Of a DNA stretch of 64,000 nt, positions 1 through 64,000 are shown piece after piece (position 1 is the stretch's first letter; every line of letters starts with the position of its first letter). The notes under the pieces are model-generated. The model was not told the DNA's origin. It worked only from the letters and a program-made list of their open reading frames with translations, and did no database searches. The position numbers and the translations under genes are program-made. Source of the DNA: Nitratidesulfovibrio sp. SRB-5 (GTDB lineage: Bacteria > Desulfobacterota > Desulfovibrionia > Desulfovibrionales > Desulfovibrionaceae); the NCBI RefSeq assembly GCF_019931275.1, contig NZ_JAIOTY010000003.1, positions 62,001 to 126,000 of the forward strand, in the 5' to 3' direction.

Positions 1-119
1 TCCTGCATGGTGCGCGCCGAACGGGCGCGGCCCACCGCCCCTTCCAGCGAACCCGCCAGCTTGCGGCGGCGGGGGTCGTCAGCGTTCTTCAGTCCGGACG
101 TGAACAAGCCGGAGGTCAT
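1..119 (-). CDS. Partial hypothetical protein (N-terminus only)
   Basis: The first 39 codons of a leftward gene lie here; the rest is outside the window. The start ATG (117-119) has GGAGG five bases upstream, so the start is well supported. The visible peptide begins MTSGLFTSGLKNADD and continues into an Arg/Ala-rich stretch (DPRRRKLAGSLEG). No domain is recognisable in so short a fragment and I do not assign a function. An AT-rich patch at about 330-360 could hold its promoter on the minus strand, but no clear -35/-10 pair was found. Confidence 0.7.
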   Translation of the reverse strand, partial: MTSGLFTSGLKNADDPRRRKLAGSLEGAVGRARSARTMQ

Positions 120-592
120 ACGCGCCTCCGTGTATAGATGGATGTGATGCTTGGGACCCCATAAGGCGTGCCAACGTGGCGCAGGCAAAGCGGCGGGGCG
201 GGTTGCAGGCGCCCCGCCGCCAGAGGAAATGCACGCCCCAATGGCGCGGAGTCAGCGTATCCCATGCCTTGCGGGCACATCCGGCCACAGGGGGATCGGA
301 AGGGGGTTGCGGGGTGGTCCCAAGGGTGCCCGGACATGACGCAAAAAACATAAAACGATGCGAAAGGACGTGTCGGGGCACACGGCATGAAATCCGCCAC
401 GTACCCGGCAACACGCACACTGGGCAGCCGAACAGCCGCCTGCCCCCCCCCACGCCATCTCTCTGGCACAAACGCAACGGGCCGGAGGATCACTCCTCCG
501 GCCGTGCCATGCCTTCCATATTCCTATGCCGTGCCCTGCCTGCCCCGGCTCCGCCCCAGCCCTGCACACCCCGACTTCACCCAGCCCCGTTC
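120..592. other. Intergenic region with two hairpins
   Basis: No credible gene. It contains a perfect 10-bp inverted repeat with a 9-nt loop (191-200 / 210-219, CGGCGGGGCG and its complement) without a T-tract, and the probable terminator at 480-503. The open frames that cross it lack ribosome binding sites and resemble no family. Confidence 0.6.
480..503 (-). terminator. Probable terminator of the MocR-type gene
   Basis: Perfect 10-bp stem GGCCGGAGGA / TCCTCCGGCC with a 4-nt loop, 90 bases past the stop codon of the leftward regulator gene. The following bases on the minus strand (CGTTGCGTTTG) are only weakly T-rich, so this may be an inefficient terminator or a processing hairpin. Confidence 0.5.
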
Positions 593-2143
593 CTACCCCG
601 CTCCCGCGCCCGTCCGGCACTCCCCGGCCAGCCGCCCCAGGGTGCGCAGCCCTTCGGCCATGCGCTCGTTCCACAGGCCGTTGCAGCCAAGGCGCAGGTA
701 GTTGGCGAACTTTTCCTGCGTGCTGAACACGGCCCCCGGCGCCACGGATATGCCCGCCTGCCGCGCGCGGAAGAACAGTTCCACCCCGTCGGTGCCGGGC
801 GGCAGTTCCACCCACAGCACGCCGCCGCCCTCGGGCCGGGTCACCCCGGTACCGGGCGGAAAGCAGTCCGCAAGGTGCATGCGCATGGCCTGCATCTGGC
901 GCGAAAAGGCCGTGCGCAGGCGGCGCAGCTGCCGCTCGAACAGCCCCTGTCGCAGGTATTCGGCCATGGCGAACTGGGTCAGGGTGGCCCCGCAGACATT
1001 GGTGGTGGCCTTTATCTCCCGCGCGCGCTCGCCGATGCGCCCGGTGACCATCCAGCCCATGCGAAAGCCCGGCGCCACGGTCTTGGAGAACGACGAGCAC
1101 AGCGTGACCAGCCCGTGCACGTCCCATTGCAGAAAGGTGGACGGGCGCGAGGGGCCGTAGTGCAGGTCCGTGGACACGTCGTCCTCTATGAGGTGGATGC
1201 CCCGCCCGGCCAGCATGTCCAGGATTTCGCGCTTGGCGTCGTCGGGGGTCAGGCTGCCGTCCGGGTTGTTGAAGTTGGGCGAAAAGGCGCACGCCGCCAC
1301 CCGGTGCCGGTCCAGGATGTGCCGCACGTCGCGCGGGTCCACGCCCGCCTCCGGCGTGCTGGGCACCTCGATGGCGCGCAGCCCCAGCGATTCGATGAGT
1401 TGCAGGAAGCAGTAGTAGGTGGGCGACTGGATCATCACGATGTCGCCGGGCCGGGTCAGGCAGCGCAGGGCGATGTACAGCGCCTCCACCGCGCCGTTGG
1501 TGATAAGGATGTCGTCCGGCCCCGCGCCCACGCCGCATTCGCGATGCCGCCAGGCGATCTGGCGGCGCAGTTCCAGGTCGCCGGGAATGGTGGCGTAGGC
1601 GGCGGCCTCGCCCGCGCGCGAGCGCATCACCTCGGACAGGATGCGCCCCAGCGCCCGGCCCGGCAGCAGCGTTTCGTCCGGGCACAGCACGCCGAAGGGC
1701 ACCAGGTCGCGGTTGCCCACGGCTTCGAGCACGGTGGAGATGAGCCGGGCGCGGTTCACCTCGCGCGGGCCGGTGGGCGGGGCCGGGCGGGCCTGCGGCA
1801 CGGGCAGGCCGCGCATGCCCTGGCGCACGAAATAACCGGAACGGGGCCGCGCCTCGATGATGCCCTTGCGCTCCAGTTCCAGATAGGCGTGCCCCACGGT
1901 GGCGATGGACAGCCCCATGGAGGTGGACAGCCCGCGCAGCGATGGCAACCGGTCGCCGGGGCGAAACCTGCCGGACTGGATCATGTCCGTCACGTGGCGC
2001 TCCACCCGATGGTAGTGGAAGGCGGCGGCATCGGCGGCGGGCGTGCTGCCTGTAACGGCGGAAGCATCGGAACCGGCGTCCCCGTCCATACAGGGGGCCG
2101 GATTGATACCGGGGGCTGGCGCGGCAAAGGAGCGGGCGGGCAT
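593..2143 (-). CDS. MocR-type regulator: GntR winged helix fused to aminotransferase fold
   Basis: 516 residues. A GntR winged helix-turn-helix (about residues 42-112, with FRPGDRLPSLRGLS) is followed by a class I aminotransferase-like domain with the PLP-lysine motif SSFSKT (Lys about 354) and GFRMGW after it. MocR proteins bind PLP and usually control a neighbouring transporter or amino-acid/B6 gene, acting as both repressor and activator. The gene is divergent from azlCD, so branched-chain amino-acid export is the likely target. The start at 2143 is chosen for AAGGAGG four bases upstream; an ATG 93 bases further upstream lacks a good site. Possible binding repeats lie at 2235-2284. A true aminotransferase role cannot be excluded but is less likely with the intact N-terminal DNA-binding domain. 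Confidence 0.88.
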   Translation of the reverse strand: MPARSFAAPAPGINPAPCMDGDAGSDASAVTGSTPAADAAAFHYHRVERHVTDMIQSGRFRPGDRLPSLRGLSTSMGLSIATVGHAYLELERKGIIEARPRSGYFVRQGMRGLPVPQARPAPPTGPREVNRARLISTVLEAVGNRDLVPFGVLCPDETLLPGRALGRILSEVMRSRAGEAAAYATIPGDLELRRQIAWRHRECGVGAGPDDILITNGAVEALYIALRCLTRPGDIVMIQSPTYYCFLQLIESLGLRAIEVPSTPEAGVDPRDVRHILDRHRVAACAFSPNFNNPDGSLTPDDAKREILDMLAGRGIHLIEDDVSTDLHYGPSRPSTFLQWDVHGLVTLCSSFSKTVAPGFRMGWMVTGRIGERAREIKATTNVCGATLTQFAMAEYLRQGLFERQLRRLRTAFSRQMQAMRMHLADCFPPGTGVTRPEGGGVLWVELPPGTDGVELFFRARQAGISVAPGAVFSTQEKFANYLRLGCNGLWNERMAEGLRTLGRLAGECRTGAGAG

Positions 2144-2234
2144 GGGGCCTCCTTGCAGGAGCGGTGGGCAGTGGCGGGGCGGGTTGATGCGCGGGATGGG
2201 CGTGGCTGACCAGTCGAAACCCGGTGCCCGCGCC

Positions 2235-2284
2235 ATCTGTTATGCTTGTTTTTCCGTTTGACTGTATCTGTTCAGGTGACAGAT
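2235..2284. promoter_or_regulatory. Candidate MocR operator: ATCTGT repeats
   Basis: ATCTGT occurs at 2235-2240 and 2266-2271 as direct repeats 31 bases apart, and the complement ACAGAT at 2279-2284 makes a perfect 6-bp inverted repeat with the second copy (7-nt spacer). MocR regulators such as GabR bind two direct repeats about three helical turns apart, so the geometry fits. A TTGACT (2258-2263) with AGATTT 17 bases downstream is a possible promoter for azlC overlapping the repeats. Confidence 0.5.
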
Positions 2285-2294
2285 TTCATGGTCA

Positions 2295-2316
2295 GGTGCA
2301 ACCCGGAGGTTGCACC
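2295..2316 (+). promoter_or_regulatory. Hairpin holding the azlC ribosome binding site in its loop
   Basis: Perfect 8-bp inverted repeat GGTGCAAC / GTTGCACC around CCGGAG, ending directly before the ATG at 2317. The GGAGG that serves as Shine-Dalgarno sequence spans the loop and the first stem base. It could be a translational control hairpin or a protein operator; the sequence alone does not decide. Confidence 0.45.
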
Positions 2317-3246
2317 ATGGATACCGCTTCGTCGCCCGGCACGACCCACGCGCCGTCATCACGCCATTCAGCAGGCATCATGCCCGCGTCCCGCCTGGCC
2401 GCCGTGCTGTCCGGCATGCGCCAGGCCCTGCCCATCGTGCTCGGCTACGTGCCGGTGGCCTTCGCCTTCGGGGTGCTGGCCCGCAAGACCGGCATGCCCG
2501 CGTCGGGCGCAGTGTGCATGTCGCTGATGGTCTTCGCCGGGTCCGCCCAGCTCATTTCGGTCAGCCTGCTGGCGGGCGGGGCATCCCCGGCCACGGTGGT
2601 GCTGACCACCTTCGTGGTCAACCTGCGCCACCTGCTCATGTCCGCCGCGCTGGCCCCGGCCCTGCGCCGCTGGCCGCGCGCGCTGCAAGCGCTGTTCGCC
2701 TTCCAGCTGACGGATGAAACCTTTGCCCTGCACGTCAGCCGCCTGCCCTCCACCCCCGGGGACACCCGGCCCGAACCGCCCCGCGCCGAAACCCTGGCCC
2801 TGAACATGACCGCGCAGTCCGCGTGGGTCATGGGCACCATCATCGGCGTGTTCGGCAGCGAACTGGTGGCCGACGTGCGCCCGCTGGGGCTGGACTACGC
2901 CCTGCCCGCCATGTTCATCGCCCTGCTGCTGCCGTACTGCCGCAAGGCGCGGCGCTTCGCGCTGGCCGCCGTGCTGGCCGGTGGGCTGTCCGTGTTGCTG
3001 GCGCTGGCCGGGGCCGGGCAGTGGAACGTGATCATCGCCACGGTCTGCGCGGCCACCCTGTGCACCCTGCTGCCCACCAAGGCAGATGCGGCGCAGCGCA
3101 AGGGCGGGCACAACACCGCCAACGCGGCGGAATCGGACGGATTGAACGGGCCGAACGAACAGAACGGGCCGGACAAGGCGAATGGCCTTGCCGGGCTGCC
3201 CGATCTGGCGGAACCCGACGGCGCGAGCCGCGCCCCCACCCTGTAG
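2317..3246 (+). CDS. azlC: AzlC family branched-chain amino-acid exporter, large subunit
   Basis: 309 residues with several hydrophobic segments and the family N-terminal pattern (GMRQALPIVLGYVPVAFAFGVLA, split here by wording only). AzlC with AzlD exports branched-chain amino acids and analogues across the inner membrane. azlD follows 24 bases downstream, confirming the pair. The start at 2317 (MDTASSPG) has GGAGG seven bases upstream; an in-frame ATG at 2224 would place the operator region inside the gene. The last 45 residues are a low-complexity Asn/Gly/Pro tail (SDGLNGPNEQNGPDKANG) absent from typical 230-250-residue AzlC proteins, possibly grown by repeat expansion. Likely controlled by the divergent MocR regulator. 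Confidence 0.9.
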   Translation: MDTASSPGTTHAPSSRHSAGIMPASRLAAVLSGMRQALPIVLGYVPVAFAFGVLARKTGMPASGAVCMSLMVFAGSAQLISVSLLAGGASPATVVLTTFVVNLRHLLMSAALAPALRRWPRALQALFAFQLTDETFALHVSRLPSTPGDTRPEPPRAETLALNMTAQSAWVMGTIIGVFGSELVADVRPLGLDYALPAMFIALLLPYCRKARRFALAAVLAGGLSVLLALAGAGQWNVIIATVCAATLCTLLPTKADAAQRKGGHNTANAAESDGLNGPNEQNGPDKANGLAGLPDLAEPDGASRAPTL

Positions 3247-3270
3247 CCGCGCGCCGCGAGGAGACCGGAC

Positions 3271-3597
3271 ATGACCACCACCTTCTTCCTGATGTTGTGC
3301 GGCATGCTTGCCGTCACCTACATCCCCCGCGCCGTGCCCCTGCAACTGCTGTCGCAGCGCGAACTGAACCCCGTCATCACCCGCTGGCTCTCCTTCGTGC
3401 CGCCCGCGGTGCTGGCCGCCCTGCTGGCCCCGGACCTGATCGTGAAACAGGGCGCGGTGCACATCACCGCCGACAACCTGTACCTGCTGGCCGCCGTGCC
3501 CGCCACGCTGGTGGCGTGGCGCACGGGCAGCTTCTTCGGCACCATTGCCGTGGGCATGGCCGCCGTGGCCTGTGCACGGTGGTTCGGCATGGCTTGA
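3271..3597 (+). CDS. azlD: AzlD family branched-chain amino-acid exporter, small subunit
   Basis: 108 residues, the usual length, with about three membrane segments and the family sequence YIPRAVPLQLL near the N-terminus and LSFVPPAVLAALLAPDL in the middle. It is the obligate small partner of AzlC in the inner membrane. The ATG has GAGGAG nine to ten bases upstream and follows azlC in the same orientation, so the two are co-transcribed. No clear terminator follows. Confidence 0.92.
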   Translation: MTTTFFLMLCGMLAVTYIPRAVPLQLLSQRELNPVITRWLSFVPPAVLAALLAPDLIVKQGAVHITADNLYLLAAVPATLVAWRTGSFFGTIAVGMAAVACARWFGMA

Positions 3598-3965
3598 GGC
3601 CGCCAATCACCCCGCATCCCCTTCTTTCCCCACCCACACGCCGACGGTAGACCGGGCGTGCGGCGGCGGCGCGGACACCTCCTTGCCGCGTTGTCGCCGC
3701 CGCCCGCCTTCAATCAAAATCCCGCACCGTGCTCCGCCCCGCCCTGCATCGCGCCATCCCGCACCCTTCGCCCCGGCCCGCCGTCTTGCGCGCCAGCGTC
3801 GGCAAGCACCCGCAAACTTGCCCCCGCCATCGCGGGCGTGTAGAAGAGGCGGGTACCGTCGCACGCCGCCCGCGCCTTGCCGGTCCGGTCTCCGGCCCGA
3901 TCCGGCCATGCCCTCCGGCGGCGCCTGCCCTGCCCACATCCCCCCCCTTTTCCGGGAGAAGACGC
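3598..3965. other. Intergenic region, no gene seen
   Basis: 368 bases, very GC-rich and cytosine-rich on the plus strand. It separates azlD from the DsbA-like gene. No convincing promoter, hairpin or small gene was found. Confidence 0.6.
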
Positions 3966-4769
3966 ATGCTCCGCACCCTGTTCATTGCCCTGCTGCTGGC
4001 GCTGACCCTTGCCGCCACCTCGACGGTTCCCGCGCCCGCGCAGGCAGCCTCCAACGAGGAACTGAAGGCCGCCCTGCGCGACCTGCTGAAGGAAAATCCC
4101 GAACTGATCATGCAGGTGCTGCGCGACAACAGCGAAACCGTGCTGGAAATCGCCCAGCAGGGTTCCAACGTGCGCCGCAAGAAGGCGCTCATCGCCCAGT
4201 GGCAGGTGGACCAGACCCAGCCCAAGAAGGCCAACCTGGAAGGGCGGCCCATGCGCGGCCCGGCCAACGCGCCGGTGACCATCATTGCCTACTCCGACTT
4301 CACCTGTCCCTACTGCCAGCAGGCCGCGGGCACCATGGAACTGCTGCTGGCCAACTACAAGGACAAGGTGCGCTACGTCTTCAAGCACATGCCGCTGGAC
4401 AGCCACGACAACGCGCGCCTGGCCTCGGAATACCACGTGGCGGCGGGCCTGCAGGACGGCAAGAAGGCCTGGGCGTTCTACGAAACCGTGTTCCGCGACC
4501 GCGAAAAGCTGGTGGCCGAGGGCGAGCCCTTCCTCAAGAAGGCCGCCGCCGACGCCGGGCTGGACATGAAGCGCCTGGCCCAGGACATCAAGGGCAAGAA
4601 GGTCAAGGATTCCATAGAGGAAGACATGGCCGAGGCCCGCGCGCTGAACGTGCAGGGCACCCCGTACTTCCTGGTCAACGACCTGGTCATTCGCGGCTCC
4701 CTGCCGCTGGACCTGTTCTCCGACGCCGTGGACATGGCGCTGGAGGCGGCGGCCAAGACCAAGAAATAG
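3966..4769 (+). CDS. Secreted DsbA-family thiol:disulfide protein
   Basis: 267 residues. A signal peptide (residues 1-27, ending AQA-AS) sends it to the periplasm. An N-terminal helical segment with NPELIMQVLRDN is followed by a thioredoxin fold with the active site CPYC (about residues 114-117) and the cis-proline loop GTPYF near residue 225. This layout matches the BdbD/ScsC-type DsbA-like group, which forms or isomerises disulfides in secreted proteins. CPYC is a thioredoxin-like dipeptide rather than the CPHC of classical DsbA, so reductase or isomerase activity is possible. The start at 3966 has GGGAGA upstream and begins directly at the signal peptide. A terminator follows at 4796, so it is a single-gene unit. 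Confidence 0.88.
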   Translation: MLRTLFIALLLALTLAATSTVPAPAQAASNEELKAALRDLLKENPELIMQVLRDNSETVLEIAQQGSNVRRKKALIAQWQVDQTQPKKANLEGRPMRGPANAPVTIIAYSDFTCPYCQQAAGTMELLLANYKDKVRYVFKHMPLDSHDNARLASEYHVAAGLQDGKKAWAFYETVFRDREKLVAEGEPFLKKAAADAGLDMKRLAQDIKGKKVKDSIEEDMAEARALNVQGTPYFLVNDLVIRGSLPLDLFSDAVDMALEAAAKTKK

Positions 4770-4795
4770 CTGGCCGCACCGCGCACGACGCGACA

Positions 4796-4830
4796 CGGGC
4801 CGCTCCGGCATTGCCGGGGCGGCCCGTTTG
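4796..4830 (+). terminator. Rho-independent terminator of the DsbA-like gene
   Basis: Stem CGGGCCGC / GCGGCCCG extended by an inner CCGG-type stem, followed by GTTTG. It lies 27 bases past the stop codon. Confidence 0.7.
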
Positions 4831-4917
4831 CATTGGCCCTGCGCGCCCTGCGCCGCGTGACGCGCAGGGCGCGGAAATGGCGCTGCGGAAAAACGAAAGG
4901 AAACGGCGGGGCGCGGG

Positions 4918-5076
4918 CTACTTCCTGCGGCGGCGTTCCAGGGTGATGCCCGCCAGAAACCCGCCGATCATGCCCACGCCGAAGGCGCGGGGAATGCTGT
5001 CGCTAAGGCCCAGCAGCGCCGCGAACACGCCGAGGGAACCGCCGATGAGGATGCCGCGAACGATGTAGCTGTCCAT
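4918..5076 (-). CDS. Small membrane protein, 52 residues
   Basis: A short leftward gene with ATG at 5074-5076 and AAGGA five bases upstream, ending in TAG at 4918. The product starts MDSYIVRGILIGG, has two hydrophobic stretches separated by SDSIPRAFGVGM, and ends in a cationic tail ERRRRK, giving a likely two-segment inner-membrane protein with both ends cytoplasmic. No family is recognised. Good ribosome binding site, amphipathic layout and basic tail argue that it is real. Confidence 0.7.
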   Translation of the reverse strand: MDSYIVRGILIGGSLGVFAALLGLSDSIPRAFGVGMIGGFLAGITLERRRRK

Positions 5077-5430
5077 GCCTGTCCTTCTGGGGCTGTGGGA
5101 ATTTGCGGGCTAAAGCTCCGGCAGCGTGCGGACGCCCCGGAATCCCGCGTGATGGTAGTCGCGCGGGGCGAGCGGTGTCAACGTGACCGAGGGACCGAGA
5201 GACCGAGGCACGGGGGCACGGAGGGACCGGGGCGCAACGGCGCGACACGGCGAATCCGGCAGGCCGCGGGCAGGGGGAAGCGACGCGCGCGAACATCACC
5301 GGGTCGATACCGTCCCCAAAGATACTGGCGGGCTGCTGCCAGCCCGCCATCTTGCCACATGACGGGGTGCCTGCCCTTCCGTGTATCCGGACACCAGCCG
5401 TTCCACCCGCCCGGCGGCCCGCCACCGCCA

Positions 5431-5462
5431 AAAACAGAACCCCGGCCACGGTGGCCGGGGTT
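5431..5462 (-). terminator. Orphan minus-strand terminator
   Basis: A 12-bp perfect stem AACCCCGGCCAC / GTGGCCGGGGTT (5438-5462) followed on the minus strand by CTGTTTTTGG. This is a good intrinsic terminator reading leftward, yet no coding sequence lies upstream of it on that strand for about 1.4 kb. Confidence 0.65.
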
Positions 5463-6022
5463 CCGCAAGGGGGTCGGATGTCCAAGACTGCAAGGGGGGA
5501 ACAAGGCTGGGGGTCCAAGGGGGGGCGGCGGGTGGGCTGTCCCGCCGCCCCTGCGGTCACTGCATCAACGAAGGAGGAGTTTGGGCTGGTCGCTGTCTCG
5601 TGTGCTTTGGGCACTATGTCTTCGGTCGCCGTGGCGGCCGCTGGTCGCTTCCGGGGGCTCCAAGCCCCCGGCTGGAGATACCGTGCGGACAGGAGGAGGT
5701 CGGTCCTGCACAGTGCGGGTGCGTTGCGGCTGTGTGCCGGTGCTCCCGTATCGCTTCGGTCGTCCGGGCCGTCGCCTTGGCCCGGCGGCCGTTGCCGCGA
5801 ATTCATTGCCCGTGCCCTTCTCCGCGAGGGGGAACCGGAGAGGGGCCAGGAGCGGTGGGGGAACGGGACGCCACACGTCCACCGTATCCGCGAAGGGTCT
5901 CGCGGAGTTCCCCTGCCGCCCGGAACGTGCCGGGCCGCACGTGGGGGTTGCCTTCGGGCGCCTCGTCCCTTGCGTGTTCCTGTTCCGTCCCGCGTCTCCA
6001 CCGTAGTGCCCGGGGAGGGGGG

Positions 6023-6052
6023 GACCGCCGCGACCGGCGGGTCGCGGCGGTC
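6023..6052. repeat. Perfect 12-bp GC hairpin
   Basis: GACCGCCGCGAC and its exact complement separated by 6 bases. It has no T-tract and is followed by short direct repeats of TCAGGGGAA, so its role is unknown. Confidence 0.6.
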
Positions 6053-6120
6053 AGGGGAATCAGGGGAATCAGGCTAGGGCTTGCACTCTGCGAAGGGCAG
6101 CGTTGTCATGCGCTGAAGGA

Positions 6121-6260
6121 GAATTAGCACAGGGCGTGCCAAACGATGAAAACACATATTTTCAGCGTGTTATGATTTTTCGAGAAAATGTGCAGACTTT
6201 TGTTGTGCAACGCTATGCACATGTTTTTTGCACAAACGGGCTGCACGTGTGCAAAATGCA
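6121..6260. promoter_or_regulatory. AT-rich island with clustered TGCACA-core sites
   Basis: About 140 bases much richer in AT than the surroundings. Five TGCACA/TGTGCA cores lie at 6189-6194, 6204-6209, 6216-6221, 6229-6234 and 6248-6253. Read as nonamers, CTATGCACA (6213-6221), TTTTGCACA (6226-6234) and TTTTGCACA on the minus strand (6248-6256) are each one base from the DnaA-box consensus TTATNCACA. TGAAAA / TTTTCA (6147-6164) forms a further dyad. No gene start is adjacent: the nearest gene ends at 6520 on the minus strand. It may be a DnaA-titration or regulatory site, or a remnant. Confidence 0.4.
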
Positions 6261-6441
6261 TACACCCCGCCAGCCTTGCGCATGTGCCCGCGACGGACGT
6301 GACCGGCTTGCGCAACCCGCCTGCCCACGGCATCGACACGGGGAGCGTCTCGCTGGAGGCACGGGAGGCCCGCTTGCGCGTTGCACTGCGCACGCCGCCC
6401 TCCTTGCGGCACCATGTCCCCTCCCCACGCGAAACGAACGC

Positions 6442-6473
6442 AGCCGGAAAGGGAGCATGCTCCCTTTCCGGCT
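6442..6473 (-). terminator. 32-bp perfect palindrome, probable terminator of the DUF523 gene
   Basis: The 16-bp arm AGCCGGAAAGGGAGCA is followed at once by its exact complement, 47 bases past the stop codon of the leftward gene. The inner TGCA would form the loop. Minus-strand bases after it (GCGTTCGTTTCG) contain some T but no continuous tract. Confidence 0.6.
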
Positions 6474-6519
6474 ATGAAAGTTCCGTGCCCGGCGCACCCG
6501 GCGCGCCATTCGGAACGGA

Positions 6520-6942
6520 CTATTCGTCGCAGCGCACCGTGATGCCCGCCGCGCGCAGGGCATCGGCGAACAGGCCGTCGCCCGCCACCAGCGTCCGCGT
6601 GAAGGTGCCGTCGTAGATGCGCCCGCACCCGCACGAGGGCGAGCGCGCCTTCAGGATGGCCTCGGTGCAGCCCGCCAACAGGGCTAGGCGCACGCCTTCC
6701 TCGGCGCCCCTGACAAAGGCGTCCGTGGCGTCGGACAGGGTTCCGTCGGCCTCGCGGCACAGCACCTTGCCGTCGCGCAGTTCGCACGGCGGTCGCGGCG
6801 TGGGCAACCCGCCCAGTTGTTCCGGACAGACCGGCAGGGCCAGCCCTTGCCGCACCAGTTCGATGACCCCCTCGCGGGGGTTGGCCTCTCCGTCGAAGCG
6901 GCAGGCCACGCCCGCCAGACAGGCGCTGACCACGTAGATCAT
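6520..6942 (-). CDS. DUF523 protein, TudS-like [4Fe-4S] family
   Basis: 140 residues. It shows the family motifs SACLAGVACRFDG at the N-terminus, CPEQLGGLPTPRPP in the middle and ARSPSCGCG near residue 100. Cys8, Cys39 and Cys104 sit where the three cluster ligands of the thiouracil desulfurase TudS (a DUF523 member) are expected, so a [4Fe-4S]-dependent desulfuration of thiolated pyrimidines is plausible. The start at 6942 (MIYVVSACLAG) has GGAGG six bases upstream; longer forms add only non-conserved sequence. It lies 330 bases downstream of the acyltransferase gene in the same direction. Function by family only; activity is an inference. Confidence 0.85.
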   Translation of the reverse strand: MIYVVSACLAGVACRFDGEANPREGVIELVRQGLALPVCPEQLGGLPTPRPPCELRDGKVLCREADGTLSDATDAFVRGAEEGVRLALLAGCTEAILKARSPSCGCGRIYDGTFTRTLVAGDGLFADALRAAGITVRCDE

Positions 6943-7272
6943 GGATGCCTCCGTTTCCGGCGGCCGCGCGGCCCCTCGCGACAGTGCGCGGGGAACACGG
7001 ACGGGCACGCACGCGGGCAGGGCGGGACAGGGCGCGGGAGCAGGCCCGCGCAGTGCGCACAGGCGCAGCATGCACCCCGCGGCACAGTCCGCCGCATGTC
7101 CCGCCGCGCGGCGCATGCCGCCGCCCATGTTCCGACCCGCGGACAGGACGGCGCGCAGCCCCCTGCGGCCCGCGCCGCCACCGTGCGGCGTGCGCGGCAT
7201 TACACCGGTATATGGCGGCAAGGGTACCCGCATGGCGGCATCTGTCAACCGGGAGAGCAACTGGGCGGTCAC
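6943..7272. other. Intergenic region, no gene seen
   Basis: 330 bases between two leftward genes. A near-palindrome around ACACCGGTAT (7202-7211) is the only structure noticed. The DUF523 promoter should lie here but no convincing -35/-10 pair was found. Confidence 0.5.
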
Positions 7273-9348
7273 CTATGCCCCCCCGGACGCGGCGGCCAGC
7301 CCGCCCCTGCCGTTCGAACCGGCCGCACCGGCCCCATCTTCCATCCCGGGGGCGCCCTCTCCGGTGTCGCGCGAGGTCTGGGCGTAGTAGCGTTCCAGCC
7401 CGTCCGCGCCCATGAAGCGTTGCAGCATGCGGGGCGGCGATTCCAGCAGGTCGATGATCAGGAAGGCGTCCAGCGAGCCGAAGGCGCGGTCCACGTGGAA
7501 GGTGGCGATGCGTCCGCCCAGCTTCAGGTAGTGCTTGAACAGGATGGGAATGGTGCGCCCGCCTTCCATGTCGCGCACCAGCGCGCACAGCCCGTTCCAG
7601 TCCAGCCCGGCGGGCTCGATGCGCCGCAGGCAGCCGGGCTGGCGCAGCGAGGGCGTGGCGCGCCCCCGCACCAGCCGGGCCGTGGCCGGGCAGCCATGGT
7701 GGCGGGTCAGGTAGTCCATGATGGCGTTCAGCGAGTACGGGGTATAGTCCAGGCTGACGCTTACCGGCCCGAACAGGCGGCGCACGCCGGGCCGCTTCAG
7801 GATGAACCGGCCGATGCCCTTCCACAGCAGCAGCAGGGGGGCGTAGTCGCGCTGGTAGTCCGCCGCCACGAAGGCCCGGCCCAGTTCCAGCGCGGGCGCG
7901 CCGCCGAAGAATTCCGGACGGAACCGGAACAGCGACGTGGAATACAGGCCGCGCTGGCCCTGCGCATCAAGGATGGCATCCACCTCGCCCAGGCGGTAGG
8001 CCCCGGCCAGGGCGCGGTCGTCCTCGTGCCACAGGATCAGGTGGCGGTAGTCGGCGTCAAAGGCGTCGAGATCCAGCGGCGCGCCGCTGCCCTCGCCCAC
8101 CGCGCGAAAGGTCACCTCGCGCAGGCGGCCTATCTCGCGGACCAGTTCCGGCGAACGGTCCGCCGAGGTTTCCACGATGGTCCACGGCCCCTCGCGCAGC
8201 AGCACGTCTGCGGGCGGGATGGCCGCCAGTTCCGCCTCCAGCAGTTCCAGCGGGCGGGCGGCGGCGATGGGCCGCATGCGCCGTGCCGCCGGGCTGGCGG
8301 GGCTGGCGGAAACGGAGGCGGCAGTGCCCACGGCATCGGGCACGGCGCCACTTTTCCTCGGCAGGAGCAGGGGCAGGGACTTGGGGATGGACAGGGGCAG
8401 GGACAGCACCCGGCGCGGCCTGGGTTTCAGGGCGTAGCAGCGCATGCGCAGGTAGGCGGTGCGCGCTGCGTCGTCGGGCAGTTCGTTCAGGGTGGCGGCG
8501 GCCACGGGCCGCCCCACGCTGAGGGTGACCGTGGTGTTGCGCTTGCGCAGCAGTTCCTTGGGCAGCATGGCCGTGCGCGCTGCGGGGTGCAACAGGCCCA
8601 TCAGGTTGAAGAGCATGGAATTGCGCCCGTGAAAGTACAGGGGCAGGGCGTCGGCCCCGGTGCGGCGCACCAGCCGCCCCACCGTGGACTGCCACGTGGG
8701 GTCGGTGATCTCGCGCCGCGAGGGTTGCAGGTGCGACACCGTGCCCGAAGGGAACACCACCAGCGCGCCGCCCTCGCCCACGTGGCGGATGGCCTGGCGC
8801 AGGCCCGCCATGTTGCGGCGCTGCGCCCCGTCCCCGCCGAAGGGATCCACGGAAAAGATCAGTTCGCGCAGTTCCGGCACCGCCGCCAGCATGTAGTTGG
8901 CCAGAAAGCGCAGGCCGGGCCGCACCGGCAGCAAGGCCCTGGCCAGCACCAGTCCCTCCAGCGCGCCGAAGGGATGGTTGGCCACCATCACGAGCGGGCC
9001 GGTGGCGGGCACGCCCTCGAAGCCCTCGGCCTCTGCCCGCACGGACACCCCCAGCACGTCCAGGGCCAGGCGGGCGAAGTCCAGTGGCGTTCCGCCCTGC
9101 GGCATGGACCGGTACAGCGAGTCGATGCGGCCCACGCCCAGCAGGTGCAGCAGCGGAATGCGCAGCGGCGCGGGAATGCGCCGGGCGGCGGCGGGCACCA
9201 GCGAACGGGGATGCTCCGGATGCGCCGAATGCTCCGGACACGCCGGAAATGGGGCGGAAGCCGCCCCGCCCATCGGGTCCGGCGGCGTATCCATCATATG
9301 ATGATGCGGAGCTGAAGCGGCGGGGGTGCGGGGGCGGAGCATGTCCAT
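7273..9348 (-). CDS. Bifunctional acyltransferase, OlsF-like ornithine-lipid synthase
   Basis: 691 residues with two domains. Residues about 80-330 are a PlsC-type lysophospholipid acyltransferase; NHPFGALEG (Asn124-His125) replaces the usual HX4D box, as in ornithine-lipid enzymes, and FPSGTVSHLQP is the second motif. Residues about 370-600 are a GNAT-like ornithine-acyl-ACP N-acyltransferase (ELGRAFVAADYQRDYAPLLLLWKGI). This two-in-one layout matches OlsF, which makes ornithine lipid from ornithine and acyl-ACP, a phosphorus-free membrane lipid used under phosphate or stress limitation. The start at 9348 has AGGAGG five bases upstream; the first 70 residues are Pro/His-rich and unconserved. 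It could instead acylate another amino acid. Confidence 0.8.
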   Translation of the reverse strand: MDMLRPRTPAASAPHHHMMDTPPDPMGGAASAPFPACPEHSAHPEHPRSLVPAAARRIPAPLRIPLLHLLGVGRIDSLYRSMPQGGTPLDFARLALDVLGVSVRAEAEGFEGVPATGPLVMVANHPFGALEGLVLARALLPVRPGLRFLANYMLAAVPELRELIFSVDPFGGDGAQRRNMAGLRQAIRHVGEGGALVVFPSGTVSHLQPSRREITDPTWQSTVGRLVRRTGADALPLYFHGRNSMLFNLMGLLHPAARTAMLPKELLRKRNTTVTLSVGRPVAAATLNELPDDAARTAYLRMRCYALKPRPRRVLSLPLSIPKSLPLLLPRKSGAVPDAVGTAASVSASPASPAARRMRPIAAARPLELLEAELAAIPPADVLLREGPWTIVETSADRSPELVREIGRLREVTFRAVGEGSGAPLDLDAFDADYRHLILWHEDDRALAGAYRLGEVDAILDAQGQRGLYSTSLFRFRPEFFGGAPALELGRAFVAADYQRDYAPLLLLWKGIGRFILKRPGVRRLFGPVSVSLDYTPYSLNAIMDYLTRHHGCPATARLVRGRATPSLRQPGCLRRIEPAGLDWNGLCALVRDMEGGRTIPILFKHYLKLGGRIATFHVDRAFGSLDAFLIIDLLESPPRMLQRFMGADGLERYYAQTSRDTGEGAPGMEDGAGAAGSNGRGGLAAASGGA

Positions 9349-9776
9349 GCGTCCTCCTGGGCGGCCAACTGGCCGGAGACGGGTGGCGCGGAGGGCACCG
9401 GGCCGCGTCGCGCGGGTCCGCGATGCCGGGTAACGGCACACGGCGGGCGGCTTGCGTGCCGTGGCGGCTGCGTGCCTGTTCCGCGAAATGGAGTCCTGTC
9501 GCATGCATGGATAGACGCGCCGCGCGGAGAAGCCATGACCGGTCGGTGAACATTGCGTGAAGGGGAACAGGGCGGGGAGTGGACGATGCGGGCGTCACCC
9601 GATTGTCGGCGGCCCGTCGCCGCGCCGTCGCGCAGCAATGCCGCCCGTGGGGCAGAAGGGGCAGTGTCCGGAAACCGGGGACGTCCACCTAACAGGCCAA
9701 CAGGCCGCAGGCCAGCAGGATGCCCCGCAGCTCGCGCGGACCGCCAGCCAGCGCCGCGCCACGGAAGGAACGCGCC
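9349..9776. other. Divergent intergenic region, no gene seen
   Basis: 428 bases between the divergent acyltransferase and DksA-like genes. Promoters for both should be here, but I found no clear motif. No small gene or strong hairpin was seen. Confidence 0.5.
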
Positions 9777-10148
9777 ATGACCGACCGCCACCACGCCGAA
9801 ATCCGCCGCCGCCTCGAAGCCGAACTGACCCACCTGCGCCGCCAGCTGCTGGTGGAGGGCGGCGTGGAAGCCTGCGCCGACGAAAACGAATTCGCCTCGC
9901 GCGTCAGCGAACTGACCCTCAGCATGACCCTTCTGGACCGCGCCGGGCGGCGCATCCGCGAAATCGAAGGCGTGCTGCGCGCCATGGACAGCCGCGACTA
10001 CGGCGTGTGCGACGCCTGCGGCGACGACATTCCCCTGCCCCGCCTGCTGGCCCGCCCCACCACCCGGCTGTGCGTGCACTGCCAGATGGAGCAGGAGACG
10101 CAGACGGGCCGCCCCTTGCCCGCCACGGCCCGCGCCGGGGCCTGCTAG
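9777..10148 (+). CDS. DksA/TraR-type zinc-finger protein
   Basis: 123 residues. An N-terminal coiled-coil region (about residues 5-70) is followed by a C4 zinc finger: Cys78, Cys81, Cys99 and Cys102 (CDACGDD ... CVHC). DksA-type proteins insert the coiled coil into the RNA polymerase secondary channel and, with ppGpp, modulate transcription. The coiled-coil tip lacks an obvious DxxDxA motif, so this may be a short paralogue rather than the main DksA. The start at 9777 has AAGGAA about seven bases upstream. The next gene, marR, has its own promoter. Confidence 0.85.
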   Translation: MTDRHHAEIRRRLEAELTHLRRQLLVEGGVEACADENEFASRVSELTLSMTLLDRAGRRIREIEGVLRAMDSRDYGVCDACGDDIPLPRLLARPTTRLCVHCQMEQETQTGRPLPATARAGAC

Positions 10149-10326
10149 ACCCCGCGCCGGGCCGACGCTCCCTGTCCCTTTCCGCCCATCGTCGTCGCGG
10201 GGTGCGCCCCGCGCACCTGCGCCGTGCCCGCTTGCAGCGCGTGCCCCGTCGCACCCGCCCGCTTGCCCGGCCTGCCCCGCGCGCCTCGCGCATGTGTCTC
10301 GCCCCCGCATTGCGGCGCCCCAACAG

Positions 10327-10359
10327 TTGACATCGACAACCATTGATCTACAATGGTTG
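10327..10359 (+). promoter_or_regulatory. Consensus promoter and overlapping operator of marR
   Basis: TTGACA (10327-10332) and TACAAT (10349-10354) are spaced by 16 bases, close to the sigma-70 consensus. A perfect 9-bp inverted repeat CAACCATTG / CAATGGTTG (10337-10345 and 10351-10359, 5-nt spacer) covers the spacer and -10, the expected position for an autorepressor site. Transcription would begin at about 10361, at the ATG itself. Confidence 0.75.
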
Positions 10360-10361
10360 AC

Positions 10362-10838
10362 ATGAACAACTTCCTTTTCGACCCGGAAGGCTCCCTCGGC
10401 TTCATGACCTTCACGGCCAGCCGCCTCATGGCGGCCTTTCTGCGTCGCCGCATGGCCCTGGCGGGCATCGACCTGACCGGCGAGCAGTGGGGGGTCATGG
10501 TTTTCGTGTGGAACCGGGGCGCCATCGGGCAGGACGAACTGACCCACGCCCTGTGCATGGACAAGACGGGCATGAGCCGCCTGCTGGCCACCATGGAGGA
10601 CAAGGGGCTGATTACCCGCAGCCCTTACCCGGACGACGCCCGGCGCAAGGTCGTCACCGCCACGCAGGCGGGCGATGCCCTGAAGGAACGCAGCCGCGCC
10701 GTGGCCGAGGAAGCCCTGGTCCTGCTGCTGCAGGACGTCAGCCCGCAGGACCACGCCACCTGCATGCGGGTGCTGGCCACGGTGAAGGACACCCTGCGCG
10801 GCCTTGACCGCCGATTCGCCGCCGAGCCCGCCAGCTGA
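10362..10838 (+). CDS. MarR family transcriptional regulator
   Basis: 158 residues. The winged helix covers about residues 45-115 with DELTHALCMDKTGMSRLLATM as recognition region (broken here by its wing DARRKV). Members bind palindromes as dimers and release DNA on sensing phenols, antibiotics or oxidants. No Shine-Dalgarno sequence precedes any candidate start. The ATG at 10362 lies at the predicted transcription start, so leaderless translation is likely; the alternative ATG at 10353 overlaps the -10 box and would not be transcribed. The perfect operator upstream implies autorepression. The downstream DUF169 gene, 121 bases away in the same direction, may be part of its regulon. Confidence 0.85.
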   Translation: MNNFLFDPEGSLGFMTFTASRLMAAFLRRRMALAGIDLTGEQWGVMVFVWNRGAIGQDELTHALCMDKTGMSRLLATMEDKGLITRSPYPDDARRKVVTATQAGDALKERSRAVAEEALVLLLQDVSPQDHATCMRVLATVKDTLRGLDRRFAAEPAS

Positions 10839-10959
10839 GCCAAAAAGCCGGACCGACCGGCCGCGACGGACCGCCGGGCCACACCCGCAGCCCGTCCGCC
10901 ACATGGAGATCCGGGCCGCAGTGCGGCCCTGCCATTCCCACCAACACGGGAGGAAGACC

Positions 10960-11805
10960 ATGCAGAACGTCATCGAACGCACCCAACGCCTGCTGGAACT
11001 GCTGGGCCACGACGAGGAACCCTTCGGCGTGCACTACACCGACGCAAAGCCCGCAGACGGCTTTGGTCCCAAGCCCGGTGAAATCTTTACCCGCGACCGC
11101 GAGGCCGCCGGTCAGATCGACTGGCACAAGGCCTTTGCCAACGAATTTTCCTGCCTGCTCGGCAATGTCTGGCTGGCCCGCAGGAAAAAGCGGGCGGCGT
11201 GGATCAGCCACGAGGCATGCGGCTGCATGGGCGGCGGCTTTTACTCCGGCATGTACCGGCCCTATCTGGAAACCAACATCTGCTACGTGACCACCGGCAT
11301 TCCCGGCACCCCCATGGAAGGCGAGCACTACCTGCCCGACCATCCGTCCATGCGCGCCTTCATGGATGACACCATGCCCCCGGAAGCCCCGGCCAAGTAC
11401 TGCGTGCTCAAGCCGCTGCACCAGTTCGACGGCGGCGAGGAACCGTTGGTGGTGGCCTTCTTCGTCCGGCCAGAGGCGCTCAACGGTCTGTTTTCGCTGG
11501 CCTGCTACGCCACGGGCAACCACAACGCCGTGGCCTCGCCCTTCAGCGCGGGGTGCGGCGCCCTCATTGCCTGGCCGCTGGCCTACCAGCAGCGCGGCGA
11601 GGAACGGGCGGTGATCGGCGGGTTCGACCTTTCGGCCCGCAAGTTCATGAAGACCGACGAAATGAGCTTTGCCGCGCCCCTGCCCATGTACCGCAAGATG
11701 CTGGACGCCATGGAGCATTCCGCGCTTACCCGCCATACCTGGCAGGGCGTGCGCAAGAAGGTGGCCAAGAGCATGCGCGCCTGGGGCGAGGCTGCGGCGG
11801 ACTGA
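10960..11805 (+). CDS. DUF169 family protein
   Basis: 281 residues, full family length. The DUF169 pattern is visible: EPFGVHYTD near the N-terminus, an aromatic-rich middle with CGCMGGGF, and LACYATGNHNAVASPFSAGCG near the C-terminal third. The family has no established activity; several conserved Cys (in ACGCMGG and SAGCG) hint at a metal or redox role, which is inference. The start at 10960 has GGAGGAAG upstream. It probably shares the MarR transcript or responds to it. No membrane segment or signal peptide is visible, so it should be cytoplasmic. Confidence 0.85.
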   Translation: MQNVIERTQRLLELLGHDEEPFGVHYTDAKPADGFGPKPGEIFTRDREAAGQIDWHKAFANEFSCLLGNVWLARRKKRAAWISHEACGCMGGGFYSGMYRPYLETNICYVTTGIPGTPMEGEHYLPDHPSMRAFMDDTMPPEAPAKYCVLKPLHQFDGGEEPLVVAFFVRPEALNGLFSLACYATGNHNAVASPFSAGCGALIAWPLAYQQRGEERAVIGGFDLSARKFMKTDEMSFAAPLPMYRKMLDAMEHSALTRHTWQGVRKKVAKSMRAWGEAAAD

Positions 11806-11820
11806 TCCGCCCATGCGGGC

Positions 11821-11847
11821 GCGGCGCGCGGGGGGGCCGCGCGCCGC
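11821..11847 (+). terminator. GC-rich hairpin after the DUF169 gene
   Basis: Perfect 11-bp stem GCGGCGCGCGG / CCGCGCGCCGC with a five-G loop, starting 16 bases past the stop codon. There is no T-tract, so it may act as an RNA-stabilising hairpin rather than a strict terminator. Confidence 0.5.
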
Positions 11848-12006
11848 CGCCCCCCGGAACGGAAAATCATTCCCCCCCGCCCACGACATGGCACCATGGC
11901 ATCCCCTGTCTGCAATCACCCCTGCCGCGCCTTTCCCCTCCCCTCGCGCAGGGATCAGTCGGCACGTCAGGACGACAGGACAGGCGCACGTGGAGCGGGA
12001 CGGAGC

Positions 12007-12068
12007 TTGACAGGGACCATCCGGAGGCATATCCACGCTTCAAACAATGATTGAATTCCGAATTTGAA
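12007..12068 (+). promoter_or_regulatory. Candidate promoter and operator of the TetR gene
   Basis: TTGACA (12007-12012) and TATCCA (12030-12035) are 17 bases apart. Just downstream, TTCAAA (12039-12044) and TTTGAA (12063-12068) flank an AT-rich segment containing TTGAATTC. The half-sites match those of the perfect operator at 22895-22925 in front of the second TetR gene. Moderate support only. Confidence 0.45.
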
Positions 12069-12106
12069 ACGATGTTGGCAAGCAGTGAAACGACAGGGGG
12101 CGGGCA

Positions 12107-12934
12107 ATGAGCGACCATGGCCGCATGAACGGACGGCAGGATCACCGCCAGTGCACGTCCCTGCCCGATGGACTGGGCAGGCTTGACGCCCCGGACAGGC
12201 TTGACGGACCGGACAGGCTTGACGGACCGCCCAGGACGGACAAGGACAGGCCGGACCAGTCCGGCAGGCAGGATCAGGGCACGCGCGAACGGCTGCTGGC
12301 CGCCGCCGCCGAGGTGTTTGCCGAGCACGGCTACAACGCCGCCACGGTGCGCGAAATCTGCCGTCGGGCCGGGGCCAACGTGGCCGCCGTCAACTATCAT
12401 TTCGGCGGCAAGGACAACCTGTACGCCGCCATGCTGGACCACTACATGCGCACCTGCCAGGCCGCCTTTCCGCTGGACGTGGGCGTAACGCCCGCCTCCC
12501 CGCCCGGGGAGCGCCTGCGGGCCTTCGTGCACGGGCTGGTGCAGCGCATCCTGGGCGGCGGCGACGACCCGGTCAGCCAGGCGCACGGCAAGCTGGTGTC
12601 GCTGGAACTCATCGACCCCACCCCGGCCTGCGACGGGCTGCTGCGCGAGCACATCGCCCCGGTCAACGACCTGCTGGCCGACATCCTGCGCGGGCTGCTG
12701 GGTCCGGCGGCGGACGACCCGGACGTGCTGCGCACCTGCTTGCTGGCCATTTTCGGGCACATTTCGTTCCACTACAGTGGCCGCGCCGCCATCGTCCATT
12801 TCTACGGACACGAGGAACTGACCCCGGAGGCGTTGCACCGCATCGCCGAAGGGGTAACCCGCTTCACCCTGGGGGGCATCATGGCCATGTCCGGCACCGC
12901 CGCCTGCCAGACAACCGGACCGCCCACGGCCTGA
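12107..12934 (+). CDS. TetR/AcrR family repressor of the RND pump (CecR-like)
   Basis: 275 residues. The TetR helix-turn-helix lies at about residues 65-115 (GYNAATVREICRRAGANVAAVNYHFGGKDNLYAAM, quoted in parts: AAVNYHFGGKD is the hallmark). The C-terminal ligand domain resembles the CecR/YbiH (DUF1956) group that controls efflux genes. The RND adaptor gene begins 312 bases downstream in the same orientation. The first 60 residues include three 6-residue repeats (RLDAPD, RLDGPD, RLDGPP) encoded by an 18-nt tandem repeat. No good Shine-Dalgarno sequence is seen at 12107 or at the next ATG, so the start is uncertain; a start after the repeat would leave a normal-length TetR. Confidence 0.85.
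   Translation: MSDHGRMNGRQDHRQCTSLPDGLGRLDAPDRLDGPDRLDGPPRTDKDRPDQSGRQDQGTRERLLAAAAEVFAEHGYNAATVREICRRAGANVAAVNYHFGGKDNLYAAMLDHYMRTCQAAFPLDVGVTPASPPGERLRAFVHGLVQRILGGGDDPVSQAHGKLVSLELIDPTPACDGLLREHIAPVNDLLADILRGLLGPAADDPDVLRTCLLAIFGHISFHYSGRAAIVHFYGHEELTPEALHRIAEGVTRFTLGGIMAMSGTAACQTTGPPTA
12179..12232 (+). repeat. 18-nt tandem repeat, three copies
   Basis: Three units beginning AGGCTTGAC lie head to tail at 12179-12196, 12197-12214 and 12215-12232. Copies differ at three or fewer positions. They sit in the N-terminal extension of the TetR gene. Confidence 0.8.
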
Positions 12935-13246
12935 CGCAGGGTGGCATTCCGGGCACGCCACGCCGCCTCGCCGCTTGCGGCAACCCCGCCCGGCGCGACG
13001 CCACGGGCAACGACCGCCCCCCGGACAGTGAGGCGGCACGGTGTTGACGGCCACCGCAGCCCCATGTAGAACGCGAAACTTCGATAGCACACTACCGAAT
13101 AGCACCCTACCGGATTCCCCCGTTCCCGGCCCGCACCGTCGCAACGCGGGCAGGCACGACCAGCCGGAACTCCGACAGACACACCCAACCGCCCCGCATG
13201 TCGGCGCACCGGCGCATCCCGCGCCGCGCCGAGGAGGAACCACCCC
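12935..13246. other. Leader region of the RND operon
   Basis: 312 bases. TTGACG (13044-13049) and TAGAAC (13067-13072), spaced by 17, form a probable promoter. Downstream lies a 15-nt imperfect tandem repeat (ATAGCACACTACCGA at 13084-13098, ATAGCACCCTACCGG at 13099-13113), a candidate regulator site close to the start of transcription. No gene is seen. Confidence 0.5.
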
Positions 13247-14518
13247 ATGCAACACCGCTTCCCCATTCCTTCCCCCCGCGCCCGCGCCGGAGCCGCCGCC
13301 ATGGCGCGGCCCCTGCCCGCCCTGCACATGGGCCTGCTTGCCCTGGTCCTGGCCCTTTCCGCCGTGCTGACCGGGTGCAAGGACGAATCCGCCGCGCCCA
13401 AGGCCATGCCCGCCCCCCTGGTGGTGGTGCAGCAGGTGCAGCCGCGCGACCTGCCCCTGACCTACGAATACGTGGGCCAGACGGCCGGTTCGCGCGAGGT
13501 GGAAGTGCGCGCCCGCGTGGGCGGCATCCTGCTGCGCCGCGCCTACGCCGAAGGCCGCCCGGTGAAGAAGGGCGACCTGATGTTCGACATCGACCCCGAA
13601 CCGTTCAAGGCCGACCTTGACCAGGCGCTGGGCCAGCAGGCCCAGGCCGAGGCGCGCCTGCAAAGCGCCCAGAGCAACCGCGACCGCGTGCTGCCCCTGT
13701 ACCGCGAGAACGCCGTCAGCCAGAAGGACCGCGACGACGCCGTGGCCGAGTTCGATTCGGCCAAGGCCGCGCTGGAAGAAGCGCGCGCCCGCGTGAAGAC
13801 CGCGCGCATCAACCTTGGCTACACCCGCGTCGAAGCCCCCATTTCGGGCATGACCAGCAAGGAAACCCGCTCCGAGGGCAGCCTGGTCACCACCACCGCC
13901 GAAGGCAGCCTGCTGACCACCATATCCAAGGTGGACCCGGTGTACGTGAACTTCTCCGCGCCCAGCGTGGACCTGTTCCGGCTGCGCCGCATGCGCGAGG
14001 AAGGGCGCATCACCCTGCCCAAGAAGGGCTACGACGTCACCGTGCGGCTCATCGACGGCTCCACCTACAAGCGCACCGGCACGGTGAACTTCATCGACCC
14101 GCTGGTGGACCCGCTGACCGGCACCATCCGCGTGCGCGCCGAATTCCCCAACCCCGAGGCGGAAGTGCTGCCCGGCCAGTTCGTGCGCGTGGTCATGAGC
14201 GGCGCCGTCTACAACAACGCCCTGGCCATTCCCCAGCGCGCCGTGCTGCAAACCCAGCAGGGCCCCATGGTGTGGGTGATCGGCGAAGGCGACATCGCCC
14301 AGCCGCGCCCCGTGGAAATCAGCCTGCCCATCGACAACCAGTACATCGTGGAAAAGGGCCTGGCCCCCGGTGAACGCATCGTGGTCGAAGGCCTTCTGAA
14401 GGTGCGCCCCGGCCAGCCGGTGACCATCGGCCAGCCGCGCGAAGCCCAAACCGGCCAGAACGGCCAGAACGGGGCCCCCGCAGGAAACGCGACCAAGGCC
14501 GCAAACCAGGGTTCCTAG
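13247..14518 (+). CDS. RND efflux periplasmic adaptor lipoprotein (AcrA/MexA type)
   Basis: 423 residues. A lipoprotein signal ends at the lipobox LTGC (Cys44), so it is anchored in the inner membrane on the periplasmic side. It has the adaptor order: beta-barrel start, lipoyl half (GSREVEVRARVGGILLRR), a long alpha hairpin (about residues 105-180, LGQQAQAEARLQSAQSNRD), second lipoyl half and C-terminal membrane-proximal domain. It links the RND pump to an outer-membrane factor for drug or solvent export. The start at 13247 has GAGGAGG about nine bases upstream. The pump gene starts 24 bases later. Likely repressed by the upstream TetR protein. Confidence 0.92.
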   Translation: MQHRFPIPSPRARAGAAAMARPLPALHMGLLALVLALSAVLTGCKDESAAPKAMPAPLVVVQQVQPRDLPLTYEYVGQTAGSREVEVRARVGGILLRRAYAEGRPVKKGDLMFDIDPEPFKADLDQALGQQAQAEARLQSAQSNRDRVLPLYRENAVSQKDRDDAVAEFDSAKAALEEARARVKTARINLGYTRVEAPISGMTSKETRSEGSLVTTTAEGSLLTTISKVDPVYVNFSAPSVDLFRLRRMREEGRITLPKKGYDVTVRLIDGSTYKRTGTVNFIDPLVDPLTGTIRVRAEFPNPEAEVLPGQFVRVVMSGAVYNNALAIPQRAVLQTQQGPMVWVIGEGDIAQPRPVEISLPIDNQYIVEKGLAPGERIVVEGLLKVRPGQPVTIGQPREAQTGQNGQNGAPAGNATKAANQGS

Positions 14519-14542
14519 CCCGCGCCCTCAGCAGGATTTGCC

Positions 14543-17500
14543 ATGATATCGCGTTTCTTCATCCATCGCCCCATCTTCGCGTGCGTGATCTCCATCGTGA
14601 TCATGCTGGCGGGGTTCATGGCCATGCGAGCGCTGCCCATCGCGCAGTACCCGGAAATCGTTCCGCCGCAGGTCATCGTCTCCGCCGTGTATCCCGGCGC
14701 CAGCCCCGAGGTCATCGCGGCCACGGTGGCCTCGCCGCTGGAACAGCAGATCAACGGCGTGGACGGCATGCTGTACATGAACTCGGTCAGCGCCGGTAAC
14801 GGCCAGATGACCATTTCCGTGTCCTTCGCCGTGGGCACCGACCCCGACCAGGCCACCATCAACGTCAACAACCGCGTGCAGGCCGCCACCGCATCCCTGC
14901 CCGAGGAAGTGCGCCGCCAGGGCGTCACCGTGACCAAGCGGTCGCCCTCGATCCTTCAGGTGGTGAACATGTTCTCGCCCGACGGGCGGTACGATTCGGT
15001 CTACATCAGCAACTACGTCCTGGTGAACGTGGTGGACGAGCTGAAGCGCCTTCCGGGCGTTGGCGATGCCTCCATCTTCGGCGCCAAGGACTATTCCATG
15101 CGCATCTGGCTGCACCCGGACAAGCTGGCCCAGCTCAAGCTGACCCCCGGCGACGTGGCGCTGGCCATCCGCGAGCAGAACGCCCAGTTCGCCGCCGGGC
15201 GCATCGGCCAGGAACCGTCCAGCAGCCCGCTGGAACTGAACTACCTGGTCACCACCAAGGGGCGCCTGACCAACCCCGAGGAATTCGAAAACATCATCCT
15301 GCGGGCAGAGCCCGACGGCTCCACCCTGCTGCTCAAGCACGTGGCCCGCGTGGAACTGGGCGCCAAGGACTACGACGTCCGCACCCAGCTCAACGGCAAG
15401 CCCACCGTGGCCGTGGGCGTGTTCCTGACGCCCGGCGCCAACGCGCTGGAAACCGCCGACCGCGTGGACGCAAAGATGCAGGAGCTGTCGCAGCGCTTCC
15501 CCGACGGCATCAGCTACTCCATCCCCTACGACACCACCAAGTTCGTGCGCATCTCCATCACCGAGGTGGTGCACACCCTGGTGGAAGCCATGGTGCTGGT
15601 GTTCCTGGTGGTGTTCCTGTTCCTGCAGAACTGGCGGGCCACGCTCATCCCCTGCCTTGCGGTGCCGGTGTCCATCGTGGGCACCTTCGCGGGCATGTAC
15701 GCGCTGGGCTTCTCCATCAACACGCTGACATTGTTCGGTCTGGTGCTGGCCATCGGCATCGTGGTGGACGACGCCATCGTGGTGCTGGAAAACGTGGAAC
15801 GCATCATGTCCTCCGAGCGGCTGACGCCGCGCAAGGCCACCATCAAGGCCATGGAGGAAGTGACCGGGCCGGTCATCGCCATCGTGCTGGTGCTGTGCTC
15901 GGTGTTCGTTCCCGTGGCCTTCATGGGCGGCCTTGCCGGGCAGATGTACAAGCAGTTCGCCATCACCATCGCGGTGTCGGTGGTCATCTCCGGCCTGGTG
16001 GCCCTGACGCTGACGCCCGCCCTGTGCGCGCTGATGCTGAAGCCCGGCCATCATGAGCCGCCCGCGTTCTTCCGCTGGTTCAACAACTGGTTCGAACGCG
16101 TCACCCACCGCTACACCGGCGGGGTGGCCTTCCTGATCCGCCGCGCGGGCCTTGCGCTGGTGCTGTTCGCCTGCCTGGGCGGCGCGACCTGGCATCTCTT
16201 CCAGGTGGTGCCCGGCGGCCTCGCCCCGGACGAAGACCAGGGCTACATCATCGGCCTGTCCATCCTGCCCGACGGGGCCAGCCTGCAACGCACCCGCGTG
16301 GTGGCCGACCTGATGGACAAGAGCCACATGGAAGACCCCCGCGTGGCCAACCTGATCACCCTGACCGGCTACGACCTGCTGTCCGGGGTGCCCAAGCCCA
16401 ACTTCGTCACCTCGTTCGTGCCGCTGAAGCCGTGGGACGAGCGCAAGGGCGCGGGGCAGTCTTCGTTCGACTACGCCCGCAAGGTGTTCGGCGTGGGCAT
16501 GGGCGTGCCGGAAGGCATCGTGCTGGCCTTCAACCCGCCGCCCATCTCGGGCATGAGCAACACCGGCGGCTTCGAACTGTACGTGCAGAACCGCGGCGAA
16601 GGCGACAGCAAGGCCCTGGCGGGCATGGTGGGCAAGTTCATCGCCGCCGCCTCCAAGCGGCCTGAACTGGCGGGCGTGCAGACCACCTTCAGCGCCAACG
16701 CGCCGCAGCTGTTCATCAGCCTGGACCGCAACAAGGCAAAGGCCCTGGGCGTGCCGGTGAACACCATCTTCGACACCATGCAGGCCACCTTTGGCGCCAG
16801 CTACGTGAACGACTTCAACAAGTTCGGTCGCACCTTCAAGGTGCAGATGCAGTCCGAGGCCGACTTCCGCGCCCGCCCGGCGGACGTGGCCAACGTGTTC
16901 GTGCGGGCCACCTCGGGCGAGATGATCCCCCTCACCTCGCTGGTGGACGTGCAGGAAGTGACCGGCCCCGAAGTGGTGGAGCGCTTCAACGTGTTCCCCG
17001 CCGCCAAGGTGGTGGGCGGCCCCGCCCCCGGGTACAGCTCCGGCCAGGCCATCGCCGCCATCGAAGAAGTGGCGGCGGAGGTCATGCCGCCGGAATACAC
17101 CCTGGCCTGGTCCGGTTCCGCCTACCAGGAAAAGCAGACCGGCGGCTCGTCGTCGCTGGTGTTCGTGCTGGGCCTGGTCATGGTCTTCCTGATCCTGGCG
17201 GCGCAGTACGAAAAGTGGTCGCTGCCGCTGGCGGTCATCATGGCCGTGCCGTTCGCCCTGTTCGGGGCCATCTCCGCAGTGTGGCTGCGCGGCCTTGCCA
17301 ACGACGTGTACCTGCAGATCTCGCTGGTCACGCTCATCGGCCTTGCGGCCAAGAACGCCATCCTCATCGTGGAATTCGCGGTGATCAAGCGGCACGAGGG
17401 GCTTTCGCTGGTGGAATCGGCCATCGAGGCCGCCCGCCTGCGCTTCCGCCCCATCATCATGACCTCGCTGGCCTTCGTGCTGGGCTGCGTGCCGCTGGCC

Positions 17501-17779
17501 ATCAGCAGCGGCGCGGGCGCGGCCAGCCGCCACTCCATCGGCACCGGCGTCATCGGCGGGATGCTGGCGGCGACCTTCATCGCCACCTTCTTCATCCCCA
17601 TGTTCTACCGGTTGATCATGGGCGTGAGCGAACGCATGCGCGGCACCGAGGCCATGCGCACCATGGCCGTGGGCAAGTACTGCGAAGAGGAACGCCACTC
17701 GGCCTTCGAAGACCTGCCGCCGGACAACGTGGCGGGCGCGGGCGACGACGCCTGCAACAAGGAGAAGCGCCATGACTAG
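14543..17779 (+). CDS. RND efflux pump, HAE1 family (AcrB/MexB type)
   Basis: 1078 residues, slightly longer than AcrB. It starts with the canonical [18 protein letters not shown] and shows twelve membrane segments in two halves, large periplasmic loops after the first and seventh, and the proton-relay acidic pair in [15 protein letters not shown] (fourth segment). It is a trimeric proton/drug antiporter of the inner membrane. It lies between adaptor and outer-membrane factor genes in one operon; its last 8 bases overlap the next start. The C-terminal 40 residues are a hydrophilic tail ([14 protein letters not shown]) with no membrane role. Substrates cannot be inferred from sequence. Confidence 0.95.
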
Positions 17780-17834
17780 CATGACTGGCCTGACTGGCAT
17801 GACTGGCCTGACGGGCCTGACGGGCCTGACGGGC
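17772..17834 (+). repeat. 9-nt tandem array, seven units, at an N-terminus
   Basis: Seven 9-nt units with consensus MTGACKGGC run without gaps from the start codon of the outer-membrane factor gene (17772-17780 ATGACTAGC, then ATGACTGGC, CTGACTGGC, ATGACTGGC and three CTGACGGGC). They encode repeated M/L-T-G. Several units carry in-frame ATG codons, so the start could move by whole repeats. Confidence 0.9.
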
Positions 17835-19370
17835 TTCACATACGGCAAGGGGCGGCATGCGGCCGCCCCGGCACGCCCGGCCCCCCGGCGGCTGGCGGCC
17901 ATGCTGGCAACGGCCATGCTGGCGGCCACGCTGGCCGGGTGCTCCTTCGGCCCCGACCACGCCCGCCCCGCCATGGACCTGCCCGACGCCTGGCGCGCGG
18001 GCACTGCGGACACGGGCACCGTGCAGGACGGCTGGTGGAAGGGCTTCGGCGATCCGGCACTGGATGCCCTGGTGGCCTCGGCACTGGACCACAACCGCGA
18101 CCTGGCCAAGGCCATCGCCAACGTGGACGAGGCCCGCGCCCAGCTGGGCCTTGCCCGGGCCAACCAGATGCCCCGCATCGACGCGCAGGGCGCATCGCAG
18201 CGCCAGCGCTATTCGCTGGACGGCTTCAATTCGTTCGATGAATCCACCCGCGTGCAGGATCTGCACAACGCGGGCGGCGCCCTGTCGTACGAAATGGACC
18301 TGTGGGGCCGCTACCGCCGCGCCAGCGAGGCGGCGCGGGCCGACCTGCTGTCCACCATGGCCGCGCGCGACACCGTGCGTCTGGCTCTGGTTTCCGAAGT
18401 GGCCCGCACCTACTTCGACCTGCGCGCCTACGACCAGCAACTCCAGATCGCCCGCAACACGCTGGCCTCGCGCGAATCCACGCAGGAACTGCGCAAGGTG
18501 CGCCATGAACTGGGCCTGACCAGCGAACTGGACTACCGCCAGGCCGAGGCGGAGGCAGCGTCCGCCCGCTCCAGCGTGCACACGCTGGAAAACGGCGTAT
18601 CCGCCACCGAAACGGCGCTGGCCGTGCTTACCGGCAGAAGCCCGCGCGACATCGTGACCGGCACCGTGGAACGCGGCCTGGCCGTGGACACAGCGCCCGT
18701 GCCCCCCAGCGTGCCCGCCGGGCTGCCTTCGGCCCTGCTGGAACGCCGCCCGGACCTGGCCCAGGCGGAACAGCAACTGGCGGCGGCCAGCGCGCGCATC
18801 GGCGTGGCCAAGGCGGCCTACTTTCCGTCCATCTCGCTTACCGGCCTGCTGGGCTACGAAAGCAGCGACCTCACCCGGCTGTTCACCGGCCCGGCGGGCA
18901 CGTGGCGGTACGCGGGCAGCGTTTCCATGCCCATCTTCGACTTTGGCCGGGTCAAGGCCGGGGTGGAAGCGGCGGAAGCGCGCCAGCGCGCCGCGCTGGC
19001 CGGGTACGAAAAGGCCGTGCAGGACGCCTTCCGCGAAGCCCAGAACGCCCTGGTGGCCAACCGCAAGGCCCGTGAGGTGGTGGAAGCGCAGACCACGCAG
19101 GTGGAGGCGTTGCGCCGCTCGCTGCGCCTTGCCAAGCTGCGCTACGACAACGGCTATTCCAGCTACCTCGAGGTGCTGGACGCCGAACGCAGCCTGTTCC
19201 AGGCCGAGGTTTCGCTGGCGTCGGCCCGGCGCGACCAGCTGACAGCTGTGGTGGATGTGTACCGCGCACTGGGCGGCGGCTGGGCGGGCATTGCCCCGCA
19301 GGCCCCACATGCAGCAGACGCGTCCGAAGCCGCGCCCCAGCCTGAAAAGCCCGTGGCGGCCGCGCAATGA
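17772..19370 (+). CDS. Outer-membrane factor lipoprotein of the RND pump (NodT/OprM type)
   Basis: 532 residues. A lipobox LAGC (Cys57) follows an unusually long N-terminus that begins with a repeated M/L-T-G tract encoded by the 9-nt array. Two outer-membrane efflux domains follow ([17 protein letters not shown] near residue 85, then [22 protein letters not shown]-like sequence in the second repeat, with RRPDL the hallmark). It forms the trimeric channel that completes the RND pump. The start at 17772 has AAGGAG seven bases upstream and overlaps the pump gene by 8 bases. A start at Met44 would give a normal lipoprotein signal, so the repeat tract may be dispensable. Confidence 0.9.
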
Positions 19371-19897
19371 GCGACGCCCTTCGCTGTCGCCGTTGCCGTG
19401 TGGACCGGGCCGAGCGCCATGGCACGCACGGCTTCGGCCACACCGTGAAGGAACTGGGCCGCGCCTGGCGGGCCGAGTTCGACCGGCGCTTCCGTCCCAT
19501 GGGGCTGTCCGACACCAGTTGGGTGGTCATCTGGCTGCTGTCCGAACACGGCACGCTGCCGCAGGGCCGCGTGGCCGAACTGCTGGGCGTGGAAGGCCCC
19601 ACCCTGGTGCGGCTGCTGGACCGCATGGAAAAGGAAGGTTGGGTGCGTCGCCAGCCGTCGGAAACCGACCGCCGGGTGAAGCTGGTGGCCCTGACCGACC
19701 AGGCCCGCCCGGTCTACGACGCCATGCTGGACACCGGTTTTGCCCTGCGGGACGAACTGATGGACGACATTCCCGAGGAACATGTGGTCATCGCCCACGC
19801 GGTGATGCTGCGCCTGCTGGACAAACTGAATGCCCTGGGCAGCCAGGACGGCGGCGAGGCGGGGTGCGAACCCTGCCGCCCCGAAACCACGGACTGA
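19367..19897 (+). CDS. MarR family regulator at the end of the RND operon
   Basis: 176 residues. It overlaps the outer-membrane factor gene by ATGA, so it is translationally coupled and part of the operon. The winged helix spans about residues 50-110 (RVAELLGVEGPTLVRLLDRM, DRRVKLV). A CRRC pair near residue 8 and a CEPC pair near residue 170 frame the domain; neither is usual in MarR and both together could bind zinc or form disulfides (inference). It may give the pump operon feedback control alongside the upstream TetR protein. A strong terminator follows. Confidence 0.88.
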   Translation: MSDALRCRRCRVDRAERHGTHGFGHTVKELGRAWRAEFDRRFRPMGLSDTSWVVIWLLSEHGTLPQGRVAELLGVEGPTLVRLLDRMEKEGWVRRQPSETDRRVKLVALTDQARPVYDAMLDTGFALRDELMDDIPEEHVVIAHAVMLRLLDKLNALGSQDGGEAGCEPCRPETTD

Positions 19898-19967
19898 CAG
19901 CCCGACGGGCGGACGAAGGAACGAACGGGCGGTAAGGCGGTGCACGCCGCACTCCCCCTGCCATAAC

Positions 19968-20005
19968 GAAAACGCGGCGTCTTCGCAGGAAGACGCCGCG
20001 TTTTT
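19968..20005. terminator. Strong bidirectional terminator
   Basis: Stem AACGCGGCGTCTTC / GAAGACGCCGCGTT with a GCAG loop, A-rich before and TTTTT after. It ends the RND operon and can also terminate the small leftward gene at 20039-20215. Confidence 0.9.
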
Positions 20006-20038
20006 CATTCGTGCGGTGCGGACGGCGATAGGCCGTGC

Positions 20039-20215
20039 CTAGCGGGGCAGGCCGCCCAGCACGCCGCCGACCATGGCGACAACCGCGCCCACCACGCAGA
20101 CGATGGCCACGTTCCGGGCCTTGGGGTCACCGGCCTTGTGGCGCTTCCACGCCACGAATGCCTGGTACCACAGCCACGCGCCGAGCACTGTCAGGATCAT
20201 GGGAATGACGGGCAT
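20039..20215 (-). CDS. Small membrane protein, 58 residues
   Basis: ATG at 20213-20215 with AAGGAGG four bases upstream, TAG at 20039. The product begins MPVIPMILTVLGAWLWYQAF, has a basic middle (WKRHKAGDPKARN) and a second hydrophobic stretch (VAIVCVVGAVVAMVGGVLGG). This gives a two-segment hairpin membrane protein. No family is recognised. It lies just before a strong terminator on its own strand, which supports expression. Confidence 0.75.
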   Translation of the reverse strand: MPVIPMILTVLGAWLWYQAFVAWKRHKAGDPKARNVAIVCVVGAVVAMVGGVLGGLPR

Positions 20216-20413
20216 GGGGCCTCCTTTGCAACGGTCTGTTCCGTCCGGAAAAAGGAACGGGAGGGAAATGTGCCAGGTGCCGCCCCGAGGGCATGGCGCC
20301 CGACACCGCGCGGTACCGGACAGGCACCACCGGACGGTGCGCCGTCATGGCACGGAGCGCGCCCCCGCGCAAGCCCCTTTCGGGGACACGGCAGCGCCGT
20401 GCCGTTGTCGGGG

Positions 20414-22129
20414 CTACTGCGGCGAGGCCGCGCCAGCGGCTCCACTTACAGAAGTGGCAGAAGTGGCAGAAGTGGCAGAAGTGGCAGAAGTGGCAGAAAC
20501 GGCAGAAGTGGCCGCCGGGTCCGGCGCCGCATCAGGTCCGGCCCCCGCACTTCCCTCGGGCCAGCCGCCCCCCAGGGCCTTGTACAGCGACACCAGATGC
20601 AGCAGCACGCCGGAGCGGCTGCGGGCCAGGGCCTCTTCCACTTCCAGCTGGCGGCGCTCGGCGTCCAGCACGGTCAGCAGGTCGTCCACGCCTTCCGTGT
20701 AGCGCACCTTGGCCAGCCGGGTGGCCTCGGCCTGCGCCTCCAGCGAACGGGCCAGCCGCTCGCGTTCCACGAACGCTTCGGCGTAGCGGGCCAGCGAGGT
20801 TTCCACCTCTTCAAAGGCCACCAGCACGGTCTTGCGCCAGCGCTCCAGGGTGGCCTCGCGCCGGGCCTCCAGCGCGGCCACGGCGGCGCGGGTGCGCCCC
20901 CCCTCGAAGATGGCCCAGCGCACGCCGGGCATGATGGTCCAGGCGCGGCTGTCGTCGCGGAACAGGTCGGAAAAATGAATGCTGTTCAGCCCGTAAGAAC
21001 CGGTGAGCGAGAACTTGGGAAACAGGTCCGCCTCGCGCTGGCCTATGTCCGCCGTGGCCGCGTGCAGTTCATGCTCCACCCGGCGGATGTCCGGGCGGCG
21101 CAGCAGAAGGTCCGAAGGCAGGCCCACGGGCACCAGGTCGGGCACGGCGGGCAGGGGCGCGCGCGGGGCCAGCCGGTCGCGCAGTGCCGCCGGGGGCAGG
21201 CCGCACAGCACACCCAGCCGGTGGATGGCGGCATCCGTGGCGGCGCGCAGCGGGGGCACCAGGGCCTCGGTGCGCTGCAACTGGGCCTCGGCCTGCAACA
21301 CGTTCATGTCGCTGGCCACGCCCACGTCGCGGCGCAGCCGCACCAGCTCCAGGGTGCGCCGCTGGGCCTCTGCGTTGCGTTCGGCCACGTCCAGCCGGGC
21401 CTGCGCGCCGCGCAACTCCACGTAGGCGCGGGCCGTTTCCGCCGCCACCGAAAGCAGCACGTCGGACAACCCCGCCTCCGCCGCCTGCTGCCGGGCGCGG
21501 GCCGCTTCCACGCCGCGCCGGGCGCCGCCAAAGATGTCTATTTCCCACCGGGCGTCGAACCCGGCCTGGTACAGGTCGCTTTCAATGGGCATGCGGGCCA
21601 TTTCCAGCGATTGCCCGGTAAGGGTGTTGGTGCTTACCCGGCTGCGCTCGAAGCTGCCGCCCGCCGCCGCTGCCGGCAGCAGGGCGCCACGGGCCACGCC
21701 CACCACGGCGCGGGCCTCGCGCAGGTTGGCGGCGGCCATGAGGGCGTCGTTGTTGTGCCCCACGGCCATGGCCACCAGTTCCGACAGCTGCGGGTCGCCC
21801 ATGCGTTCCCACCACTGGCCGTCCGGGGTGGCGACGCTCACGGCGGCGCGGGTGGCCACCGAACCGGCAGACTCGGCAGGGGCGCCGCTGCCGGAAACAT
21901 CACCGGAAATATCGGGACGGGTCTTGGCCGCGCTCCATTCCGTGGGCGCGGCGGGCGGGGCGGGGCGGTCGTAGTCCGGCCCCACGGCGCAACCGGACAG
22001 CGCAAGGACGGTTACCATCAGGCCGGTTGCCAAAAGGCCAGACGGCATCAAGCCGAGGGGCAGCCATCCGCCACAACGGGAAAGGCGGAAGGAGCGGGTG
22101 CGTCGTTCCGGAGCGTGGTCGGCGTTCAT
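20414..22129 (-). CDS. Outer-membrane factor lipoprotein of the ABC exporter (NodT/OprM type)
   Basis: 571 residues with lipobox LSGC (Cys47), the family start CAVGPDYDRP right after it, and two outer-membrane efflux repeats (QWWERMGDPQLSELVAMAV; LLLRRPDIRRVEHEL). It should provide the outer-membrane channel for the HlyD/ABC system encoded on the other strand. The start at 22129 has AGGAGA five bases upstream and overlaps the TetR stop codon by ATGA, so both are one transcript. The C-terminus carries a Ser-Ala-Thr repeat tract from a 9-nt array. Confidence 0.9.
   Translation of the reverse strand: MNADHAPERRTRSFRLSRCGGWLPLGLMPSGLLATGLMVTVLALSGCAVGPDYDRPAPPAAPTEWSAAKTRPDISGDVSGSGAPAESAGSVATRAAVSVATPDGQWWERMGDPQLSELVAMAVGHNNDALMAAANLREARAVVGVARGALLPAAAAGGSFERSRVSTNTLTGQSLEMARMPIESDLYQAGFDARWEIDIFGGARRGVEAARARQQAAEAGLSDVLLSVAAETARAYVELRGAQARLDVAERNAEAQRRTLELVRLRRDVGVASDMNVLQAEAQLQRTEALVPPLRAATDAAIHRLGVLCGLPPAALRDRLAPRAPLPAVPDLVPVGLPSDLLLRRPDIRRVEHELHAATADIGQREADLFPKFSLTGSYGLNSIHFSDLFRDDSRAWTIMPGVRWAIFEGGRTRAAVAALEARREATLERWRKTVLVAFEEVETSLARYAEAFVERERLARSLEAQAEATRLAKVRYTEGVDDLLTVLDAERRQLEVEEALARSRSGVLLHLVSLYKALGGGWPEGSAGAGPDAAPDPAATSAVSATSATSATSATSATSVSGAAGAASPQ
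20449..20511 (-). repeat. 9-nt tandem array, seven units, near a C-terminus
   Basis: Seven units of CAGAAGTGG (one CAGAAACGG) on the plus strand, coding for repeated Ser-Ala-Thr in the leftward outer-membrane factor. Five consecutive units are identical, which suggests recent slippage. Confidence 0.9.
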
Positions 22130-22863
22130 GGTTTCTCCTGCGGCAAGGGCGACCCCGGCAACCCCGGCAATGTGGCGGCCACCTGCCGCAGCCCGCCGGT
22201 GACGAAGGACAGGGTGTGTGCGGTGAGCAGTTCCAGTCCGTCCGCCGAAAGGGCAAGACCGGGAAACACCCGGCTGAAAATCTCGCGGTTCAGGTACTGG
22301 CTGAGGCACAGGGCAATGATGTTCATGCACGAAAACTGCACGGACGGATGGCTGTCGGGCTGCCCCAGCAGGTCGGCCACCGCCCCGCGCAGAAACATGG
22401 ACTTGGGCACGATCTCGACGCGCACCAGTTCGTCCAGGAAGGGCGTGGGCCGCATCATTTCCTGGGTCATCAGCTTGAGCTGCCAGGCGGAAGGGTCCGT
22501 GGTGAGCAGGTTGGACAGCAGGTCGCGGATGATGATGCCCACACGTTCCGCCGGGGGCGTGCCGGGCGGCAGCGCCGCACGCAGGTCCTCTGCGGTGAGA
22601 AAGCGGCGGTGCGCCTCGTGCAGGGCGGCGGCATACAGCTTGTCCTTGCCGCCGAAATGGTAGTTGATGGCCGCGGGGTTGGCCCCGGCCCGCTCGCAGA
22701 TTTCCTTGCCGGTGGCCCGGTCGTAGCCGTGCTCGGCAAAGGCCATGCCCGCCGCCTCCAGCAGGCGCTGGCGGGTGGAGTCACGGCCCTGCTCGCGACC
22801 CTGTTCACGGCCCTGCCGTGGGCTGACACCGTGGTTGCTACTCTGACCGGGCGACTTCTTCAT
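22126..22863 (-). CDS. TetR family repressor of the ABC export locus (CecR-like)
   Basis: 245 residues from the ATG at 22863. The N-terminal helix-turn-helix shows RQRLLEAAGMAFAEHGYD, then NPAAINYHFGGKDKLYAAAL, very close to the TetR protein at 12107. The ligand domain is CecR-like. Upstream, TTGACA and TATAGC spaced by 18 place the transcription start right at this ATG, so the mRNA is probably leaderless; an ATG six bases upstream and a TTG further upstream fall in the promoter. A perfect operator (22895-22925) overlaps the -35 box. It overlaps the outer-membrane factor gene by ATGA. It probably represses itself and the divergent HlyD/ABC genes. Confidence 0.85.
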   Translation of the reverse strand: MKKSPGQSSNHGVSPRQGREQGREQGRDSTRQRLLEAAGMAFAEHGYDRATGKEICERAGANPAAINYHFGGKDKLYAAALHEAHRRFLTAEDLRAALPPGTPPAERVGIIIRDLLSNLLTTDPSAWQLKLMTQEMMRPTPFLDELVRVEIVPKSMFLRGAVADLLGQPDSHPSVQFSCMNIIALCLSQYLNREIFSRVFPGLALSADGLELLTAHTLSFVTGGLRQVAATLPGLPGSPLPQEKP

Positions 22864-22869
22864 GCTCAT

Positions 22870-22949
22870 GCTATAGGATGAGCGCAGGGCTGGTGTCAAA
22901 TTCAAAATTAAAATTTGAATTTGACTTCTGTCCGACAGCCAACTAGGCT
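22870..22949. promoter_or_regulatory. Back-to-back promoters sharing one TetR operator
   Basis: A perfect inverted repeat with 12-bp arms GTCAAATTCAAA / TTTGAATTTGAC and a 7-nt spacer spans 22895-22925. Each arm ends in the -35 box of one divergent promoter: leftward TTGACA (22894-22899) with TATAGC (22870-22875, 18-base spacer), rightward TTGACT (22921-22926) with TAGGCT (22944-22949, 17-base spacer). A repressor bound here would block both transcripts. Confidence 0.85.
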
Positions 22950-23005
22950 GGCGTCACCATTCTGGAACTGACACCACGCGCCCCTGCGTGTCCCCGGAGC
23001 AGCGC

Positions 23006-24079
23006 ATGAAGAAACGCATTCTCGTCCTCGCCGTGCTGGCGCTGTGCATGGTCGGCGGCGTGCTGGCCTGGCGCGCCCTGCGCCCCGCGCCCGACGCGGG
23101 GCCGGTGGTGCTGTACGGCAACGTGGACCTGCGCCAGGTTTCCCTGGCCTTCAAGGACGCCGAACGGGTGGCCCGCGTGCTGGCCCGCGAAGGCGACCGG
23201 CTGGCCCCCGGCGCGCTGGTGGCCGTGCTGGAAACGGACCGCCTGGACCGCGAGATTTCCCGCGCCAAGGCCCGCGTGGTCGCCCAGGCCGCCGCGCTGG
23301 CCCGGCTGGAAAACGGATCGCGCCCGCAGGAAAAACGCCGCGCCCGCGCCGATGCCGATGCCGCCGCCGTGGAACTGGACAACGCCCGCCGCACCTACGA
23401 CCGGCTGCGCGCCCTGTCCGGCACCGGGGCCGCGCGCGAGCAGGACGTGGACGACGCCCTGGCCGCGCACGACCGCGCCGCCGCCCGCCTGCGGGTGGCC
23501 CAGGCCCAGCTGGCCCTGGTGGAGGAAGGCCCCCGGCGCGAGGACATCGACGAGGCCCGCGCCGCGCTGGCCGCCCAGCGGGCCGACCTGGCCGTGCTGG
23601 AGCAGCGCCGCGCGGACAGCGAACTGCGCGCCCCCTCGTCCGGGGTGGTGCGCTCGCGCCTGCTGGAGCCGGGCGACATGGCCTCTGCCCAGCGCCCGGT
23701 GTGCACCGTGGCCATTACCGACCCCAAATGGGTGCGCGCCTACCTGACGGAAACCCAGCTTGGCCGGGTGCACGAAGGCATGCCCGCAGAGGTGGGCATC
23801 GACGCGCGGCCCGGCCAGCCGCTGGAAGGCTGGCTGGGGTTCATCTCGCCCACGGCGGAATTCACCCCCCGCAACGTGGAAACGCCGGAACTGCGCACCT
23901 CGCTGGTGTACGAGGCCCGTGTGTTCGTGCGCGACCCCGACGACGTGCTGCGCCTGGGCATGCCCGCCACGGTAACCCTGCGCGAGGGCCACGTGGTGCC
24001 CGTGCGTACCGGCGAGGCAAGCCAGGCCAACGCCACGGTCGCAGCGTCTCCCGCCGCGCAGGCCGGAGCCCCGCAATGA
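23006..24079 (+). CDS. HlyD-family membrane fusion protein (YbhG-like)
   Basis: 357 residues. One N-terminal membrane anchor (ILVLAVLALCMVGGVLAW) is followed by a lipoyl half (VLYGNVDLRQVSLAFKD), an alpha-hairpin coiled coil (about residues 80-205) and a second lipoyl half (ELRAPSSGVVRSRLLEPGD). It bridges the ABC exporter to the outer-membrane factor. The start at 23006 has GGAG about seven bases upstream; an in-frame ATG 18 bases upstream lacks one. The next gene overlaps by ATGA. It lies immediately behind the operator-controlled divergent promoter. Confidence 0.9.
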   Translation: MKKRILVLAVLALCMVGGVLAWRALRPAPDAGPVVLYGNVDLRQVSLAFKDAERVARVLAREGDRLAPGALVAVLETDRLDREISRAKARVVAQAAALARLENGSRPQEKRRARADADAAAVELDNARRTYDRLRALSGTGAAREQDVDDALAAHDRAAARLRVAQAQLALVEEGPRREDIDEARAALAAQRADLAVLEQRRADSELRAPSSGVVRSRLLEPGDMASAQRPVCTVAITDPKWVRAYLTETQLGRVHEGMPAEVGIDARPGQPLEGWLGFISPTAEFTPRNVETPELRTSLVYEARVFVRDPDDVLRLGMPATVTLREGHVVPVRTGEASQANATVAASPAAQAGAPQ

Positions 24080-27000
24080 CAGCCCCTTCGCCCGTGTTTG
24101 CCGCACGCGGGCTGTGCCGGACCTTTCCCGCGCCGGGCGCCGGGGGAGCGGTCGTCCGCGCCGTGGACGACGTGACCCTGGATCTCGCGCCCGGCACCAT
24201 CAACGGCCTGCTGGGGCCGGACGGCGCGGGCAAGACCACCCTGCTGCGCCTGGCCGCCGGGCTGCTGCTGCCCGACGCGGGCAGCCTGACCGTGCTGGGC
24301 CGCGACACGGTGGCGCAGGCGCAGGCCGTGCAGTCGGCCATCGGGTACATGCCCCAGCGCTTCGGCCTGTACGAAGACCTTTCCGTGGCCGAAAACCTTT
24401 CCCTGTACGCCGACCTGCACGGGGTATCCGCCGCGCAGAAGGCCGAACGCTGGCCCGCGCTGATGCGCATGACCGGCCTTGCCCCGTTTCTCGACCGGCT
24501 GGCCGGGCGGCTTTCCGGCGGCATGAAGCAGAAGCTGGGGCTGGCCTGCACCCTGGTGCGCTCGCCCCGCCTGCTGCTGCTGGACGAACCTACCGTGGGC
24601 GTGGACCCGCTGTCGCGGCGCGAGCTGTGGAACATCGTGTTCTCGCTGGTGCGCGAGCACGGCATCACCGTGCTGGTCAGCACCGCCTATCTGGATGAGG
24701 CGGAGCACTGCGACCGGGTGGCCATCATGCACCACGGGCGACTGGTGGGCGACGGCGCGCCCGGCCACTTCACCCGCCCGCTCACGGGCCGGACGTGGTT
24801 CGTCACCCCGGCCATGCGCGCCCGCACGGCCCAGACCTTGCTGTCCGCGGCCCCCGGCGTGACCGACGCCGTGCTGCACGCGGGCGGGGTGCGCCTGCTG
24901 ACGGAAACCCCGCAGGCGGCACGGGCGCTGGTGGAAAGCGGGCTGCTGACGGAAGGGGAATCCGCACCGGGCACAATCGGCCGCCTGCACCCCCGCGCAC
25001 CCGGCTTCGAGGACGGTTTTCTGGCCCTGTTCGCCGCCCTCCCGCAAGAGGCGGGCACGGACGACAGGCCCGCGCCGGGGCGGGACGCCCTGCCCGCCGC
25101 CACCCCTGCCCCATACGCATCTGCAACAGACGCACCGGATTGTCCCGCGCCGGGCCAACCATCCGCACAGGCTGCCGAACCCCCGAACAGTCACCCGGAC
25201 AGCCACCCGGACAGCCACCTGGACAGCACGCCGGTCATCGAGGTGCGCGGCCTGGAGCGCCGCTTCGGCACGTTCATGGCCGTGAAGGGGGCCAGCTTCG
25301 ACGTGCGGCGCGGCGAAATCTTCGGTTTGCTGGGCCCCAACGGCGCGGGCAAATCCACCATCTTCCGGATGCTCTGCGGCCTGCTGCCGCCCACCGGCGG
25401 CAGCCTGCGCGTGGCCGGGGTGGACCTGCGCCGCGCACCCGCCGCCGCCCGCCGCCGGGTGGGCTACGTGGCCCAGAAGTTTTCGCTGTACGGACAGCTT
25501 TCCGTGCTGGAAAACCTGCGTTTCTTCGCCAGCGCCTATGGCCTGTACGGAGCCGCGCGCGATGCGCGCATGGCCTGGGCCCTGCGCGACTTCGACCTGG
25601 CCGACGTGGCCGACGCCCAGAGCGGCGACCTTTCGCTGGGCTACCGCCAGCGGCTGGCCATGGCCTGCGCCCTGATGCACGAGCCGGACATCCTGTTCCT
25701 GGACGAGGCCACCTCGGGCGTGGACCCGCTGGCCCGGCGCGAATTCTGGCGGCGCATCACCGCGCTGGCGGAGTCGGGCGTCACGGTCATCGTCACCACC
25801 CACTTCCTGGACGAGGCGGAATACTGCGACCGCATGGCCATTCTGGTGGGCGGCGAGGTGCTGGCCCTGGGCACCCCGGCGGAAATCCGCGCCCTGGCGC
25901 CAGCGGCGGACGAGACAACGGACGGCCCGCGCGAAGCTGCGCAAAGGGACGACGGCCAGCGGGATGCGCCGGGGCACGCCTCCGGCCAGGCCACCATAGA
26001 ACGGGCCTTCATCGCGCTGGCGGAACGGCACAGGGCCAAGGCGCCCGGCGCGACTGGGGCGACTGGCGTGAAGGGCGTGGCTGACGTGGCTGGCACGCCC
26101 GGTCAGACCGCGCCGTCTTCCGGGCCCGGCATGCTCCCCCTCTCCGGCACCCCGGACGCCGCCCATCCCGTCCCCGCCGGACAAGCGCAGGACATCCGCC
26201 CCAGCGCCCTGCGCGGCCTGCTGCTGCGCATGCGCGGCCTGCTGCGCAAGGAATGGCTGCAAGTGGTGCGCGACCCCAGCGCCATCGCCATCGCGCTGGT
26301 CATGCCGGTGGTGCTGCTGTTCCTGTTCGGCTACGGCATCAGCCTGGACGCCCGCGACGTGCCCGTGGCCATCGTGACCGACGATCTGGGGCCGGAGGCC
26401 ATGGAATTCGCCGCGCGCCTGCTGCTGGCCGACACCTTCCGCCCCCGCGTGGTCACCGACATGCGCCGGGCGGAACAAGACCTGCGCGCCGGGCGGGTGG
26501 ACGCCATCGTGCACCTGCAATCCGACTTTGCCCGCCGCCTGTCCGATGCCACCGGTGGCGCCACCGGCGGGGCGGCACGCCCCGACGGCGCGCCCCCGGC
26601 AGGCGATGCGGGCACCGTGCCGGTGCAGCTCATCGTCAACGGGGTGGACCCCAACAACGCCCGCACCGTGTCCGGCTACGTCACCAGCGTGTGGCAAAGC
26701 TGGCTGTCCGGGCGCGTCGCCGCTGCCGGGCAGGTTCCGGCGGTGCGGCTGGCCACGCGCATGTGGTTCAACCCCACCTCGGACAGCCGCTACTTTCTGG
26801 TGCCCGGGCTGATGGTGCTGATCATGACCCTGACTGGCGCCCTGCTGACCGCCATGGTCATGGCCCGCGAGTGGGAACGCGGCACCATGGAGGCCCTGCT
26901 GGTGACCCCGGTGCGCATGGGCGAACTGCTCACCGGCAAGCTGCTGCCCTATTTCGTGCTGGGCATGGGGGGCATGGTGCTGACCGTAATCATGGCCCTG

Positions 27001-27384
27001 TACCTGTTCGGGGTGCCCCTGCGCGGTTCGCTGGCGGTGCTGGCCGGGGCCTCGTCGCTGTTCCTCACCGCCGCGCTGGGCATGGGGCTGTTCATCTCGG
27101 TGCTGGCGCGCAACCAGTTCATCGCCGGTCAGGCCGCGCTGCTGGCCACCTTTCTGCCCGCGCTGTTCCTGTCGGGGTTCATCTTCGACCTGGAAAGCAC
27201 GCCCGGCTTCGTGCAGGCGGTGTCGTACGTCATTGCGGCGCGCTACTTCGCCACCCTGCTGAAGACCATCTTTCTGGCGGGCGAGGTATGGGAGGTCATC
27301 GTGCCCAACGCGCTGGCCCTTGCCGCGCTGGCGTTCTTCTTTCTTACCGTGGCGAGGCTGCGGTGTCGCAAACGGCTGGACTAG
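24076..27384 (+). CDS. ABC exporter: two ATPase domains fused to a permease (RbbA/YhiH-like)
   Basis: 1102 residues. First ATPase: Walker A GPDGAGKTTL (about residue 46), signature LSGGMKQKL, Walker B LLLLDEPTVGVDP. Second ATPase: Walker A GPNGAGKSTI (about residue 420), a modified signature LSLGYRQRL, Walker B ILFLDEATSGVDP. From about residue 710 an ABC-2 permease follows (KEWLQVVRDPSAIAIALVMP, then a periplasmic domain and five C-terminal membrane segments). E. coli YhiH/RbbA has this order. Low-complexity linkers join the domains, one with SHPDSHPDSHLDS from a 12-nt repeat and one from a degenerate 9-nt repeat. With the HlyD protein and the second permease it should form a drug or steroid-like exporter. 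Confidence 0.9.
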   Translation: MTAPSPVFAARGLCRTFPAPGAGGAVVRAVDDVTLDLAPGTINGLLGPDGAGKTTLLRLAAGLLLPDAGSLTVLGRDTVAQAQAVQSAIGYMPQRFGLYEDLSVAENLSLYADLHGVSAAQKAERWPALMRMTGLAPFLDRLAGRLSGGMKQKLGLACTLVRSPRLLLLDEPTVGVDPLSRRELWNIVFSLVREHGITVLVSTAYLDEAEHCDRVAIMHHGRLVGDGAPGHFTRPLTGRTWFVTPAMRARTAQTLLSAAPGVTDAVLHAGGVRLLTETPQAARALVESGLLTEGESAPGTIGRLHPRAPGFEDGFLALFAALPQEAGTDDRPAPGRDALPAATPAPYASATDAPDCPAPGQPSAQAAEPPNSHPDSHPDSHLDSTPVIEVRGLERRFGTFMAVKGASFDVRRGEIFGLLGPNGAGKSTIFRMLCGLLPPTGGSLRVAGVDLRRAPAAARRRVGYVAQKFSLYGQLSVLENLRFFASAYGLYGAARDARMAWALRDFDLADVADAQSGDLSLGYRQRLAMACALMHEPDILFLDEATSGVDPLARREFWRRITALAESGVTVIVTTHFLDEAEYCDRMAILVGGEVLALGTPAEIRALAPAADETTDGPREAAQRDDGQRDAPGHASGQATIERAFIALAERHRAKAPGATGATGVKGVADVAGTPGQTAPSSGPGMLPLSGTPDAAHPVPAGQAQDIRPSALRGLLLRMRGLLRKEWLQVVRDPSAIAIALVMPVVLLFLFGYGISLDARDVPVAIVTDDLGPEAMEFAARLLLADTFRPRVVTDMRRAEQDLRAGRVDAIVHLQSDFARRLSDATGGATGGAARPDGAPPAGDAGTVPVQLIVNGVDPNNARTVSGYVTSVWQSWLSGRVAAAGQVPAVRLATRMWFNPTSDSRYFLVPGLMVLIMTLTGALLTAMVMAREWERGTMEALLVTPVRMGELLTGKLLPYFVLGMGGMVLTVIMALYLFGVPLRGSLAVLAGASSLFLTAALGMGLFISVLARNQFIAGQAALLATFLPALFLSGFIFDLESTPGFVQAVSYVIAARYFATLLKTIFLAGEVWEVIVPNALALAALAFFFLTVARLRCRKRLD
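25188..25223 (+). repeat. 12-nt tandem repeat, three copies, in an ABC linker
   Basis: CAGTCACCCGGA, CAGCCACCCGGA and CAGCCACCTGGA in a row, coding for SHPD-type repeats between the two ATPase domains. Confidence 0.8.
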
Positions 27385-27394
27385 GGGATACACC

Positions 27395-28702
27395 ATGCAC
27401 GACCGCACCACCGCATCCCCCCCCGCGCGCACTTCCGGCCAGCCTGACCGGTACGACCGCCACTCCGCGCAGTCCGGCCCGCTGGCCCTGCTGCACCGCC
27501 TGCTGGCGCTCATCGCCAAGGAATTCCTGACCCTGCTGAAAGACCCCAAAAGCCGCACCGTGGTCATCCTGCCGCCGCTGCTCCAGACCATCATCTTCGG
27601 CTATGCCGCCACCTTCGACCTGGTGGACGTGCCCTGCGCCATCTACGACGAGGACCGCAGCGCGGCCTCGCGCGAACTGGCCGCGCGGGTGGCCGGGTCG
27701 CCCACCTTCCGCGTGGTGGAATACCTGCACCGCGATGCGGACATGGCCCGACTGCTCGACGCCGGACAGGTACGGCTGGTGCTGCGCATCGGGCAGGGCT
27801 TCGAGCGCGCCCTGACCCTGCGCGGCGGGGTGGGGCAACCGGTCGCCGCCGATGCGGGCAGCGGCGGGGATTCTTCCGGCACCGCCGCGACCTCCACCGT
27901 CCCTGCCCCTGCCCCGTCCGTGGCCCCCTCGCAGGCAGTGGTCCAGGCCATCGCCGATGGCCGCAACTCCAATACCGCCGGGCTTGCCCTCAACTACATG
28001 GCCTCCATCGTGGACGACTATGGCGCGCGTTACGTGGCCGCCCACGGCGGGCAACCCCGGCCCTCCACGCTGCTGACGCGGGCGTGGCACAACCCCAACC
28101 TGCTCAGCCGGTGGTTTTTCGTGCCGGGCATCGTGGTCATGGTGACCATGGTGGTCACGCTGATAATCACCGCCCTGTCCGTGGCCCGCGAGCGCGAACA
28201 GGGCACCTTCGACCAGATGCTGGTCACCCCCTACCGGCCCACGGAACTGCTGATCGGCAAGGCGGCCCCCGGCTTTCTGGTGGGGCTGTTCGAGGCCTCG
28301 CTCATCGTGGCCATGGCGGTGTTCTGGTTCGGGGTGCCCCTGCGCGGCAGCCTGCTGACCCTGTACGCCGGGCTGGTGCTGTTCCTGTTCTCGGTGGTGG
28401 GCATCGGCCTGATGATCTCGTCCCTGTCCGTGACCATGCAACAGGGGCTGCTGGGCATGTTCCTGTTCACCATGCCCGCCGCCATCCTTTCCGGCTTCGC
28501 CACGCCCATCGCCAACATGGCCGAGCCGGTGCAGTGGCTGACCCTGGTGAACCCCATGCGCTACATACTCATCGTGGTGCGGGGGGTGTTTCTGGAAGGG
28601 GCGGACCTGACACTGCTGGCCCCGCAGTTGTGGCCGCTGGCGCTCATCGGCGCGGTGTGCATGGCCGCCGCCGGGTGGCTGTTCCGGCACCGCATCCAGT
28701 AG
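27395..28702 (+). CDS. ABC-2 type permease (YbhR/YhhJ-like)
   Basis: 435 residues. After a 40-residue hydrophilic start it has one membrane segment (KSRTVVILPPLLQTIIFGYAA, shown in part), a periplasmic domain of about 190 residues containing a Ser/Pro/Ala-rich insert, and five C-terminal membrane segments with the family motif ending in LVNPMRYILIVVRGVFLEGA (cut short here). It is the second half of the transport pore with the fused permease upstream, from which it is separated by only 10 bases. The start at 27395 follows the stop of the ABC gene with a weak GGGGA site. A strong terminator closes the operon. Confidence 0.9.
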   Translation: MHDRTTASPPARTSGQPDRYDRHSAQSGPLALLHRLLALIAKEFLTLLKDPKSRTVVILPPLLQTIIFGYAATFDLVDVPCAIYDEDRSAASRELAARVAGSPTFRVVEYLHRDADMARLLDAGQVRLVLRIGQGFERALTLRGGVGQPVAADAGSGGDSSGTAATSTVPAPAPSVAPSQAVVQAIADGRNSNTAGLALNYMASIVDDYGARYVAAHGGQPRPSTLLTRAWHNPNLLSRWFFVPGIVVMVTMVVTLIITALSVAREREQGTFDQMLVTPYRPTELLIGKAAPGFLVGLFEASLIVAMAVFWFGVPLRGSLLTLYAGLVLFLFSVVGIGLMISSLSVTMQQGLLGMFLFTMPAAILSGFATPIANMAEPVQWLTLVNPMRYILIVVRGVFLEGADLTLLAPQLWPLALIGAVCMAAAGWLFRHRIQ

Positions 28703-28752
28703 CCGGTACGCGCCGCCTTGTTCCCGTGCCCCGCCGGGGCGACATCAGACAC

Positions 28753-28790
28753 CAAAGAAAAAAGGCCCGCCCCCCGTAGGGCGGGCCTTT
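28753..28790. terminator. Bidirectional terminator between the ABC operon and ald
   Basis: Stem AAAGGCCCGCC / GGGCGGGCCTTT with flanking A- and T-rich tracts. It serves the rightward ABC operon and the leftward ald gene. Confidence 0.9.
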
Positions 28791-28930
28791 GGTCGTGGAC
28801 GCGACGAACGTCCGCGACGGGCCGGGAATGCAAAGGCAGGGGTCGGGGAAATGCGGTGCGCGGGCCGGGCGGCGGGCGGTCCGCCCGGCCCCGCGCGGAG
28901 GTGCAGCATCAGGTCCGCCCGGAAGGGGGA

Positions 28931-30046
28931 CTAATTCAGGAAGGTATCCACGGAAACGTAGTCCAGGCCAAAGGCCTCGGCCACGCCCTTGAAGGTGATC
29001 TTGCCGTCGATGACGTTGGCGCCCTTGGCGATTTCGCAGCTGTCCTGCATGGCGCGCTTCCAGCCCTTGTTGGCGATGGTCAGCGCGTAGGGCAGGGTGG
29101 CGTTGGTCAGGGCCAGGGTAGAGGTCTTGGCCACCGCGCCGGGCATGTTAGCCACGCAGTAGTGCACCACGCCGTCCACCACGAAGGTGGGGTCGGTATG
29201 GGTGGTGGCCTTCGAGGTTTCGAAGCAGCCGCCCTGGTCGATGGCCACGTCCACCATCACGGCGCCCTTCTTCATGGTCTTCAGCATGTCGCGGGTGACC
29301 AGCTTGGGGGCCTTGGCGCCGGTAACCAGCACCGCGCCCACCACCACGTCGGCCTCGCGCACCAGCTTGCGCACGGTGGCCGGGGAAGACATGAGCGGGA
29401 AGCAGTTGGAGGGCATCACTTCGCTGAGGTGGCGCAGGCGGTCCAGGTTCATGTCCAGGATGTACACCTTGGCGCCCAGGCCGCAGGCCATGCGGGCCGC
29501 ATGGGTGCCCACCACGCCGCCGCCGATGACCACCACGGTGCCGGGGTCCACGCCGGGCACGCCGCCCAGCAGCACGCCGTTGCCGCCCTGGGCCATTTCC
29601 AGGTACTTGGCGCCCTGCTGGATGGCCATGCGGCCAGCCACTTCGCTCATGGGGGTGAGCAGGGGCAGGCTGCCGTCGGCCTTCTGGATGGTTTCGTAGG
29701 CGATGCACACCGCGCCGCTCTTGATCAGGGCCTGGGTCTGCGGTTCGTCGGCGGCAAGGTGCAGGTAGGTGAACACGATCTGGCCGGGGCGGATCATGCC
29801 GTATTCGGACGCCTGCGGCTCCTTGACGTGCATGACCATGTCGGACTTGGCGTAAATTTCGGCCGGGGTGGCCACGATGGTGGCGCCCGCTTCCACGTAG
29901 GCTTCGTCGGCAAAGCCGCTGCCCGCACCGGCGTTCTTTTCCACCAGCAGGGTGTGCCCGGCGTGCACCATCACCTCGACCCCGGCGGGGGTCATGGCGA
30001 CGCGGTTTTCTTCCTTCTTGATCTCCTTCAGGATGCCAACGATCAT
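28931..30046 (-). CDS. ald: Alanine dehydrogenase
   Basis: 371 residues, exactly the usual length. The N-terminus [20 protein letters not shown] is diagnostic, as are the NAD-binding [14 protein letters not shown] (about residues 168-181) and the substrate region with [10 protein letters not shown]. It converts L-alanine to pyruvate and ammonia with NAD+, reversible, giving sulfate reducers a way to use alanine or to fix ammonia. The start at 30046 has GGAGG six bases upstream. A near-perfect sigma-54 promoter lies about 100 bases upstream, and a sigma-54 activator gene precedes it, so it is likely induced by amino acids through that activator. Confidence 0.97.
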
Positions 30047-30148
30047 CTGAGCCTCCAGATACGCCGGTGGTGCGGCGCGTTGCGGTGCGTTGCGGTGCGC
30101 TGTGAAAACCCCGGACAGGGCGCGCCCGCGCGGGCGCAGCCCCACCAA

Positions 30149-30164
30149 AGCAAACGCCTTGCCA
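30149..30164 (-). promoter_or_regulatory. Sigma-54 promoter of ald
   Basis: On the minus strand TGGCAAGGCGTTTGCT matches the -24/-12 consensus TGGCACGrNNNTTGCW at every defined position but one. It lies about 100 bases before the ald start codon. Confidence 0.85.
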
Positions 30165-30222
30165 ACTTGCCGGAAAATCGGACGAAACGCCGAAATTTCC
30201 GGGCGAGTCACAAAAACGCAAA

Positions 30223-30422
30223 TCGGACCAGTGAGTTGCGTGTGCAAAAAGAAGAGGGGCAGGGAAGGGGAACGGCGGGGAATGGAAGCGGCACGGCCAG
30301 GCATCGCACCCAAAGTGGAAATAAATCAGACCACTGTTCAAATAAACAGCGCATAAAACCCGAAATGATGCCGCAGGGAGCGTGGAAACATTTCGGACCG
30401 CTGGTAAGTTTTCAGACCATTC
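30223..30422. promoter_or_regulatory. Candidate activator sites upstream of ald (TCRGACC motif)
   Basis: Four same-strand copies of TCRGACC: TCGGACCAGTG (30223), TCAGACCACTG (30326), TCGGACCGCTG (30393) and TCAGACCATTC (30412, overlapping the activator gene end). They lie 60-270 bases upstream of the sigma-54 promoter, the normal range for enhancer-like sites. CTGTT / AACAG (30334-30349) and CCGAAATG / CATTTCGG (30360-30396) are further dyads. Confidence 0.5.
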
Positions 30423-32208
30423 TCAAACCATGCCGCCGCAGCTTGTCGAGCAGGGCGGTATGGGAAATTCCAAGCTTTCTCGCCGCCTTGCGCACACTGC
30501 CTGCGGCGGCCACGGCATCGACGATGATCCGTTTTTCAAAAACGGCAATCATGTCCTTGAGCCGCCCCTCGCCATCCCCATGATGCTCGTGGCCAGAGGC
30601 CAGCGCCGCCGCATCGGCCACGGTATCGGCCACGCCGTCGGCCAGCCGGGCCGACTCGCCGAACAGCCCGCCTTCCAGCTCGTGGGCAAACAGGATGAAC
30701 CGCGCACCCACCGCATCGTCCGGGCACAGGATGGCGGCGCGTTCCACCACGTTCTTCAGTTCGCGCACGTTGCCCGGCCAGTGGTGGCCCGCAAGGCGCG
30801 CCAGCGCCCCCGGCGAAAGGGTGCGCACCGGCCCGCCCAGCCGGGCGGCCAGCCCCAGCAGAAAGTGCTCGGCCAGCACGGCGATGTCCTCGGGCCGTTC
30901 CTTCAGCGGCGGAATGTGAATGGGCAACACGTTGATGCGGTAGTACAGGTCCTGCCGGAAGCGCCCTTCCTCCACCAGCCGCTCCAGGGTGCGGTTGGTG
31001 GCGGTGATGATGCGCACGTCCACGGGCACCTCCGCCGTGCCGCCCACCCGGCGCACGCTGCCCTCCTGCATCACCCGCAACATCTTGGCCTGCGAGGCCA
31101 GCGGCATGTCGCCTATCTCGTCCAGCAGCACCGTGCCGCCGCGCGCCGTCTCGAACAGGCCGGGCTTGCCCTCGCGCCGCCCGCCGGTGAAGGCTCCGGC
31201 CTCGTAGCCGAACAGCTCGCTTTCCAGCAGCTGTTCCGGCAAGGCCGCGCAGTTCACCGGCACGAACGGCCCCTGCCGCCCGCTGGCGGTGTGGATGGCC
31301 CGCGCGAACAGCTCCTTGCCGGTGCCGCTTTCACCCCGGATGGCGATGATGGAATCGGCGGCGGCCACGCGCCGGGCAAACGAAATGGCAAAGCCGATGG
31401 CCGGGTGCTGGCCCACGATGTCGCCGAAGGTCACCTGCGCGGGCTCGGTGATGGAGCGGGCCAGCTTGCGGATTTCGCGCATGTCGCGGGCCACTTCCAC
31501 CGCGCCGATGATGCGCCCTTCGCCGTCGCGGATGGGCCTGCGGGTGACAAAGAATTGCAGCCGCCCGCCGCCCGGGGTGGCCACCTCGCGCTTGGCGTCC
31601 ACCAGTTCGCGCCCGGACAGGCAATCCAGGATGCCCCGGTCGGGCAGGCCCAGTGCGTCCAGCGGCAGGCCGGACAGGTCGGCGGCGGGGGTGCCGCCCG
31701 GCGAGCCCGATGTACCGGACACGCCCGGTGCCCCGGCACACCCGTAGGCCTCGCGGGCCACCTTGTTGATGGAGGTCACCCGCCCCTCGGCGTCGATGGA
31801 CAGCACCCCGTCGCGCAGGTTGTCCAGCAGCACCAGAAAGCGGTTGGCGCGCTCCTCGGCGGGCAGGGTGTCCACGATGCGGAATTCCAGCAGATCGGGG
31901 ATGCGGCCCAGCGTCTCGAACAGGGCGGCGCGGTCCACGTCGCGCGAGCTGTCCGCCTCCAGGTACACGAAGGCGCGGTCCATGCCGGGCGCAGGGGCGT
32001 GAGCCGGGGCAGGGACCGGAGAGGGGGCGGAAGCCGGGCCGGGGGTCAGGCCGGAAATGGCGCACGTGGAGGGGGTGGCCGCCGCACCGCCGGGGCGGCG
32101 CTCCACTTCCATGGAGACGATGGACAGCGCCTGCCCGGCCAGCAGCGAGGAAAGGTCGGACACGATGCCCACCCGGTCTCGAAAGATGCATTCCATTCGT
32201 AGTTTCAT
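30412..32208 (-). CDS. TyrR-like sigma-54 activator with ACT and PAS domains
   Basis: 598 residues. N-terminal ACT domain (MKLRMECIFRDRVGIVSDL), which binds amino acids in TyrR, with an Ala/Pro-rich insert; PAS domain at about 120-235; AAA+ domain with Walker A GESGTGKE (about residue 291), Walker B GGTVLLDEIGD and [11 protein letters not shown]-terminal helix-turn-helix ending KLGISHTALLDKLRRHG. The sigma-54 contact loop reads GAFTGG instead of GAFTGA, so the last residue is altered. It lies directly upstream of ald in the same direction and probably activates it in response to an amino acid. The start at 32208 matches the TyrR N-terminus but has only a weak ribosome binding site. Confidence 0.9.
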   Translation of the reverse strand: MKLRMECIFRDRVGIVSDLSSLLAGQALSIVSMEVERRPGGAAATPSTCAISGLTPGPASAPSPVPAPAHAPAPGMDRAFVYLEADSSRDVDRAALFETLGRIPDLLEFRIVDTLPAEERANRFLVLLDNLRDGVLSIDAEGRVTSINKVAREAYGCAGAPGVSGTSGSPGGTPAADLSGLPLDALGLPDRGILDCLSGRELVDAKREVATPGGGRLQFFVTRRPIRDGEGRIIGAVEVARDMREIRKLARSITEPAQVTFGDIVGQHPAIGFAISFARRVAAADSIIAIRGESGTGKELFARAIHTASGRQGPFVPVNCAALPEQLLESELFGYEAGAFTGGRREGKPGLFETARGGTVLLDEIGDMPLASQAKMLRVMQEGSVRRVGGTAEVPVDVRIITATNRTLERLVEEGRFRQDLYYRINVLPIHIPPLKERPEDIAVLAEHFLLGLAARLGGPVRTLSPGALARLAGHHWPGNVRELKNVVERAAILCPDDAVGARFILFAHELEGGLFGESARLADGVADTVADAAALASGHEHHGDGEGRLKDMIAVFEKRIIVDAVAAAGSVRKAARKLGISHTALLDKLRRHGLRMV

Positions 32209-32265
32209 GCGTGCGTCTTCCGGTACGGGGTGGGCGTTGCGGCTTCCCTGTGGTGGATGGTGCGG

Positions 32266-32802
32266 CTAGTCCGCGCTCCGGGATTTGCCGGCGGAATCCA
32301 TGCCGGGCACCGGCTGGTCCTTGCTGTAGGCGGTGGCCTGGCAGATGGCGATGAGCGTGCCTTCGCCGTCGGTGATGCGGATTTCGTAGGTGGCCACCCG
32401 CCGGGCGGCGCTGATCTCGCGCGCCTCGGCCGTCAGCGGCCCGCGCTTGCCGGGCGCCAGGAACGAGATGGAGGTGTTCAGGTTCACGCTGACCCTGCCC
32501 CGCGTGTTGCAGGCCACGGCAAAGGCCAGGTCGGCCACGGCAAAGATGGCCCCGCCGTGGGCCATGCCCACGCCGTTGCGGTGGTGCGCATCCAGGGGCA
32601 TGACGGCGCGGGCGTAGCCGCGCGCGGCCTCGGTGATCTCGATGCCCAGGTGCTTGGCGAACATGTCGCGCTCGGCGATGAACCGGCGGACGTGTTCCAT
32701 GTCGCCATCAGGAGCGGGCGCAGGAGGGGATGCGGGGGTACCGGAACCGGCGGCGGCTGCGGCATGCGGCGCGGACGGTGTGCCGGACGGGGGAGTGGAC
32801 AT
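32266..32802 (-). CDS. Hotdog-fold thioesterase (PaaI/4HBT family)
   Basis: 178 residues. After a 34-residue Pro/Ala-rich start, the hotdog domain begins at MEHVRRFIAERD, with the family motif NGVGMAHGGAIFAVADLAFAV (cut here) containing the HGG turn and a catalytic acid. It hydrolyses acyl-CoA thioesters, often aromatic or hydroxylated ones in PaaI. The start at 32802 has GGAGA five bases upstream; a start at the Met of MEHVRRF would give a standard 144-residue protein. Repeats at 32876-32926 may control it. It is 57 bases upstream of the activator gene and may share a transcript. Confidence 0.85.
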   Translation of the reverse strand: MSTPPSGTPSAPHAAAAAGSGTPASPPAPAPDGDMEHVRRFIAERDMFAKHLGIEITEAARGYARAVMPLDAHHRNGVGMAHGGAIFAVADLAFAVACNTRGRVSVNLNTSISFLAPGKRGPLTAEAREISAARRVATYEIRITDGEGTLIAICQATAYSKDQPVPGMDSAGKSRSAD

Positions 32803-32875
32803 GGCGTCTCCGCGCGGGATGCGCGCAACTGCGTGAACGGAACGGCCATGACCGGAACAGGCAGGGGCAGGCCGT

Positions 32876-32926
32876 ACATGAGCGAATCGGACATGAGCGA
32901 ATCGGGCCGATTCACGAAAGCGTGAA
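32876..32926. promoter_or_regulatory. 15-bp perfect tandem repeat with dyads upstream of the thioesterase gene
   Basis: ACATGAGCGAATCGG occurs twice in a row (32876-32890, 32891-32905). The second copy runs into GAATCGG / CCGATTC, an inverted repeat with one central base, and then TTCACG / CGTGAA (32911-32926, 4-nt loop). The cluster lies 75-125 bases upstream of the thioesterase start. Confidence 0.6.
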
Positions 32927-33261
32927 ACGGTCGGGCACAAGGCGCACCGTAGCGGCAGGACCCCCACCTTGTCGAGGGGCAACGGAGCGGCCACAGGGGT
33001 GCAACACCGCACACCGCTTGCCTGCCGTACCGCGCAAGGCTATGCAGGACGGGCTTCCGACGGCAACGCGCCCGCGCGCCACCAGCCTGCCCCGTCGCAT
33101 CCATAAATGTACAAACGCGTCTGGCAAGCACGTCTGGCGGGCACGTCTGGCGAACTAGCCTGGCAAACTCGCTGGCGGCCCCCCCCCTGCCGCATGCCCA
33201 CCACAGCCGTACGCCACGCCACCCCCTGCCCTCGTGAGGGCGGGGCCTGCCCGGAGGATCC

Positions 33262-33954
33262 ATGACCATCCATTCCCTTGCCGCCCTGGCCGTGGCCCTG
33301 TTCATCCTGGCCATCACACCCGGCCCCGGCGTGTTCGCCGTGCTGTCCGCCGCCCTGGGGCGCGGCCTGCCCACGGCGCTGGCCCTTACGGCGGGCATCA
33401 TCTGCGGCGACATGGTCTTTCTGCTGCTGGCCATGGCCGGGCTGACCGTGCTGGCGGAAAGCATGGGCGAGCTGTTCCTGGTGGTGCGCCTTGGCGGCGC
33501 GGCCTACCTGATCTGGCTGGGCATCGGCCTGTGGCGCGGCGCGGCCACGGCCCGGCCCCACGCCGCGCCCGGAGAAGCGGCGTCGGAGAATCCTGCCCCC
33601 GGCGCGGGCTCCGCGTGCGACACCGCGCCTCTGGCCCCGCCAACACGATTGCGCCTGTTACGCCTGTTGCGCACCGCCTGCGGCGGCCTGGCCCTGACCC
33701 TCGGCAACCCCAAGGTCATCGTCTTCTACGTGGGTTTTCTGCCCACCTTCGTGGACATGCGCACACTGGACGCCACGGGAGCCGCGCTGGTGGCCGCCAC
33801 CACGGTTGCCGTGGTGGGCTGCGTGCTGGGCGGCTACGCGGTGATGGCCGCGCGCGCCCGGCGCATGCTGTCCACCCCGCGCGCCACCCGGCTGCTGCAT
33901 CGCGGCGCGGGCGCGGTAATGGTGGGCACGGGCGCGGCCATCGCCACCCGCTGA
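33262..33954 (+). CDS. LysE/RhtB family amino-acid exporter
   Basis: 230 residues with six hydrophobic segments and the family motif ITPGPGVFAVLSAALGRG at residues 17-34. The family exports basic or neutral amino acids and homoserine lactones across the inner membrane. A hydrophilic insert of about 35 residues (ATARPHAAPGEAASENPAPG) lies between the third and fourth segments. The start has GGAGG five bases upstream. It is a single-gene unit; a terminator follows about 100 bases later. Confidence 0.9.
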   Translation: MTIHSLAALAVALFILAITPGPGVFAVLSAALGRGLPTALALTAGIICGDMVFLLLAMAGLTVLAESMGELFLVVRLGGAAYLIWLGIGLWRGAATARPHAAPGEAASENPAPGAGSACDTAPLAPPTRLRLLRLLRTACGGLALTLGNPKVIVFYVGFLPTFVDMRTLDATGAALVAATTVAVVGCVLGGYAVMAARARRMLSTPRATRLLHRGAGAVMVGTGAAIATR

Positions 33955-34054
33955 CCCGGCCATCCGCGCCACCGCGCCATCCGGCATCCCGCCCGGCATT
34001 GTCACCGGGCCTTTCCCAACCCCGGCCCGTCCCCAGCGGTCTCCCGCCTTTCCG

Positions 34055-34082
34055 GCGCCCCCGGTTTTTACGCCGGGGGCGC
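34055..34082 (+). terminator. Hairpin after the LysE-type gene
   Basis: Stem GCGCCCCCGG / CCGGGGGCGC with the loop TTTTTACG. The T-run is in the loop rather than after the stem; the following bases are CTAAACCTTTG, so termination is plausible but not certain. Confidence 0.55.
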
Positions 34083-34239
34083 TAAACCTTTGCGCCGTCA
34101 CACCGAAAAGACCAGCGAACACCCTGTGCGCCCGGCCCTTCACGCGGTCATGGTTGGCGGCAGGAAACACAGGGGGCACCGGTGAACGCCGGGCGCCCGG
34201 TGGCAACAGGTGGCAGCAGGAACAGCAGGGGGCAGCGCC

Positions 34240-35148
34240 ATGCACGCGCCGCACATTTCCGTGGTGGTGCCCAACCACAACTACGGACGCTTTCTCGACC
34301 GCTTCTTCGGCTCGCTGGCCGCGCAGACCTTTTCGCCCGACGCGGTGGAAGTGGTCTTCGTGGATGATGCCAGCAGCGACGATTCGGTCCAGCGTGCCCG
34401 CGGCTGGCAGGCCGACGGCCCGTGGGCGGCGTTTCGCGTGCTGGCCCTGCCACGCGTGGGCAGGCCCGGCCCGGTGCGCAACGCCGGGGCAAAGGCCGCG
34501 CGTGGCTCCTTCCTGCTGTTCTGCGACCCGGACGACTACCTGGCCCCGGACTTTCTGCGTCATACCCACGCTGCCCTGACGGAGCCCTGCGGGCCGGACG
34601 AGCAAACCCGCGCCCCCGGCCCCCTGCCCGGTCCGCACATCGCCTGCGTGGACTACATCGAGGAATCACCCGCCGGATCGCGGGTGGTGCGGGTGCCGGA
34701 CTTTCATCCGGACCTGTTGCGCACCCAGAACCTGTTCCCCACCACGTCGCTGATGCGGCGCGAGGTGTGGCAGGCCAGCCGGGGCTTTCGCACCGCAACG
34801 ACATACGAGGACTGGGACTTCTGGGTGCAGGCGGCCATGGCAGGGTTCGGCGTGGTGCGCGTGGCGCAGCCGCTGCTGCACTACGTTTTCCATGACGCCA
34901 ACTACTCGCACGCGGCCCGCGCCGACGACGGCAGGGCCAAGGCGCGCATCGTGCGCGACAACCCATCCTTCTTCGAATCCGAGGTGCGGGCCTGGGCGCG
35001 CGCCCTGCTGTGCGGCGAGCCGTGGGCCGTCCCCTTCACGCGGGGGGTCATTCCCCGCGCCGCCGACATCCGCGCCCTGCGCGAACTGTTCATGGCCCGC
35101 ATGGGCGCAGTGCGGGCGGGAGAGATTTTCTCCCGCGCGGGCCTGTAG
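34240..35148 (+). CDS. Family 2 glycosyltransferase
   Basis: 302 residues. The N-terminus HISVVVPNHNYGRFLDRFF is the GT-A nucleotide-sugar binding start, followed by VVFVDDASSDDS and the metal-binding DXD-like CDPDDYLAPDF near residue 103. EDWDFWVQAAMAG is the typical acceptor-side ED motif. It adds a sugar to a polysaccharide, lipid or protein acceptor at the cytoplasmic membrane face. No other cell-surface genes are adjacent, so the acceptor is unknown. The chosen start is directly at the fold; an ATG 30 bases upstream is possible and neither has a strong ribosome binding site. Confidence 0.85.
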   Translation: MHAPHISVVVPNHNYGRFLDRFFGSLAAQTFSPDAVEVVFVDDASSDDSVQRARGWQADGPWAAFRVLALPRVGRPGPVRNAGAKAARGSFLLFCDPDDYLAPDFLRHTHAALTEPCGPDEQTRAPGPLPGPHIACVDYIEESPAGSRVVRVPDFHPDLLRTQNLFPTTSLMRREVWQASRGFRTATTYEDWDFWVQAAMAGFGVVRVAQPLLHYVFHDANYSHAARADDGRAKARIVRDNPSFFESEVRAWARALLCGEPWAVPFTRGVIPRAADIRALRELFMARMGAVRAGEIFSRAGL

Positions 35149-35252
35149 CGGGCAATCCTCCTTCTTCCCTTGCCCCTTTCGTTCCGGCAAGGAATCCCAC
35201 CGCCGCACGTCCACCTTCCCGACACAACGGACCAAATGAAAAGTCGGGAGGA

Positions 35253-35552
35253 GCGGCAGCCGTTATGTGAGCGCATACATCGCCCCGAAGGGCGCGAAGC
35301 GGGGCCGTTGGCGAGATCGCGAGTCCTACGGTCATTGTACGCAACGCGCGAACATTACGGATGCCGACAGCAACGTTGGGGGTGCGAGGGAAGGAACCCT
35401 TTGCGGCAGCCGTTAGGCGAGCGCGAAGGCCGACTCGAAAGACACAATGCGTGACCGTTCGGTCACCTCGCGAACCCACGGATATGGTGCATGACGCGCG
35501 AGTCTTACGGATGGCGACCGCAGAGCGAAAGGTTCCTTCCCCCGCGTTGTTT
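35253..35552. repeat. Two tandem copies of a degenerate 150-bp unit
   Basis: Copy 1 is 35253-35402, copy 2 is 35403-35552. Aligned at an offset of exactly 150: GCGGCAGCCGTTA plus GAGCGC at both starts (20 of 22 identical), and ACGCGCGA plus TTACGGATG at 35344 and 35494. An internal motif CGCGANNNNTACGG occurs twice per copy. GAAGGAACCCTTT and AAAGGTTCCTTCC form an inverted pair near the unit ends. The block sits between convergent genes. Confidence 0.75.
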
Positions 35553-35567
35553 CCAGCGTTTCCCTTC

Positions 35568-37010
35568 CTACTCCAGATCGTACTTCTTCAGTTTGTTGTG
35601 CAGGGTGGCGCGGGTGATGCCCAGACGGCGCGCGGCCTCGCTCTTGTTGTCGCCGGTTTCGCGCAGGGTGGCGATGATGGCCCGGCGTTCCAGATCCTCC
35701 AGCGACAGCCCGGCATAGGGGGCCAGCCCGTCGCCGTCGGCGGTGGCGTTCCCCGCACCCGCCCCGGCGTTTGCACCGCTTCCGCTGTCTCCGCCGCTTC
35801 CGGCAGTCCCGTTCCCTCCGCCTCCGAAATGCAGCGGCAGTTCGCGCTCGGTCACGTAGTCGCCGGTGGCCAGAATCACGGCGCGCTCGATGGCGTTTTC
35901 CAGTTCGCGCACGTTGCCCGGCCAGTCGTGGCGCAGCAGCATATCCATGGCCTGCGGGGTGAACCCCTTGAGGTGCTTGCGGTTCTTTTCGGTGTACCGA
36001 TCCAGGAAGAACGCGGCCAGCAGGGGCACGTCGCCCGCGCGCTCGCGCAGGGCGGGCACGTGCACGGCAATGACGTTGAGCCGGTAGTACAGGTCTTCCC
36101 TGAACCGCCCCGCCGCCGCCTCTTCGCGCAAGTCTCGGTTGGTGGCGGCAATGACCCGCACGTCCACGGTGAGCGGCGTGTCGCTGCCCACCCGCTGCAC
36201 CTCGCCCTGTTGCAGGGCGCGCAGCAGTTTTGCCTGCAACGTCAGGGGCATTTCGCCTATCTCGTCCAGAAACAGGGTGCCGCCGTCGGCCTGCACGAAG
36301 CGCCCTTCGCGCCGCCGGTCGGCCCCGGTGAAGGCCCCGCGCTCGTGGCCGAACAGTTCCGATTCCAGCAGGGTTTCGGTCAGCGCGGCGCAGTTCACGG
36401 TGACCAGCGGACGGCTGCTCCGGTGACTGGCCGCGTGCAGGGCGCGGGCCACCAGTTCCTTGCCGGTGCCCGATTCGCCTGTAATGAGCACGGTGGCCTC
36501 GGACGGGGCCACCGTGGCGATCATCTCCACCAGTTCGTGCATGGGCGCGCTGCGACCGATGATGCCGTGCGGCGCGCCCGGCGCCCCCGCCCCACCCTGC
36601 GACGACAGCCGCTCGCGCAGTTCGCGGTTTTCGCTGGCCAGGCGGGTGTGATCCAGCGCCCGTTCCAAGGTGTGGCGCAGCACGTCGAAATCCAGCGGCT
36701 TGATCAGGTAGTCGTAGGCCCCGGTGCGCAGTGCCTCCACGGCGGTATCCACCGACGAGAAGGCCGTCATGATCAGCACGGGCGTGGCCGGGTTCCAGTC
36801 CAGGATGTGGTGCAGCGCCGCTATGCCGTCCATGCGGGCCATGCGCACGTCCATGAGCACGGCGTCCCAGGCGCGCTGGCGCACCTTGTCCACGGCGGAA
36901 TCGCCGTCGTCGGCCTCTTCGGTGGCGTAGCCCCAGCCGCGCAACATGGTGCGCAGCATGGAGCGGTGCGCCGCGTCGTCGTCCACGATGAGGATGGTGG
37001 CGGTGCTCAT
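35568..37010 (-). CDS. zraR: ZraR-like sigma-54 response regulator
   Basis: 480 residues. Receiver domain with phospho-acceptor Asp54 ([12 protein letters not shown]); AAA+ domain with GESGTGKE, an intact GAFTGA loop and [13 protein letters not shown]; a Gly/Ser-rich linker (about residues 400-430); C-terminal Fis-type helix-turn-helix ending [13 protein letters not shown]. Phosphorylated dimers assemble into hexamers that activate sigma-54 promoters. It overlaps zraS by ATGA and is the partner of that kinase. The divergent zraP gene has a perfect sigma-54 promoter and is the obvious target. Confidence 0.93.
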
Positions 37011-39250
37011 GGCTTGTCATCCTTTGCGGGATTGCCGACCCGGGTTGAAGCTGCGCGCGCGCCGGATGTCGAGGACGCACCGGATGCGGAGGGCGCGGCG
37101 GGGGATGCCGCCGGGGCGGTGGCGGAAGCGGCATCATCCGCGCCGGGGCCTGCCGCGTCCTGCGCGTGCCCCTGCCCCGTCGCCTGCTCGGCGGGCAGCA
37201 GAAAGGTGATCTCCGTGCCCTGACCGAGGGCGGACCGCAGCGAAACCTCGCCGCCGTGAGCCTCCACGATCTTGTGCACGATGGCGAGGCCGAGGCCCGT
37301 GCCCTGACTTTTGGTGGTGAAATAGGGGTCGAAGATGGTGGCCAGATGCTCCGGCGCGATGCCGGTGCCCGTGTCGCGCACCGCAACCGCAATGCGGTTG
37401 CCCGGCGCGGCGGCAAGGCGCACGGACAGCTCCCCGCCGCTCGGCATGGCCTCCAGCGCGTTCAGGAACACATTGAGCAGCGCCTGCGAGAAGCGGTCCG
37501 GGTCCAGAAGCGCGCGGGGCAGGCTGCCGACCGCGCCGTCCTGCGCACCGGCCAGTGCATTGTCCGGGACACCTTCCGGGGCGCCGTCGGGCTCCACCCG
37601 CACGGTCACGCCCCGGTGGGCGGCGTCCTGCCGCACCAGCCGCAGCACGTGGTGCACCAGGAATCCGGCGTCCACCGGGCGGGGGGCGATGTCCGAGGGC
37701 CGGGCCAGCCCGATGAGGTCGGAGATGACCCGGTTCAGCCGTTCCACCTCCTGCACCATCACCCGCGCCGCCTCGCGGTCTTCGCTGCCCTCGTCGAAGC
37801 GGCTGCCGAAATAGGTGGCGTAGCCCTTGATGGAGCTGAGCGGGTTGCGCAGCTCGTGGGCCACCCCGGCGGCCAGGCTGCCGATGGCGGCCAGCTTTTC
37901 ACGGCGGCGCACCTCGTCTTGCAGGCGGCGCACCTCGCGCAGGTCGCGCAGGATCAGGATGGCCCCGGCATCGGCGGCATCCCCGGCGGCAATGCGCACC
38001 CCGCGCACGCTCATGGGCACGGGCGGGCCGCCCACCACGGGGCAGTCCAGGGTCACCTCCGCCCCCAGGGACGGGGCGGCATCGGCGTCCCCGCCGTCCG
38101 GCGCACCGCCGGTCAACCGCCCGGCCAGCTCCGCCAGCGGGGCGGGCAGCACCGCTTCCGGCGCGGCCCCGGCGGGCACCGCACCGCCCAGACGCAACAG
38201 GTCGCGCGCCGCCGCGTTGCAGGTGGCCACGCGGCCCGCGCCGTCCAGCACCACCAGCCCGTCGGGCAGGCTGGTGACCACGTGCAGGGCGAAGGACTGG
38301 GCCTGCCGCACCAGCCGCCGCGAGGCGCGGGCATGGCGCGACCACAGCAGCGAAAGCACACCGGCCCCGCCCAGCAGGGCCAGAATGGACAGCATGACCA
38401 GGGTATGCTGGCGGTCGGACGCGCGGGCCGCATCGAAGGGGGCCGTGTCCAGCGCCACGATGATGACCGGGGGCGGGGCGTCGCGCTCGGCCAGCGTGTC
38501 GGCCTCCATCTCGCGGCGCAGCCAGCCGGGCATGGACCCCATGCCGGATTCCGGGCTGCGCATGCCGTGGCCCATCATGTGGCCGCCCATGCCCATATGG
38601 CGCGCCGTGGGCCGCAAGGGAATGAAGGTGCGGTACACCAGAAAGGCGCGCTGGCCGCCCGCCTCCATCAGCCGCCAGCCTACCTCGTCGCGGGGTTGCT
38701 GGCGCACGTCCCCCCCATCGCGCCCATCGCGCCCGTCGCGCCCGTCGCGCCCCAAAGGAGCGGGCGGCGGGGGCACGGCCAGGGCCTCCATGGTGGCCGG
38801 GTCGGCCAGGGAGCGGCCAACCCACTGCGGGTCGCTGTGGGCCAGCACCACGCCCTGCCTGTCGGTGACGGCGATGAACTGGATGTCCGGCTGGTCGGCC
38901 ATTTCCTCCAGCAATATCTGCAAGCGCAGCTCGCCCCCGGTGCGCCCGCGCAGGCCGGTGCGCGCACCGGCCTCGAAGGCCCGGATCAGCGAAGCGCCCT
39001 TTTCGGACAGGATGCGGCGCATGGATTCCTGCTCGCCATCATGGTTCAGCACGGTAAGCACGGCCAGCACCAGGGCCAGGGCAACCGTGGCCCCGATGAT
39101 CAGCCACGGCGAGGGCAGGCTTTCACCCCCGCCCCGACGGCCGCCGCGCCCGCCACGCCCGAACAGGCCAGATTGGCCCTCGCGTGCGGCAGGCGGGGCC
39201 GCGTCCGTGCTGTCCGTCCTGATCGTATTGCTTGCGTTGTCCTTCGGCAT
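37007..39250 (-). CDS. zraS: ZraS-like sensor histidine kinase with Met/His-rich periplasmic loop
   Basis: 747 residues. One membrane segment at about 48-68, a periplasmic domain to about 278, a second segment, then PAS, HisKA with HELRNPLSS (His about 463) and HATPase with NALEAMP, DTGTGIAP and GTGLGLAI. The periplasmic domain holds a Met/Gly/His-rich stretch (HMGMGGHMMGHGM, about residues 217-229) resembling the tail of the divergent ZraP, plus an Arg-Asp-Gly repeat from a 9-nt array. The start at 39250 has AAGGAA eight bases upstream. ZraS kinases sense envelope metal stress and phosphorylate ZraR. The last 50 residues are Ala/Ser-rich and unconserved. Confidence 0.9.
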   Translation of the reverse strand: MPKDNASNTIRTDSTDAAPPAAREGQSGLFGRGGRGGRRGGGESLPSPWLIIGATVALALVLAVLTVLNHDGEQESMRRILSEKGASLIRAFEAGARTGLRGRTGGELRLQILLEEMADQPDIQFIAVTDRQGVVLAHSDPQWVGRSLADPATMEALAVPPPPAPLGRDGRDGRDGRDGGDVRQQPRDEVGWRLMEAGGQRAFLVYRTFIPLRPTARHMGMGGHMMGHGMRSPESGMGSMPGWLRREMEADTLAERDAPPPVIIVALDTAPFDAARASDRQHTLVMLSILALLGGAGVLSLLWSRHARASRRLVRQAQSFALHVVTSLPDGLVVLDGAGRVATCNAAARDLLRLGGAVPAGAAPEAVLPAPLAELAGRLTGGAPDGGDADAAPSLGAEVTLDCPVVGGPPVPMSVRGVRIAAGDAADAGAILILRDLREVRRLQDEVRRREKLAAIGSLAAGVAHELRNPLSSIKGYATYFGSRFDEGSEDREAARVMVQEVERLNRVISDLIGLARPSDIAPRPVDAGFLVHHVLRLVRQDAAHRGVTVRVEPDGAPEGVPDNALAGAQDGAVGSLPRALLDPDRFSQALLNVFLNALEAMPSGGELSVRLAAAPGNRIAVAVRDTGTGIAPEHLATIFDPYFTTKSQGTGLGLAIVHKIVEAHGGEVSLRSALGQGTEITFLLPAEQATGQGHAQDAAGPGADDAASATAPAASPAAPSASGASSTSGARAASTRVGNPAKDDKP

Positions 39251-39420
39251 GGAAAGTTTCCTTGCGGTGCGCGGTACCCGCCGGGGGCGGGGTGTTCGAA
39301 TCCGCGACACCTGTTCGATTTTCATACGCCATCCCGAGGGTAGCGTATAGTTTTTATACATCTGATCGGTTTTCGTGCAGGCCTTGCGGGGGCCTTCCGG
39401 GTGCGGAAAATGAAATTTCA
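39251..39420. promoter_or_regulatory. Upstream activator region between zraS and zraP
   Basis: AT-richer than its surroundings. Two dyads suit binding by the response regulator: GTATA / TATAC with a 5-nt spacer (39345-39359) and the 10-bp palindrome TGAAATTTCA (39411-39420). They lie 40-115 bases upstream of the sigma-54 promoter. No sigma-54 site facing zraS was found. Confidence 0.5.
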
Positions 39421-39459
39421 ACCTTCAATCACGGCATGTTACACGCATATTCCGCGCCT

Positions 39460-39475
39460 TGGCACGCCGGTTGCT
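39460..39475 (+). promoter_or_regulatory. Perfect sigma-54 promoter of zraP
   Basis: TGGCACGCCGGTTGCT fits the -24/-12 consensus TGGCACGrNNNTTGCW at all strongly conserved positions, 121 bases before the zraP ATG. A TTTT tract follows the -12 element. Confidence 0.93.
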
Positions 39476-39596
39476 TTTACCGGGGCAAGCAACAAGCGCA
39501 CCAGCCCCGCACCACAGTACATGGCCACGCCATCCACGGCGGATGCAGCGAAGACGCCAGGCGGGGCGGCAACGAATCAACACAGGAGCACACATC

Positions 39597-40136
39597 ATGA
39601 AGACCAAGCATCTCGTCCTCGGCACCGTCGCCCTCGCGGGCCTGCTCGCCATCACCGGCATCACCGACAGCGCCTTTGCCCGCATGGGCGGCATGGGCGG
39701 CATGGGCGGCCGCTGCGCCACCGGCGCGGTGTACAACTCCCTGACCCCGGAAAAGCAGGCCAAGTACGACGCCATATACAAGGAAGCGGACGCCCGCATC
39801 CAGCCGCTGAAGGACAAGGCCTGGGCCAAGCACACCGAACTGAACGCCCTGTCCGGCAACCCCAACACCAAGCCGGAAGCCATTTCCAAGCTGACGGGCG
39901 AACTGTCCGACCTGCGCACCCAGATCCGCAAGGAATACACCGCCCTTGACGAACGCCTGGAAAAGGAAGTGGGCGTCAACCCCGGTTATGGCCGCATGGG
40001 CCACATGGGCATGGGCGGCGGCATGATGGGTGGCCACGGCATGGGTCATGGTGGCATGGGTGGCGGCATGATGGGCGGCCAGGGCATGGGCCACGGCCCC
40101 ATGCATGACGGCCAGACGCCCCAGTCCAACCAGTAG
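39597..40136 (+). CDS. zraP: ZraP-like periplasmic metal-binding chaperone
   Basis: 179 residues. Signal peptide (MKTKHLVLGTVALAGLLAI, cleavage after AFA), a helical core with LTPEKQAKYDAIYKEAD and repeated Leu-spaced helices (about residues 50-125), and a C-terminal 45-residue tail made of Met, His and Gly (GHMGMGGGMMGGHGMGHGG in part). ZraP oligomers bind zinc and protect periplasmic proteins, and in E. coli ZraP also represses ZraSR signalling. The Met-rich tail suggests that Cu(I) or Ag(I) could also bind, an inference. The start has AGGAG nine bases upstream. A terminator follows. Confidence 0.9.
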   Translation: MKTKHLVLGTVALAGLLAITGITDSAFARMGGMGGMGGRCATGAVYNSLTPEKQAKYDAIYKEADARIQPLKDKAWAKHTELNALSGNPNTKPEAISKLTGELSDLRTQIRKEYTALDERLEKEVGVNPGYGRMGHMGMGGGMMGGHGMGHGGMGGGMMGGQGMGHGPMHDGQTPQSNQ

Positions 40137-40221
40137 TCCGGATACGGATGAAATCTCCGGGGCGCACCTGCCAGCCTTCACAGAGGACTTCCCACCTCCG
40201 CGCCCCGCATGACTGAAACAG

Positions 40222-40258
40222 AGAGCCGCCGACATCACCGGATGTCGGTGGCTCTTTC
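40222..40258 (+). terminator. Rho-independent terminator of zraP
   Basis: Stem AGAGCC-CCGACATC / GATGTCGG-GGCTCT with one mismatch pair, loop ACCG, followed by TTTCC. Confidence 0.85.
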
Positions 40259-40603
40259 CGTTTGGCGTGCCGCGCGTTCCCCGTCCCGCCCTGCCGCCAT
40301 TCCGCCCTGCCGCCATCCCGCCCTGCCGCCATCCCGCCGTGCCCCTGCCGCCCGCCAGGCCCCGGCCCGTCTGGACGCAAGAGCGACCGCTCCACTCCGA
40401 CCCGGCGCGGGGTTGATTTCTGGCATTCCAGCGCCTACAACCGTTCCGAATATCGAAAAATCATGCCTCACGACGGTACGGGTAGCGGGCCGCCCGCCCC
40501 CGCCGCCGCGCGACACAGCAGGAGCCTTTTCACCACACCGCACGACTCGCACCCACACCGCACCCGCCGGGACCACACCCGCGCGACGCCCAGGAGGAAC
40601 CGC

Positions 40604-43600
40604 ATGGAACAGCATCTTGATGCCCGCATCGTCGAGCGCGGCAAGGAATTCTTCAAGAGCATCAGCGGCGAGGCCCCGTCCATCTTCAACAAGGGCTTCT
40701 GGACCGGCAAGGTCATGGACTGGGCCATGCAGAACGAGGGCTTCAAGGTCCAGCTGTTCCGCTTCGTGGACGTCCTGCCCTACCTGAACACCTCCGAGGC
40801 GCTCACCCGCCACATCCGCGAATACTTTTCCGCCGACGGGGCGGACGTGCCCCCCGTGCTCAAGTGGGGCGCGGGTGCCGCCGGCTTCGGCGGGGCGTTC
40901 ACCGGCATGCTCATGGGCAAGTTCATCCGGTCCAACATCGAAGGCATGGCCCGCACCTTCATCATCGGCGAAAACACCAAGGAAGCCATCAAGGGGCTGG
41001 CCAAGCTGCGCAAGGAAGGCTTTGCCTTCACCGTGGACCTCTTGGGCGAAGCCACGGTGAGCGAGGAAGAAGCCGACGCCTACCGCGACGGCTACCTGGA
41101 AGTGCTGGACGCCATCTCCAGGGAACACGCAAAGTGGGCCCCGCTGACCGATTCCACGGGCGGCACCTCCGGTCCCGGCGCGTCCCTGAGCGGGGGGGAC
41201 TGGGGCCACACCCCCAAGGTGAACGTGTCCATCAAGCCTTCCGCCCTCTATTCGCAGGCCAAGCCCGGCGACGTGGAAGGGTCCGTGCAGGGCATCCTGT
41301 CGCGGATGGTGCCCATCTACCGCAAGATCGTGGAGATGGGCGGCTTTTTGTGCATCGACATGGAACAGCTGAAGTACCGCGAAATGACGCTGGAACTGTT
41401 CAAGCGGCTGCGCACCATGCCCGAATTCCGCGACTACCCGCACCTGTCCATCGTGCTTCAGGCCTACCTGCGCTGCACCGAACACGACCTGGACGAGCTG
41501 CTGGCCTGGGGCCGCGCCGAAAGGCTGCCCTTCGGCATCCGCCTGGTGAAGGGCGCGTACTGGGACTACGAAACGGTGATGGCCAAGCAGAACGGCTGGG
41601 AAATTCCCGTGTGGACCCGCAAGCCGGAATCGGACATCTGCTACGAAAAGCTGGCCCGCCGCATTCTTGAAAACAACGACCTCGTCTACTTCGCCTGCGC
41701 CTCGCACAACGTGCGCACCATTTCCACGGTGATGGAAACGGCCCGCGCGCTGAACGTGCCCGCCCACCGCTACGAATTCCAGGTGCTGTACGGCATGGCC
41801 GAACCGGTGCGAAAGGGCCTGAAGAACGTGGCCGGGCGCGTGCGCCTGTACTGCCCGTACGGCGAACTGATCCCCGGCATGGCCTACCTTGTCCGCCGCC
41901 TGCTGGAAAACACCGCCAACGAATCCTTCCTGCGCCAGAGCTTCGTGGACGGCGCGGAACTGGAACGGCTGCTGGAAAACCCGCAGGCCACGCTGGAGCG
42001 CGAACTGGCCGCCGCCCCGCCGCCGCGTTCCGCCCCGCCGGCTCAGCCCGGCCCCGACGGCCTGCCCCCGTTCGTCAACGAAAGCATGCTGGACCTGACC
42101 CTGCCCGCCAACCGCGCTGGCTTCGTGAACGCCATCGCGGAAGTGCGCGGCAAGGCGGGCGGGGTGATTCCGCTGTTCATCGGCGGCAAGGACGTGACCA
42201 CCGACGACACCATCGCCTCCACCAACCCGGCCAAACCGGCGGAAGTCATCGCCCGGGTCTGCCAGGGCGGCAAGCCGGAAGTGGACGCCGCCATCGAGGC
42301 CGCCCAAAAGGCCTTCCCGGCCTGGCGCGACACATCCCCGGCGGACCGGGCCATGTTCCTGCACCGCGCGGCGGACATCGCCCGCCGCCGCATGTTCGAG
42401 CTGTCCGCCTGGCAGGTGCTGGAAGTGGGCAAGCAGTGGGACCAGGCCTTCCATGACGTGGGCGAGGGCATCGACTTCCTGGACTACTACGCCCACGAAA
42501 TGCTGCGCCTGGGCACGCCGCGCCGCATGGGCCGCGCCCCCGGCGAACTGAACCACCTGTTCTACCAGCCCAAGGGCATTGCCGCGGTCATCGCGCCGTG
42601 GAACTTCCCCTTCGCCATCGCCATCGGCATGGCCGCCGCCGCCATCGTCACCGGCAACCCGGTGATCTTCAAACCGTCGTCCATTGCCTCGCGCATCGGG
42701 TACAACCTTACGGAAATCTTCCGCGAGGCGGGCCTGCCCGAGGGCGTGTTCAACTACGTGCCGGGCCGCAGCTCGGTCATGGGCGATTACCTGGTGGAAC
42801 ACCCGCAGGTGAGCATGATCTGCTTCACCGGCTCCATGGAAGTGGGCCTGCGCATTCAGGAAAAGGCGGCCAGGGTGCAGCCCGGCCAGATGCAGTGCAA
42901 GCGGGTCATCGCGGAAATGGGCGGCAAGAACGCCATCATCATCGACGACGACGCCGACCTCGACGAGGCCGTGCTGCAGGTGCTGAACTCCGCGTTCGGC
43001 TTCCAGGGGCAGAAGTGCTCGGCCTGCTCGCGGGTCATCGTGCTGGACCCCATCTACGACCGCTTCGTGGAGCGGCTCGTCAAGGCGGCGCAGGCCATCA
43101 AGATCGGCCCGTCGGAAGACCCGGCCAACTACATGGGGCCGGTGGCCGACGCATCGCTGCAAAAGAACATTCTGGAATACGTGAAGGTGGCCGAGCAGGA
43201 AGGCAAGGTGCTGGTGAAGCGCACCGACATTCCCGCAGAGGGCTGCTACGTGCCGCTGACCATCGTGGAAGGCATCAAACCGCATCATCGGATTGCACAG
43301 GAAGAAATCTTCGGCCCGGTGCTGGCCGTGATGCGCGCGGGGAACTTTGACGAGGCGCTGGCCATCGCCAACGGCACCCGCTTTGCCCTGACCGGCGGCG
43401 TGTTCTCGCGCAGCCCCGAAAACCTGACCAAGGCCCGCCGCGAATTCCGCGTGGGCAACCTGTACCTGAACCGCGGCTCCACCGGAGCCATGGTGGAACG
43501 CCAGCCCTTCGGCGGGTTCAAGATGTCGGGCGTCGGCTCCAAGACCGGCGGCCCCGACTACCTGTTGCAGTTCATGGACCCGCGCTGCGTGACCGAAAAC

Positions 43601-43654
43601 ACCATGCGCCGGGGCTTTGCCCCCATCGAGGAAGACGACGACTGGATCGGGTAG
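40604..43654 (+). CDS. putA: Bifunctional proline dehydrogenase / P5C dehydrogenase
   Basis: 1016 residues. The FAD-linked proline dehydrogenase barrel covers about residues 130-430 (SIKPSALYSQ, RLVKGAYWDYE), and an aldehyde dehydrogenase domain follows from about 510 (APWNFPFAIAIGMA, catalytic Glu771 in EMGGKN, catalytic Cys805 in GQKCSAC). Together they oxidise proline to glutamate via pyrroline-5-carboxylate, with channelling between sites, and pass electrons to quinone. The N-terminal ribbon-helix-helix DNA-binding domain of enteric PutA is absent, so it does not repress itself. The start at 40604 has AGGAGG eight bases upstream. It is a single-gene unit with its own terminator. Confidence 0.97.
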   Translation: MEQHLDARIVERGKEFFKSISGEAPSIFNKGFWTGKVMDWAMQNEGFKVQLFRFVDVLPYLNTSEALTRHIREYFSADGADVPPVLKWGAGAAGFGGAFTGMLMGKFIRSNIEGMARTFIIGENTKEAIKGLAKLRKEGFAFTVDLLGEATVSEEEADAYRDGYLEVLDAISREHAKWAPLTDSTGGTSGPGASLSGGDWGHTPKVNVSIKPSALYSQAKPGDVEGSVQGILSRMVPIYRKIVEMGGFLCIDMEQLKYREMTLELFKRLRTMPEFRDYPHLSIVLQAYLRCTEHDLDELLAWGRAERLPFGIRLVKGAYWDYETVMAKQNGWEIPVWTRKPESDICYEKLARRILENNDLVYFACASHNVRTISTVMETARALNVPAHRYEFQVLYGMAEPVRKGLKNVAGRVRLYCPYGELIPGMAYLVRRLLENTANESFLRQSFVDGAELERLLENPQATLERELAAAPPPRSAPPAQPGPDGLPPFVNESMLDLTLPANRAGFVNAIAEVRGKAGGVIPLFIGGKDVTTDDTIASTNPAKPAEVIARVCQGGKPEVDAAIEAAQKAFPAWRDTSPADRAMFLHRAADIARRRMFELSAWQVLEVGKQWDQAFHDVGEGIDFLDYYAHEMLRLGTPRRMGRAPGELNHLFYQPKGIAAVIAPWNFPFAIAIGMAAAAIVTGNPVIFKPSSIASRIGYNLTEIFREAGLPEGVFNYVPGRSSVMGDYLVEHPQVSMICFTGSMEVGLRIQEKAARVQPGQMQCKRVIAEMGGKNAIIIDDDADLDEAVLQVLNSAFGFQGQKCSACSRVIVLDPIYDRFVERLVKAAQAIKIGPSEDPANYMGPVADASLQKNILEYVKVAEQEGKVLVKRTDIPAEGCYVPLTIVEGIKPHHRIAQEEIFGPVLAVMRAGNFDEALAIANGTRFALTGGVFSRSPENLTKARREFRVGNLYLNRGSTGAMVERQPFGGFKMSGVGSKTGGPDYLLQFMDPRCVTENTMRRGFAPIEEDDDWIG

Positions 43655-43710
43655 GGCCGACTCTGGCGGTTACGCCGACAAACCGGGGCGAACCGAAACG
43701 GACCAAAAGA

Positions 43711-43748
43711 CAAGGGCCGCGCACTGCATGGTGCGCGGCCCGTTTTGT
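43711..43748. terminator. Strong terminator after putA
   Basis: Stem GGGCCGCGCAC / GTGCGCGGCCC, with AGACAA before and TTTTGTCT after extending the pairing. It could act in both directions. Confidence 0.9.
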
Positions 43749-43802
43749 CTGCATGGGATCGGAAGAGGCACCGGGGGCGGGGCGTGTCACAATTTCGCGT
43801 CG

Positions 43803-43845
43803 GTATATACATTGTATTGACAATCGCGCCGCCCGGCTTTAGCCT
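43803..43845 (+). promoter_or_regulatory. Promoter and operator of the toxin-antitoxin pair
   Basis: TTGACA (43817-43822) and TAGCCT (43840-43845), 17 bases apart. The -35 is embedded in ATTGT / ACAAT (43811-43824, 4-nt spacer), preceded by the palindrome GTATATAC (43803-43810). This suits autorepression by the ribbon-helix-helix antitoxin. Confidence 0.65.
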
Positions 43846-43864
43846 TTCCGCACAGGAGGCCGCC

Positions 43865-44137
43865 ATGGCAAGCACCGACATCATCAACCTGCGCGTTCCC
43901 CCGGAGCAGAAGGCCATCATTGATCTGGCCGCTGCGCTGGCGGGCAAGAACCGCACGGCCTTCATCCTTGAGCATGCCGTTCGCTCCGCCGAGGAACTGC
44001 TGCTGGAAAAGTCTCACTTCCAGCTTTCCACGGCGCAATGGGACGCCTTTCAGGCCGCGCTGGATGCACCAGTCCGCGACAACCCGGCCCTGAAGCGCCT
44101 GCTTGCCACGCCCGCTCCGTGGGATGACGACGAATGA
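43865..44137 (+). CDS. DUF1778 antitoxin (TacA/AtaR type)
   Basis: 90 residues. A ribbon-helix-helix N-terminus (TDIINLRVPPEQKAIIDLAA) is followed by the DUF1778 motif NRTAFILEHAV and a flexible C-terminus ending PWDDDE, which in relatives wraps the acetyltransferase toxin. AGGAGG lies five bases upstream of the ATG. It overlaps the toxin gene by ATGA. As in TacAT and AtaRT, the antitoxin should repress the operon as a complex and neutralise the toxin. Confidence 0.93.
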   Translation: MASTDIINLRVPPEQKAIIDLAAALAGKNRTAFILEHAVRSAEELLLEKSHFQLSTAQWDAFQAALDAPVRDNPALKRLLATPAPWDDDE

Positions 44138-44673
44138 ACGGACGCATTGCCGCCCCGGAAGCTCTGACCCCGCGACATGACCTGACCGCGTTCTGCAGCG
44201 GCGAGCCCGCACTGGACGACTGGCTGCGAACGCGCGCGGCCAGAAACGAGGGCAAGGCCACCCGCACCTACGTGGCCTGCCTGCATGAAAAAGGCGGGCA
44301 GGTAGAACAGGGCACGCGGGTAGTCGGCTTCTATTCGCTGGCAGTGGGCAGCGTGGCCCACGAAATCGCCCCGGGCAGCATCCGGCGCAACATGCCCGAC
44401 CCGGTGCCGGTAATGATTCTGGCCCGTCTTGCCGTAGACCAAGGCATGCAAGGGCGGGGAATTGGCAGGGCGCTGGTGCGCGACGCCCTGCTGCGCACCG
44501 CCCAGGCGGCAGGCATAGCGGGCATCCGGGCCATTCTGGTGCATGCGTTGCACGAACGCGCGGCGACCTTTTATGCAGGCTGCGGGTTCCACCCCTCTTC
44601 CGTAAGCCCGCTGACGCTGCTGCTGCGGATGGAAGAGGTGCAGCAATACCTGCACCCGCAGCGCACAGGATAA
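44134..44673 (+). CDS. GNAT acetyltransferase toxin (TacT/AtaT type)
   Basis: 179 residues. It shows the toxin-group start ALTPRHDLTAFCSGEPALDDWL (given in part), the motif ILARLAVDQGMQGRGIGRAL, which contains the acetyl-CoA pyrophosphate loop QGRGIG, and the C-terminal FYAGCGF with the active Tyr. TacT and AtaT acetylate aminoacyl-tRNAs and stop translation. It directly follows and overlaps the DUF1778 antitoxin gene. Target amino acid cannot be told from sequence. A terminator follows. Confidence 0.93.
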   Translation: MNGRIAAPEALTPRHDLTAFCSGEPALDDWLRTRAARNEGKATRTYVACLHEKGGQVEQGTRVVGFYSLAVGSVAHEIAPGSIRRNMPDPVPVMILARLAVDQGMQGRGIGRALVRDALLRTAQAAGIAGIRAILVHALHERAATFYAGCGFHPSSVSPLTLLLRMEEVQQYLHPQRTG

Positions 44674-44711
44674 GGCTGAGTTCCACCCGCCACGCTGCTG
44701 CCATCAAACAC

Positions 44712-44743
44712 AAGCGCCCGGCAATGGCATTGCCGGGCGCTTT
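44712..44743. terminator. Bidirectional terminator between toxin gene and pyrD
   Basis: Stem AAGCGCCCGGCAAT / ATTGCCGGGCGCTT with a GGC loop and T-rich following sequence. It can end the rightward toxin gene and the leftward pyrD. Confidence 0.88.
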
Positions 44744-44766
44744 CGTTTCCTTCAAGAGTGGGGGCG

Positions 44767-45693
44767 CTACACCTTCAGCGTGCCCCTGAAATCATCCCAC
44801 TGCTCGATGCCCATGCGCTCGCACAGGGCGGCCAGGTCGTCCACCAGCCGGAACACGAAGTCGGGGCGGATGAAGTTGGCGGTGCCCACCTGCACGGCAT
44901 GCGCGCCCACAAGCAGGAACTCCAGCACATCCTCTGCGCTGGTGATGCCGCCGATGCCGATGACCGGAATGGACACGGCCTTTGCCACCTGCCACACGCA
45001 GCGCAGGGCCACGGGCTTGATGGCCGGACCGGACAACCCGCCCACCACGTTGGCCAGCAGGGGCTTGCGGGTGTTGATGTCCACGCCCATGCCGGTCAGG
45101 GTGTTGATGCAGGACAGCACGTCGGCCCCGGCGTCTTCCACGGCGCGGGCCATGTGGGCGATGTCGGTGACGTTGGGCGACAGCTTGACGATGACCGGCT
45201 TGCTGCCCGCGCGCATCTTCACCGCTTCGGTCACCTTGGCGGCCTGGCGCGGGTCCTGGCCGAAGATCACGCCGCCTTCCTTCACGTTGGGGCACGAGAT
45301 GTTCACTTCCAGCGCGGCCACGCCCTCTTCGGCGGCCAGCACGGCGGCCAGTTCGCCGAATTCGCCGGGGTCGCAGGCGTACAGGTTGGCCACGATGGGC
45401 ACCTCGCGCCATGGGAGCTTGGGCAGGGTGGTGCGCACGAAGTAGTCGACGCCGTCATTCTGCAAACCCACGGCGTTCAGCATGCCGCAGGGCGTTTCGG
45501 CCACGCGGGGCATGGGGTTGCCCCGGCGCGGGGCCAGCGACAGGCCCTTGACCACGATGCCGCCAAGCTTGGTCAGGTCGCCGTAGGGGGTGAACTCCAC
45601 CCCGTACCCGAAGGTGCCCGAGGCGGTCATGACCGGGTTGTTCAGGGTCAGCGGGTGCAGACCGCCGGGAAGGGTAACGTGCATGTCGATCAT
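44767..45693 (-). CDS. pyrD: Dihydroorotate dehydrogenase B, catalytic subunit
   Basis: 308 residues, FMN-dependent class 1B. Visible motifs are NPVMTASGTFGYG, GIVVKGLSL, the active-site NISCPNVKEGG with Cys134 as base, and the phosphate-binding PVIGIGGI and GTANF regions. It oxidises dihydroorotate to orotate in pyrimidine synthesis, passing electrons through PyrK to NAD+. pyrK lies 59 bases upstream in the same direction. The ribosome binding site is weak (GGATCTGAAAAG), and an ATG nine bases later is an alternative start. Confidence 0.96.
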   Translation of the reverse strand: MIDMHVTLPGGLHPLTLNNPVMTASGTFGYGVEFTPYGDLTKLGGIVVKGLSLAPRRGNPMPRVAETPCGMLNAVGLQNDGVDYFVRTTLPKLPWREVPIVANLYACDPGEFGELAAVLAAEEGVAALEVNISCPNVKEGGVIFGQDPRQAAKVTEAVKMRAGSKPVIVKLSPNVTDIAHMARAVEDAGADVLSCINTLTGMGVDINTRKPLLANVVGGLSGPAIKPVALRCVWQVAKAVSIPVIGIGGITSAEDVLEFLLVGAHAVQVGTANFIRPDFVFRLVDDLAALCERMGIEQWDDFRGTLKV

Positions 45694-45752
45694 GACTTTT
45701 CAGATCCTATGTCCCAGATCCCAGGAGGGGCGGATTCCAAATGAGGATTTCG

Positions 45753-46622
45753 TTAGCGTTCGCAAGCCTGCACCGGCGCATCGGCAGCCGTGGGCGGGGC
45801 GGCGGTTTCGTCGTCGAAGGTGATCTGCTCTGCCCAGAACACCGGGCCCTGGGTGCAGGTCTGCACGTTGCCGCCCGCCCTGGCCGGGTCGGGCCACTGC
45901 TCGGTGGTGCGGCACACGCAGCCCAGGCACGCGCCCACGCCGCAGGCCATGCGCGTTTCCAGCGAAAGCTGCGTGCGCACGCCGTATTCCAGAGCGAACG
46001 AGCGCACCGTGCGCAGGAAGGGGGTGGGCCCGCAGGCCAGCACCAGCCCGTTCTGGTCGCGGAATTCACGCATCCGGCGGCCCATGGTCTCGATGAACCG
46101 CGAAAGGTCTTCGGGGCCTTCCTCGTGGTGGCTGTCGGCCATGATCTTTTCGTTGATGCTCTCGAAGGGGTAGCACCCCAGCGGCATGCGGTGGCCGAAA
46201 TCCATCCACAGGTTCCACGGCTTGGGGTGGGTGTGGGCATAGCCGATGAACGGCGCAATGCCGATGCCCCCGGCCAGCATCAGGGTGGGGGTATCCGGCT
46301 CCATGGCGAAGGCGTTGCCCAGCGGGCCCCACACGTGCACCACGTCGCCGGTGCGCAGCTGGGCAAGGCGCGCGGTGCCGCGCCCCACCACCTGGAAGAA
46401 GATGACCAGGTCGCGCGCGCTGATGCGGCAGATGGAAAAGGGGCGGGCCCACAGCATGTCCAGCGCCCATCCGGCGGGGCGCAGCATGACGAACTGGCCG
46501 GGCTTCCAGTCGGCCCACTGGGGGCGTTCCAGGCGCAGGGCGAAAAAGCGGGCCTCGCCGCCGGTCTGTCCGAAGGGAACAAGGTCGAGCACCGTCAGGT
46601 CGGTGCAGGCGGGTGTGTTCAT
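45753..46622 (-). CDS. pyrK: Dihydroorotate dehydrogenase B, electron-transfer subunit
   Basis: 289 residues. FAD-binding domain with ARPFSICRI, an NAD-binding domain with LAGGIGIAPFIGYAH, and a C-terminal [2Fe-2S] cluster with Cys227, Cys232, Cys235 and Cys256 (CGVGACLGC ... TCTQGPVF). It moves electrons from PyrD to NAD+. The gene precedes pyrD, forming a two-gene operon. The C-terminus extends about 25 residues past the cluster. The start has only a distant GAGG, but the preceding region is not conserved-looking, so the ATG at 46622 is the best choice. Confidence 0.95.
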   Translation of the reverse strand: MNTPACTDLTVLDLVPFGQTGGEARFFALRLERPQWADWKPGQFVMLRPAGWALDMLWARPFSICRISARDLVIFFQVVGRGTARLAQLRTGDVVHVWGPLGNAFAMEPDTPTLMLAGGIGIAPFIGYAHTHPKPWNLWMDFGHRMPLGCYPFESINEKIMADSHHEEGPEDLSRFIETMGRRMREFRDQNGLVLACGPTPFLRTVRSFALEYGVRTQLSLETRMACGVGACLGCVCRTTEQWPDPARAGGNVQTCTQGPVFWAEQITFDDETAAPPTAADAPVQACER

Positions 46623-47136
46623 GGCGGTGATGGTGTCCTCGAAAAAAATGTGGCCGCGTCGTGTGGCCGCCGGGGTGCGGGCGCACCCGGAGACAGCAAC
46701 CGGGCGTGCCCCCCGTGCATACGGGTGTAGTCGGCGGGGCGGGCGGGGTCAAGCGGTGGAAAGTGGTGCGGAGCCGCGCGGGTGGTGCAAATGCGGGATT
46801 CCGGCCCGCCGGGGCTTCCGCGCAAGTCCGCCGACTGCAACCGACAGCGGGCGCCGCGCGGGGGAACAGGGACCAGTCCCGCGCCGCCGCCAGCGCATCC
46901 ACCCGCACATCGCCGGAAAACCGCGCGGACCATTGCGGTTGCCATGCGGGCGTTCTATGGTTAGATGCACTGCTCCCCGTGCGGCCACCGCGACGCCATC
47001 CGTCCCCGCCGCCACGCTGCCCCGGCCAACCGGACCATCCGGATCACCTGGCCAGCCCCTTTCGCGGCCATTCCCGGCCTTTGCGCCCGGCGGGCAGCCC
47101 CCACGCATATTTCATCCCCCTTGCGGAGAATCATAC
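46623..47136. other. Divergent intergenic region, no gene seen
   Basis: 514 bases between pyrK and the U32-family gene. Promoters for both are expected, but no clear sequence or strong hairpin was found. Frames that cross it lack ribosome binding sites. Confidence 0.5.
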
Positions 47137-49848
47137 ATGTCCAGCAAGCCTTCACGCCCCGCATCCGGCCCCAAGGGTGCCGCCGCCACGGCCAAGCGCC
47201 CGGCAGGCAAGAAAAAATCCGGCAAGCCCGATACGGGCGACGCCCCCCGCTCGCGCGGGCGTGACGACCAGCAGTCTCGCCCGGCCCGCCCGACCCGTAA
47301 GGACAGAGACGCACAGGCCGAACGCGAAGACCGCCCCACCCGCCCCCGTCGTCCGCAGCAGGAAGACGGTCAGGACACGAAAAAGCCCGCCGGTCCGCGC
47401 GGCGGCAAGCGGCCCGGCGGTCCGCAGGGTGGCCAGCAGGGCAAGCCGTCCGACCGACAGTCCGGCAAACCGTCGGGCAAACGCTCCGGCAAGCGGGACA
47501 ACGACGACTGGACCACTGATCCTCGTGGCGGGGACCGTCGTGATGGGGATCGTCGCCACGACAGGCGTGATGACCGGCGCGATGACAGGCGTGATGATCG
47601 GCGCGATGACCGGCGTGATGACAGGCGTGATGACCGTTCCGGCCCCCGCGCGGAACGTCCCGCGCGCCCCGCGCGTTCGGGCAATGCGCCCCAGTCCGCA
47701 GGCAGGGCCGACGAATTCGTGGACAACCGCGCCCCGGAACGCGAACACCACCGCACCCGCCTGAGCGATGCGGAACTGGCGGAACTGCTGCCCCCCAGCG
47801 TGTCCGCCGGGGCCGCCGCATCCGGCAGCGCCGCGCCTGACCATGCGGACAACCTGCGCACTCCCGAAATCCTTGCCCCGGCGGGCGACATGCAGGCCGC
47901 GCTGGCCGCATTCGCCGCCGGTGCCGACGCGGTGTACCTTGGCCTGAAGCACTTTTCGGCCCGCATGCAGGCGGAAAACTTCTCCACCGGCGAACTGGCC
48001 GCGCTGACGGACCTGGCCCATTCCGAGGGCCGCCGCATCTACGTGGCCATGAACTCCATGCTGAAACCCGGCGACCCCGGCGCCGCTGGCCGTCTGGTGG
48101 CCCGCCTGGCCCGCGACGTGCGGCCCGACGCGCTCATCGTGCAGGATCTCGGCATGCTGGACATCGCCCGGCAGGCCGGGTTCACGGGTGAACTGCACCT
48201 GTCCACGCTGGCCAACGTTACCCACCCCGCCGCGCTCACCGTGGCGCGCGACCTGGGCGCCAGCCGGGTGATCCTGCCGCGCGAGCTGAACATCGACGAA
48301 ATCCGCGCCTGCGGGGCTGCCTGCCCGGACGATCTGGACCTTGAATTCTTCGTGCACGGGGCGCTGTGCTACTGCGTGTCGGGCCGCTGCTACTGGTCCA
48401 GCTACATGGGCGGCAAAAGCGGCCTGCGGGGCCGCTGCGTGCAGCCGTGCCGCCGCGTGTACCGCCAGAAGGGCCGCGAGGGGCGCTTCTTCTCCTGTCT
48501 CGACCTTTCGCTGGACGTGCTGGCCAAGACCCTGCTGTCGGTGCCGCACATGGCCTCGTGGAAGATCGAGGGCCGCAAGAAGGGGCCGCACTACGTGTAC
48601 TACGCGGTGTCGGCCTACCGCCTGCTGCGCGACAATCCGGACGACCCCAAGGCCCGCAAGCAGGCCGAGGACATCCTTGAAATGGCGCTGGGCCGTCCCG
48701 GCACCCATTCGCGCTTTCTGCCCCAGCGCGGCGACGACCCCACCGCCCCCGGCGAGCAGACCAGTTCCGGCCTGCTGGCTGGCAAGGTGGGCCAGACCCC
48801 GGAAGGGGGCATCTTCTTCAAGCCGCGCTTCGCACTGCTGCCGCAGGACCTGCTGCGCATCGGGTACGAGGACGAATCGTGGCACACCACCCTGCCGGTG
48901 GCCCGCCACATCCCCAAGGCAGGCACCTTCAACCTGCGCCTGCCGCGCCACAAGACGCCCAAGCTGGGCACGCCGGTGTTCCTCATCGACCGCCGCGAGC
49001 CGGAACTGACGCGAGAGGTGCGCAGCTGGCAGGCCAAGCTGGAACGCCACCGCAGGGGCGGCGGCGAAGGCGGCGCGGTGGACTTCACCCCCACCTATCC
49101 CGCCCCCGGCAAGTCCGCCCGCCCGCTGGACGTGATCCTGCGCGGCTCGCTGCCGCATGGCCGCGAGGGCAAGGCCGGGGTACGCCCCGGCACGGTGATG
49201 GGCCTGTGGCTGTCGCCCAAGGCCCTGCGCGAGGTGTCGCGCACGCTGTACCCGCGCATCTCGTGGTGGCTGCCGCCGGTGATCTGGCCGGACGAGGAAG
49301 CCCAGTGGCTGCGCATGGCCCGCGAATCCGTCCGCGACGGCGCGCGCCACTTCGTGCTCAACGCCCCGTGGCAGGTCGGCCTGTTCGGCGATGCGCACGC
49401 CCGGCGCGACCTGGTGCTGACCGCCGGTCCGTTCTGCAACACCTCCAACCCGGCGGCGCTGGCCGTGCTGCGCAAGCTGGGCTTTGCCGCCGCCATCGTC
49501 AGCCCCGAACTGCCCGGAGAAGACATCCTGGCCCTGCCGCGCCAAAGCTGCCTGCCGCTGGGCGTGGTGCTGTCCGGCTACTGGCCCATGGGCGTCACCC
49601 GCCACCACCTGGAGGGGCTGAAGCCGGGCGAGCCGTTCAACAGCCCCAAGAACGAGGTGTTCTGGGCCCGGCGCTACGGACAGAATACCTGGATATACCC
49701 CGGCTGGCCGCTGGACATCGAGGACCGCCGGGGCCAGCTGGAAGCCGCCGGGTACACCCTGTTCGTGCGCATCGACGAGCACCCGCCCCTGACCGTGCCC
49801 GAGCCGCGCAGGACCAGTCCGTTCAACTGGGACATTCCGCTGCTGTAA
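47137..49848 (+). CDS. U32-family protein (RlhA-like) with long basic N-terminal tail
   Basis: 903 residues. Residues 1-240 are hydrophilic and rich in Arg, Lys, Asp, Gly and Pro, with six DDRR-type repeats from a 12-nt array; this looks disordered and nucleic-acid binding. The conserved part starts at TPEILAPAGDMQAALAAF and includes the U32 signature region with the Cys cluster (ALCYCVSGRCYWSS, RGRCVQPCRR). U32 proteins such as RlhA and TrhP hydroxylate rRNA or tRNA bases using an iron-sulfur cluster. RNA modification is therefore the likely role and the basic tail fits it. The start has GGAGA eight bases upstream. A very strong terminator follows. Confidence 0.85.
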   Translation: MSSKPSRPASGPKGAAATAKRPAGKKKSGKPDTGDAPRSRGRDDQQSRPARPTRKDRDAQAEREDRPTRPRRPQQEDGQDTKKPAGPRGGKRPGGPQGGQQGKPSDRQSGKPSGKRSGKRDNDDWTTDPRGGDRRDGDRRHDRRDDRRDDRRDDRRDDRRDDRRDDRSGPRAERPARPARSGNAPQSAGRADEFVDNRAPEREHHRTRLSDAELAELLPPSVSAGAAASGSAAPDHADNLRTPEILAPAGDMQAALAAFAAGADAVYLGLKHFSARMQAENFSTGELAALTDLAHSEGRRIYVAMNSMLKPGDPGAAGRLVARLARDVRPDALIVQDLGMLDIARQAGFTGELHLSTLANVTHPAALTVARDLGASRVILPRELNIDEIRACGAACPDDLDLEFFVHGALCYCVSGRCYWSSYMGGKSGLRGRCVQPCRRVYRQKGREGRFFSCLDLSLDVLAKTLLSVPHMASWKIEGRKKGPHYVYYAVSAYRLLRDNPDDPKARKQAEDILEMALGRPGTHSRFLPQRGDDPTAPGEQTSSGLLAGKVGQTPEGGIFFKPRFALLPQDLLRIGYEDESWHTTLPVARHIPKAGTFNLRLPRHKTPKLGTPVFLIDRREPELTREVRSWQAKLERHRRGGGEGGAVDFTPTYPAPGKSARPLDVILRGSLPHGREGKAGVRPGTVMGLWLSPKALREVSRTLYPRISWWLPPVIWPDEEAQWLRMARESVRDGARHFVLNAPWQVGLFGDAHARRDLVLTAGPFCNTSNPAALAVLRKLGFAAAIVSPELPGEDILALPRQSCLPLGVVLSGYWPMGVTRHHLEGLKPGEPFNSPKNEVFWARRYGQNTWIYPGWPLDIEDRRGQLEAAGYTLFVRIDEHPPLTVPEPRRTSPFNWDIPLL
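47569..47640 (+). repeat. 12-nt tandem array, six units
   Basis: Six units of GATGAYMGGCGY in a row, coding for Asp-Asp-Arg-Arg repeats in the tail of the U32-family protein. The last unit (GATGACCGTTCC) is diverged. Confidence 0.88.
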
Positions 49849-49872
49849 GCCGCATCGCTCTTTCGCCAGACC

Positions 49873-49916
49873 GCATAAAAAAGACGCCCCCTGCCGTGGG
49901 GGCGTCTTTTTTATGC
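49873..49916. terminator. Very strong bidirectional terminator
   Basis: Arms of 19 perfect base pairs, starting GCATAAAAAAGACGCCCCC, around the loop TGCCGT, with A6 before and T6 after the GC core. Confidence 0.95.
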
Positions 49917-49942
49917 GCGCAAGCACTTCGCCCGGGCCATCT

Positions 49943-50089
49943 GGGCCTGCCAACGCTATGAGGATTTTTGTTCTCTGCCAAGGAAGGATGGTTTTTTTAT
50001 GGAGAGAGTATACTCTTTCGTATTCGACCGGAATAAAAAATCACCCTGACGCTGGCAGAGGGCAAAAAGACCAGAGCGTTGGCAGGCCC
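49943..50089. repeat. 147-bp AT-rich element with inverted termini (MITE-like)
   Basis: Perfect 15-bp terminal inverted repeats GGGCCTGCCAACGCT (49943-49957) and its complement (50075-50089). Inside, CTCTGCCA (49973-49980) pairs with TGGCAGAG (50053-50060) about the same centre, and T-tracts also mirror each other, so the arms are about 65 bases and largely complementary. A 12-bp palindrome AGAGTATACTCT sits near the middle (50005-50016). AT content is far above the neighbours. It ends at the last base of the next gene's stop codon. No clear target duplication was seen. Confidence 0.6.
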
Positions 50090-50673
50090 TACCCGAACAG
50101 CCGCGTCAAATGCGCCCGGTACCGTTCGCAGTCTTCCTCGATGCGCGGGTTCTTGACCACATCATGGCTGCAGAAGGTTTGCAGCGGCGTCATGCCGAAA
50201 AACCGGAAGTTCATGTGCGCGGGAAAGAACAGGTCGTCCACGGTCTTGCCGCCGAACAGGTACTGCCCCGCATCGCCAAAGGCCTCGGCGGGCGCGTTGA
50301 AGGTCAGCGAGAGCATGTACTGCCTGCCATGCAGCGCCCCGCCCGAACCGTACTGCCGCTCCGGCGCGGAGCGGCTGCGGCCGTCGCCCTTGCACAGCCT
50401 GCCGTCGGTACCGGCGGAATAGACCTGGTCCATGTACCTCTTGCAGCTCCACGCAAAGCCCATCCAGTTCACCGGCGACTGCACGATGATCCTGTCCGCC
50501 CACAGGTGGCGGTCTACTTCCGCCGCCACGTCGTAAGGCTTGCTGGTTTCGGTCACCTGCACGGCGTGGCCCAGACCTTCCAGCGTGGTGCGGGCCAGTT
50601 CCACCAGATGTCGGTTCAGTGCGCCGGGCGAATGGGGATAGGGCTCGTGCCCGTTGATGATCAGGACGTTCAT
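50089..50673 (-). CDS. MdaB-like NAD(P)H:quinone reductase
   Basis: 194 residues, flavodoxin-like fold. The N-terminus MNVLIINGHEPYPHSPGALN binds FAD phosphate, and IVQSPVNWMGFAWSCKRYMDQV is the family flavin region; the C-terminal third contains FRFFGMTPLQTFCSHDV. MdaB reduces quinones by two electrons and protects against oxidants. The start at 50673 has GAGG five bases upstream. Its stop codon touches the inverted-repeat element, so transcription may end in that element. A lone gene, no partner is visible. Confidence 0.9.
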   Translation of the reverse strand: MNVLIINGHEPYPHSPGALNRHLVELARTTLEGLGHAVQVTETSKPYDVAAEVDRHLWADRIIVQSPVNWMGFAWSCKRYMDQVYSAGTDGRLCKGDGRSRSAPERQYGSGGALHGRQYMLSLTFNAPAEAFGDAGQYLFGGKTVDDLFFPAHMNFRFFGMTPLQTFCSHDVVKNPRIEEDCERYRAHLTRLFG

Positions 50674-50883
50674 GGCAACCTCGCTGGGCTGTGCGCCCGC
50701 CCCGCAGGAATGCACTGCCGGACGCCGGGCGCGGTTTGGTCACTGTCTCCTGCATATCTTGCCGGACGGCATGGTCAAGCAGGCACTTTTTGGTGCGTGG
50801 GCTGGGGCGCGCCGAATGTCGGCTTCCGGGGCAACGGCAATGCGCCGCGCATCCGCCCCCCGCCCGTTCGCGGCACGACAAAA

Positions 50884-50912
50884 GACGCCCCCTCCGGCAG
50901 GTAGGGGGCGTC
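50884..50912 (-). terminator. Terminator of the small gene at 50976
   Basis: Stem GACGCCCCCT / AGGGGGCGTC with a 9-nt loop, followed on the minus strand by TTTTGTCG. It lies 64 bases past the stop of the small gene. Confidence 0.8.
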
Positions 50913-50975
50913 CTGTTTCGCGCGTCCGGGCTTCAGGCGGACCCGTGGGCGCGTGGCGGTCGAACGGGGTGAACG

Positions 50976-51107
50976 TTACGGAGCCAGCGTGGGGCCAAGC
51001 CCCATGGCCACGCCCAGCACCACGCCCATCAGCACGGCCAGGGCCAGACGCACCAGCACGGGCGGGCGCCGGTCGGGGCGGGGCTGGATGAGGGCAAGGG
51101 CGAACAT
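50976..51107 (-). CDS. Small membrane protein, 43 residues
   Basis: ATG at 51105-51107 with CGGAGC upstream and TAA at 50976. The product begins MFALALIQPRPDRRPP and has one hydrophobic segment, LVRLALAVLMGVVLGVAMGL, near its end. No family recognised. The start site and its own terminator at 50884-50912 support it. It is divergent from the LysR gene. Confidence 0.65.
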   Translation of the reverse strand: MFALALIQPRPDRRPPVLVRLALAVLMGVVLGVAMGLGPTLAP

Positions 51108-51253
51108 GGCATGCTCCGTGTGGTTGCCGGGGATGGAGCGGGCGGCCAGGACCATCCCGAACCGCCGTCATGCTCCACCTGTCCGTACGCACCAACCGGC
51201 CACAGGGGCCGAGTGCATGGTCTGGACGCTACGGCGCACCGAATGATATGTCC

Positions 51254-51263
51254 AATTCGAATT
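51254..51263. promoter_or_regulatory. Palindrome in front of the LysR gene
   Basis: AATTCGAATT, a perfect 10-bp palindrome in an AT-rich stretch 34 bases before the lysR start. A candidate LysR autoregulatory site; the region also holds the promoters of both divergent genes. Confidence 0.4.
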
Positions 51264-51296
51264 TTCTCGCCAATCAATATGCAGGAGATATCAATA

Positions 51297-52310
51297 ATGG
51301 AGCTGCGCCAGCTGCGCTACTTTCTGGCCGTGGCGGAAGAGCTGCACTTCGGGCGGGCCGCCCGGCGCATGCATGTTTCGCAGCCGCCGCTCAGCCAGCA
51401 GATTCAGGCGCTGGAAGAGGAACTGGGGGTGCGCCTGTTCGACCGCACCAGCCGCACGGTGCGGGCCACCCCGGCGGGCGAGGCCCTGCGCGACGACGTG
51501 CGCGGCCTGCTGGCCGGGCTGGACGCGGCGGTGGAGCGGGCGCGCGGCACGGCGCGGGGCGAGCGGGGGCGGCTGCGGCTGGGCTTTGTGGTCAGCGCGG
51601 CGGCCACGCGCTTTCCCCGGGCGGTGGCCGCCTACCGGGCGCGCTGCCCCGGCGTGCGGCTGGAACTGCGCGAAATGGGCACCCTGCTGCAATTGCGGCG
51701 CATCGAATCCGGCGAACTGGACGTGGGCCTCTTGCGCAATCTGGACGGCCTGCCGGAGGGCTTCGACCATGCCCCGTTCCTGCACGAGCCGCAGGTGGTG
51801 GCCCTGCCCGCGCACCATCCGCTGGCGGCACGCGAGACCGTACCGCTTGCCGCGCTGGCCGGGGTGCCGCTGATCCTCTATCCGCGCCGCGTGTTTCCGG
51901 CGGCGTACGACGCCATCATCGCGGCATGTCGCGGGGCAGGCTTCTCGCCCGAGGTGCCGCAGGAGGCGGTGGGCCTGAACACCCAGCGCGCGTTGGTGGC
52001 GGCGGGGGTGGGCGCGGCCATCGTGCCCGCATCCGCCCGCAGCGAGCCGCGCGAGGGCGTGGTGTACCGCGACGTGGCGGCAGGCAACGATGTGCCGGGA
52101 GGCGCGCCGGGCCTGCCCTATATCCGGCTGGACCTGGTGTGGCGGGCCGGGCGGGACGACGCCCTGCTGCGCGGCTTTCTGGACGTGGTGGGCGGCTTCG
52201 GCGGGGAAGATGACGGGGACGCGACAGGGGGCGACGCCGTCCCGTCCACCGGGGCGGGTTCCAACCGTGCGGAAGGAGAGGATGCGGAAGGAGAGGACGC
52301 GGCAGACTAG
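51297..52310 (+). CDS. LysR family transcriptional regulator
   Basis: 337 residues. The N-terminal winged helix is typical (MELRQLRYFLAVAEELHFG, RRMHVSQPPLSQQIQALE), followed by the effector domain to about residue 300 and a Gly/Asp/Ala-rich tail of 35 residues (RAEGEDAEGEDAAD). The HFGRAA start resembles LysR regulators of aromatic and dicarboxylate use. AGGAG lies nine bases upstream of the ATG. It converges with the TRAP transporter operon 54 bases away; control of that operon is possible but unproven. Confidence 0.92.
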   Translation: MELRQLRYFLAVAEELHFGRAARRMHVSQPPLSQQIQALEEELGVRLFDRTSRTVRATPAGEALRDDVRGLLAGLDAAVERARGTARGERGRLRLGFVVSAAATRFPRAVAAYRARCPGVRLELREMGTLLQLRRIESGELDVGLLRNLDGLPEGFDHAPFLHEPQVVALPAHHPLAARETVPLAALAGVPLILYPRRVFPAAYDAIIAACRGAGFSPEVPQEAVGLNTQRALVAAGVGAAIVPASARSEPREGVVYRDVAAGNDVPGGAPGLPYIRLDLVWRAGRDDALLRGFLDVVGGFGGEDDGDATGGDAVPSTGAGSNRAEGEDAEGEDAAD

Positions 52311-52363
52311 AAGACGCGCGGCACCCGCGCAGCCCCTCTCCCCCCTGCGGGGACCGGTACGGG

Positions 52364-53647
52364 CTACCCGCCCAGCCAGAGCACCAGCGGCGGGCAGAAG
52401 GTCACCAGCAGCAGGTCCACGATCAGCACCACCAGCATGGGCACGATGGCCCGGCTGATGGCGGAAAGCGGGATGCGCGCGATGGAGCACGACACCACCA
52501 GACACACCCCCAGCGGCGGGGTCAGCATGCCGATGGCCAGGTTCACCACCACGATGACCCCCAGGTGCACCAGGTCGATGCCCAGCGCGGGCAGCAGCGG
52601 CACCAGCACCGGCACGAACAGCAGGATGGCGGCGGTGGTTTCCAGAAAGGTGCCCACCACCAGCAGCAGCAGGTTCACCAGCAGCAACAGCACGATGCGG
52701 TCCCCGGACAGGGACAGCATCCACGCCGCGATGGCCTGCGGCAACCGTTCCAGCGCCATCACCCATCCGAACAGCGAGGCGGCGGCGATGATCAGCATGA
52801 CCACGGCGGAGGTCACCCCGGCGCACAGGGCCAGACGCGGCAGGTCGCGCCAGCGCAGTTCGCGGTGGGCGTACAGCCCCACGGGCAGGGCATAGGCCAC
52901 GGCCATGGCCGCCGATTCGGTGGCGGTGGCCACGCCGCCGATGATGGTCCCCAGAATGATGGCGGGCGCGCCCAGCGCCCACGCCCCGGAGCGGATGGCG
53001 GGCCACAGGGCCCGCGCGTCGAAGCGCCGTTCCGGCACCCGGCCCGTGCGCCGCGCCTCCACCACGCACAGGGCCACCAGCGAGGCGCCCATGAGCAGCC
53101 CCGGCAGCACCCCGCCCGCGAACAGCCGCCCGATGGAGGCCCCGGTCAGCGCGCCGAACACGATCATGGGGATGCTGGGCGGAATGATCACCCCGATGCA
53201 CCCCCCGGCGGCCTGCACCGCGCCCGCCAGCGGGGCCGGGTAGCCGCGCCGGATCATGGCAGGAATGAGGATGGACCCCACCGCAGCCGTATCGGCGGCG
53301 GCGGAACCGGACACCCCGGCGAAGAACATGGCCGACACCACCGAAACCGCCGCCAGCCCGCCCGGCAGGTGGCCCACAAGGGCATCGGCCAGGGCCACGA
53401 TGCGGCGCGAAATGCCCCCGGCGGACATCAGTTCGCCCGCCAGCATGAACAGCGGCACGGCCAGCAGGGGAAAGGAATCGGCCCCGGCGTACAGCCGCTG
53501 CACGGCCAGCATGGGCTCCAGCCCGACGGGCATGGTCAGCCCCTTGGCCAGCACTGCGGCAAAGGCGGCACCGCCCAGGGCCACGGCCACGGGCGCGTTG
53601 AGCGCGAACAGCAGCACCATGCCGCCGAACAGGATCAGGCCCACCAT
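52364..53647 (-). CDS. dctM: TRAP transporter large permease
   Basis: 427 residues with about twelve membrane segments. Motifs include LAVPLFMLAGELMSAGG, VSGSAAADTAAVGSILIPAM and IGVIIPPSIPMIVFG. It forms the sodium-coupled inner-membrane channel with the small permease. Its ATG is one base after the stop codon of dctQ. Substrate is set by the DctP protein. Confidence 0.95.
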   Translation of the reverse strand: MVGLILFGGMVLLFALNAPVAVALGGAAFAAVLAKGLTMPVGLEPMLAVQRLYAGADSFPLLAVPLFMLAGELMSAGGISRRIVALADALVGHLPGGLAAVSVVSAMFFAGVSGSAAADTAAVGSILIPAMIRRGYPAPLAGAVQAAGGCIGVIIPPSIPMIVFGALTGASIGRLFAGGVLPGLLMGASLVALCVVEARRTGRVPERRFDARALWPAIRSGAWALGAPAIILGTIIGGVATATESAAMAVAYALPVGLYAHRELRWRDLPRLALCAGVTSAVVMLIIAAASLFGWVMALERLPQAIAAWMLSLSGDRIVLLLLVNLLLLVVGTFLETTAAILLFVPVLVPLLPALGIDLVHLGVIVVVNLAIGMLTPPLGVCLVVSCSIARIPLSAISRAIVPMLVVLIVDLLLVTFCPPLVLWLGG

Positions 53648-53648
53648 G

Positions 53649-54386
53649 TCAGCGGCCCTCCCGCGCGGGGGCGTCTTGTGCGGGGGCGGCGGGCATCCTG
53701 AAGGACGTGGACGCGACGGGAGATGCGGAGGACAGGAGCGGATCGTCCCCGGCCCTGCCCCCGTCCCGGTCCGTCACACCGCACGGCATCGCTGCGCCGC
53801 CCGTGCCGACAACGCCGTCAGAGCCTGTAGCGCCTGGCCACAGATGGGCCAGCAGGTCCGCCAGCCCGTGCAGGGTCAGCAGCGCGCCGCCCACGGGCAC
53901 GGCCACGAAGACCACGGCCCGCGATACCCCAAGGGCCGCCGTCTGCTGCGGCAGCAGGAACAGGGCAAACCGCGCGCCATGCCAGGCCACGGCGGCGAAA
54001 AAGGCCACGCACACGCACAGCACCAGCAGCCGCGCCCGCCAGGCCCACTGCGGCGAAAAACGCGCCACCAGCGCGTCCATGCCGATGTGCGCCCGGCCCC
54101 GCCACGCCACCGACGCGCCGATGAAGGTCAGCTGCACCAGCAGGGCGCGGCCCAGTTCCTCCGACCAGAACAGCGAATTGTTGAAGGCATAGCGAAACAC
54201 CACCTGCACGGTGAGCAGCCCGGCCATGGCCAGGGTAACCCCGGCCAGCCAGACGCGGGCCACGGCATCGCAGCGCGCGGCCACGGCCAGCAGCGCCCGC
54301 GTGACGGCAGGGCCGGGCCCCCGGCCCCCGCCAGTGTCCGGCGCTGTCGGCACCGGGGGCGATGCGACAGTGCGTCCAGCCGTCAT
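53649..54386 (-). CDS. dctQ: TRAP transporter small permease
   Basis: 245 residues. The four membrane segments are at about 30-195 with the family motif [22 protein letters not shown] (given in part). It partners with DctM. The start at 54386 overlaps the dctP stop as ATGA. About 60 residues of Gly/Asp/Ser-rich sequence follow the last membrane segment, longer than most DctQ proteins, with no recognisable domain. Confidence 0.9.
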
Positions 54387-55477
54387 TCCGCCCCCTGGCG
54401 CCCCACCGCCGCCAGCACGCGGGCCAGCATGTCGCGGGTGCGCGGTTCGGAAAACAGGGCGCTCTGGCGCAGCGCATCGGCGCGGGCGCGGAACGAGGCC
54501 AGGTCCGGCGCGTCCACCACCTGCATGCCCGCCTCGCGCAGGCGGCGCAGGTAGTCGGCGTCCTTCTGGCGGTTGTAGGCCCGCTGGTACGTGGCGGCGT
54601 CTGCCATGCACTGCATGACCAGCGTGCGTTCCGCCGGGGGCAGCCCGTTGAACCATGCCAGGTTGGCCAGGTCCGCGTGGGCGGAATACACGTGCCCGGT
54701 CAGTGAAAGGTATTTCTGCACCTCTGGCATGCGGTATTCCGCCATGACCCACAGGGGGTTTTCCTGCCCGTCGATGGTGCCCTGCTGCAATTCGGCGTAG
54801 ATGGGCCAGCCCATGGGCGTGGGGTTGGCGCCAAGGGCGCGCCACAGCTCGCGGTGCAGAGTCGATTCCAGCACGCGGATCTTCAGCCCGCGCACGTCGT
54901 CCACGCTGCGCACCGGGCGCACGTTGTTGGTCAGGTGGCGGAAGCCGTTCTCGGAAAAGTGCAGCCCCTTCAGACCCACCCGTTCCAGCGCATCCAGCAG
55001 CGCCCTTCCCGCCGCCCCGTCCAGCACGCGGTCGGCCTCTGCCGCGTCGCGGAACAGAAAGGGGTAGTCCAGCACCTTCACCTCGGGCACGAACGGATCA
55101 AGCACGCCCAGGGTGATGATGGCCAACTGCACGCCGCCCAGTTGCAATTGTTGCAGGATTTCCGTCTCGGTGCCCAGGGTGCCGGAATGGTGCACCACCA
55201 CCCGGTACGCCCCGTGCGAGCGTTCCTCCAGCAACTGCCGGAACCGCTCGGCGCAGACGTGCTGGGCCGAGCCGGGGGTGGTCACCACGGCCAGGGTCAG
55301 TTCCGTAGCCGCGCTGGCGGTGCGGGGCCATCCGGGCAGGATGGCCGCCAGACAGGCCAGCATCAGCCCAAGGGACGCCGCAAGGGCGCGCCCCCGGCGG
55401 CAGGCCCCGGCGAACGACAGCGGGCGGGAAAGACGGAGGGGACTGGGCTGACCGGAAGTGCGAAAACGACGGTGCAT
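54383..55477 (-). CDS. dctP: TRAP transporter substrate-binding protein
   Basis: 364 residues. A long signal peptide (basic to about residue 32, cleavage near ASAA at about 56) is followed by a DctP fold with [32 protein letters not shown] (the Arg that binds a carboxylate) and [10 protein letters not shown]. It captures an organic acid in the periplasm for DctQM. Operon order dctP-dctQ-dctM. The start at 55477 has GAGG six bases upstream. The substrate is not predictable from sequence; the Arg in KIRV indicates a carboxylate. Confidence 0.93.
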
Positions 55478-56081
55478 GGCAATCCTCGGCGGGTGACGGA
55501 AGGGGAACACGGCGGTCGGGGCAGGGTGGTGAAATTTCGGCCTCCGCATCGTAAACCCTACGGAAAGCGCACGATGACAAAGCGGCAACACCCTGCCTTC
55601 ACAGGTTGAAATACCGATAGCCGCATGATAAGCATGCGATGCACGCGCGGCGGCAAAAGGCGGCCTGCTGCGTCCCGCAGCGTACCGCACCGCCTGCCGT
55701 GGCCAGGCTGGCCCCACGGCTGGCCCCACGCCTGCCCTGATGCGCGACAACGGGCGCGCACCATAGCCGCTCGCACGGCGGGGTTCAACCCCTGCCCCCG
55801 CCCCGCCGACCGCCCCCCTCTGCCTGGCTGCCGCGCCGGATATTCCGGATGGATGCAGCCTAGCACACAACGCCGCAACGCGCACCCGCGTCCCTGTGGC
55901 GAGGGTGGCGGGTGTGGCGAGTGTGGCGAGCGCGGCGGGAACGGTGAATGCGGAACACGCTCCGGGCGCACAGGGGCCTTCGCACCGGGGCTCGCCCCGT
56001 TGCCCGCCCGCCCCTTCGTCCGCACGCCCCGCCGCCGCGCATCACATCATTGCACCCATCGAGACACACCAAAGGATTTCC
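55478..56081. other. Divergent intergenic region with a 9-nt array
   Basis: 604 bases between dctP and the MerR-like gene. No gene is supported. A 9-nt tandem array (GTGGCGAGG, GTGGCGGGT, GTGGCGAGT, GTGGCGAGC, GCGGCGGGA) lies at 55896-55940. No clear promoter was identified. Confidence 0.55.
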
Positions 56082-57311
56082 ATGACCGAAGGCAACCTGA
56101 CCCATCGCGACCTCGCCCGCCTGCTGGGCGTTTCCGAAACCACGGTCAAAAGCTACCGCCGCAAGTTTCCGGACTGCATCCCCGTGGCCAGCCAGGGCAA
56201 GCCCATCCGCTTCACGGCGGAGGCGGCGGCAGTGTCGCTGCGCATCCGCGACCTGTTCGAGATGGGCATGTCGGTGGAAGAGGTGCGGGCCCGCCTGGCC
56301 GCCGAATTCGCGTGGATAGCGCCGGAAGCCCCGTCCGGCGGCGACCGGGACGACGCGGAATCCGCAGAGCCCGCCGCCCCGCCGCAGCCCGCGCGGGTGG
56401 AACTGCCGCAGGACTTCACCCTGGCCGTGAGCAACCTGGCGAAAAGCATGGTGGGGCTGACCCAGCAGCAGAACGCCATCCTGAAGCGGGTGCAGCACAT
56501 CGAGACCCTGCTCACCGCGCTGGCCCCCGCTTCCGGCGATGGAGGCGCACCGGGTTCGACCGGCCTGCAGGGCCGCCCCGCCTGGCTGGACGAGGCGCGG
56601 GCCCTGGCCGCGCGCTTCGAGTCCCTGCTGGGCGTCGTGGCCGGTTCCGAGGGCGGCGACACGGGGCACTCCGCCCCCGTGGGCACGCCCCGTACCGCGT
56701 CCGCCGCTCCCGCAACGTCGGCCCCGGTCACACCGGAGCCCACCGTGACGTCCACCGTGACGTCCACCCTGACATCCGGCGACGAGGCCACCGTCAGCGC
56801 GCCCGAGGCAGAAGCCGCCGCCCCAGCCCCGACTGGCCCGTCTGCACCGACTGGCCCGTCTGGCGGTCGGGTGGTGCCCTTCCCCGGCGGCATGGCCGCC
56901 CCGGCGTCCGATGCCCCCACCCCGCCGGACCCCGCCTTTCTCGCGCCGCAGGACCCGCCGCGCCACCTGCTGGCCCTGCCGCTGGTGGTGCAGTCGCCCC
57001 AGGGCGAATTCCTGGGCGTGGCCGGGCGGGCGCGGGGCCGGTTCTGCATCAACGACCTGAAGGCCATGCTGGCCTTCGCCTTCCAGCCGCCGGACCATTA
57101 CGTCCTGCGCAGCGAACCGACCGAGGACGGCGGATGGTGGCTGACCCTGGAACAGCCCCAAGCCGAAGCTCCGTACGACGTGGTGCTGCTGGTGGACGAA
57201 TCGGTCACCCCGCGCGGCAACCAGGTGGCCGTGGTGCGCCGCTACGTGGCCAACGGCGTGGAAAGCCACCCCACGGAAATCTACGGCTTCCTGCGCGCGG
57301 TGCAGGGCTAG
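56082..57311 (+). CDS. MerR-like helix-turn-helix regulator with long linker
   Basis: 409 residues. The N-terminal helix-turn-helix is MerR-like (LTHRDLARLLGVSETTVKSYRR, shown in parts) with a second half at PIRFTAEAAAVSLRIRDLF. A coiled-coil-like stretch (about residues 110-145, LTQQQNAILKRVQHIETLL), then an Ala/Pro/Thr-rich linker with short tandem repeats (TVTS, APTGPS), and a C-terminal domain from about residue 300 without known family (LLALPLVVQSPQGEFLGVAG). The start has AGGA six bases upstream. The effector and targets are unknown. Downstream is a diguanylate cyclase in the same direction, 312 bases away. Confidence 0.75.
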   Translation: MTEGNLTHRDLARLLGVSETTVKSYRRKFPDCIPVASQGKPIRFTAEAAAVSLRIRDLFEMGMSVEEVRARLAAEFAWIAPEAPSGGDRDDAESAEPAAPPQPARVELPQDFTLAVSNLAKSMVGLTQQQNAILKRVQHIETLLTALAPASGDGGAPGSTGLQGRPAWLDEARALAARFESLLGVVAGSEGGDTGHSAPVGTPRTASAAPATSAPVTPEPTVTSTVTSTLTSGDEATVSAPEAEAAAPAPTGPSAPTGPSGGRVVPFPGGMAAPASDAPTPPDPAFLAPQDPPRHLLALPLVVQSPQGEFLGVAGRARGRFCINDLKAMLAFAFQPPDHYVLRSEPTEDGGWWLTLEQPQAEAPYDVVLLVDESVTPRGNQVAVVRRYVANGVESHPTEIYGFLRAVQG

Positions 57312-57623
57312 GCTCGCCGCCCTCCACCCGAGAGCGCAACGCAGGCGGCGCGCATGGGCCGCCTGCCCCGGCGCCTTCCGGCAGGCACGCCTTGCGAGGG
57401 GGCGGGGTATCGCGCATGCAGCGGGCGTGGCCAGCGCAGTGTTGGCCCGTGCCGCGCCCCCGACGCGTCTGCGGACGCGTCTGTGAGCGTGTCTGTGGAC
57501 ACGCCTGCATACGCGCACATCCACCGCCGGACTGCCCCGCCTTGTGCCCCGGCACGCAAGATCCACGCCCGCAAGGGCCTTCCCCGCACTTCGCCACGCG
57601 GCCACGCCGCAGGACAGACGTTC
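57312..57623. other. Intergenic region before the diguanylate cyclase gene
   Basis: 312 bases. A degenerate 12-nt repeat around GACGCGTCTGCG, GACGCGTCTGTG and AGCGTGTCTGTG lies at about 57461-57497. No promoter is certain and no small gene was found. Confidence 0.5.
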
Positions 57624-59264
57624 ATGAATCTCCCCTCCACCAGCCTCCGCGTCCGGCTCGTGCTGGCCTTTGCCCTGCTCATCCTTGCCCTGTCGCTGGT
57701 CCTTTCCCTGCTGGCGGGTTTCCGCTCCGGGCAGCAGGTGCGCGCCCAGATCGGCGACGTGCTGGCCGAAACCGCCTGGCAGATGGCCGACAAACTGGAC
57801 CGGTCCATGTGGGCCCGGCGCGGCGAAATCAACATCCTGGCCGAACTGGACGCCCTGCGCCGCCCGGCGGACCCGCAGGCCATCGGGCGCCTGCTGGACC
57901 GGCTGCAAACGTCCCTGCCCGTCTTCTCGTGGGTCGGCTTTACCGATGCCACGGGCCGGGTGCTTGCTTCCACCGGGCGCATCCTGGAAGGGGCGGACAT
58001 TTCCGCGCGGCCCGTCTTTTCCATGGGCAGCAGGCGCCCCTTCGTGGGCGACGTGCACGATGCGGTGCTGCTGGCCAAACTGCTTCCCAATCCCACGGGC
58101 GAACCCATGAAATTCGTGGACATCAGCGTGCCCGTGGCCACGCCCGACGGACGCCTGGCCGGGGTGCTGGCCGCGCACCTGAGCTGGGAATGGGCCCGCC
58201 AGATAGAGCGCACCATCTTCCAGTCGTTGCGGGTGGATCAGGGCATCGACCTGTTTGTCGTCGCCGCCGACAATACGGTGCTGCTGGGTTCATCGCCCGC
58301 GCCGGGCACGCCCCTGTCGCTCGACGCCGTGGCCCGCGCCCGTGCCGGTGCCATGGGGTGGAGCGTGGAACGCTGGCCCGACGGCAAGGACTACCTGACC
58401 GGCTACGCCACGGGCAACGGCTTCGAGGATTACCCGGGCCTCGGCTGGACGGTGCTGGCCCGCCAGCCCCTGGCCACGGCCCATGCCCCGGCTCGGGCGC
58501 TGGAACGCGACGTGCTGGCGGCGGGCCTGCTGATGGGCCTGCTGTTCGCGGTCATCGGCTGGTTCGTGGCCGGGCCGGTTGCGCACCCGCTGCACCGCCT
58601 GACCCAGGCCGCCGACCGGCTGCGCAACGGCGAGGACACGGAGATACCCGAACTGCGCGGCGTGCGTGAAATCGAGGTGTTGTCCGCCTCGCTGCGGGGC
58701 ATGGTGGACGCCCTGACCCGCAAGCAGCACGCCCTGGACCGCATGGAGGCCATGGCCCTGCACGACAAGCTCACCGGGTTGCCCAACCGCCGCGCTCTGG
58801 AACAGCACCTTGCCCACGCCATGGGCCAGCCCCGCCGGAGTGGCCGGACGCTGGCGCTGCTGTTCATGGACCTTGACGGATTCAAGGCAGTCAACGACAC
58901 ACTTGGACATCAGATGGGTGACGCGCTGTTGCGGCAGGTGGCCGAACGGCTGCGTTGCTGCCTGCGCGATGACGACGTGGTGGCCCGGCTGGGCGGCGAC
59001 GAATTCGTCATGGTGCTGCCTGGTCCGAAGGACCAACCCCGCGACGGCGCCATGCTTGTGGCCGGACGGGTGATCGCGTCGCTCAACGCGCCCTTCGACG
59101 TCGAAGGCAACGAGGTGCGCGTGGGGTGTTCCGTGGGCGGTGCCGTGTGGCCCGACGACGAGGACGATGTCTCCGCGACCCTGCATCTGGCGGATGCGGC
59201 CCTGTACACGGCCAAGCGCACCGGCAAGAACCGCTGCGTCTTTCACGGCCCGGACAGCGCCTGA
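57624..59264 (+). CDS. Membrane diguanylate cyclase with periplasmic sensor and HAMP
   Basis: 546 residues. A first membrane segment at about 12-32, a Cache-like periplasmic domain to about 290, a second segment (LLMGLLFAVIGWFVAGPV), a HAMP region, and a GGDEF domain from about 370 with LTGLPNRRAL and the intact active site RLGGDEFVMVL (about residue 457). An RxxD inhibitory site (RDDD) is exactly five residues before it, so product feedback is likely. It makes c-di-GMP from two GTP. The start at 57624 has AGGA nine bases upstream. Signal unknown. Confidence 0.92.
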   Translation: MNLPSTSLRVRLVLAFALLILALSLVLSLLAGFRSGQQVRAQIGDVLAETAWQMADKLDRSMWARRGEINILAELDALRRPADPQAIGRLLDRLQTSLPVFSWVGFTDATGRVLASTGRILEGADISARPVFSMGSRRPFVGDVHDAVLLAKLLPNPTGEPMKFVDISVPVATPDGRLAGVLAAHLSWEWARQIERTIFQSLRVDQGIDLFVVAADNTVLLGSSPAPGTPLSLDAVARARAGAMGWSVERWPDGKDYLTGYATGNGFEDYPGLGWTVLARQPLATAHAPARALERDVLAAGLLMGLLFAVIGWFVAGPVAHPLHRLTQAADRLRNGEDTEIPELRGVREIEVLSASLRGMVDALTRKQHALDRMEAMALHDKLTGLPNRRALEQHLAHAMGQPRRSGRTLALLFMDLDGFKAVNDTLGHQMGDALLRQVAERLRCCLRDDDVVARLGGDEFVMVLPGPKDQPRDGAMLVAGRVIASLNAPFDVEGNEVRVGCSVGGAVWPDDEDDVSATLHLADAALYTAKRTGKNRCVFHGPDSA

Positions 59265-59383
59265 TCGGGGCATGACCCGGACCTCATCCGGACATGATCC
59301 GGCACGGCGCCATGGCGGGCGCAAGGCGCCTGTCGCCCGCCCGGCATCCCGCCCGGCACGCGGGCCGACACACGTTCGACGAA

Positions 59384-59401
59384 TTGTAACATCCATGTGA
59401 C
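59384..59401 (+). promoter_or_regulatory. Pho-box-like sequence before the kinase gene
   Basis: TTGTAAC and ATGTGAC are 7-bp direct repeats separated by 4 bases, the geometry of a PhoB site (consensus CTGTCAT, N4, CTGTCAT). Ten of fourteen bases at most agree with the consensus, so support is modest. It lies 34 bases before the kinase start codon. Confidence 0.35.
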
Positions 59402-59434
59402 GGGCGCGACACGAACCGGCGCGAGACAAGGATG

Positions 59435-61459
59435 ATGAAACAGTACTCCCTGCGCAAACGGCTCGTCGTGGGCACCTGGCTGCTGCTGATCGTGGCGCTG
59501 CTGCCGCCCTATCTCTATTTCGACAAGACCCTGCGCCGCGACGTGCTGCTGGAGGCCAAGGCCCGCGCCGCCGAAGACGTGGACACCACCTACTGGCTGT
59601 TGCGCGAGCACCCGCGCTTTCCGTCATACCGGCACCTCAATGCCTGGGTCACGGAACTCTCGCGCCGCACCGGCACCCGCATCACCTACATCGTGGATGG
59701 CCACGTGCTGGCCGATTCCGACGTGCCCTTCGAACGTCTGTCCACGCTGGAGGACCACGCCAACCGGCCGGAGGTGGTGGAGGCCCGCACCGGCGCGCTG
59801 GGCACCGACGTGCGCTTCAGCGCCACCCTGGGCAAGGATTTGATCTACGCCGCCCGCAAGGTGGACGGCATAGCCGGGCTGGACCCCGGCACCCTGCGCC
59901 TGGCCCTGCCCCTGTCGGTGGTGCACGACCGGCTGGACCGCATGGAAAAGGGGCTGGTGTGGGCCTTCCTGTTCTCGCTCATGGCCAGCGGCGCGCTGGG
60001 CCTGGTGGTCACGCGGCCCCTGCTGCGCGGCATGGAAACCATGGCCATGGCGGCCCAGGCCATCGGCCAGGGCGAATACGGGCGCCGCATCCGCGACATA
60101 CCGGGCCGCGAACTACGCCCCCTGGCCCATGCCATCAACGGCATGGCCCACAACATAGAGCAGCACCTGCACCAGTTGAACGAGCAAAAAGGACGGCTGG
60201 AGGCCGTGTTCAACGGCATGCACGAAGGGGTCATGGTGCTGGACGCCGCCGGGCGCATCGAATCCATGAACCGCGCGCTCACCGCCATGTTCACCGGCAT
60301 TGGCAACAAGCTGGGGGCCACCCCGCTGGAAGCCACCATGAAGCCGGAACTGCAGCGCATGGTGGACGAAATGCTGGTTTCGCCCAACGCGCGCGGCACC
60401 AGCATGCAGACCGACCTGGGAGAGGGCCGCGCCTTCGAGATTTCGCTGGTGCCCTTCCGCGATGCCTCTGGCCAGCGCATGGTGCTGGTGTTCCACGACA
60501 TCAGCGAGCGCGAAAAGCTGGAACGCATCCGCCGCGACTTCGTGGCCAACGTCTCGCACGAACTCAAGACCCCGCTCACCAGCATCAAGGGCTACGCGGA
60601 AACGCTGCTGGAGGCGCCGCCCGCCTCGCGCGACCAGATGTCCGCCTTTTTGCGCACCATCCTCAAGAACGCCAACCACATGACCAAGATGGTCAACAGC
60701 CTGCTGGTGCTGGCCCGCTCGGAGCACAAGGGCGACAAGGTGGCCCTGACCGGCGTGGACGCTGCGGAAGTGCTGCGCCAGACCGTGCGCGAACTGGAGC
60801 CGGTGGCCTTGCGCAAGGAAATCACGCTGGAAAACGGCGTGGGGGCGACCCCGCTGGTGGTGCTGGCCGACCGCGACGGGCTGGTGGAGGTGTTCCGCAA
60901 CCTGCTGGACAACGCCATCAAGTACAGCCCCCCGCAGACGCGGGTGGCCGTTTCCGCCACCGCCGCCGACGGCAGGGTGACCCTGTGCGTGAGCGATCAG
61001 GGGCCGGGCATTCCGGAAAAGAGCCGCGAACGCATCTTCGAACGATTCTACCGCCTGGACCGCGACGGCGACGGCACCAAGAACGGCAGTGCGGGCCTGG
61101 GTCTGGCCATCTGCCGCCGCATCGTCATGAGCCACGGCGGCGACATCTGGGTGGAAAGCCCGCTGGATGCCGCCACCCGCACCGGGGCCGCCTTCTTCGT
61201 GATGCTGTTCTCCCCCCGGCCAGAAGACGAGGGGCTGGACGGCAACGGTGCCGGGCTGGATGGTGGAGGTGCGGACGGTACTGATGCGGATGATGCCGGA
61301 CCAAATGATGATGGTCAGGACGGCGACCGAGGCACCCCGACAGTGCTGCACGCCGCTGCCCCCGCGCCCGTGTCCGCGCCCGAGGCAGACGCATCCGGAC
61401 CGGGTGTGCCGCACGACGCGGGAACGGACGGCCCGGGCGGACCGCCGCGCAGCGCGTGA
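59435..61459 (+). CDS. PhoR-like sensor histidine kinase
   Basis: 674 residues. Two membrane segments (about 11-29 and 170-190) flank a periplasmic domain; HAMP (about 190-240), PAS (about 250-350), HisKA with FVANVSHELKTPLTS (His about 380) and HATPase with NLLDNAIKYSP and GLGLAICRR. The arrangement is that of PhoR, which responds to phosphate with PhoB. No response-regulator gene is next to it, so it is an orphan within this window. The start is put at the second ATG (59435), because AAGGA is then correctly spaced; the first ATG is directly on it. About 70 Asp/Gly-rich residues follow the kinase domain. Confidence 0.9.
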   Translation: MKQYSLRKRLVVGTWLLLIVALLPPYLYFDKTLRRDVLLEAKARAAEDVDTTYWLLREHPRFPSYRHLNAWVTELSRRTGTRITYIVDGHVLADSDVPFERLSTLEDHANRPEVVEARTGALGTDVRFSATLGKDLIYAARKVDGIAGLDPGTLRLALPLSVVHDRLDRMEKGLVWAFLFSLMASGALGLVVTRPLLRGMETMAMAAQAIGQGEYGRRIRDIPGRELRPLAHAINGMAHNIEQHLHQLNEQKGRLEAVFNGMHEGVMVLDAAGRIESMNRALTAMFTGIGNKLGATPLEATMKPELQRMVDEMLVSPNARGTSMQTDLGEGRAFEISLVPFRDASGQRMVLVFHDISEREKLERIRRDFVANVSHELKTPLTSIKGYAETLLEAPPASRDQMSAFLRTILKNANHMTKMVNSLLVLARSEHKGDKVALTGVDAAEVLRQTVRELEPVALRKEITLENGVGATPLVVLADRDGLVEVFRNLLDNAIKYSPPQTRVAVSATAADGRVTLCVSDQGPGIPEKSRERIFERFYRLDRDGDGTKNGSAGLGLAICRRIVMSHGGDIWVESPLDAATRTGAAFFVMLFSPRPEDEGLDGNGAGLDGGGADGTDADDAGPNDDGQDGDRGTPTVLHAAAPAPVSAPEADASGPGVPHDAGTDGPGGPPRSA

Positions 61460-61985
61460 TGGCCGTGTCCGCTCCCCCTTGTGGCCGCAGGCAGCCTTCG
61501 CCCAATGCCCTAACAAAGCTGCTACGGCTGCGGGAGGACAACCGGCCCGGCTGGCCCGGCTGGCTCTCAATTGGCTCGACTGGCTCGACTGGCTCAATTG
61601 GCCCGACTGGCCACTTCAACGGACACTATCCCGGTCACGCCGGGTCATACGGGGACGCCGCAGGGCGTCCCCCTTGCGTCGGGGCGTGCGGAGCGCGTCG
61701 GAAGCGTGCGGGGCAGCGGCGCACGGTGCAAGGGACGGGGATGCGCGGGGGATGGCGCGGCGGGGGCCGCCACGGGGCGGCTGGCACCGCACTGGCGCTC
61801 GGACACAGGCGCATCGGCATGCGCCGGACGCAACAAGCCCGCCACTGTCGCGCGGGACGCGATAACGGCGGGCAAGGCACGGAATCGTGGAACAGAAGGG
61901 GTCGCCGCACCTCCGTCCGGCATGCGCGGGCATGCAGCGGTGGGGGATGGGGCCATGGTCGCCAATACGCGGTGCGGGACGGAGG
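61460..61985. other. Convergent intergenic region with a 9-nt array
   Basis: 526 bases between the rightward kinase gene and the leftward infA. It has a 9-nt array (TCGACTGGC, TCGACTGGC, TCAATTGGC, CCGACTGGC, 61576-61611) and a GC hairpin GGGGACGCC / GGCGTCCCC (61651-61672, 4-nt loop) without a T-tract. No gene supported. Confidence 0.55.
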
Positions 61986-62204
61986 CTATTTCATGCGGTA
62001 GGTGATGCGGCCACGCGTCAGGTCGTACGGCGAAAGCTCTACCTTCACACGGTCGCCGGGCAGGATGCGGATGTAGAACTTGCGCATCTTGCCGGAGATG
62101 TGGGCCAGCACTTCGTGGCCGTTTTCGAGCTCCACACGGAACATCGCGTTGGGCAGGGCTTCCTGCACAACGCCGTCAACCTCGATGGCATCTTCCTTTG
62201 CCAT
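61986..62204 (-). CDS. infA: Translation initiation factor IF-1
   Basis: 72 residues, exact family length. Single OB-fold with [20 protein letters not shown] and [12 protein letters not shown]-like sequence ([20 protein letters not shown]) and the C-terminal GRITYRMK. It binds the ribosomal A site during initiation. The start has GGAGGAA just upstream. It stands alone between unrelated genes, as is common for infA. Confidence 0.98.
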
Positions 62205-62581
62205 GGTTCCTCCGTCTCGTTCTCTCGCACCCCGTGCGGGCGGGGCAAAACAACTGCACCGCCATTCCACATAATGCCGGTTTTGTCAACAAAACCGCGC
62301 CACGCAAGGGTTCGCGCCCGGCTGCAGGACTGCGGAACCGGACCATGCGTTGCCGCCGTGGCCCGGTTGTCCACCCGCGCGCGGCCTTGCCGTCGAGAAA
62401 ACACCGGCGGGGGCCGGAAGAAGCCGGAAACCGCCCGCAGGGAAAGGAAGAATCACGGCAGCCATGGCCCTGCTGTCCATCGGATGCGGGGCGGCAACGG
62501 GCCGAAAGCGAGGCCGGAAGCAGGCCGTCCGCGCCGGGCGGTCCTGCCCGCGCCGCAGTGGGCGCAGGCGGTCACCCCCCG
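62205..62581. other. Intergenic region upstream of infA
   Basis: 377 bases. A perfect 8-bp hairpin CGGTTTTG / CAAAACCG (62278-62297) contains TTGACA on the minus strand (62284-62289), a likely infA -35 element although the matching -10 is poor. The rest holds no gene. Confidence 0.5.
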
Positions 62582-63379
62582 CTATCCGGCGGCAGGCCCT
62601 TCCGCCGCCCCACGGTTGCGCAGCAGCAGCCACATCCCCACGCCGAACAGCGGCAGGCACAGCACCTGGCCCATGGTCAGCCAGCCGAAGGCCAGGTAGC
62701 CCAGTTGCGGATCGGGCTCGCGCACGAATTCCACGGCAAAGCGGAAGATCGCATACAGCACGCCGAACAGGCCGGACACCGCGCCCACCGGGCGCTTGCG
62801 CCCGGAAAACCACCACACGGCGGCAAACAGCACCACGCCTTCCAGCACGGCCTCGTACAACTGCGAGGGATGACGGGGAAAGGGGCCGCCGTCGGGAAAC
62901 ACCATGGCCCACGGCAGCGTGGTGGGTGCGCCCCACAGCTCGCCGTTGATGAAGTTGCCGATGCGGCCAAAGAACAGCCCCGGCGGAATCAGCGGCGCCA
63001 CGAAGTCCACCACGGACAGGAATTCGCGCTCGGCGCGCCGGGCGTACAACCACACCGCGAACAGCACCCCCAGCAACCCGCCGTGAAACGACATGCCCCC
63101 GTGCCAGATCTGGAAGATGGCCGCGGGCTGGCTGACGTAGTAGGCCAGATCGTAGAACAGGATGTAGCCCAGCCGCCCCCCCAGCACCACGCCGAAGATG
63201 GCCCAGGTGACCATGTCGTCCACCTGCTGCGGGTGCCAGCCACTGCCGGGCTGCGCCGCGCGGCGGCGGCCCAGCCACCAGCCGGAGATGAAGCCGAACA
63301 GGTACATCAGCCCGTACCAGCGGAACTGCAACGGGCCAATGGAAACGGCCACGGGATCTATGCGGGGATATGCGAGCAT
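62582..63379 (-). CDS. lgt: Prolipoprotein diacylglyceryl transferase
   Basis: 265 residues with seven hydrophobic segments. Motifs are RWYGLMYLFGF near the start, HGGMSFHGG and the family signature GRIGNFINGELWG (about residues 138-150). It attaches diacylglycerol to the Cys of prolipoproteins in the inner membrane, the step needed for the lipoproteins encoded elsewhere here. The start at 63379 (MLAYPRIDPVAVSIG) has GGGAG about six bases upstream. Confidence 0.97.
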   Translation of the reverse strand: MLAYPRIDPVAVSIGPLQFRWYGLMYLFGFISGWWLGRRRAAQPGSGWHPQQVDDMVTWAIFGVVLGGRLGYILFYDLAYYVSQPAAIFQIWHGGMSFHGGLLGVLFAVWLYARRAEREFLSVVDFVAPLIPPGLFFGRIGNFINGELWGAPTTLPWAMVFPDGGPFPRHPSQLYEAVLEGVVLFAAVWWFSGRKRPVGAVSGLFGVLYAIFRFAVEFVREPDPQLGYLAFGWLTMGQVLCLPLFGVGMWLLLRNRGAAEGPAAG

Positions 63380-64000
63380 CGGGACTCCCGGTGATGCTTG
63401 GGTTGCGGAAAAGGGACACGGGCCGGGCGCGGCAGGGGACCACGAGGCCGCGTAGGCTCGCGTGGCACAACAGCGCGCCAGAGTAGCGCCGGGGTAGCGC
63501 CAGGCGGCGCCAGACCATGCCCCCACCACGACACGATATGGCACGGCAGGGTACGGCGCAGGCCACGCGTGGGGCGCGATATCCGAGGCTGTGGTACGAC
63601 CAGTGCCCGCTTCCGTCAATGCCGAGCCGGGCCGAGCCGGGCCGAGCCGGGCCAGGCCGGGCCAGGCCGGGCCAGGCCGGATGCGGAACCGTCATCACAC
63701 GGGCGGCAAACCGCCACGACACCCGGCCCGGGGGAATGTATCCGGCCGACAGGCAGCCGCCTTCCCCCCTCCCCACGAGACCACCGGCAGGCGCCGCGCG
63801 TCTCCCCGCCCGGCCCGTACATCCCGCGGGGATGCGTCCCGCACGCCCGGCCTCCCTCGAACATGCCGCCCGTCCCGCCCCCCGGCCAGCCCGGCGCACT
63901 CCACCCACCGCACGAGCCCACGCGCCTCACGCGTTCCGGGAATCCGGCCAGTTCGCACGAAATGCGCACAACGCTGTTGACAACCCGAGGGGTTTCGGGC
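63380..64000. other. Region upstream of lgt; window end
   Basis: 621 bases without a credible gene. It has the 10-nt array at 63621-63680. TTGACA at 63977-63982 followed by CCCGA / TCGGG may be the promoter of a gene beyond the window. Confidence 0.5.
63621..63680. repeat. 10-nt tandem array, six units
   Basis: Three exact GCCGAGCCGG units followed by three exact GCCAGGCCGG units. Non-coding; a 10-nt unit is not frame-preserving. Confidence 0.9.

Follow-up and report, generated by a model that had tools for sequence, protein, structure and literature searches.

CrcZ and Qrr are sigma-54-dependent regulatory RNAs that are made under an activator protein; they are shorter than the RNA considered here and are tied to Hfq. 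In RNAIII of S. aureus, C-rich loops can pair with Shine-Dalgarno sequences. In D. vulgaris Hildenborough, DVU1419 is listed as acting on its own operon, on DVU0036, and on one ncRNA upstream of DVU3282 (PMC4641369 Table 1). For the same regulon, an 18-bp motif is reported in a figure legend of PMC3333781, whose abbreviations name HK, RR, and Hpt. In these passages of the two papers, the ncRNA upstream of DVU3282 is given only as "ncRNA" and is uncharacterised. The locus that we compare with these systems is an AT-rich island in a Nitratidesulfovibrio genome, which, judging from its sequence and that of its relatives, is very probably the region from which a long conserved noncoding RNA, encoded on the minus strand, is controlled through sigma-54 (Table 1).

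Table 1 Features of the AT-rich island and of the putative RNA gene that it faces (positions in the window; minus-sign distances are relative to the putative transcription start)
Feature	Position	Strand	Remarks
Distal activator site TTTTGCACACGTGCAG...TTTGTGCAAA (putative)	6227–6256 (about −141 to −112)	minus	nearly invariant in the 8-genome alignment
Central activator palindrome TGTGCA-N6-TGCACA, 18 bp (putative)	6204–6221 (about −106 to −89)	minus	present in 8/8 genus genomes
Proximal half-site TCTGCACATTTTC (putative)	6184–6196 (about −81 to −69)	minus	conserved apart from single-base differences among the aligned genomes
Candidate sigma-54 (−24/−12) promoter TTGGCACGCCCTGTGCT	6126–6142	minus	12/13 consensus positions; conserved in 8/8 genus genomes
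Putative noncoding RNA gene, about 690 nt	5430–6115	minus	conserved in 8/8 genus genomes; noncoding pattern of substitutions and gaps; fold stability
GACCUCCUCC segment, anti-Shine-Dalgarno-like, in a predicted hairpin loop	5691–5701	minus	ten bases invariant in 8/8 genomes
Second CUCCUCC segment ACUCCUCCUUC	5570–5580	minus	invariant in 8/8 genomes; partly paired in the consensus fold
Closing helix, 3′ strand (predicted)	5557–5570	minus	predicted to pair with 6101–6116 (first 16 bases of the RNA); pairs invariant in 8/8 genomes
GC-rich hairpin past the closed domain (predicted)	5522–5551	minus	inverted repeat I11; helix 24, invariant
Intrinsic-terminator-like hairpin with a T run	5430–5463	minus	13-bp perfect arms (I6); helix 25, two pairs changed on both sides

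The GC content of the window, i.e., the whole stretch of 64 kb that was analysed, is 69.5%, while that of positions 6141–6262 is 38.5%, and no other 120-base stretches in the 64 kb are as poor in GC as those at this island. The description given in the first-pass annotation was reproduced: the patch is AT-rich, it contains inverted repeats beside the cores, and five TGCACA/TGTGCA cores are packed within 65 bases (6189–6253), three of them differing from TTATNCACA by one mismatch. The clustering of these cores is unusual, while their total number is not: the window contains 27 of them as compared with a mean of 40.6 in the shuffled sequences, and a second stretch of about 95 bases with five cores was not found in the 64 kb.

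In the same annotation, the cores were read as DnaA boxes forming a titration site, an origin, or a replication control site. The three one-mismatch nonamers and the low GC content are what such a site would offer. However, an exact TTATNCACA box does not occur, and the one-mismatch matches in the window are four (the three in the island included) against a shuffled mean of 8.66, so that near-exact boxes are not found above chance. The GC skew, which had been proposed as a check for an origin, shows no turn at the island within the window. Moreover, the cores belong to longer palindromes that recur upstream of an operon for a histidine kinase (the sensor kinase) and an NtrC-family regulator, and their distance from the candidate sigma-54 promoter is typical of an enhancer. 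The DnaA reading is thus unsupported and can be regarded as extremely improbable. In a distant blastn search of positions 5400–6520 against 72,556 plasmids, no match was obtained.

When the window was scored on both strands with the familiar sigma-54 consensus, only three sites reached at least 11 of the 13 positions, and one of them is the island element, in which GG and GC are twelve bases apart and the −12 element has one mismatch. Of the other two, one (39459–39475, plus strand, 13/13) precedes a ZraP-like ORF (about 39598–40136), with a ZraS-like kinase located divergently at 37007–39421, and the other (30149–30165, minus strand, 12/13) precedes an alanine dehydrogenase-like ORF (start at 30046), beside which a sigma-54 activator-like ORF is located (30412–32208, minus strand); all these names were given by eye from the translations. 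Since alanine dehydrogenase is a described sigma-54 target in D. vulgaris, according to a passage of PMC4641369, the scan is considered to be a fair guide.

The five cores constitute three conserved sites, which extend from about −141 to −69 relative to the putative start. The sites of enhancer-binding proteins are usually located roughly 70 to 150 bases upstream of the start, and the palindromic sites expected of an enhancer-dependent sigma-54 promoter are indeed present upstream of the island promoter. The motif cluster is kept in all eight Nitratidesulfovibrio genomes, among which little or no variation is seen in the promoter, in the arms of the palindrome, or in the first 25 bases of the RNA. 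This conservation, which had been named as a check, supports the suggestion that the island is regulatory, and one part of the refuting outcome given in the annotation was therefore not observed. The claim that no gene is transcribed away from it nearby overlooks the minus strand, on which the candidate promoter faces a conserved noncoding block. The idea that a lost gene left the island behind as a regulatory remnant is at odds with this downstream block, and the island probably gives rise to a transcript, though not to that of a protein gene.

Many regulators use dyad-symmetric sites, and the TGTGCA palindromes presumably bear some likeness to the operators of CRP/FNR or Rex. The palindromes might accordingly serve another dimeric regulator of the CRP/FNR or Rex type, whose target would be a sigma-70 promoter or a transcript of the plus strand, with the sigma-54 match arising by chance. 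The terminator scan labelled both the palindrome and the promoter terminator-like, and the palindrome with the T's that follow it on the plus strand could be taken in favor of this explanation. Against it, no sigma-70-like site was seen in the island by the hexamer scan, the second locus bearing the sites encodes a sigma-54 activator, and the sigma-54 element is kept in 8/8 genomes, whereas the T run is not conserved among the eight, which also makes a plus-strand terminator at the palindrome unlikely. On balance, this explanation is improbable, and the sigma-54 reading of the island is followed below.

A clue to the activator was found in the genus-wide distribution of the sites. The palindrome TGTGCA-N6-TGCACA occurs at 19 places in the eight genomes: eight are the island promoter, six are the promoter of the histidine kinase, and five are elsewhere. 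These last five, which are possibly extra targets or chance occurrences, are located on contigs C11 (two), C13, and C21 of G003 and at C8:41133 of G006. A sharper marker is the 13-mer at the core of the distal site, which occurs at only 14 places in the genus, namely, eight at the island and six at the kinase promoter; in the kinase promoter of the present genome, the 13-mer differs by one base, and the kinase promoter of G004 was not recovered. Among the other 280 genomes of the family, the 13-mer is present in eight. When seven kinase promoters were aligned, TTGGCACG was found to be common to them, and the −12 element was poor (TTTTC replaces TTGC).

In the present genome, the kinase and its regulator are located on contig 1, near 1.48 Mb. 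The kinase carries HisKA, HATPase_c, and PAS domains, and the gene that follows encodes the NtrC-family regulator with receiver, Sigma54_activat, and HTH_8 (Fis-type) domains; a TPR gene and an Hpt gene come next. Within the genus, this operon and the RNA have the putative activator site in common at their promoters. A presumably self-regulated kinase/regulator pair with the same site as the RNA promoter is the simplest candidate for the activator, and the kinase-paired response regulator is likely to be the controller of the island.

The kinase promoters of other genera were also compared. In a second genus (G165–G174, 10 genomes), the kinase-upstream regions were fetched from all genomes except G169, and all nine contain an element resembling a sigma-54 promoter, TGGCA...CTTTTTC, as well as the palindrome when one of its end bases is relaxed; in G169, the palindrome is absent from the regulator contig. 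In the other 11 of the 20 fetched regions, which come from other genera, no such element was seen by the scan; one of these regions (L174) stops short of the kinase start, and another (G021) has a near-palindrome and TTTGGCACG, as judged by eye. With regard to an analogous RNA in the second genus, none of the nine palindrome loci checked (of 30) has a sigma-54 match by the strict pattern. Finally, a scan of the contig collection for the exact 18-mer gave 12 stretches, of which five belong to this genus and seven to unrelated records; the latter consist of 18–25 bases around the 18-mer with short chance matches.

We then consider the block that the island promoter faces. The block, together with the promoter and the sites, is found in all eight Nitratidesulfovibrio genomes, always flanked by a PF04463 gene (2-thiouracil desulfurase family) and a 52-codon ORF. 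In the comparison with five genomes in 60-nt bins, the identity is 0.90–1.00 over the core (5940–5521) and 0.77–0.87 over the 5′ part of the RNA, whose two final bins have values of 0.80 and 0.65; the values are 0.80–0.89 in the neighboring upstream protein gene and 0.29–0.65 in nine spacer bins. Since the core is better conserved than the adjoining protein gene and the RNA has one of the only two recurrent regulator sites in the genus, the RNA is probably a main output of its presumed two-component system.

Two observations concern the neighboring genes. One is that the 52-codon ORF (MDSYIVRGILIGG..., 4918–5076, minus strand), which follows the RNA on its strand in 8/8 genomes, has a protein that is 98–100% identical among them; its product looks like a small membrane protein, and the ORF may correspond to the gene that, in other species, has the noncoding RNA "upstream of" it. 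Another is that a perfect 32-base palindrome at 6442–6473, which was listed by the terminator scan, probably serves the minus-strand PF04463 gene as its terminator. The hairpin at the 3′ end of the RNA (5463–5430) was absent from the list of the same scan; its T run was read by eye on the minus strand and is shorter in several genomes.

GC-rich DNA has long stop-free frames, and in every one of the eight genomes an antisense frame stays open for 600 bases, which might be taken to mean that the conserved block encodes a protein. Such an open antisense frame, however, can happen at 70% GC. The variable columns are distributed evenly among the codon phases (16/16/15 in alignment columns 205–606), and 35 of the 45 gap runs have lengths that are not divisible by three. 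Thus, the pattern of the block is not a coding one, and, because of the frame-breaking gaps, the same-numbered frames are not homologous throughout. In addition, the best-looking ATG on the minus strand (chosen by eye) is ACG in G004. A protein product is accordingly very improbable, and the block is treated below as a noncoding RNA gene.

No homologue of the block was detected in the 280 other genomes of the family, where blastn matches outside the genus were short (49 query bases at most) and confined to eight genomes, and where a covariance model of 169 positions of the 3′ part gave no hit under strict filters. Rfam 15 yielded no match at the gathering score, and six matches, all far below that score, were obtained in a permissive scan. 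A tRNA was not found by ARAGORN.

A closed domain with several hairpins is predicted for the RNA. For the 5′ domain (536–568 nt), the z values of the fold in the eight genomes were −1.85 to −4.99 as compared with dinucleotide shuffles (30 each), while 24 control stretches gave a mean of −0.68 (sd 1.23); one control, at about 49703–50262, reached −4.64 and folds as well as the RNA. In a separate run for the present genome, z was −2.93, and none of 100 shuffles was as low. The antisense strand gave −2.1 to −2.7 in three genomes. The consensus fold consists of 189 pairs with 98.4% of the cells paired. Changes on both sides were found in seven of the 189 pairs against a shuffled mean of 2.9, a number reached by none of 500 shuffles. 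The support from covariation is nevertheless modest, since the further pair types are not above the shuffles (432 of 500 were as high) and most pairs never vary. For the predicted closing helix, whose pairs are the same in every genome, covariation is neither supportive nor contradictory.

The CCUCCUCC segment of the predicted domain is invariant in 8/8 genomes, and the bases on either side of GACCUCCUCC differ in G003 while the segment itself stays unchanged. Helix 6, which partly pairs ACUCCUCCUUC, is broken in some genomes. Our best guess for the function, drawn from analogy, is a translation regulator similar to RNAIII, and it is conceivable, though we hold it tentatively, that the RNA acts after transcription by offering its anti-Shine-Dalgarno (CCUCCUCC) segments to target mRNAs. 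The invariance in the domain of about 560 nt, however, covers long stretches, not the loops alone. The 11-base complement of the loop was found at 11 places, of which seven are the RNA gene itself and four are others, as compared with 37 for the reversed control. Because long stretches beyond the loop are invariant and its full complement is rare elsewhere, the simple pairing model is weakened.

The same two observations favor another explanation, in which the noncoding RNA is real but binds a protein or is part of a ribonucleoprotein instead of pairing with mRNAs. It is opposed by the invariance of the CCUCCUCC segment next to bases that change in one genome. In the version in which the RNA would titrate CsrA, it is further weakened because a GGA-rich stretch (columns about 120–160, by eye) is among the least conserved parts. 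The chance of this explanation comes close to even, and a protein-binding role is about as likely as a pairing role. In the present genome, no match to PF17209 (Hfq) was found, while the same search was positive in 5 of 14 reference genomes. A bolder proposal, which we regard as speculative and rather unlikely, would place the RNA in a new class of regulatory RNAs: large (about 690 nt), structured by itself, made on demand by a two-component system via sigma-54, and carrying conserved segments that imitate the anti-Shine-Dalgarno tail of 16S rRNA, so that it would regulate translation broadly in a bacterium without a detectable Hfq.

The mechanism that we propose for the island is as follows. 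A two-component activator of the NtrC type, most likely the kinase-paired regulator, would bind the palindrome and the half-sites about 70–140 bases upstream, and the bound activator would contact the sigma-54 RNA polymerase across the AT-rich DNA, presumably by looping. Transcription would start near 6115 and stop near 5430, and the product, about 690 nt in length, would be structured and remain untranslated. This RNA may then present its anti-Shine-Dalgarno (CCUCCUCC) segments to target mRNAs, exerting a post-transcriptional effect.

If this is the case, a group of sulfate-reducing bacteria has at this locus an unusually long noncoding RNA that is highly conserved, and with it post-transcriptional control in sulfate reducers could be put to the test in a genome without a detected Hfq gene. 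The likeness to CrcZ and Qrr is that they, too, are noncoding RNA genes with sigma-54 promoters and an activator; the island RNA differs from them in its length of about 690 nt, in the genome without a detected Hfq, and in having no Rfam gathering score. In S. aureus, RNAIII (PMC2837412) is likewise a long multi-hairpin RNA under a two-component system, and would be similar in the way it works, but it belongs to another phylum and has another promoter type, and no sequence relation is claimed. With the DVU1419 regulon, as far as the published description in the above passages goes, the likeness is that a sigma-54 regulon of a two-component response regulator has its own operon and a noncoding RNA as targets. 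The motif reported there and the palindrome found here are both 18 bp in length, and Hpt is named in that source, while an Hpt gene follows the kinase operon here. The island RNA is perhaps a homologue of the ncRNA controlled by DVU1418-1419 in D. vulgaris, a strong lead in which the two are set side by side by description only; such a relationship would supply the "ncRNA" of PMC4641369 Table 1 with a sequence, a structural prediction, and a regulator.

Follow-up and report, generated by a model that had tools for sequence, protein, structure and literature searches.

Results

Gene content and organization of the locus

Within the window, by which we mean the whole 64,000-nucleotide (64-kb) stretch that was analyzed, a zraP-like gene for a predicted periplasmic chaperone of 179 amino acids (39597–40136, + strand) lies divergent from a zraS-like sensor kinase gene (37007–39250, − strand; 747 amino acids) and a zraR-like response regulator gene (35568–37010, − strand; 480 amino acids), the latter two overlapping by 4 bp. 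A Pfam search showed that the regulator has a receiver domain, a sigma-54 activation domain with GAFTGA and a Fis-type helix-turn-helix (PF00072, PF00158 and PF02954), as in ZraR. In the kinase, the order is a first transmembrane helix (residues ~50–68), an sCache_3 sensor domain, a second transmembrane helix (~282–303), PAS, HisKA and HATPase; two helices thus flank a Cache-type domain as in ZraS, and the kinase core is 46% identical to that of E. coli ZraS. The chaperone scored 47.9 bits against Metal_resist (PF13801, cut-off 29.2), its top match among solved proteins is ZraP 3lay (E=1.6e-4), and a signal peptide, judged by eye, is apparent, as expected of an exported Metal_resist protein. 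The divergent gene order and the predicted sigma-54 promoter before zraP are likewise those of ZraPSR systems. The preliminary description of this DNA had proposed the Zra identity and the divergent layout, and both are borne out by the domains, the gene order and the best NCBIfam models, which are ZraR, ZraS and ZraP. All three proteins missed the NCBIfam equivalog cut-offs (ZraS 466.6 vs 479, ZraR 611.7 vs 760, ZraP 21.1 vs 200), and E. coli ZraS and ZraP score above their own. Because the scores fall below the cut-offs, we file the locus as Zra-type, that is, homologous and, under the NCBI rule, not equivalent to enteric ZraPSR. It is a known kind of bacterial envelope/metal stress switch and is ordinary as a metal-stress locus; the zraP-divergent layout is also found in E. 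coli and at about 70 loci across the phylum. An Rfam search of the region matched no family. The window's own genome carries a second ZraSR-like pair (L095, G000:C2:1248377-1256703), with no zraP-like gene found adjoining it and with a sensor loop that contains one Cys, some His and zero Met.

The motif HMGMGGHMMGHGM of ZraS (residues 218–230; 38561–38599, − strand) sits between the two transmembrane helices, in the periplasmic sensor domain, where the preliminary description had claimed a Met/His/Gly motif. That description had placed it in 39251–40136; the motif is real but lies outside this range, which covers zraP and the intergenic region only. The motif is part of a 52-residue hypervariable insert of the sensor domain (residues 210–261; 38468–38623, − strand), which was delimited by sensor-domain alignments of 103 loci and contains 8 Met, 3 His and 8 Gly. 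Judged against the 64-kb window, the Met/His density of the loop is far above chance: at the M+H frequency of the window itself, the binomial P for finding 8 Met/His among 15 residues is ~2e-6 per position, over ~21,700 residues, and the densest Met/His stretch among the 39 non-overlapping long ORFs of the window is that of the ZraS ORF. Elsewhere in the sensor domain, a 9-bp tandem repeat at 38702–38752 encodes (GRD)n and differs in length among congeners. A single-sequence AlphaFold prediction of the domain gave a poor model (pLDDT 48).

ZraP ends in a tail of like composition, as had been described, although the length of 45 residues given for it was approximate: the Met/His/Gly block comprises 37 amino acids (residues 134–170; 39996–40106, + strand; 11 Met, 5 His and 19 Gly) within a tail of 52 (residues 128–179). 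Short 9-bp repeats, for example GCATGGGCG, occur in zraP. A ZraP search of named genomes returned one Desulfomicrobium locus only, because Met/Gly patterns are low in complexity.

The intergenic region contains conserved sigma-54 promoter-like elements

The zraP promoter TGGCACG-CCGG-TTGCT (39460–39475, + strand), which the preliminary description had called a perfect sigma-54 promoter, is indeed exact: TGGCACGCCGGTTGCT is the sole exact match to TGGCACGNNNNTTGCW in the 64 kb, where allowing at most one mismatch gives 3 matches vs 1.2 expected, and it is invariant in the six congeners. A sigma-54 box was found upstream of zraP at 62 of 72 divergent loci, compared with ~12% of shuffled regions. 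From the GG at −25/−24 and the GC at −13/−12, transcription of zraP would start near 39486.

Alignment of the intergenic region of the six congeners revealed three conserved blocks, the second of which is this box. The first (39324–39361), located approximately 137–99 bp upstream of the zraP −24 element, consists of the inverted repeat ATACGC-N13-GCGTAT (39324–39348, unstranded), whose arms are invariant in the six congeners, followed directly by AGTTTTTATACAT. A second inverted repeat, GTATA-N5-TATAC (39346–39360, unstranded), is also invariant in the six congeners and lies inside the invariant GCGTATAGTTTTTATACAT (39343–39361). ATACGC-N13-GCGTAT is unique in the genome, and the GTATA-N5-TATAC site within GCGTATAGTTTTTATACAT is unique even with up to 3 mismatches. 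The occurrence of the block at a single site fits a regulator with one target region, and the palindrome pair is likely the ZraR enhancer site, with GTATA-N5-TATAC as its probable second part. A shared enhancer palindrome was also sought in other genera and was clear at the genus level only. In the relevant passages of PMC3333781, the nitrite regulator DVU0621 is reported to target DVU3384, which we presume to be the zraP orthologue in D. vulgaris. This hints at a nitrite link; the LurR/NrfR-like site that it suggests was not found in the window.

The third block, a stretch of ~26 bases that starts a few bases past the zraP box, holds a sigma-54-like element of opposite orientation, TGGTGCG-CTTG-TTGCT (39488–39503, − strand), which was identified by pattern scans and the congener alignment and faces zraSR. 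The gap between it and the zraP promoter is 12 bp (39460–39503 overall). Were it a promoter, the zraSR transcript would start near 39477. Starts at ~39486 and ~39477 would set the divergent transcripts off close beside each other, with a single stretch of DNA melted by either polymerase. Among the 72 divergent zra loci scanned, the opposed element with an offset of 25–28 bp is present in the window, in the five congeners and at roughly twelve further loci of the family that belong to other genera. The facing-pair pattern matched 20 times in the 149 family genomes, 17 times between zraP and zraS (in four genera) and three times at a Flp-type pilin locus, and a reversed control pattern matched once in the same genomes. 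Repeating the search in a second draw of 247 genomes from the order gave the same places and one more match, known as a scan match only, in a genus already seen. At the pilin locus, the facing pair lies upstream of a Flp-type pilin gene in three congeners (L202, L205 and L220, near position 1501), and a sigma-54 activator gene is located near it. In the collection of papers searched, nothing relevant to facing sigma-54 promoters was found.

The sequences thus present two opposed −24/−12 elements with one predicted melting region, conserved at orthologous loci, as a bidirectional promoter would have. We tentatively suggest that, in this clade of Desulfovibrionaceae, zraP and zraSR share one bidirectional sigma-54 promoter with a single melted region, such that each firing would yield either the chaperone or the sensor-regulator pair and feedback would begin at the promoter DNA, beyond metal alone. 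As a prediction, this two-way promoter is an unexpected and new part of the locus. A serious, if somewhat doubtful, alternative, which concerns this part of our explanation only, is that the opposed element is no promoter and instead belongs, as a conserved sequence, to the start region of zraP or to the site of another protein. It has two non-consensus positions (TGGTGC in place of TGGCAC), the case for it consists of predictions, and within the genus it lies in a wholly invariant block that runs from near the zraP promoter into the leader, all of which would fit such a role. However, the GG, C, TTGC and terminal W hold from genus to genus while the spacer bases and the 9–12 bp gap vary, as would be expected of a −24/−12 element; some of these positions were imposed by the search pattern, and an independent scan found the same sites. 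Furthermore, the presumed orthologous zraSR operon appears as sigma-54 dependent in the relevant part of Kazakov 2015 (PMC4641369).

The Met/His loop recurs among ZraS sensors

To place the loop of ZraS among its relatives, we drew loci from 149 genomes of the family, 297 genomes of the phylum and E. coli K-12. Absence of the loop from close orthologues would, according to the preliminary description, have refuted its reading; the loop is kept in all five other congeners found to carry a zraP-zraS pair. The congener loops differ in length and order (RHMGMGGMGGHMMGH, RHMDLGSMGGHMMGHGM and TMGMGGMGGMGGHMM), yet Met/His is retained in 6/6 congeners, the window included. In other genera, Met/His loops of dissimilar sequence occupy the same position (KMMSHMKMMGRRMGHKM, MRMRHMRMRDMQEMH and SRMMHQMMGHHMM), some loops are of a Cys type (CPGACPP) and some sensors have no insert. 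At the same place as the window loop, E. coli ZraS carries RHGMHNMPRC (PWRHGMHNMPRC). Met/His loops therefore do recur in the alignment over Desulfovibrionaceae and against enteric ZraS that had been proposed, but they are unlike in sequence and length and some are absent. The sharing of the signature between sensor and chaperone, which had been presented as special to this locus, is not so, since a loop and a tail of this kind are also present in the ZraS and ZraP of E. coli.

At least 6 Met/His per 15 residues were found at 21 of 103 loci. Compared with the rest of the sensor domain (n=90), the loop is enriched in Met (0.076 vs 0.039), His (0.045 vs 0.021) and Cys (0.019 vs ~0), with P = 2e-7 to 3e-9, uncorrected for relatedness. 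Many ZraS relatives with a zraP (L080-L082, L086, L088 and L089, among others) lack the loop or have one poor in Met/His, so the system does not need it. Loop M+H was 13.4% with an adjacent zraP and 8.8% without (P=0.0016, uncorrected); this excess disappeared after phylogenetic correction (P=0.25), and we rejected it. At seven loci (L080-L082, L085, L086, L088 and L089), two tandem zraP-like genes adjoin a ZraS with a short or Met-poor loop, and the zraS-proximal copy has little Met/His/Gly tail. In these alignments, the insert recurs among ZraS sensors, is hypervariable and is no local invention.

It is unlikely, in our view, that loop and tail are merely unconstrained linkers that gained GGC-ATG-CAC repeats independently, so that their likeness would be uninformative about a ligand. 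Low-complexity drift of this kind would account for the rapid change in loop length and sequence even within the genus, for the repeated change of the Met/His-rich state (~13 times by parsimony on a kinase-core tree with 101 loci), for the 9-bp repeats in zraP and the GRD-coding repeat of the sensor, and for the lack of co-variation in Met between loop and tail described below. On the other hand, it does not explain the enrichment of loop Met, His and Cys across the phylum when Cys is nearly nil elsewhere in the domain, nor the retention of Met/His in every congener while other positions change and their presence in E. coli.

Loop and tail are not matched in Met content

A loop and tail tuned to one ligand, as the preliminary description had envisaged, would be expected to vary together. 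Met showed no rank correlation across 74 loop-tail pairs (0.17, P=0.16), His a modest one (0.30) and Cys a clear one (0.57). In phylogenetic contrasts on these pairs, Met of loop and tail was uncorrelated (r=0.07, P=0.30), and the values were r=0.20, P=0.06 for His and r=0.23, P=0.02 for Cys. The weak matching of Cys and His may be real, and the matching of Met, on which the Cu(I)/Ag(I) idea was based, is not seen in these comparisons. At three loci (L066, L070 and L071), CPGxCPP-like ZraS loops stand beside ZraP proteins with several Cys.

According to the preliminary description, loop and tail may compete for one metal pool, Cu(I)/Ag(I) in addition to zinc, and feedback could work by direct metal buffering. 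Both are Met/His-rich in this genus, Met-rich motifs in known copper proteins bind Cu(I)/Ag(I), and the second, marginal match of ZraP among solved proteins is a Met-rich copper efflux oxidase chain (E=0.05). We nevertheless regard this as very unlikely: Met does not co-vary after phylogenetic correction; zraP of D. alaskensis G20 (Dde_0111, a possible orthologue) was the most repressed gene at 15 uM Cu(II) (PMC8836040), so published data give no backing to copper induction; in E. coli, ZraR is reported to be activated by zinc and by envelope stress, ethanol being an example (PMC7657598); and sulfide from these organisms would probably leave very little Cu or Ag free. Neither the Cu(I)/Ag(I) proposal nor that of a single shared ligand is supported.

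Discussion

We favor, with fair confidence, the explanation that the locus is a Zra-type module for envelope or metal stress, in which signalling from ZraS runs through ZraR and sigma-54 to zraP and most likely to zraSR as well, ZraS is damped by ZraP, the Met/His loop most likely serves as a metal arm and one bidirectional promoter appears to serve both transcription units. The sequence itself gives the gene identities, the layout, the composition of loop and tail, the two promoter-like elements and the conserved palindromes, and the further steps are inferred from these. ZraS would sense a periplasmic metal or an envelope signal through its single-Cache domain and phosphorylate ZraR, which would bind the palindromes at 39324–39361 and activate sigma-54 RNA polymerase at zraP and, most likely, also at zraSR. 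The polymerase would fire mainly rightward, from the consensus element toward zraP, and less often leftward, from the weaker element toward zraSR. Occupancy of the two would be mutually exclusive, and this would set the ratio of zraP to zraSR. The exported ZraP would act as a chaperone, bind metal and damp ZraS. The Met/His loop would sit between two sensor-domain strands as a flexible insert that evolves quickly. Most likely it coordinates metal as an arm, with ligands that depend on lineage: Met/His here and Cys or none elsewhere. In E. coli, ZraR binds upstream of both zraP and zraSR, and zraS drops in a zraR mutant under zinc (PMC7657598); in Salmonella, ZraP represses ZraSR (Appia-Ayme 2012, as cited in the relevant part of PMC7657598).

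The recurrence of a Met/His/Cys insert at one position of the sensor offers a defined peptide for mutation, and our survey shows that sensor and chaperone do not as a rule match in Met. If true, the sharing of one two-way sigma-54 promoter would offer a compact means of locking the amount of a sensor to that of its antagonist.

Comparison with known systems

The closest counterpart is ZraPSR (HydHG) of E. coli and Salmonella, which has the same divergence of zraP from zraSR, a sigma-54 box before zraP, an sCache-type sensor, a ZraR-type sigma-54 activator, a Met/His sensor loop (RHGMHNMPRC) and a Met/His/Gly ZraP tail. The window differs in that its loop is longer and richer, its ZraS has an extra PAS domain, and its ZraP core is weakly alike, such that BLASTP alone is not significant. 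E. coli ZraS fits the same sCache_3_2 model, more weakly than the ZraS of the window.

In D. vulgaris Hildenborough, DVU3381, DVU3382 and DVU3384, which we equate with the window genes by layout alone, form a similar circuit: in the relevant passages of Kazakov 2015 (PMC4641369), the regulator DVU3381 targets its own kinase operon, DVU3382-3381, and the nearby DVU3384, both sigma-54 dependent, as neither is flagged as being without a sigma-54 promoter. The regulator and its site are conserved in close species according to the corresponding passages of Rajeev et al. (PMC3333781), and a shared bidirectional promoter is not described in these passages of either paper. The orp operons of D. vulgaris are, in the relevant part of PMC3897727, another divergent pair dependent on sigma-54, with a single enhancer-binding protein that activates both; there, each promoter has its own IHF site, and facing −24/−12 elements are not described in that part. 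The Flp-type pilin locus of three congeners resembles the zra locus in its facing sigma-54 pair, but the gap is shorter, the pair is flanked on its other side by a sigma-54 activator gene and the arrangement is limited to these three. In E. coli, 155 bp separate the two predicted sigma-54 sites, which are oriented divergently in the usual way, whereas the pair in the window is facing and separated by 12 bp.
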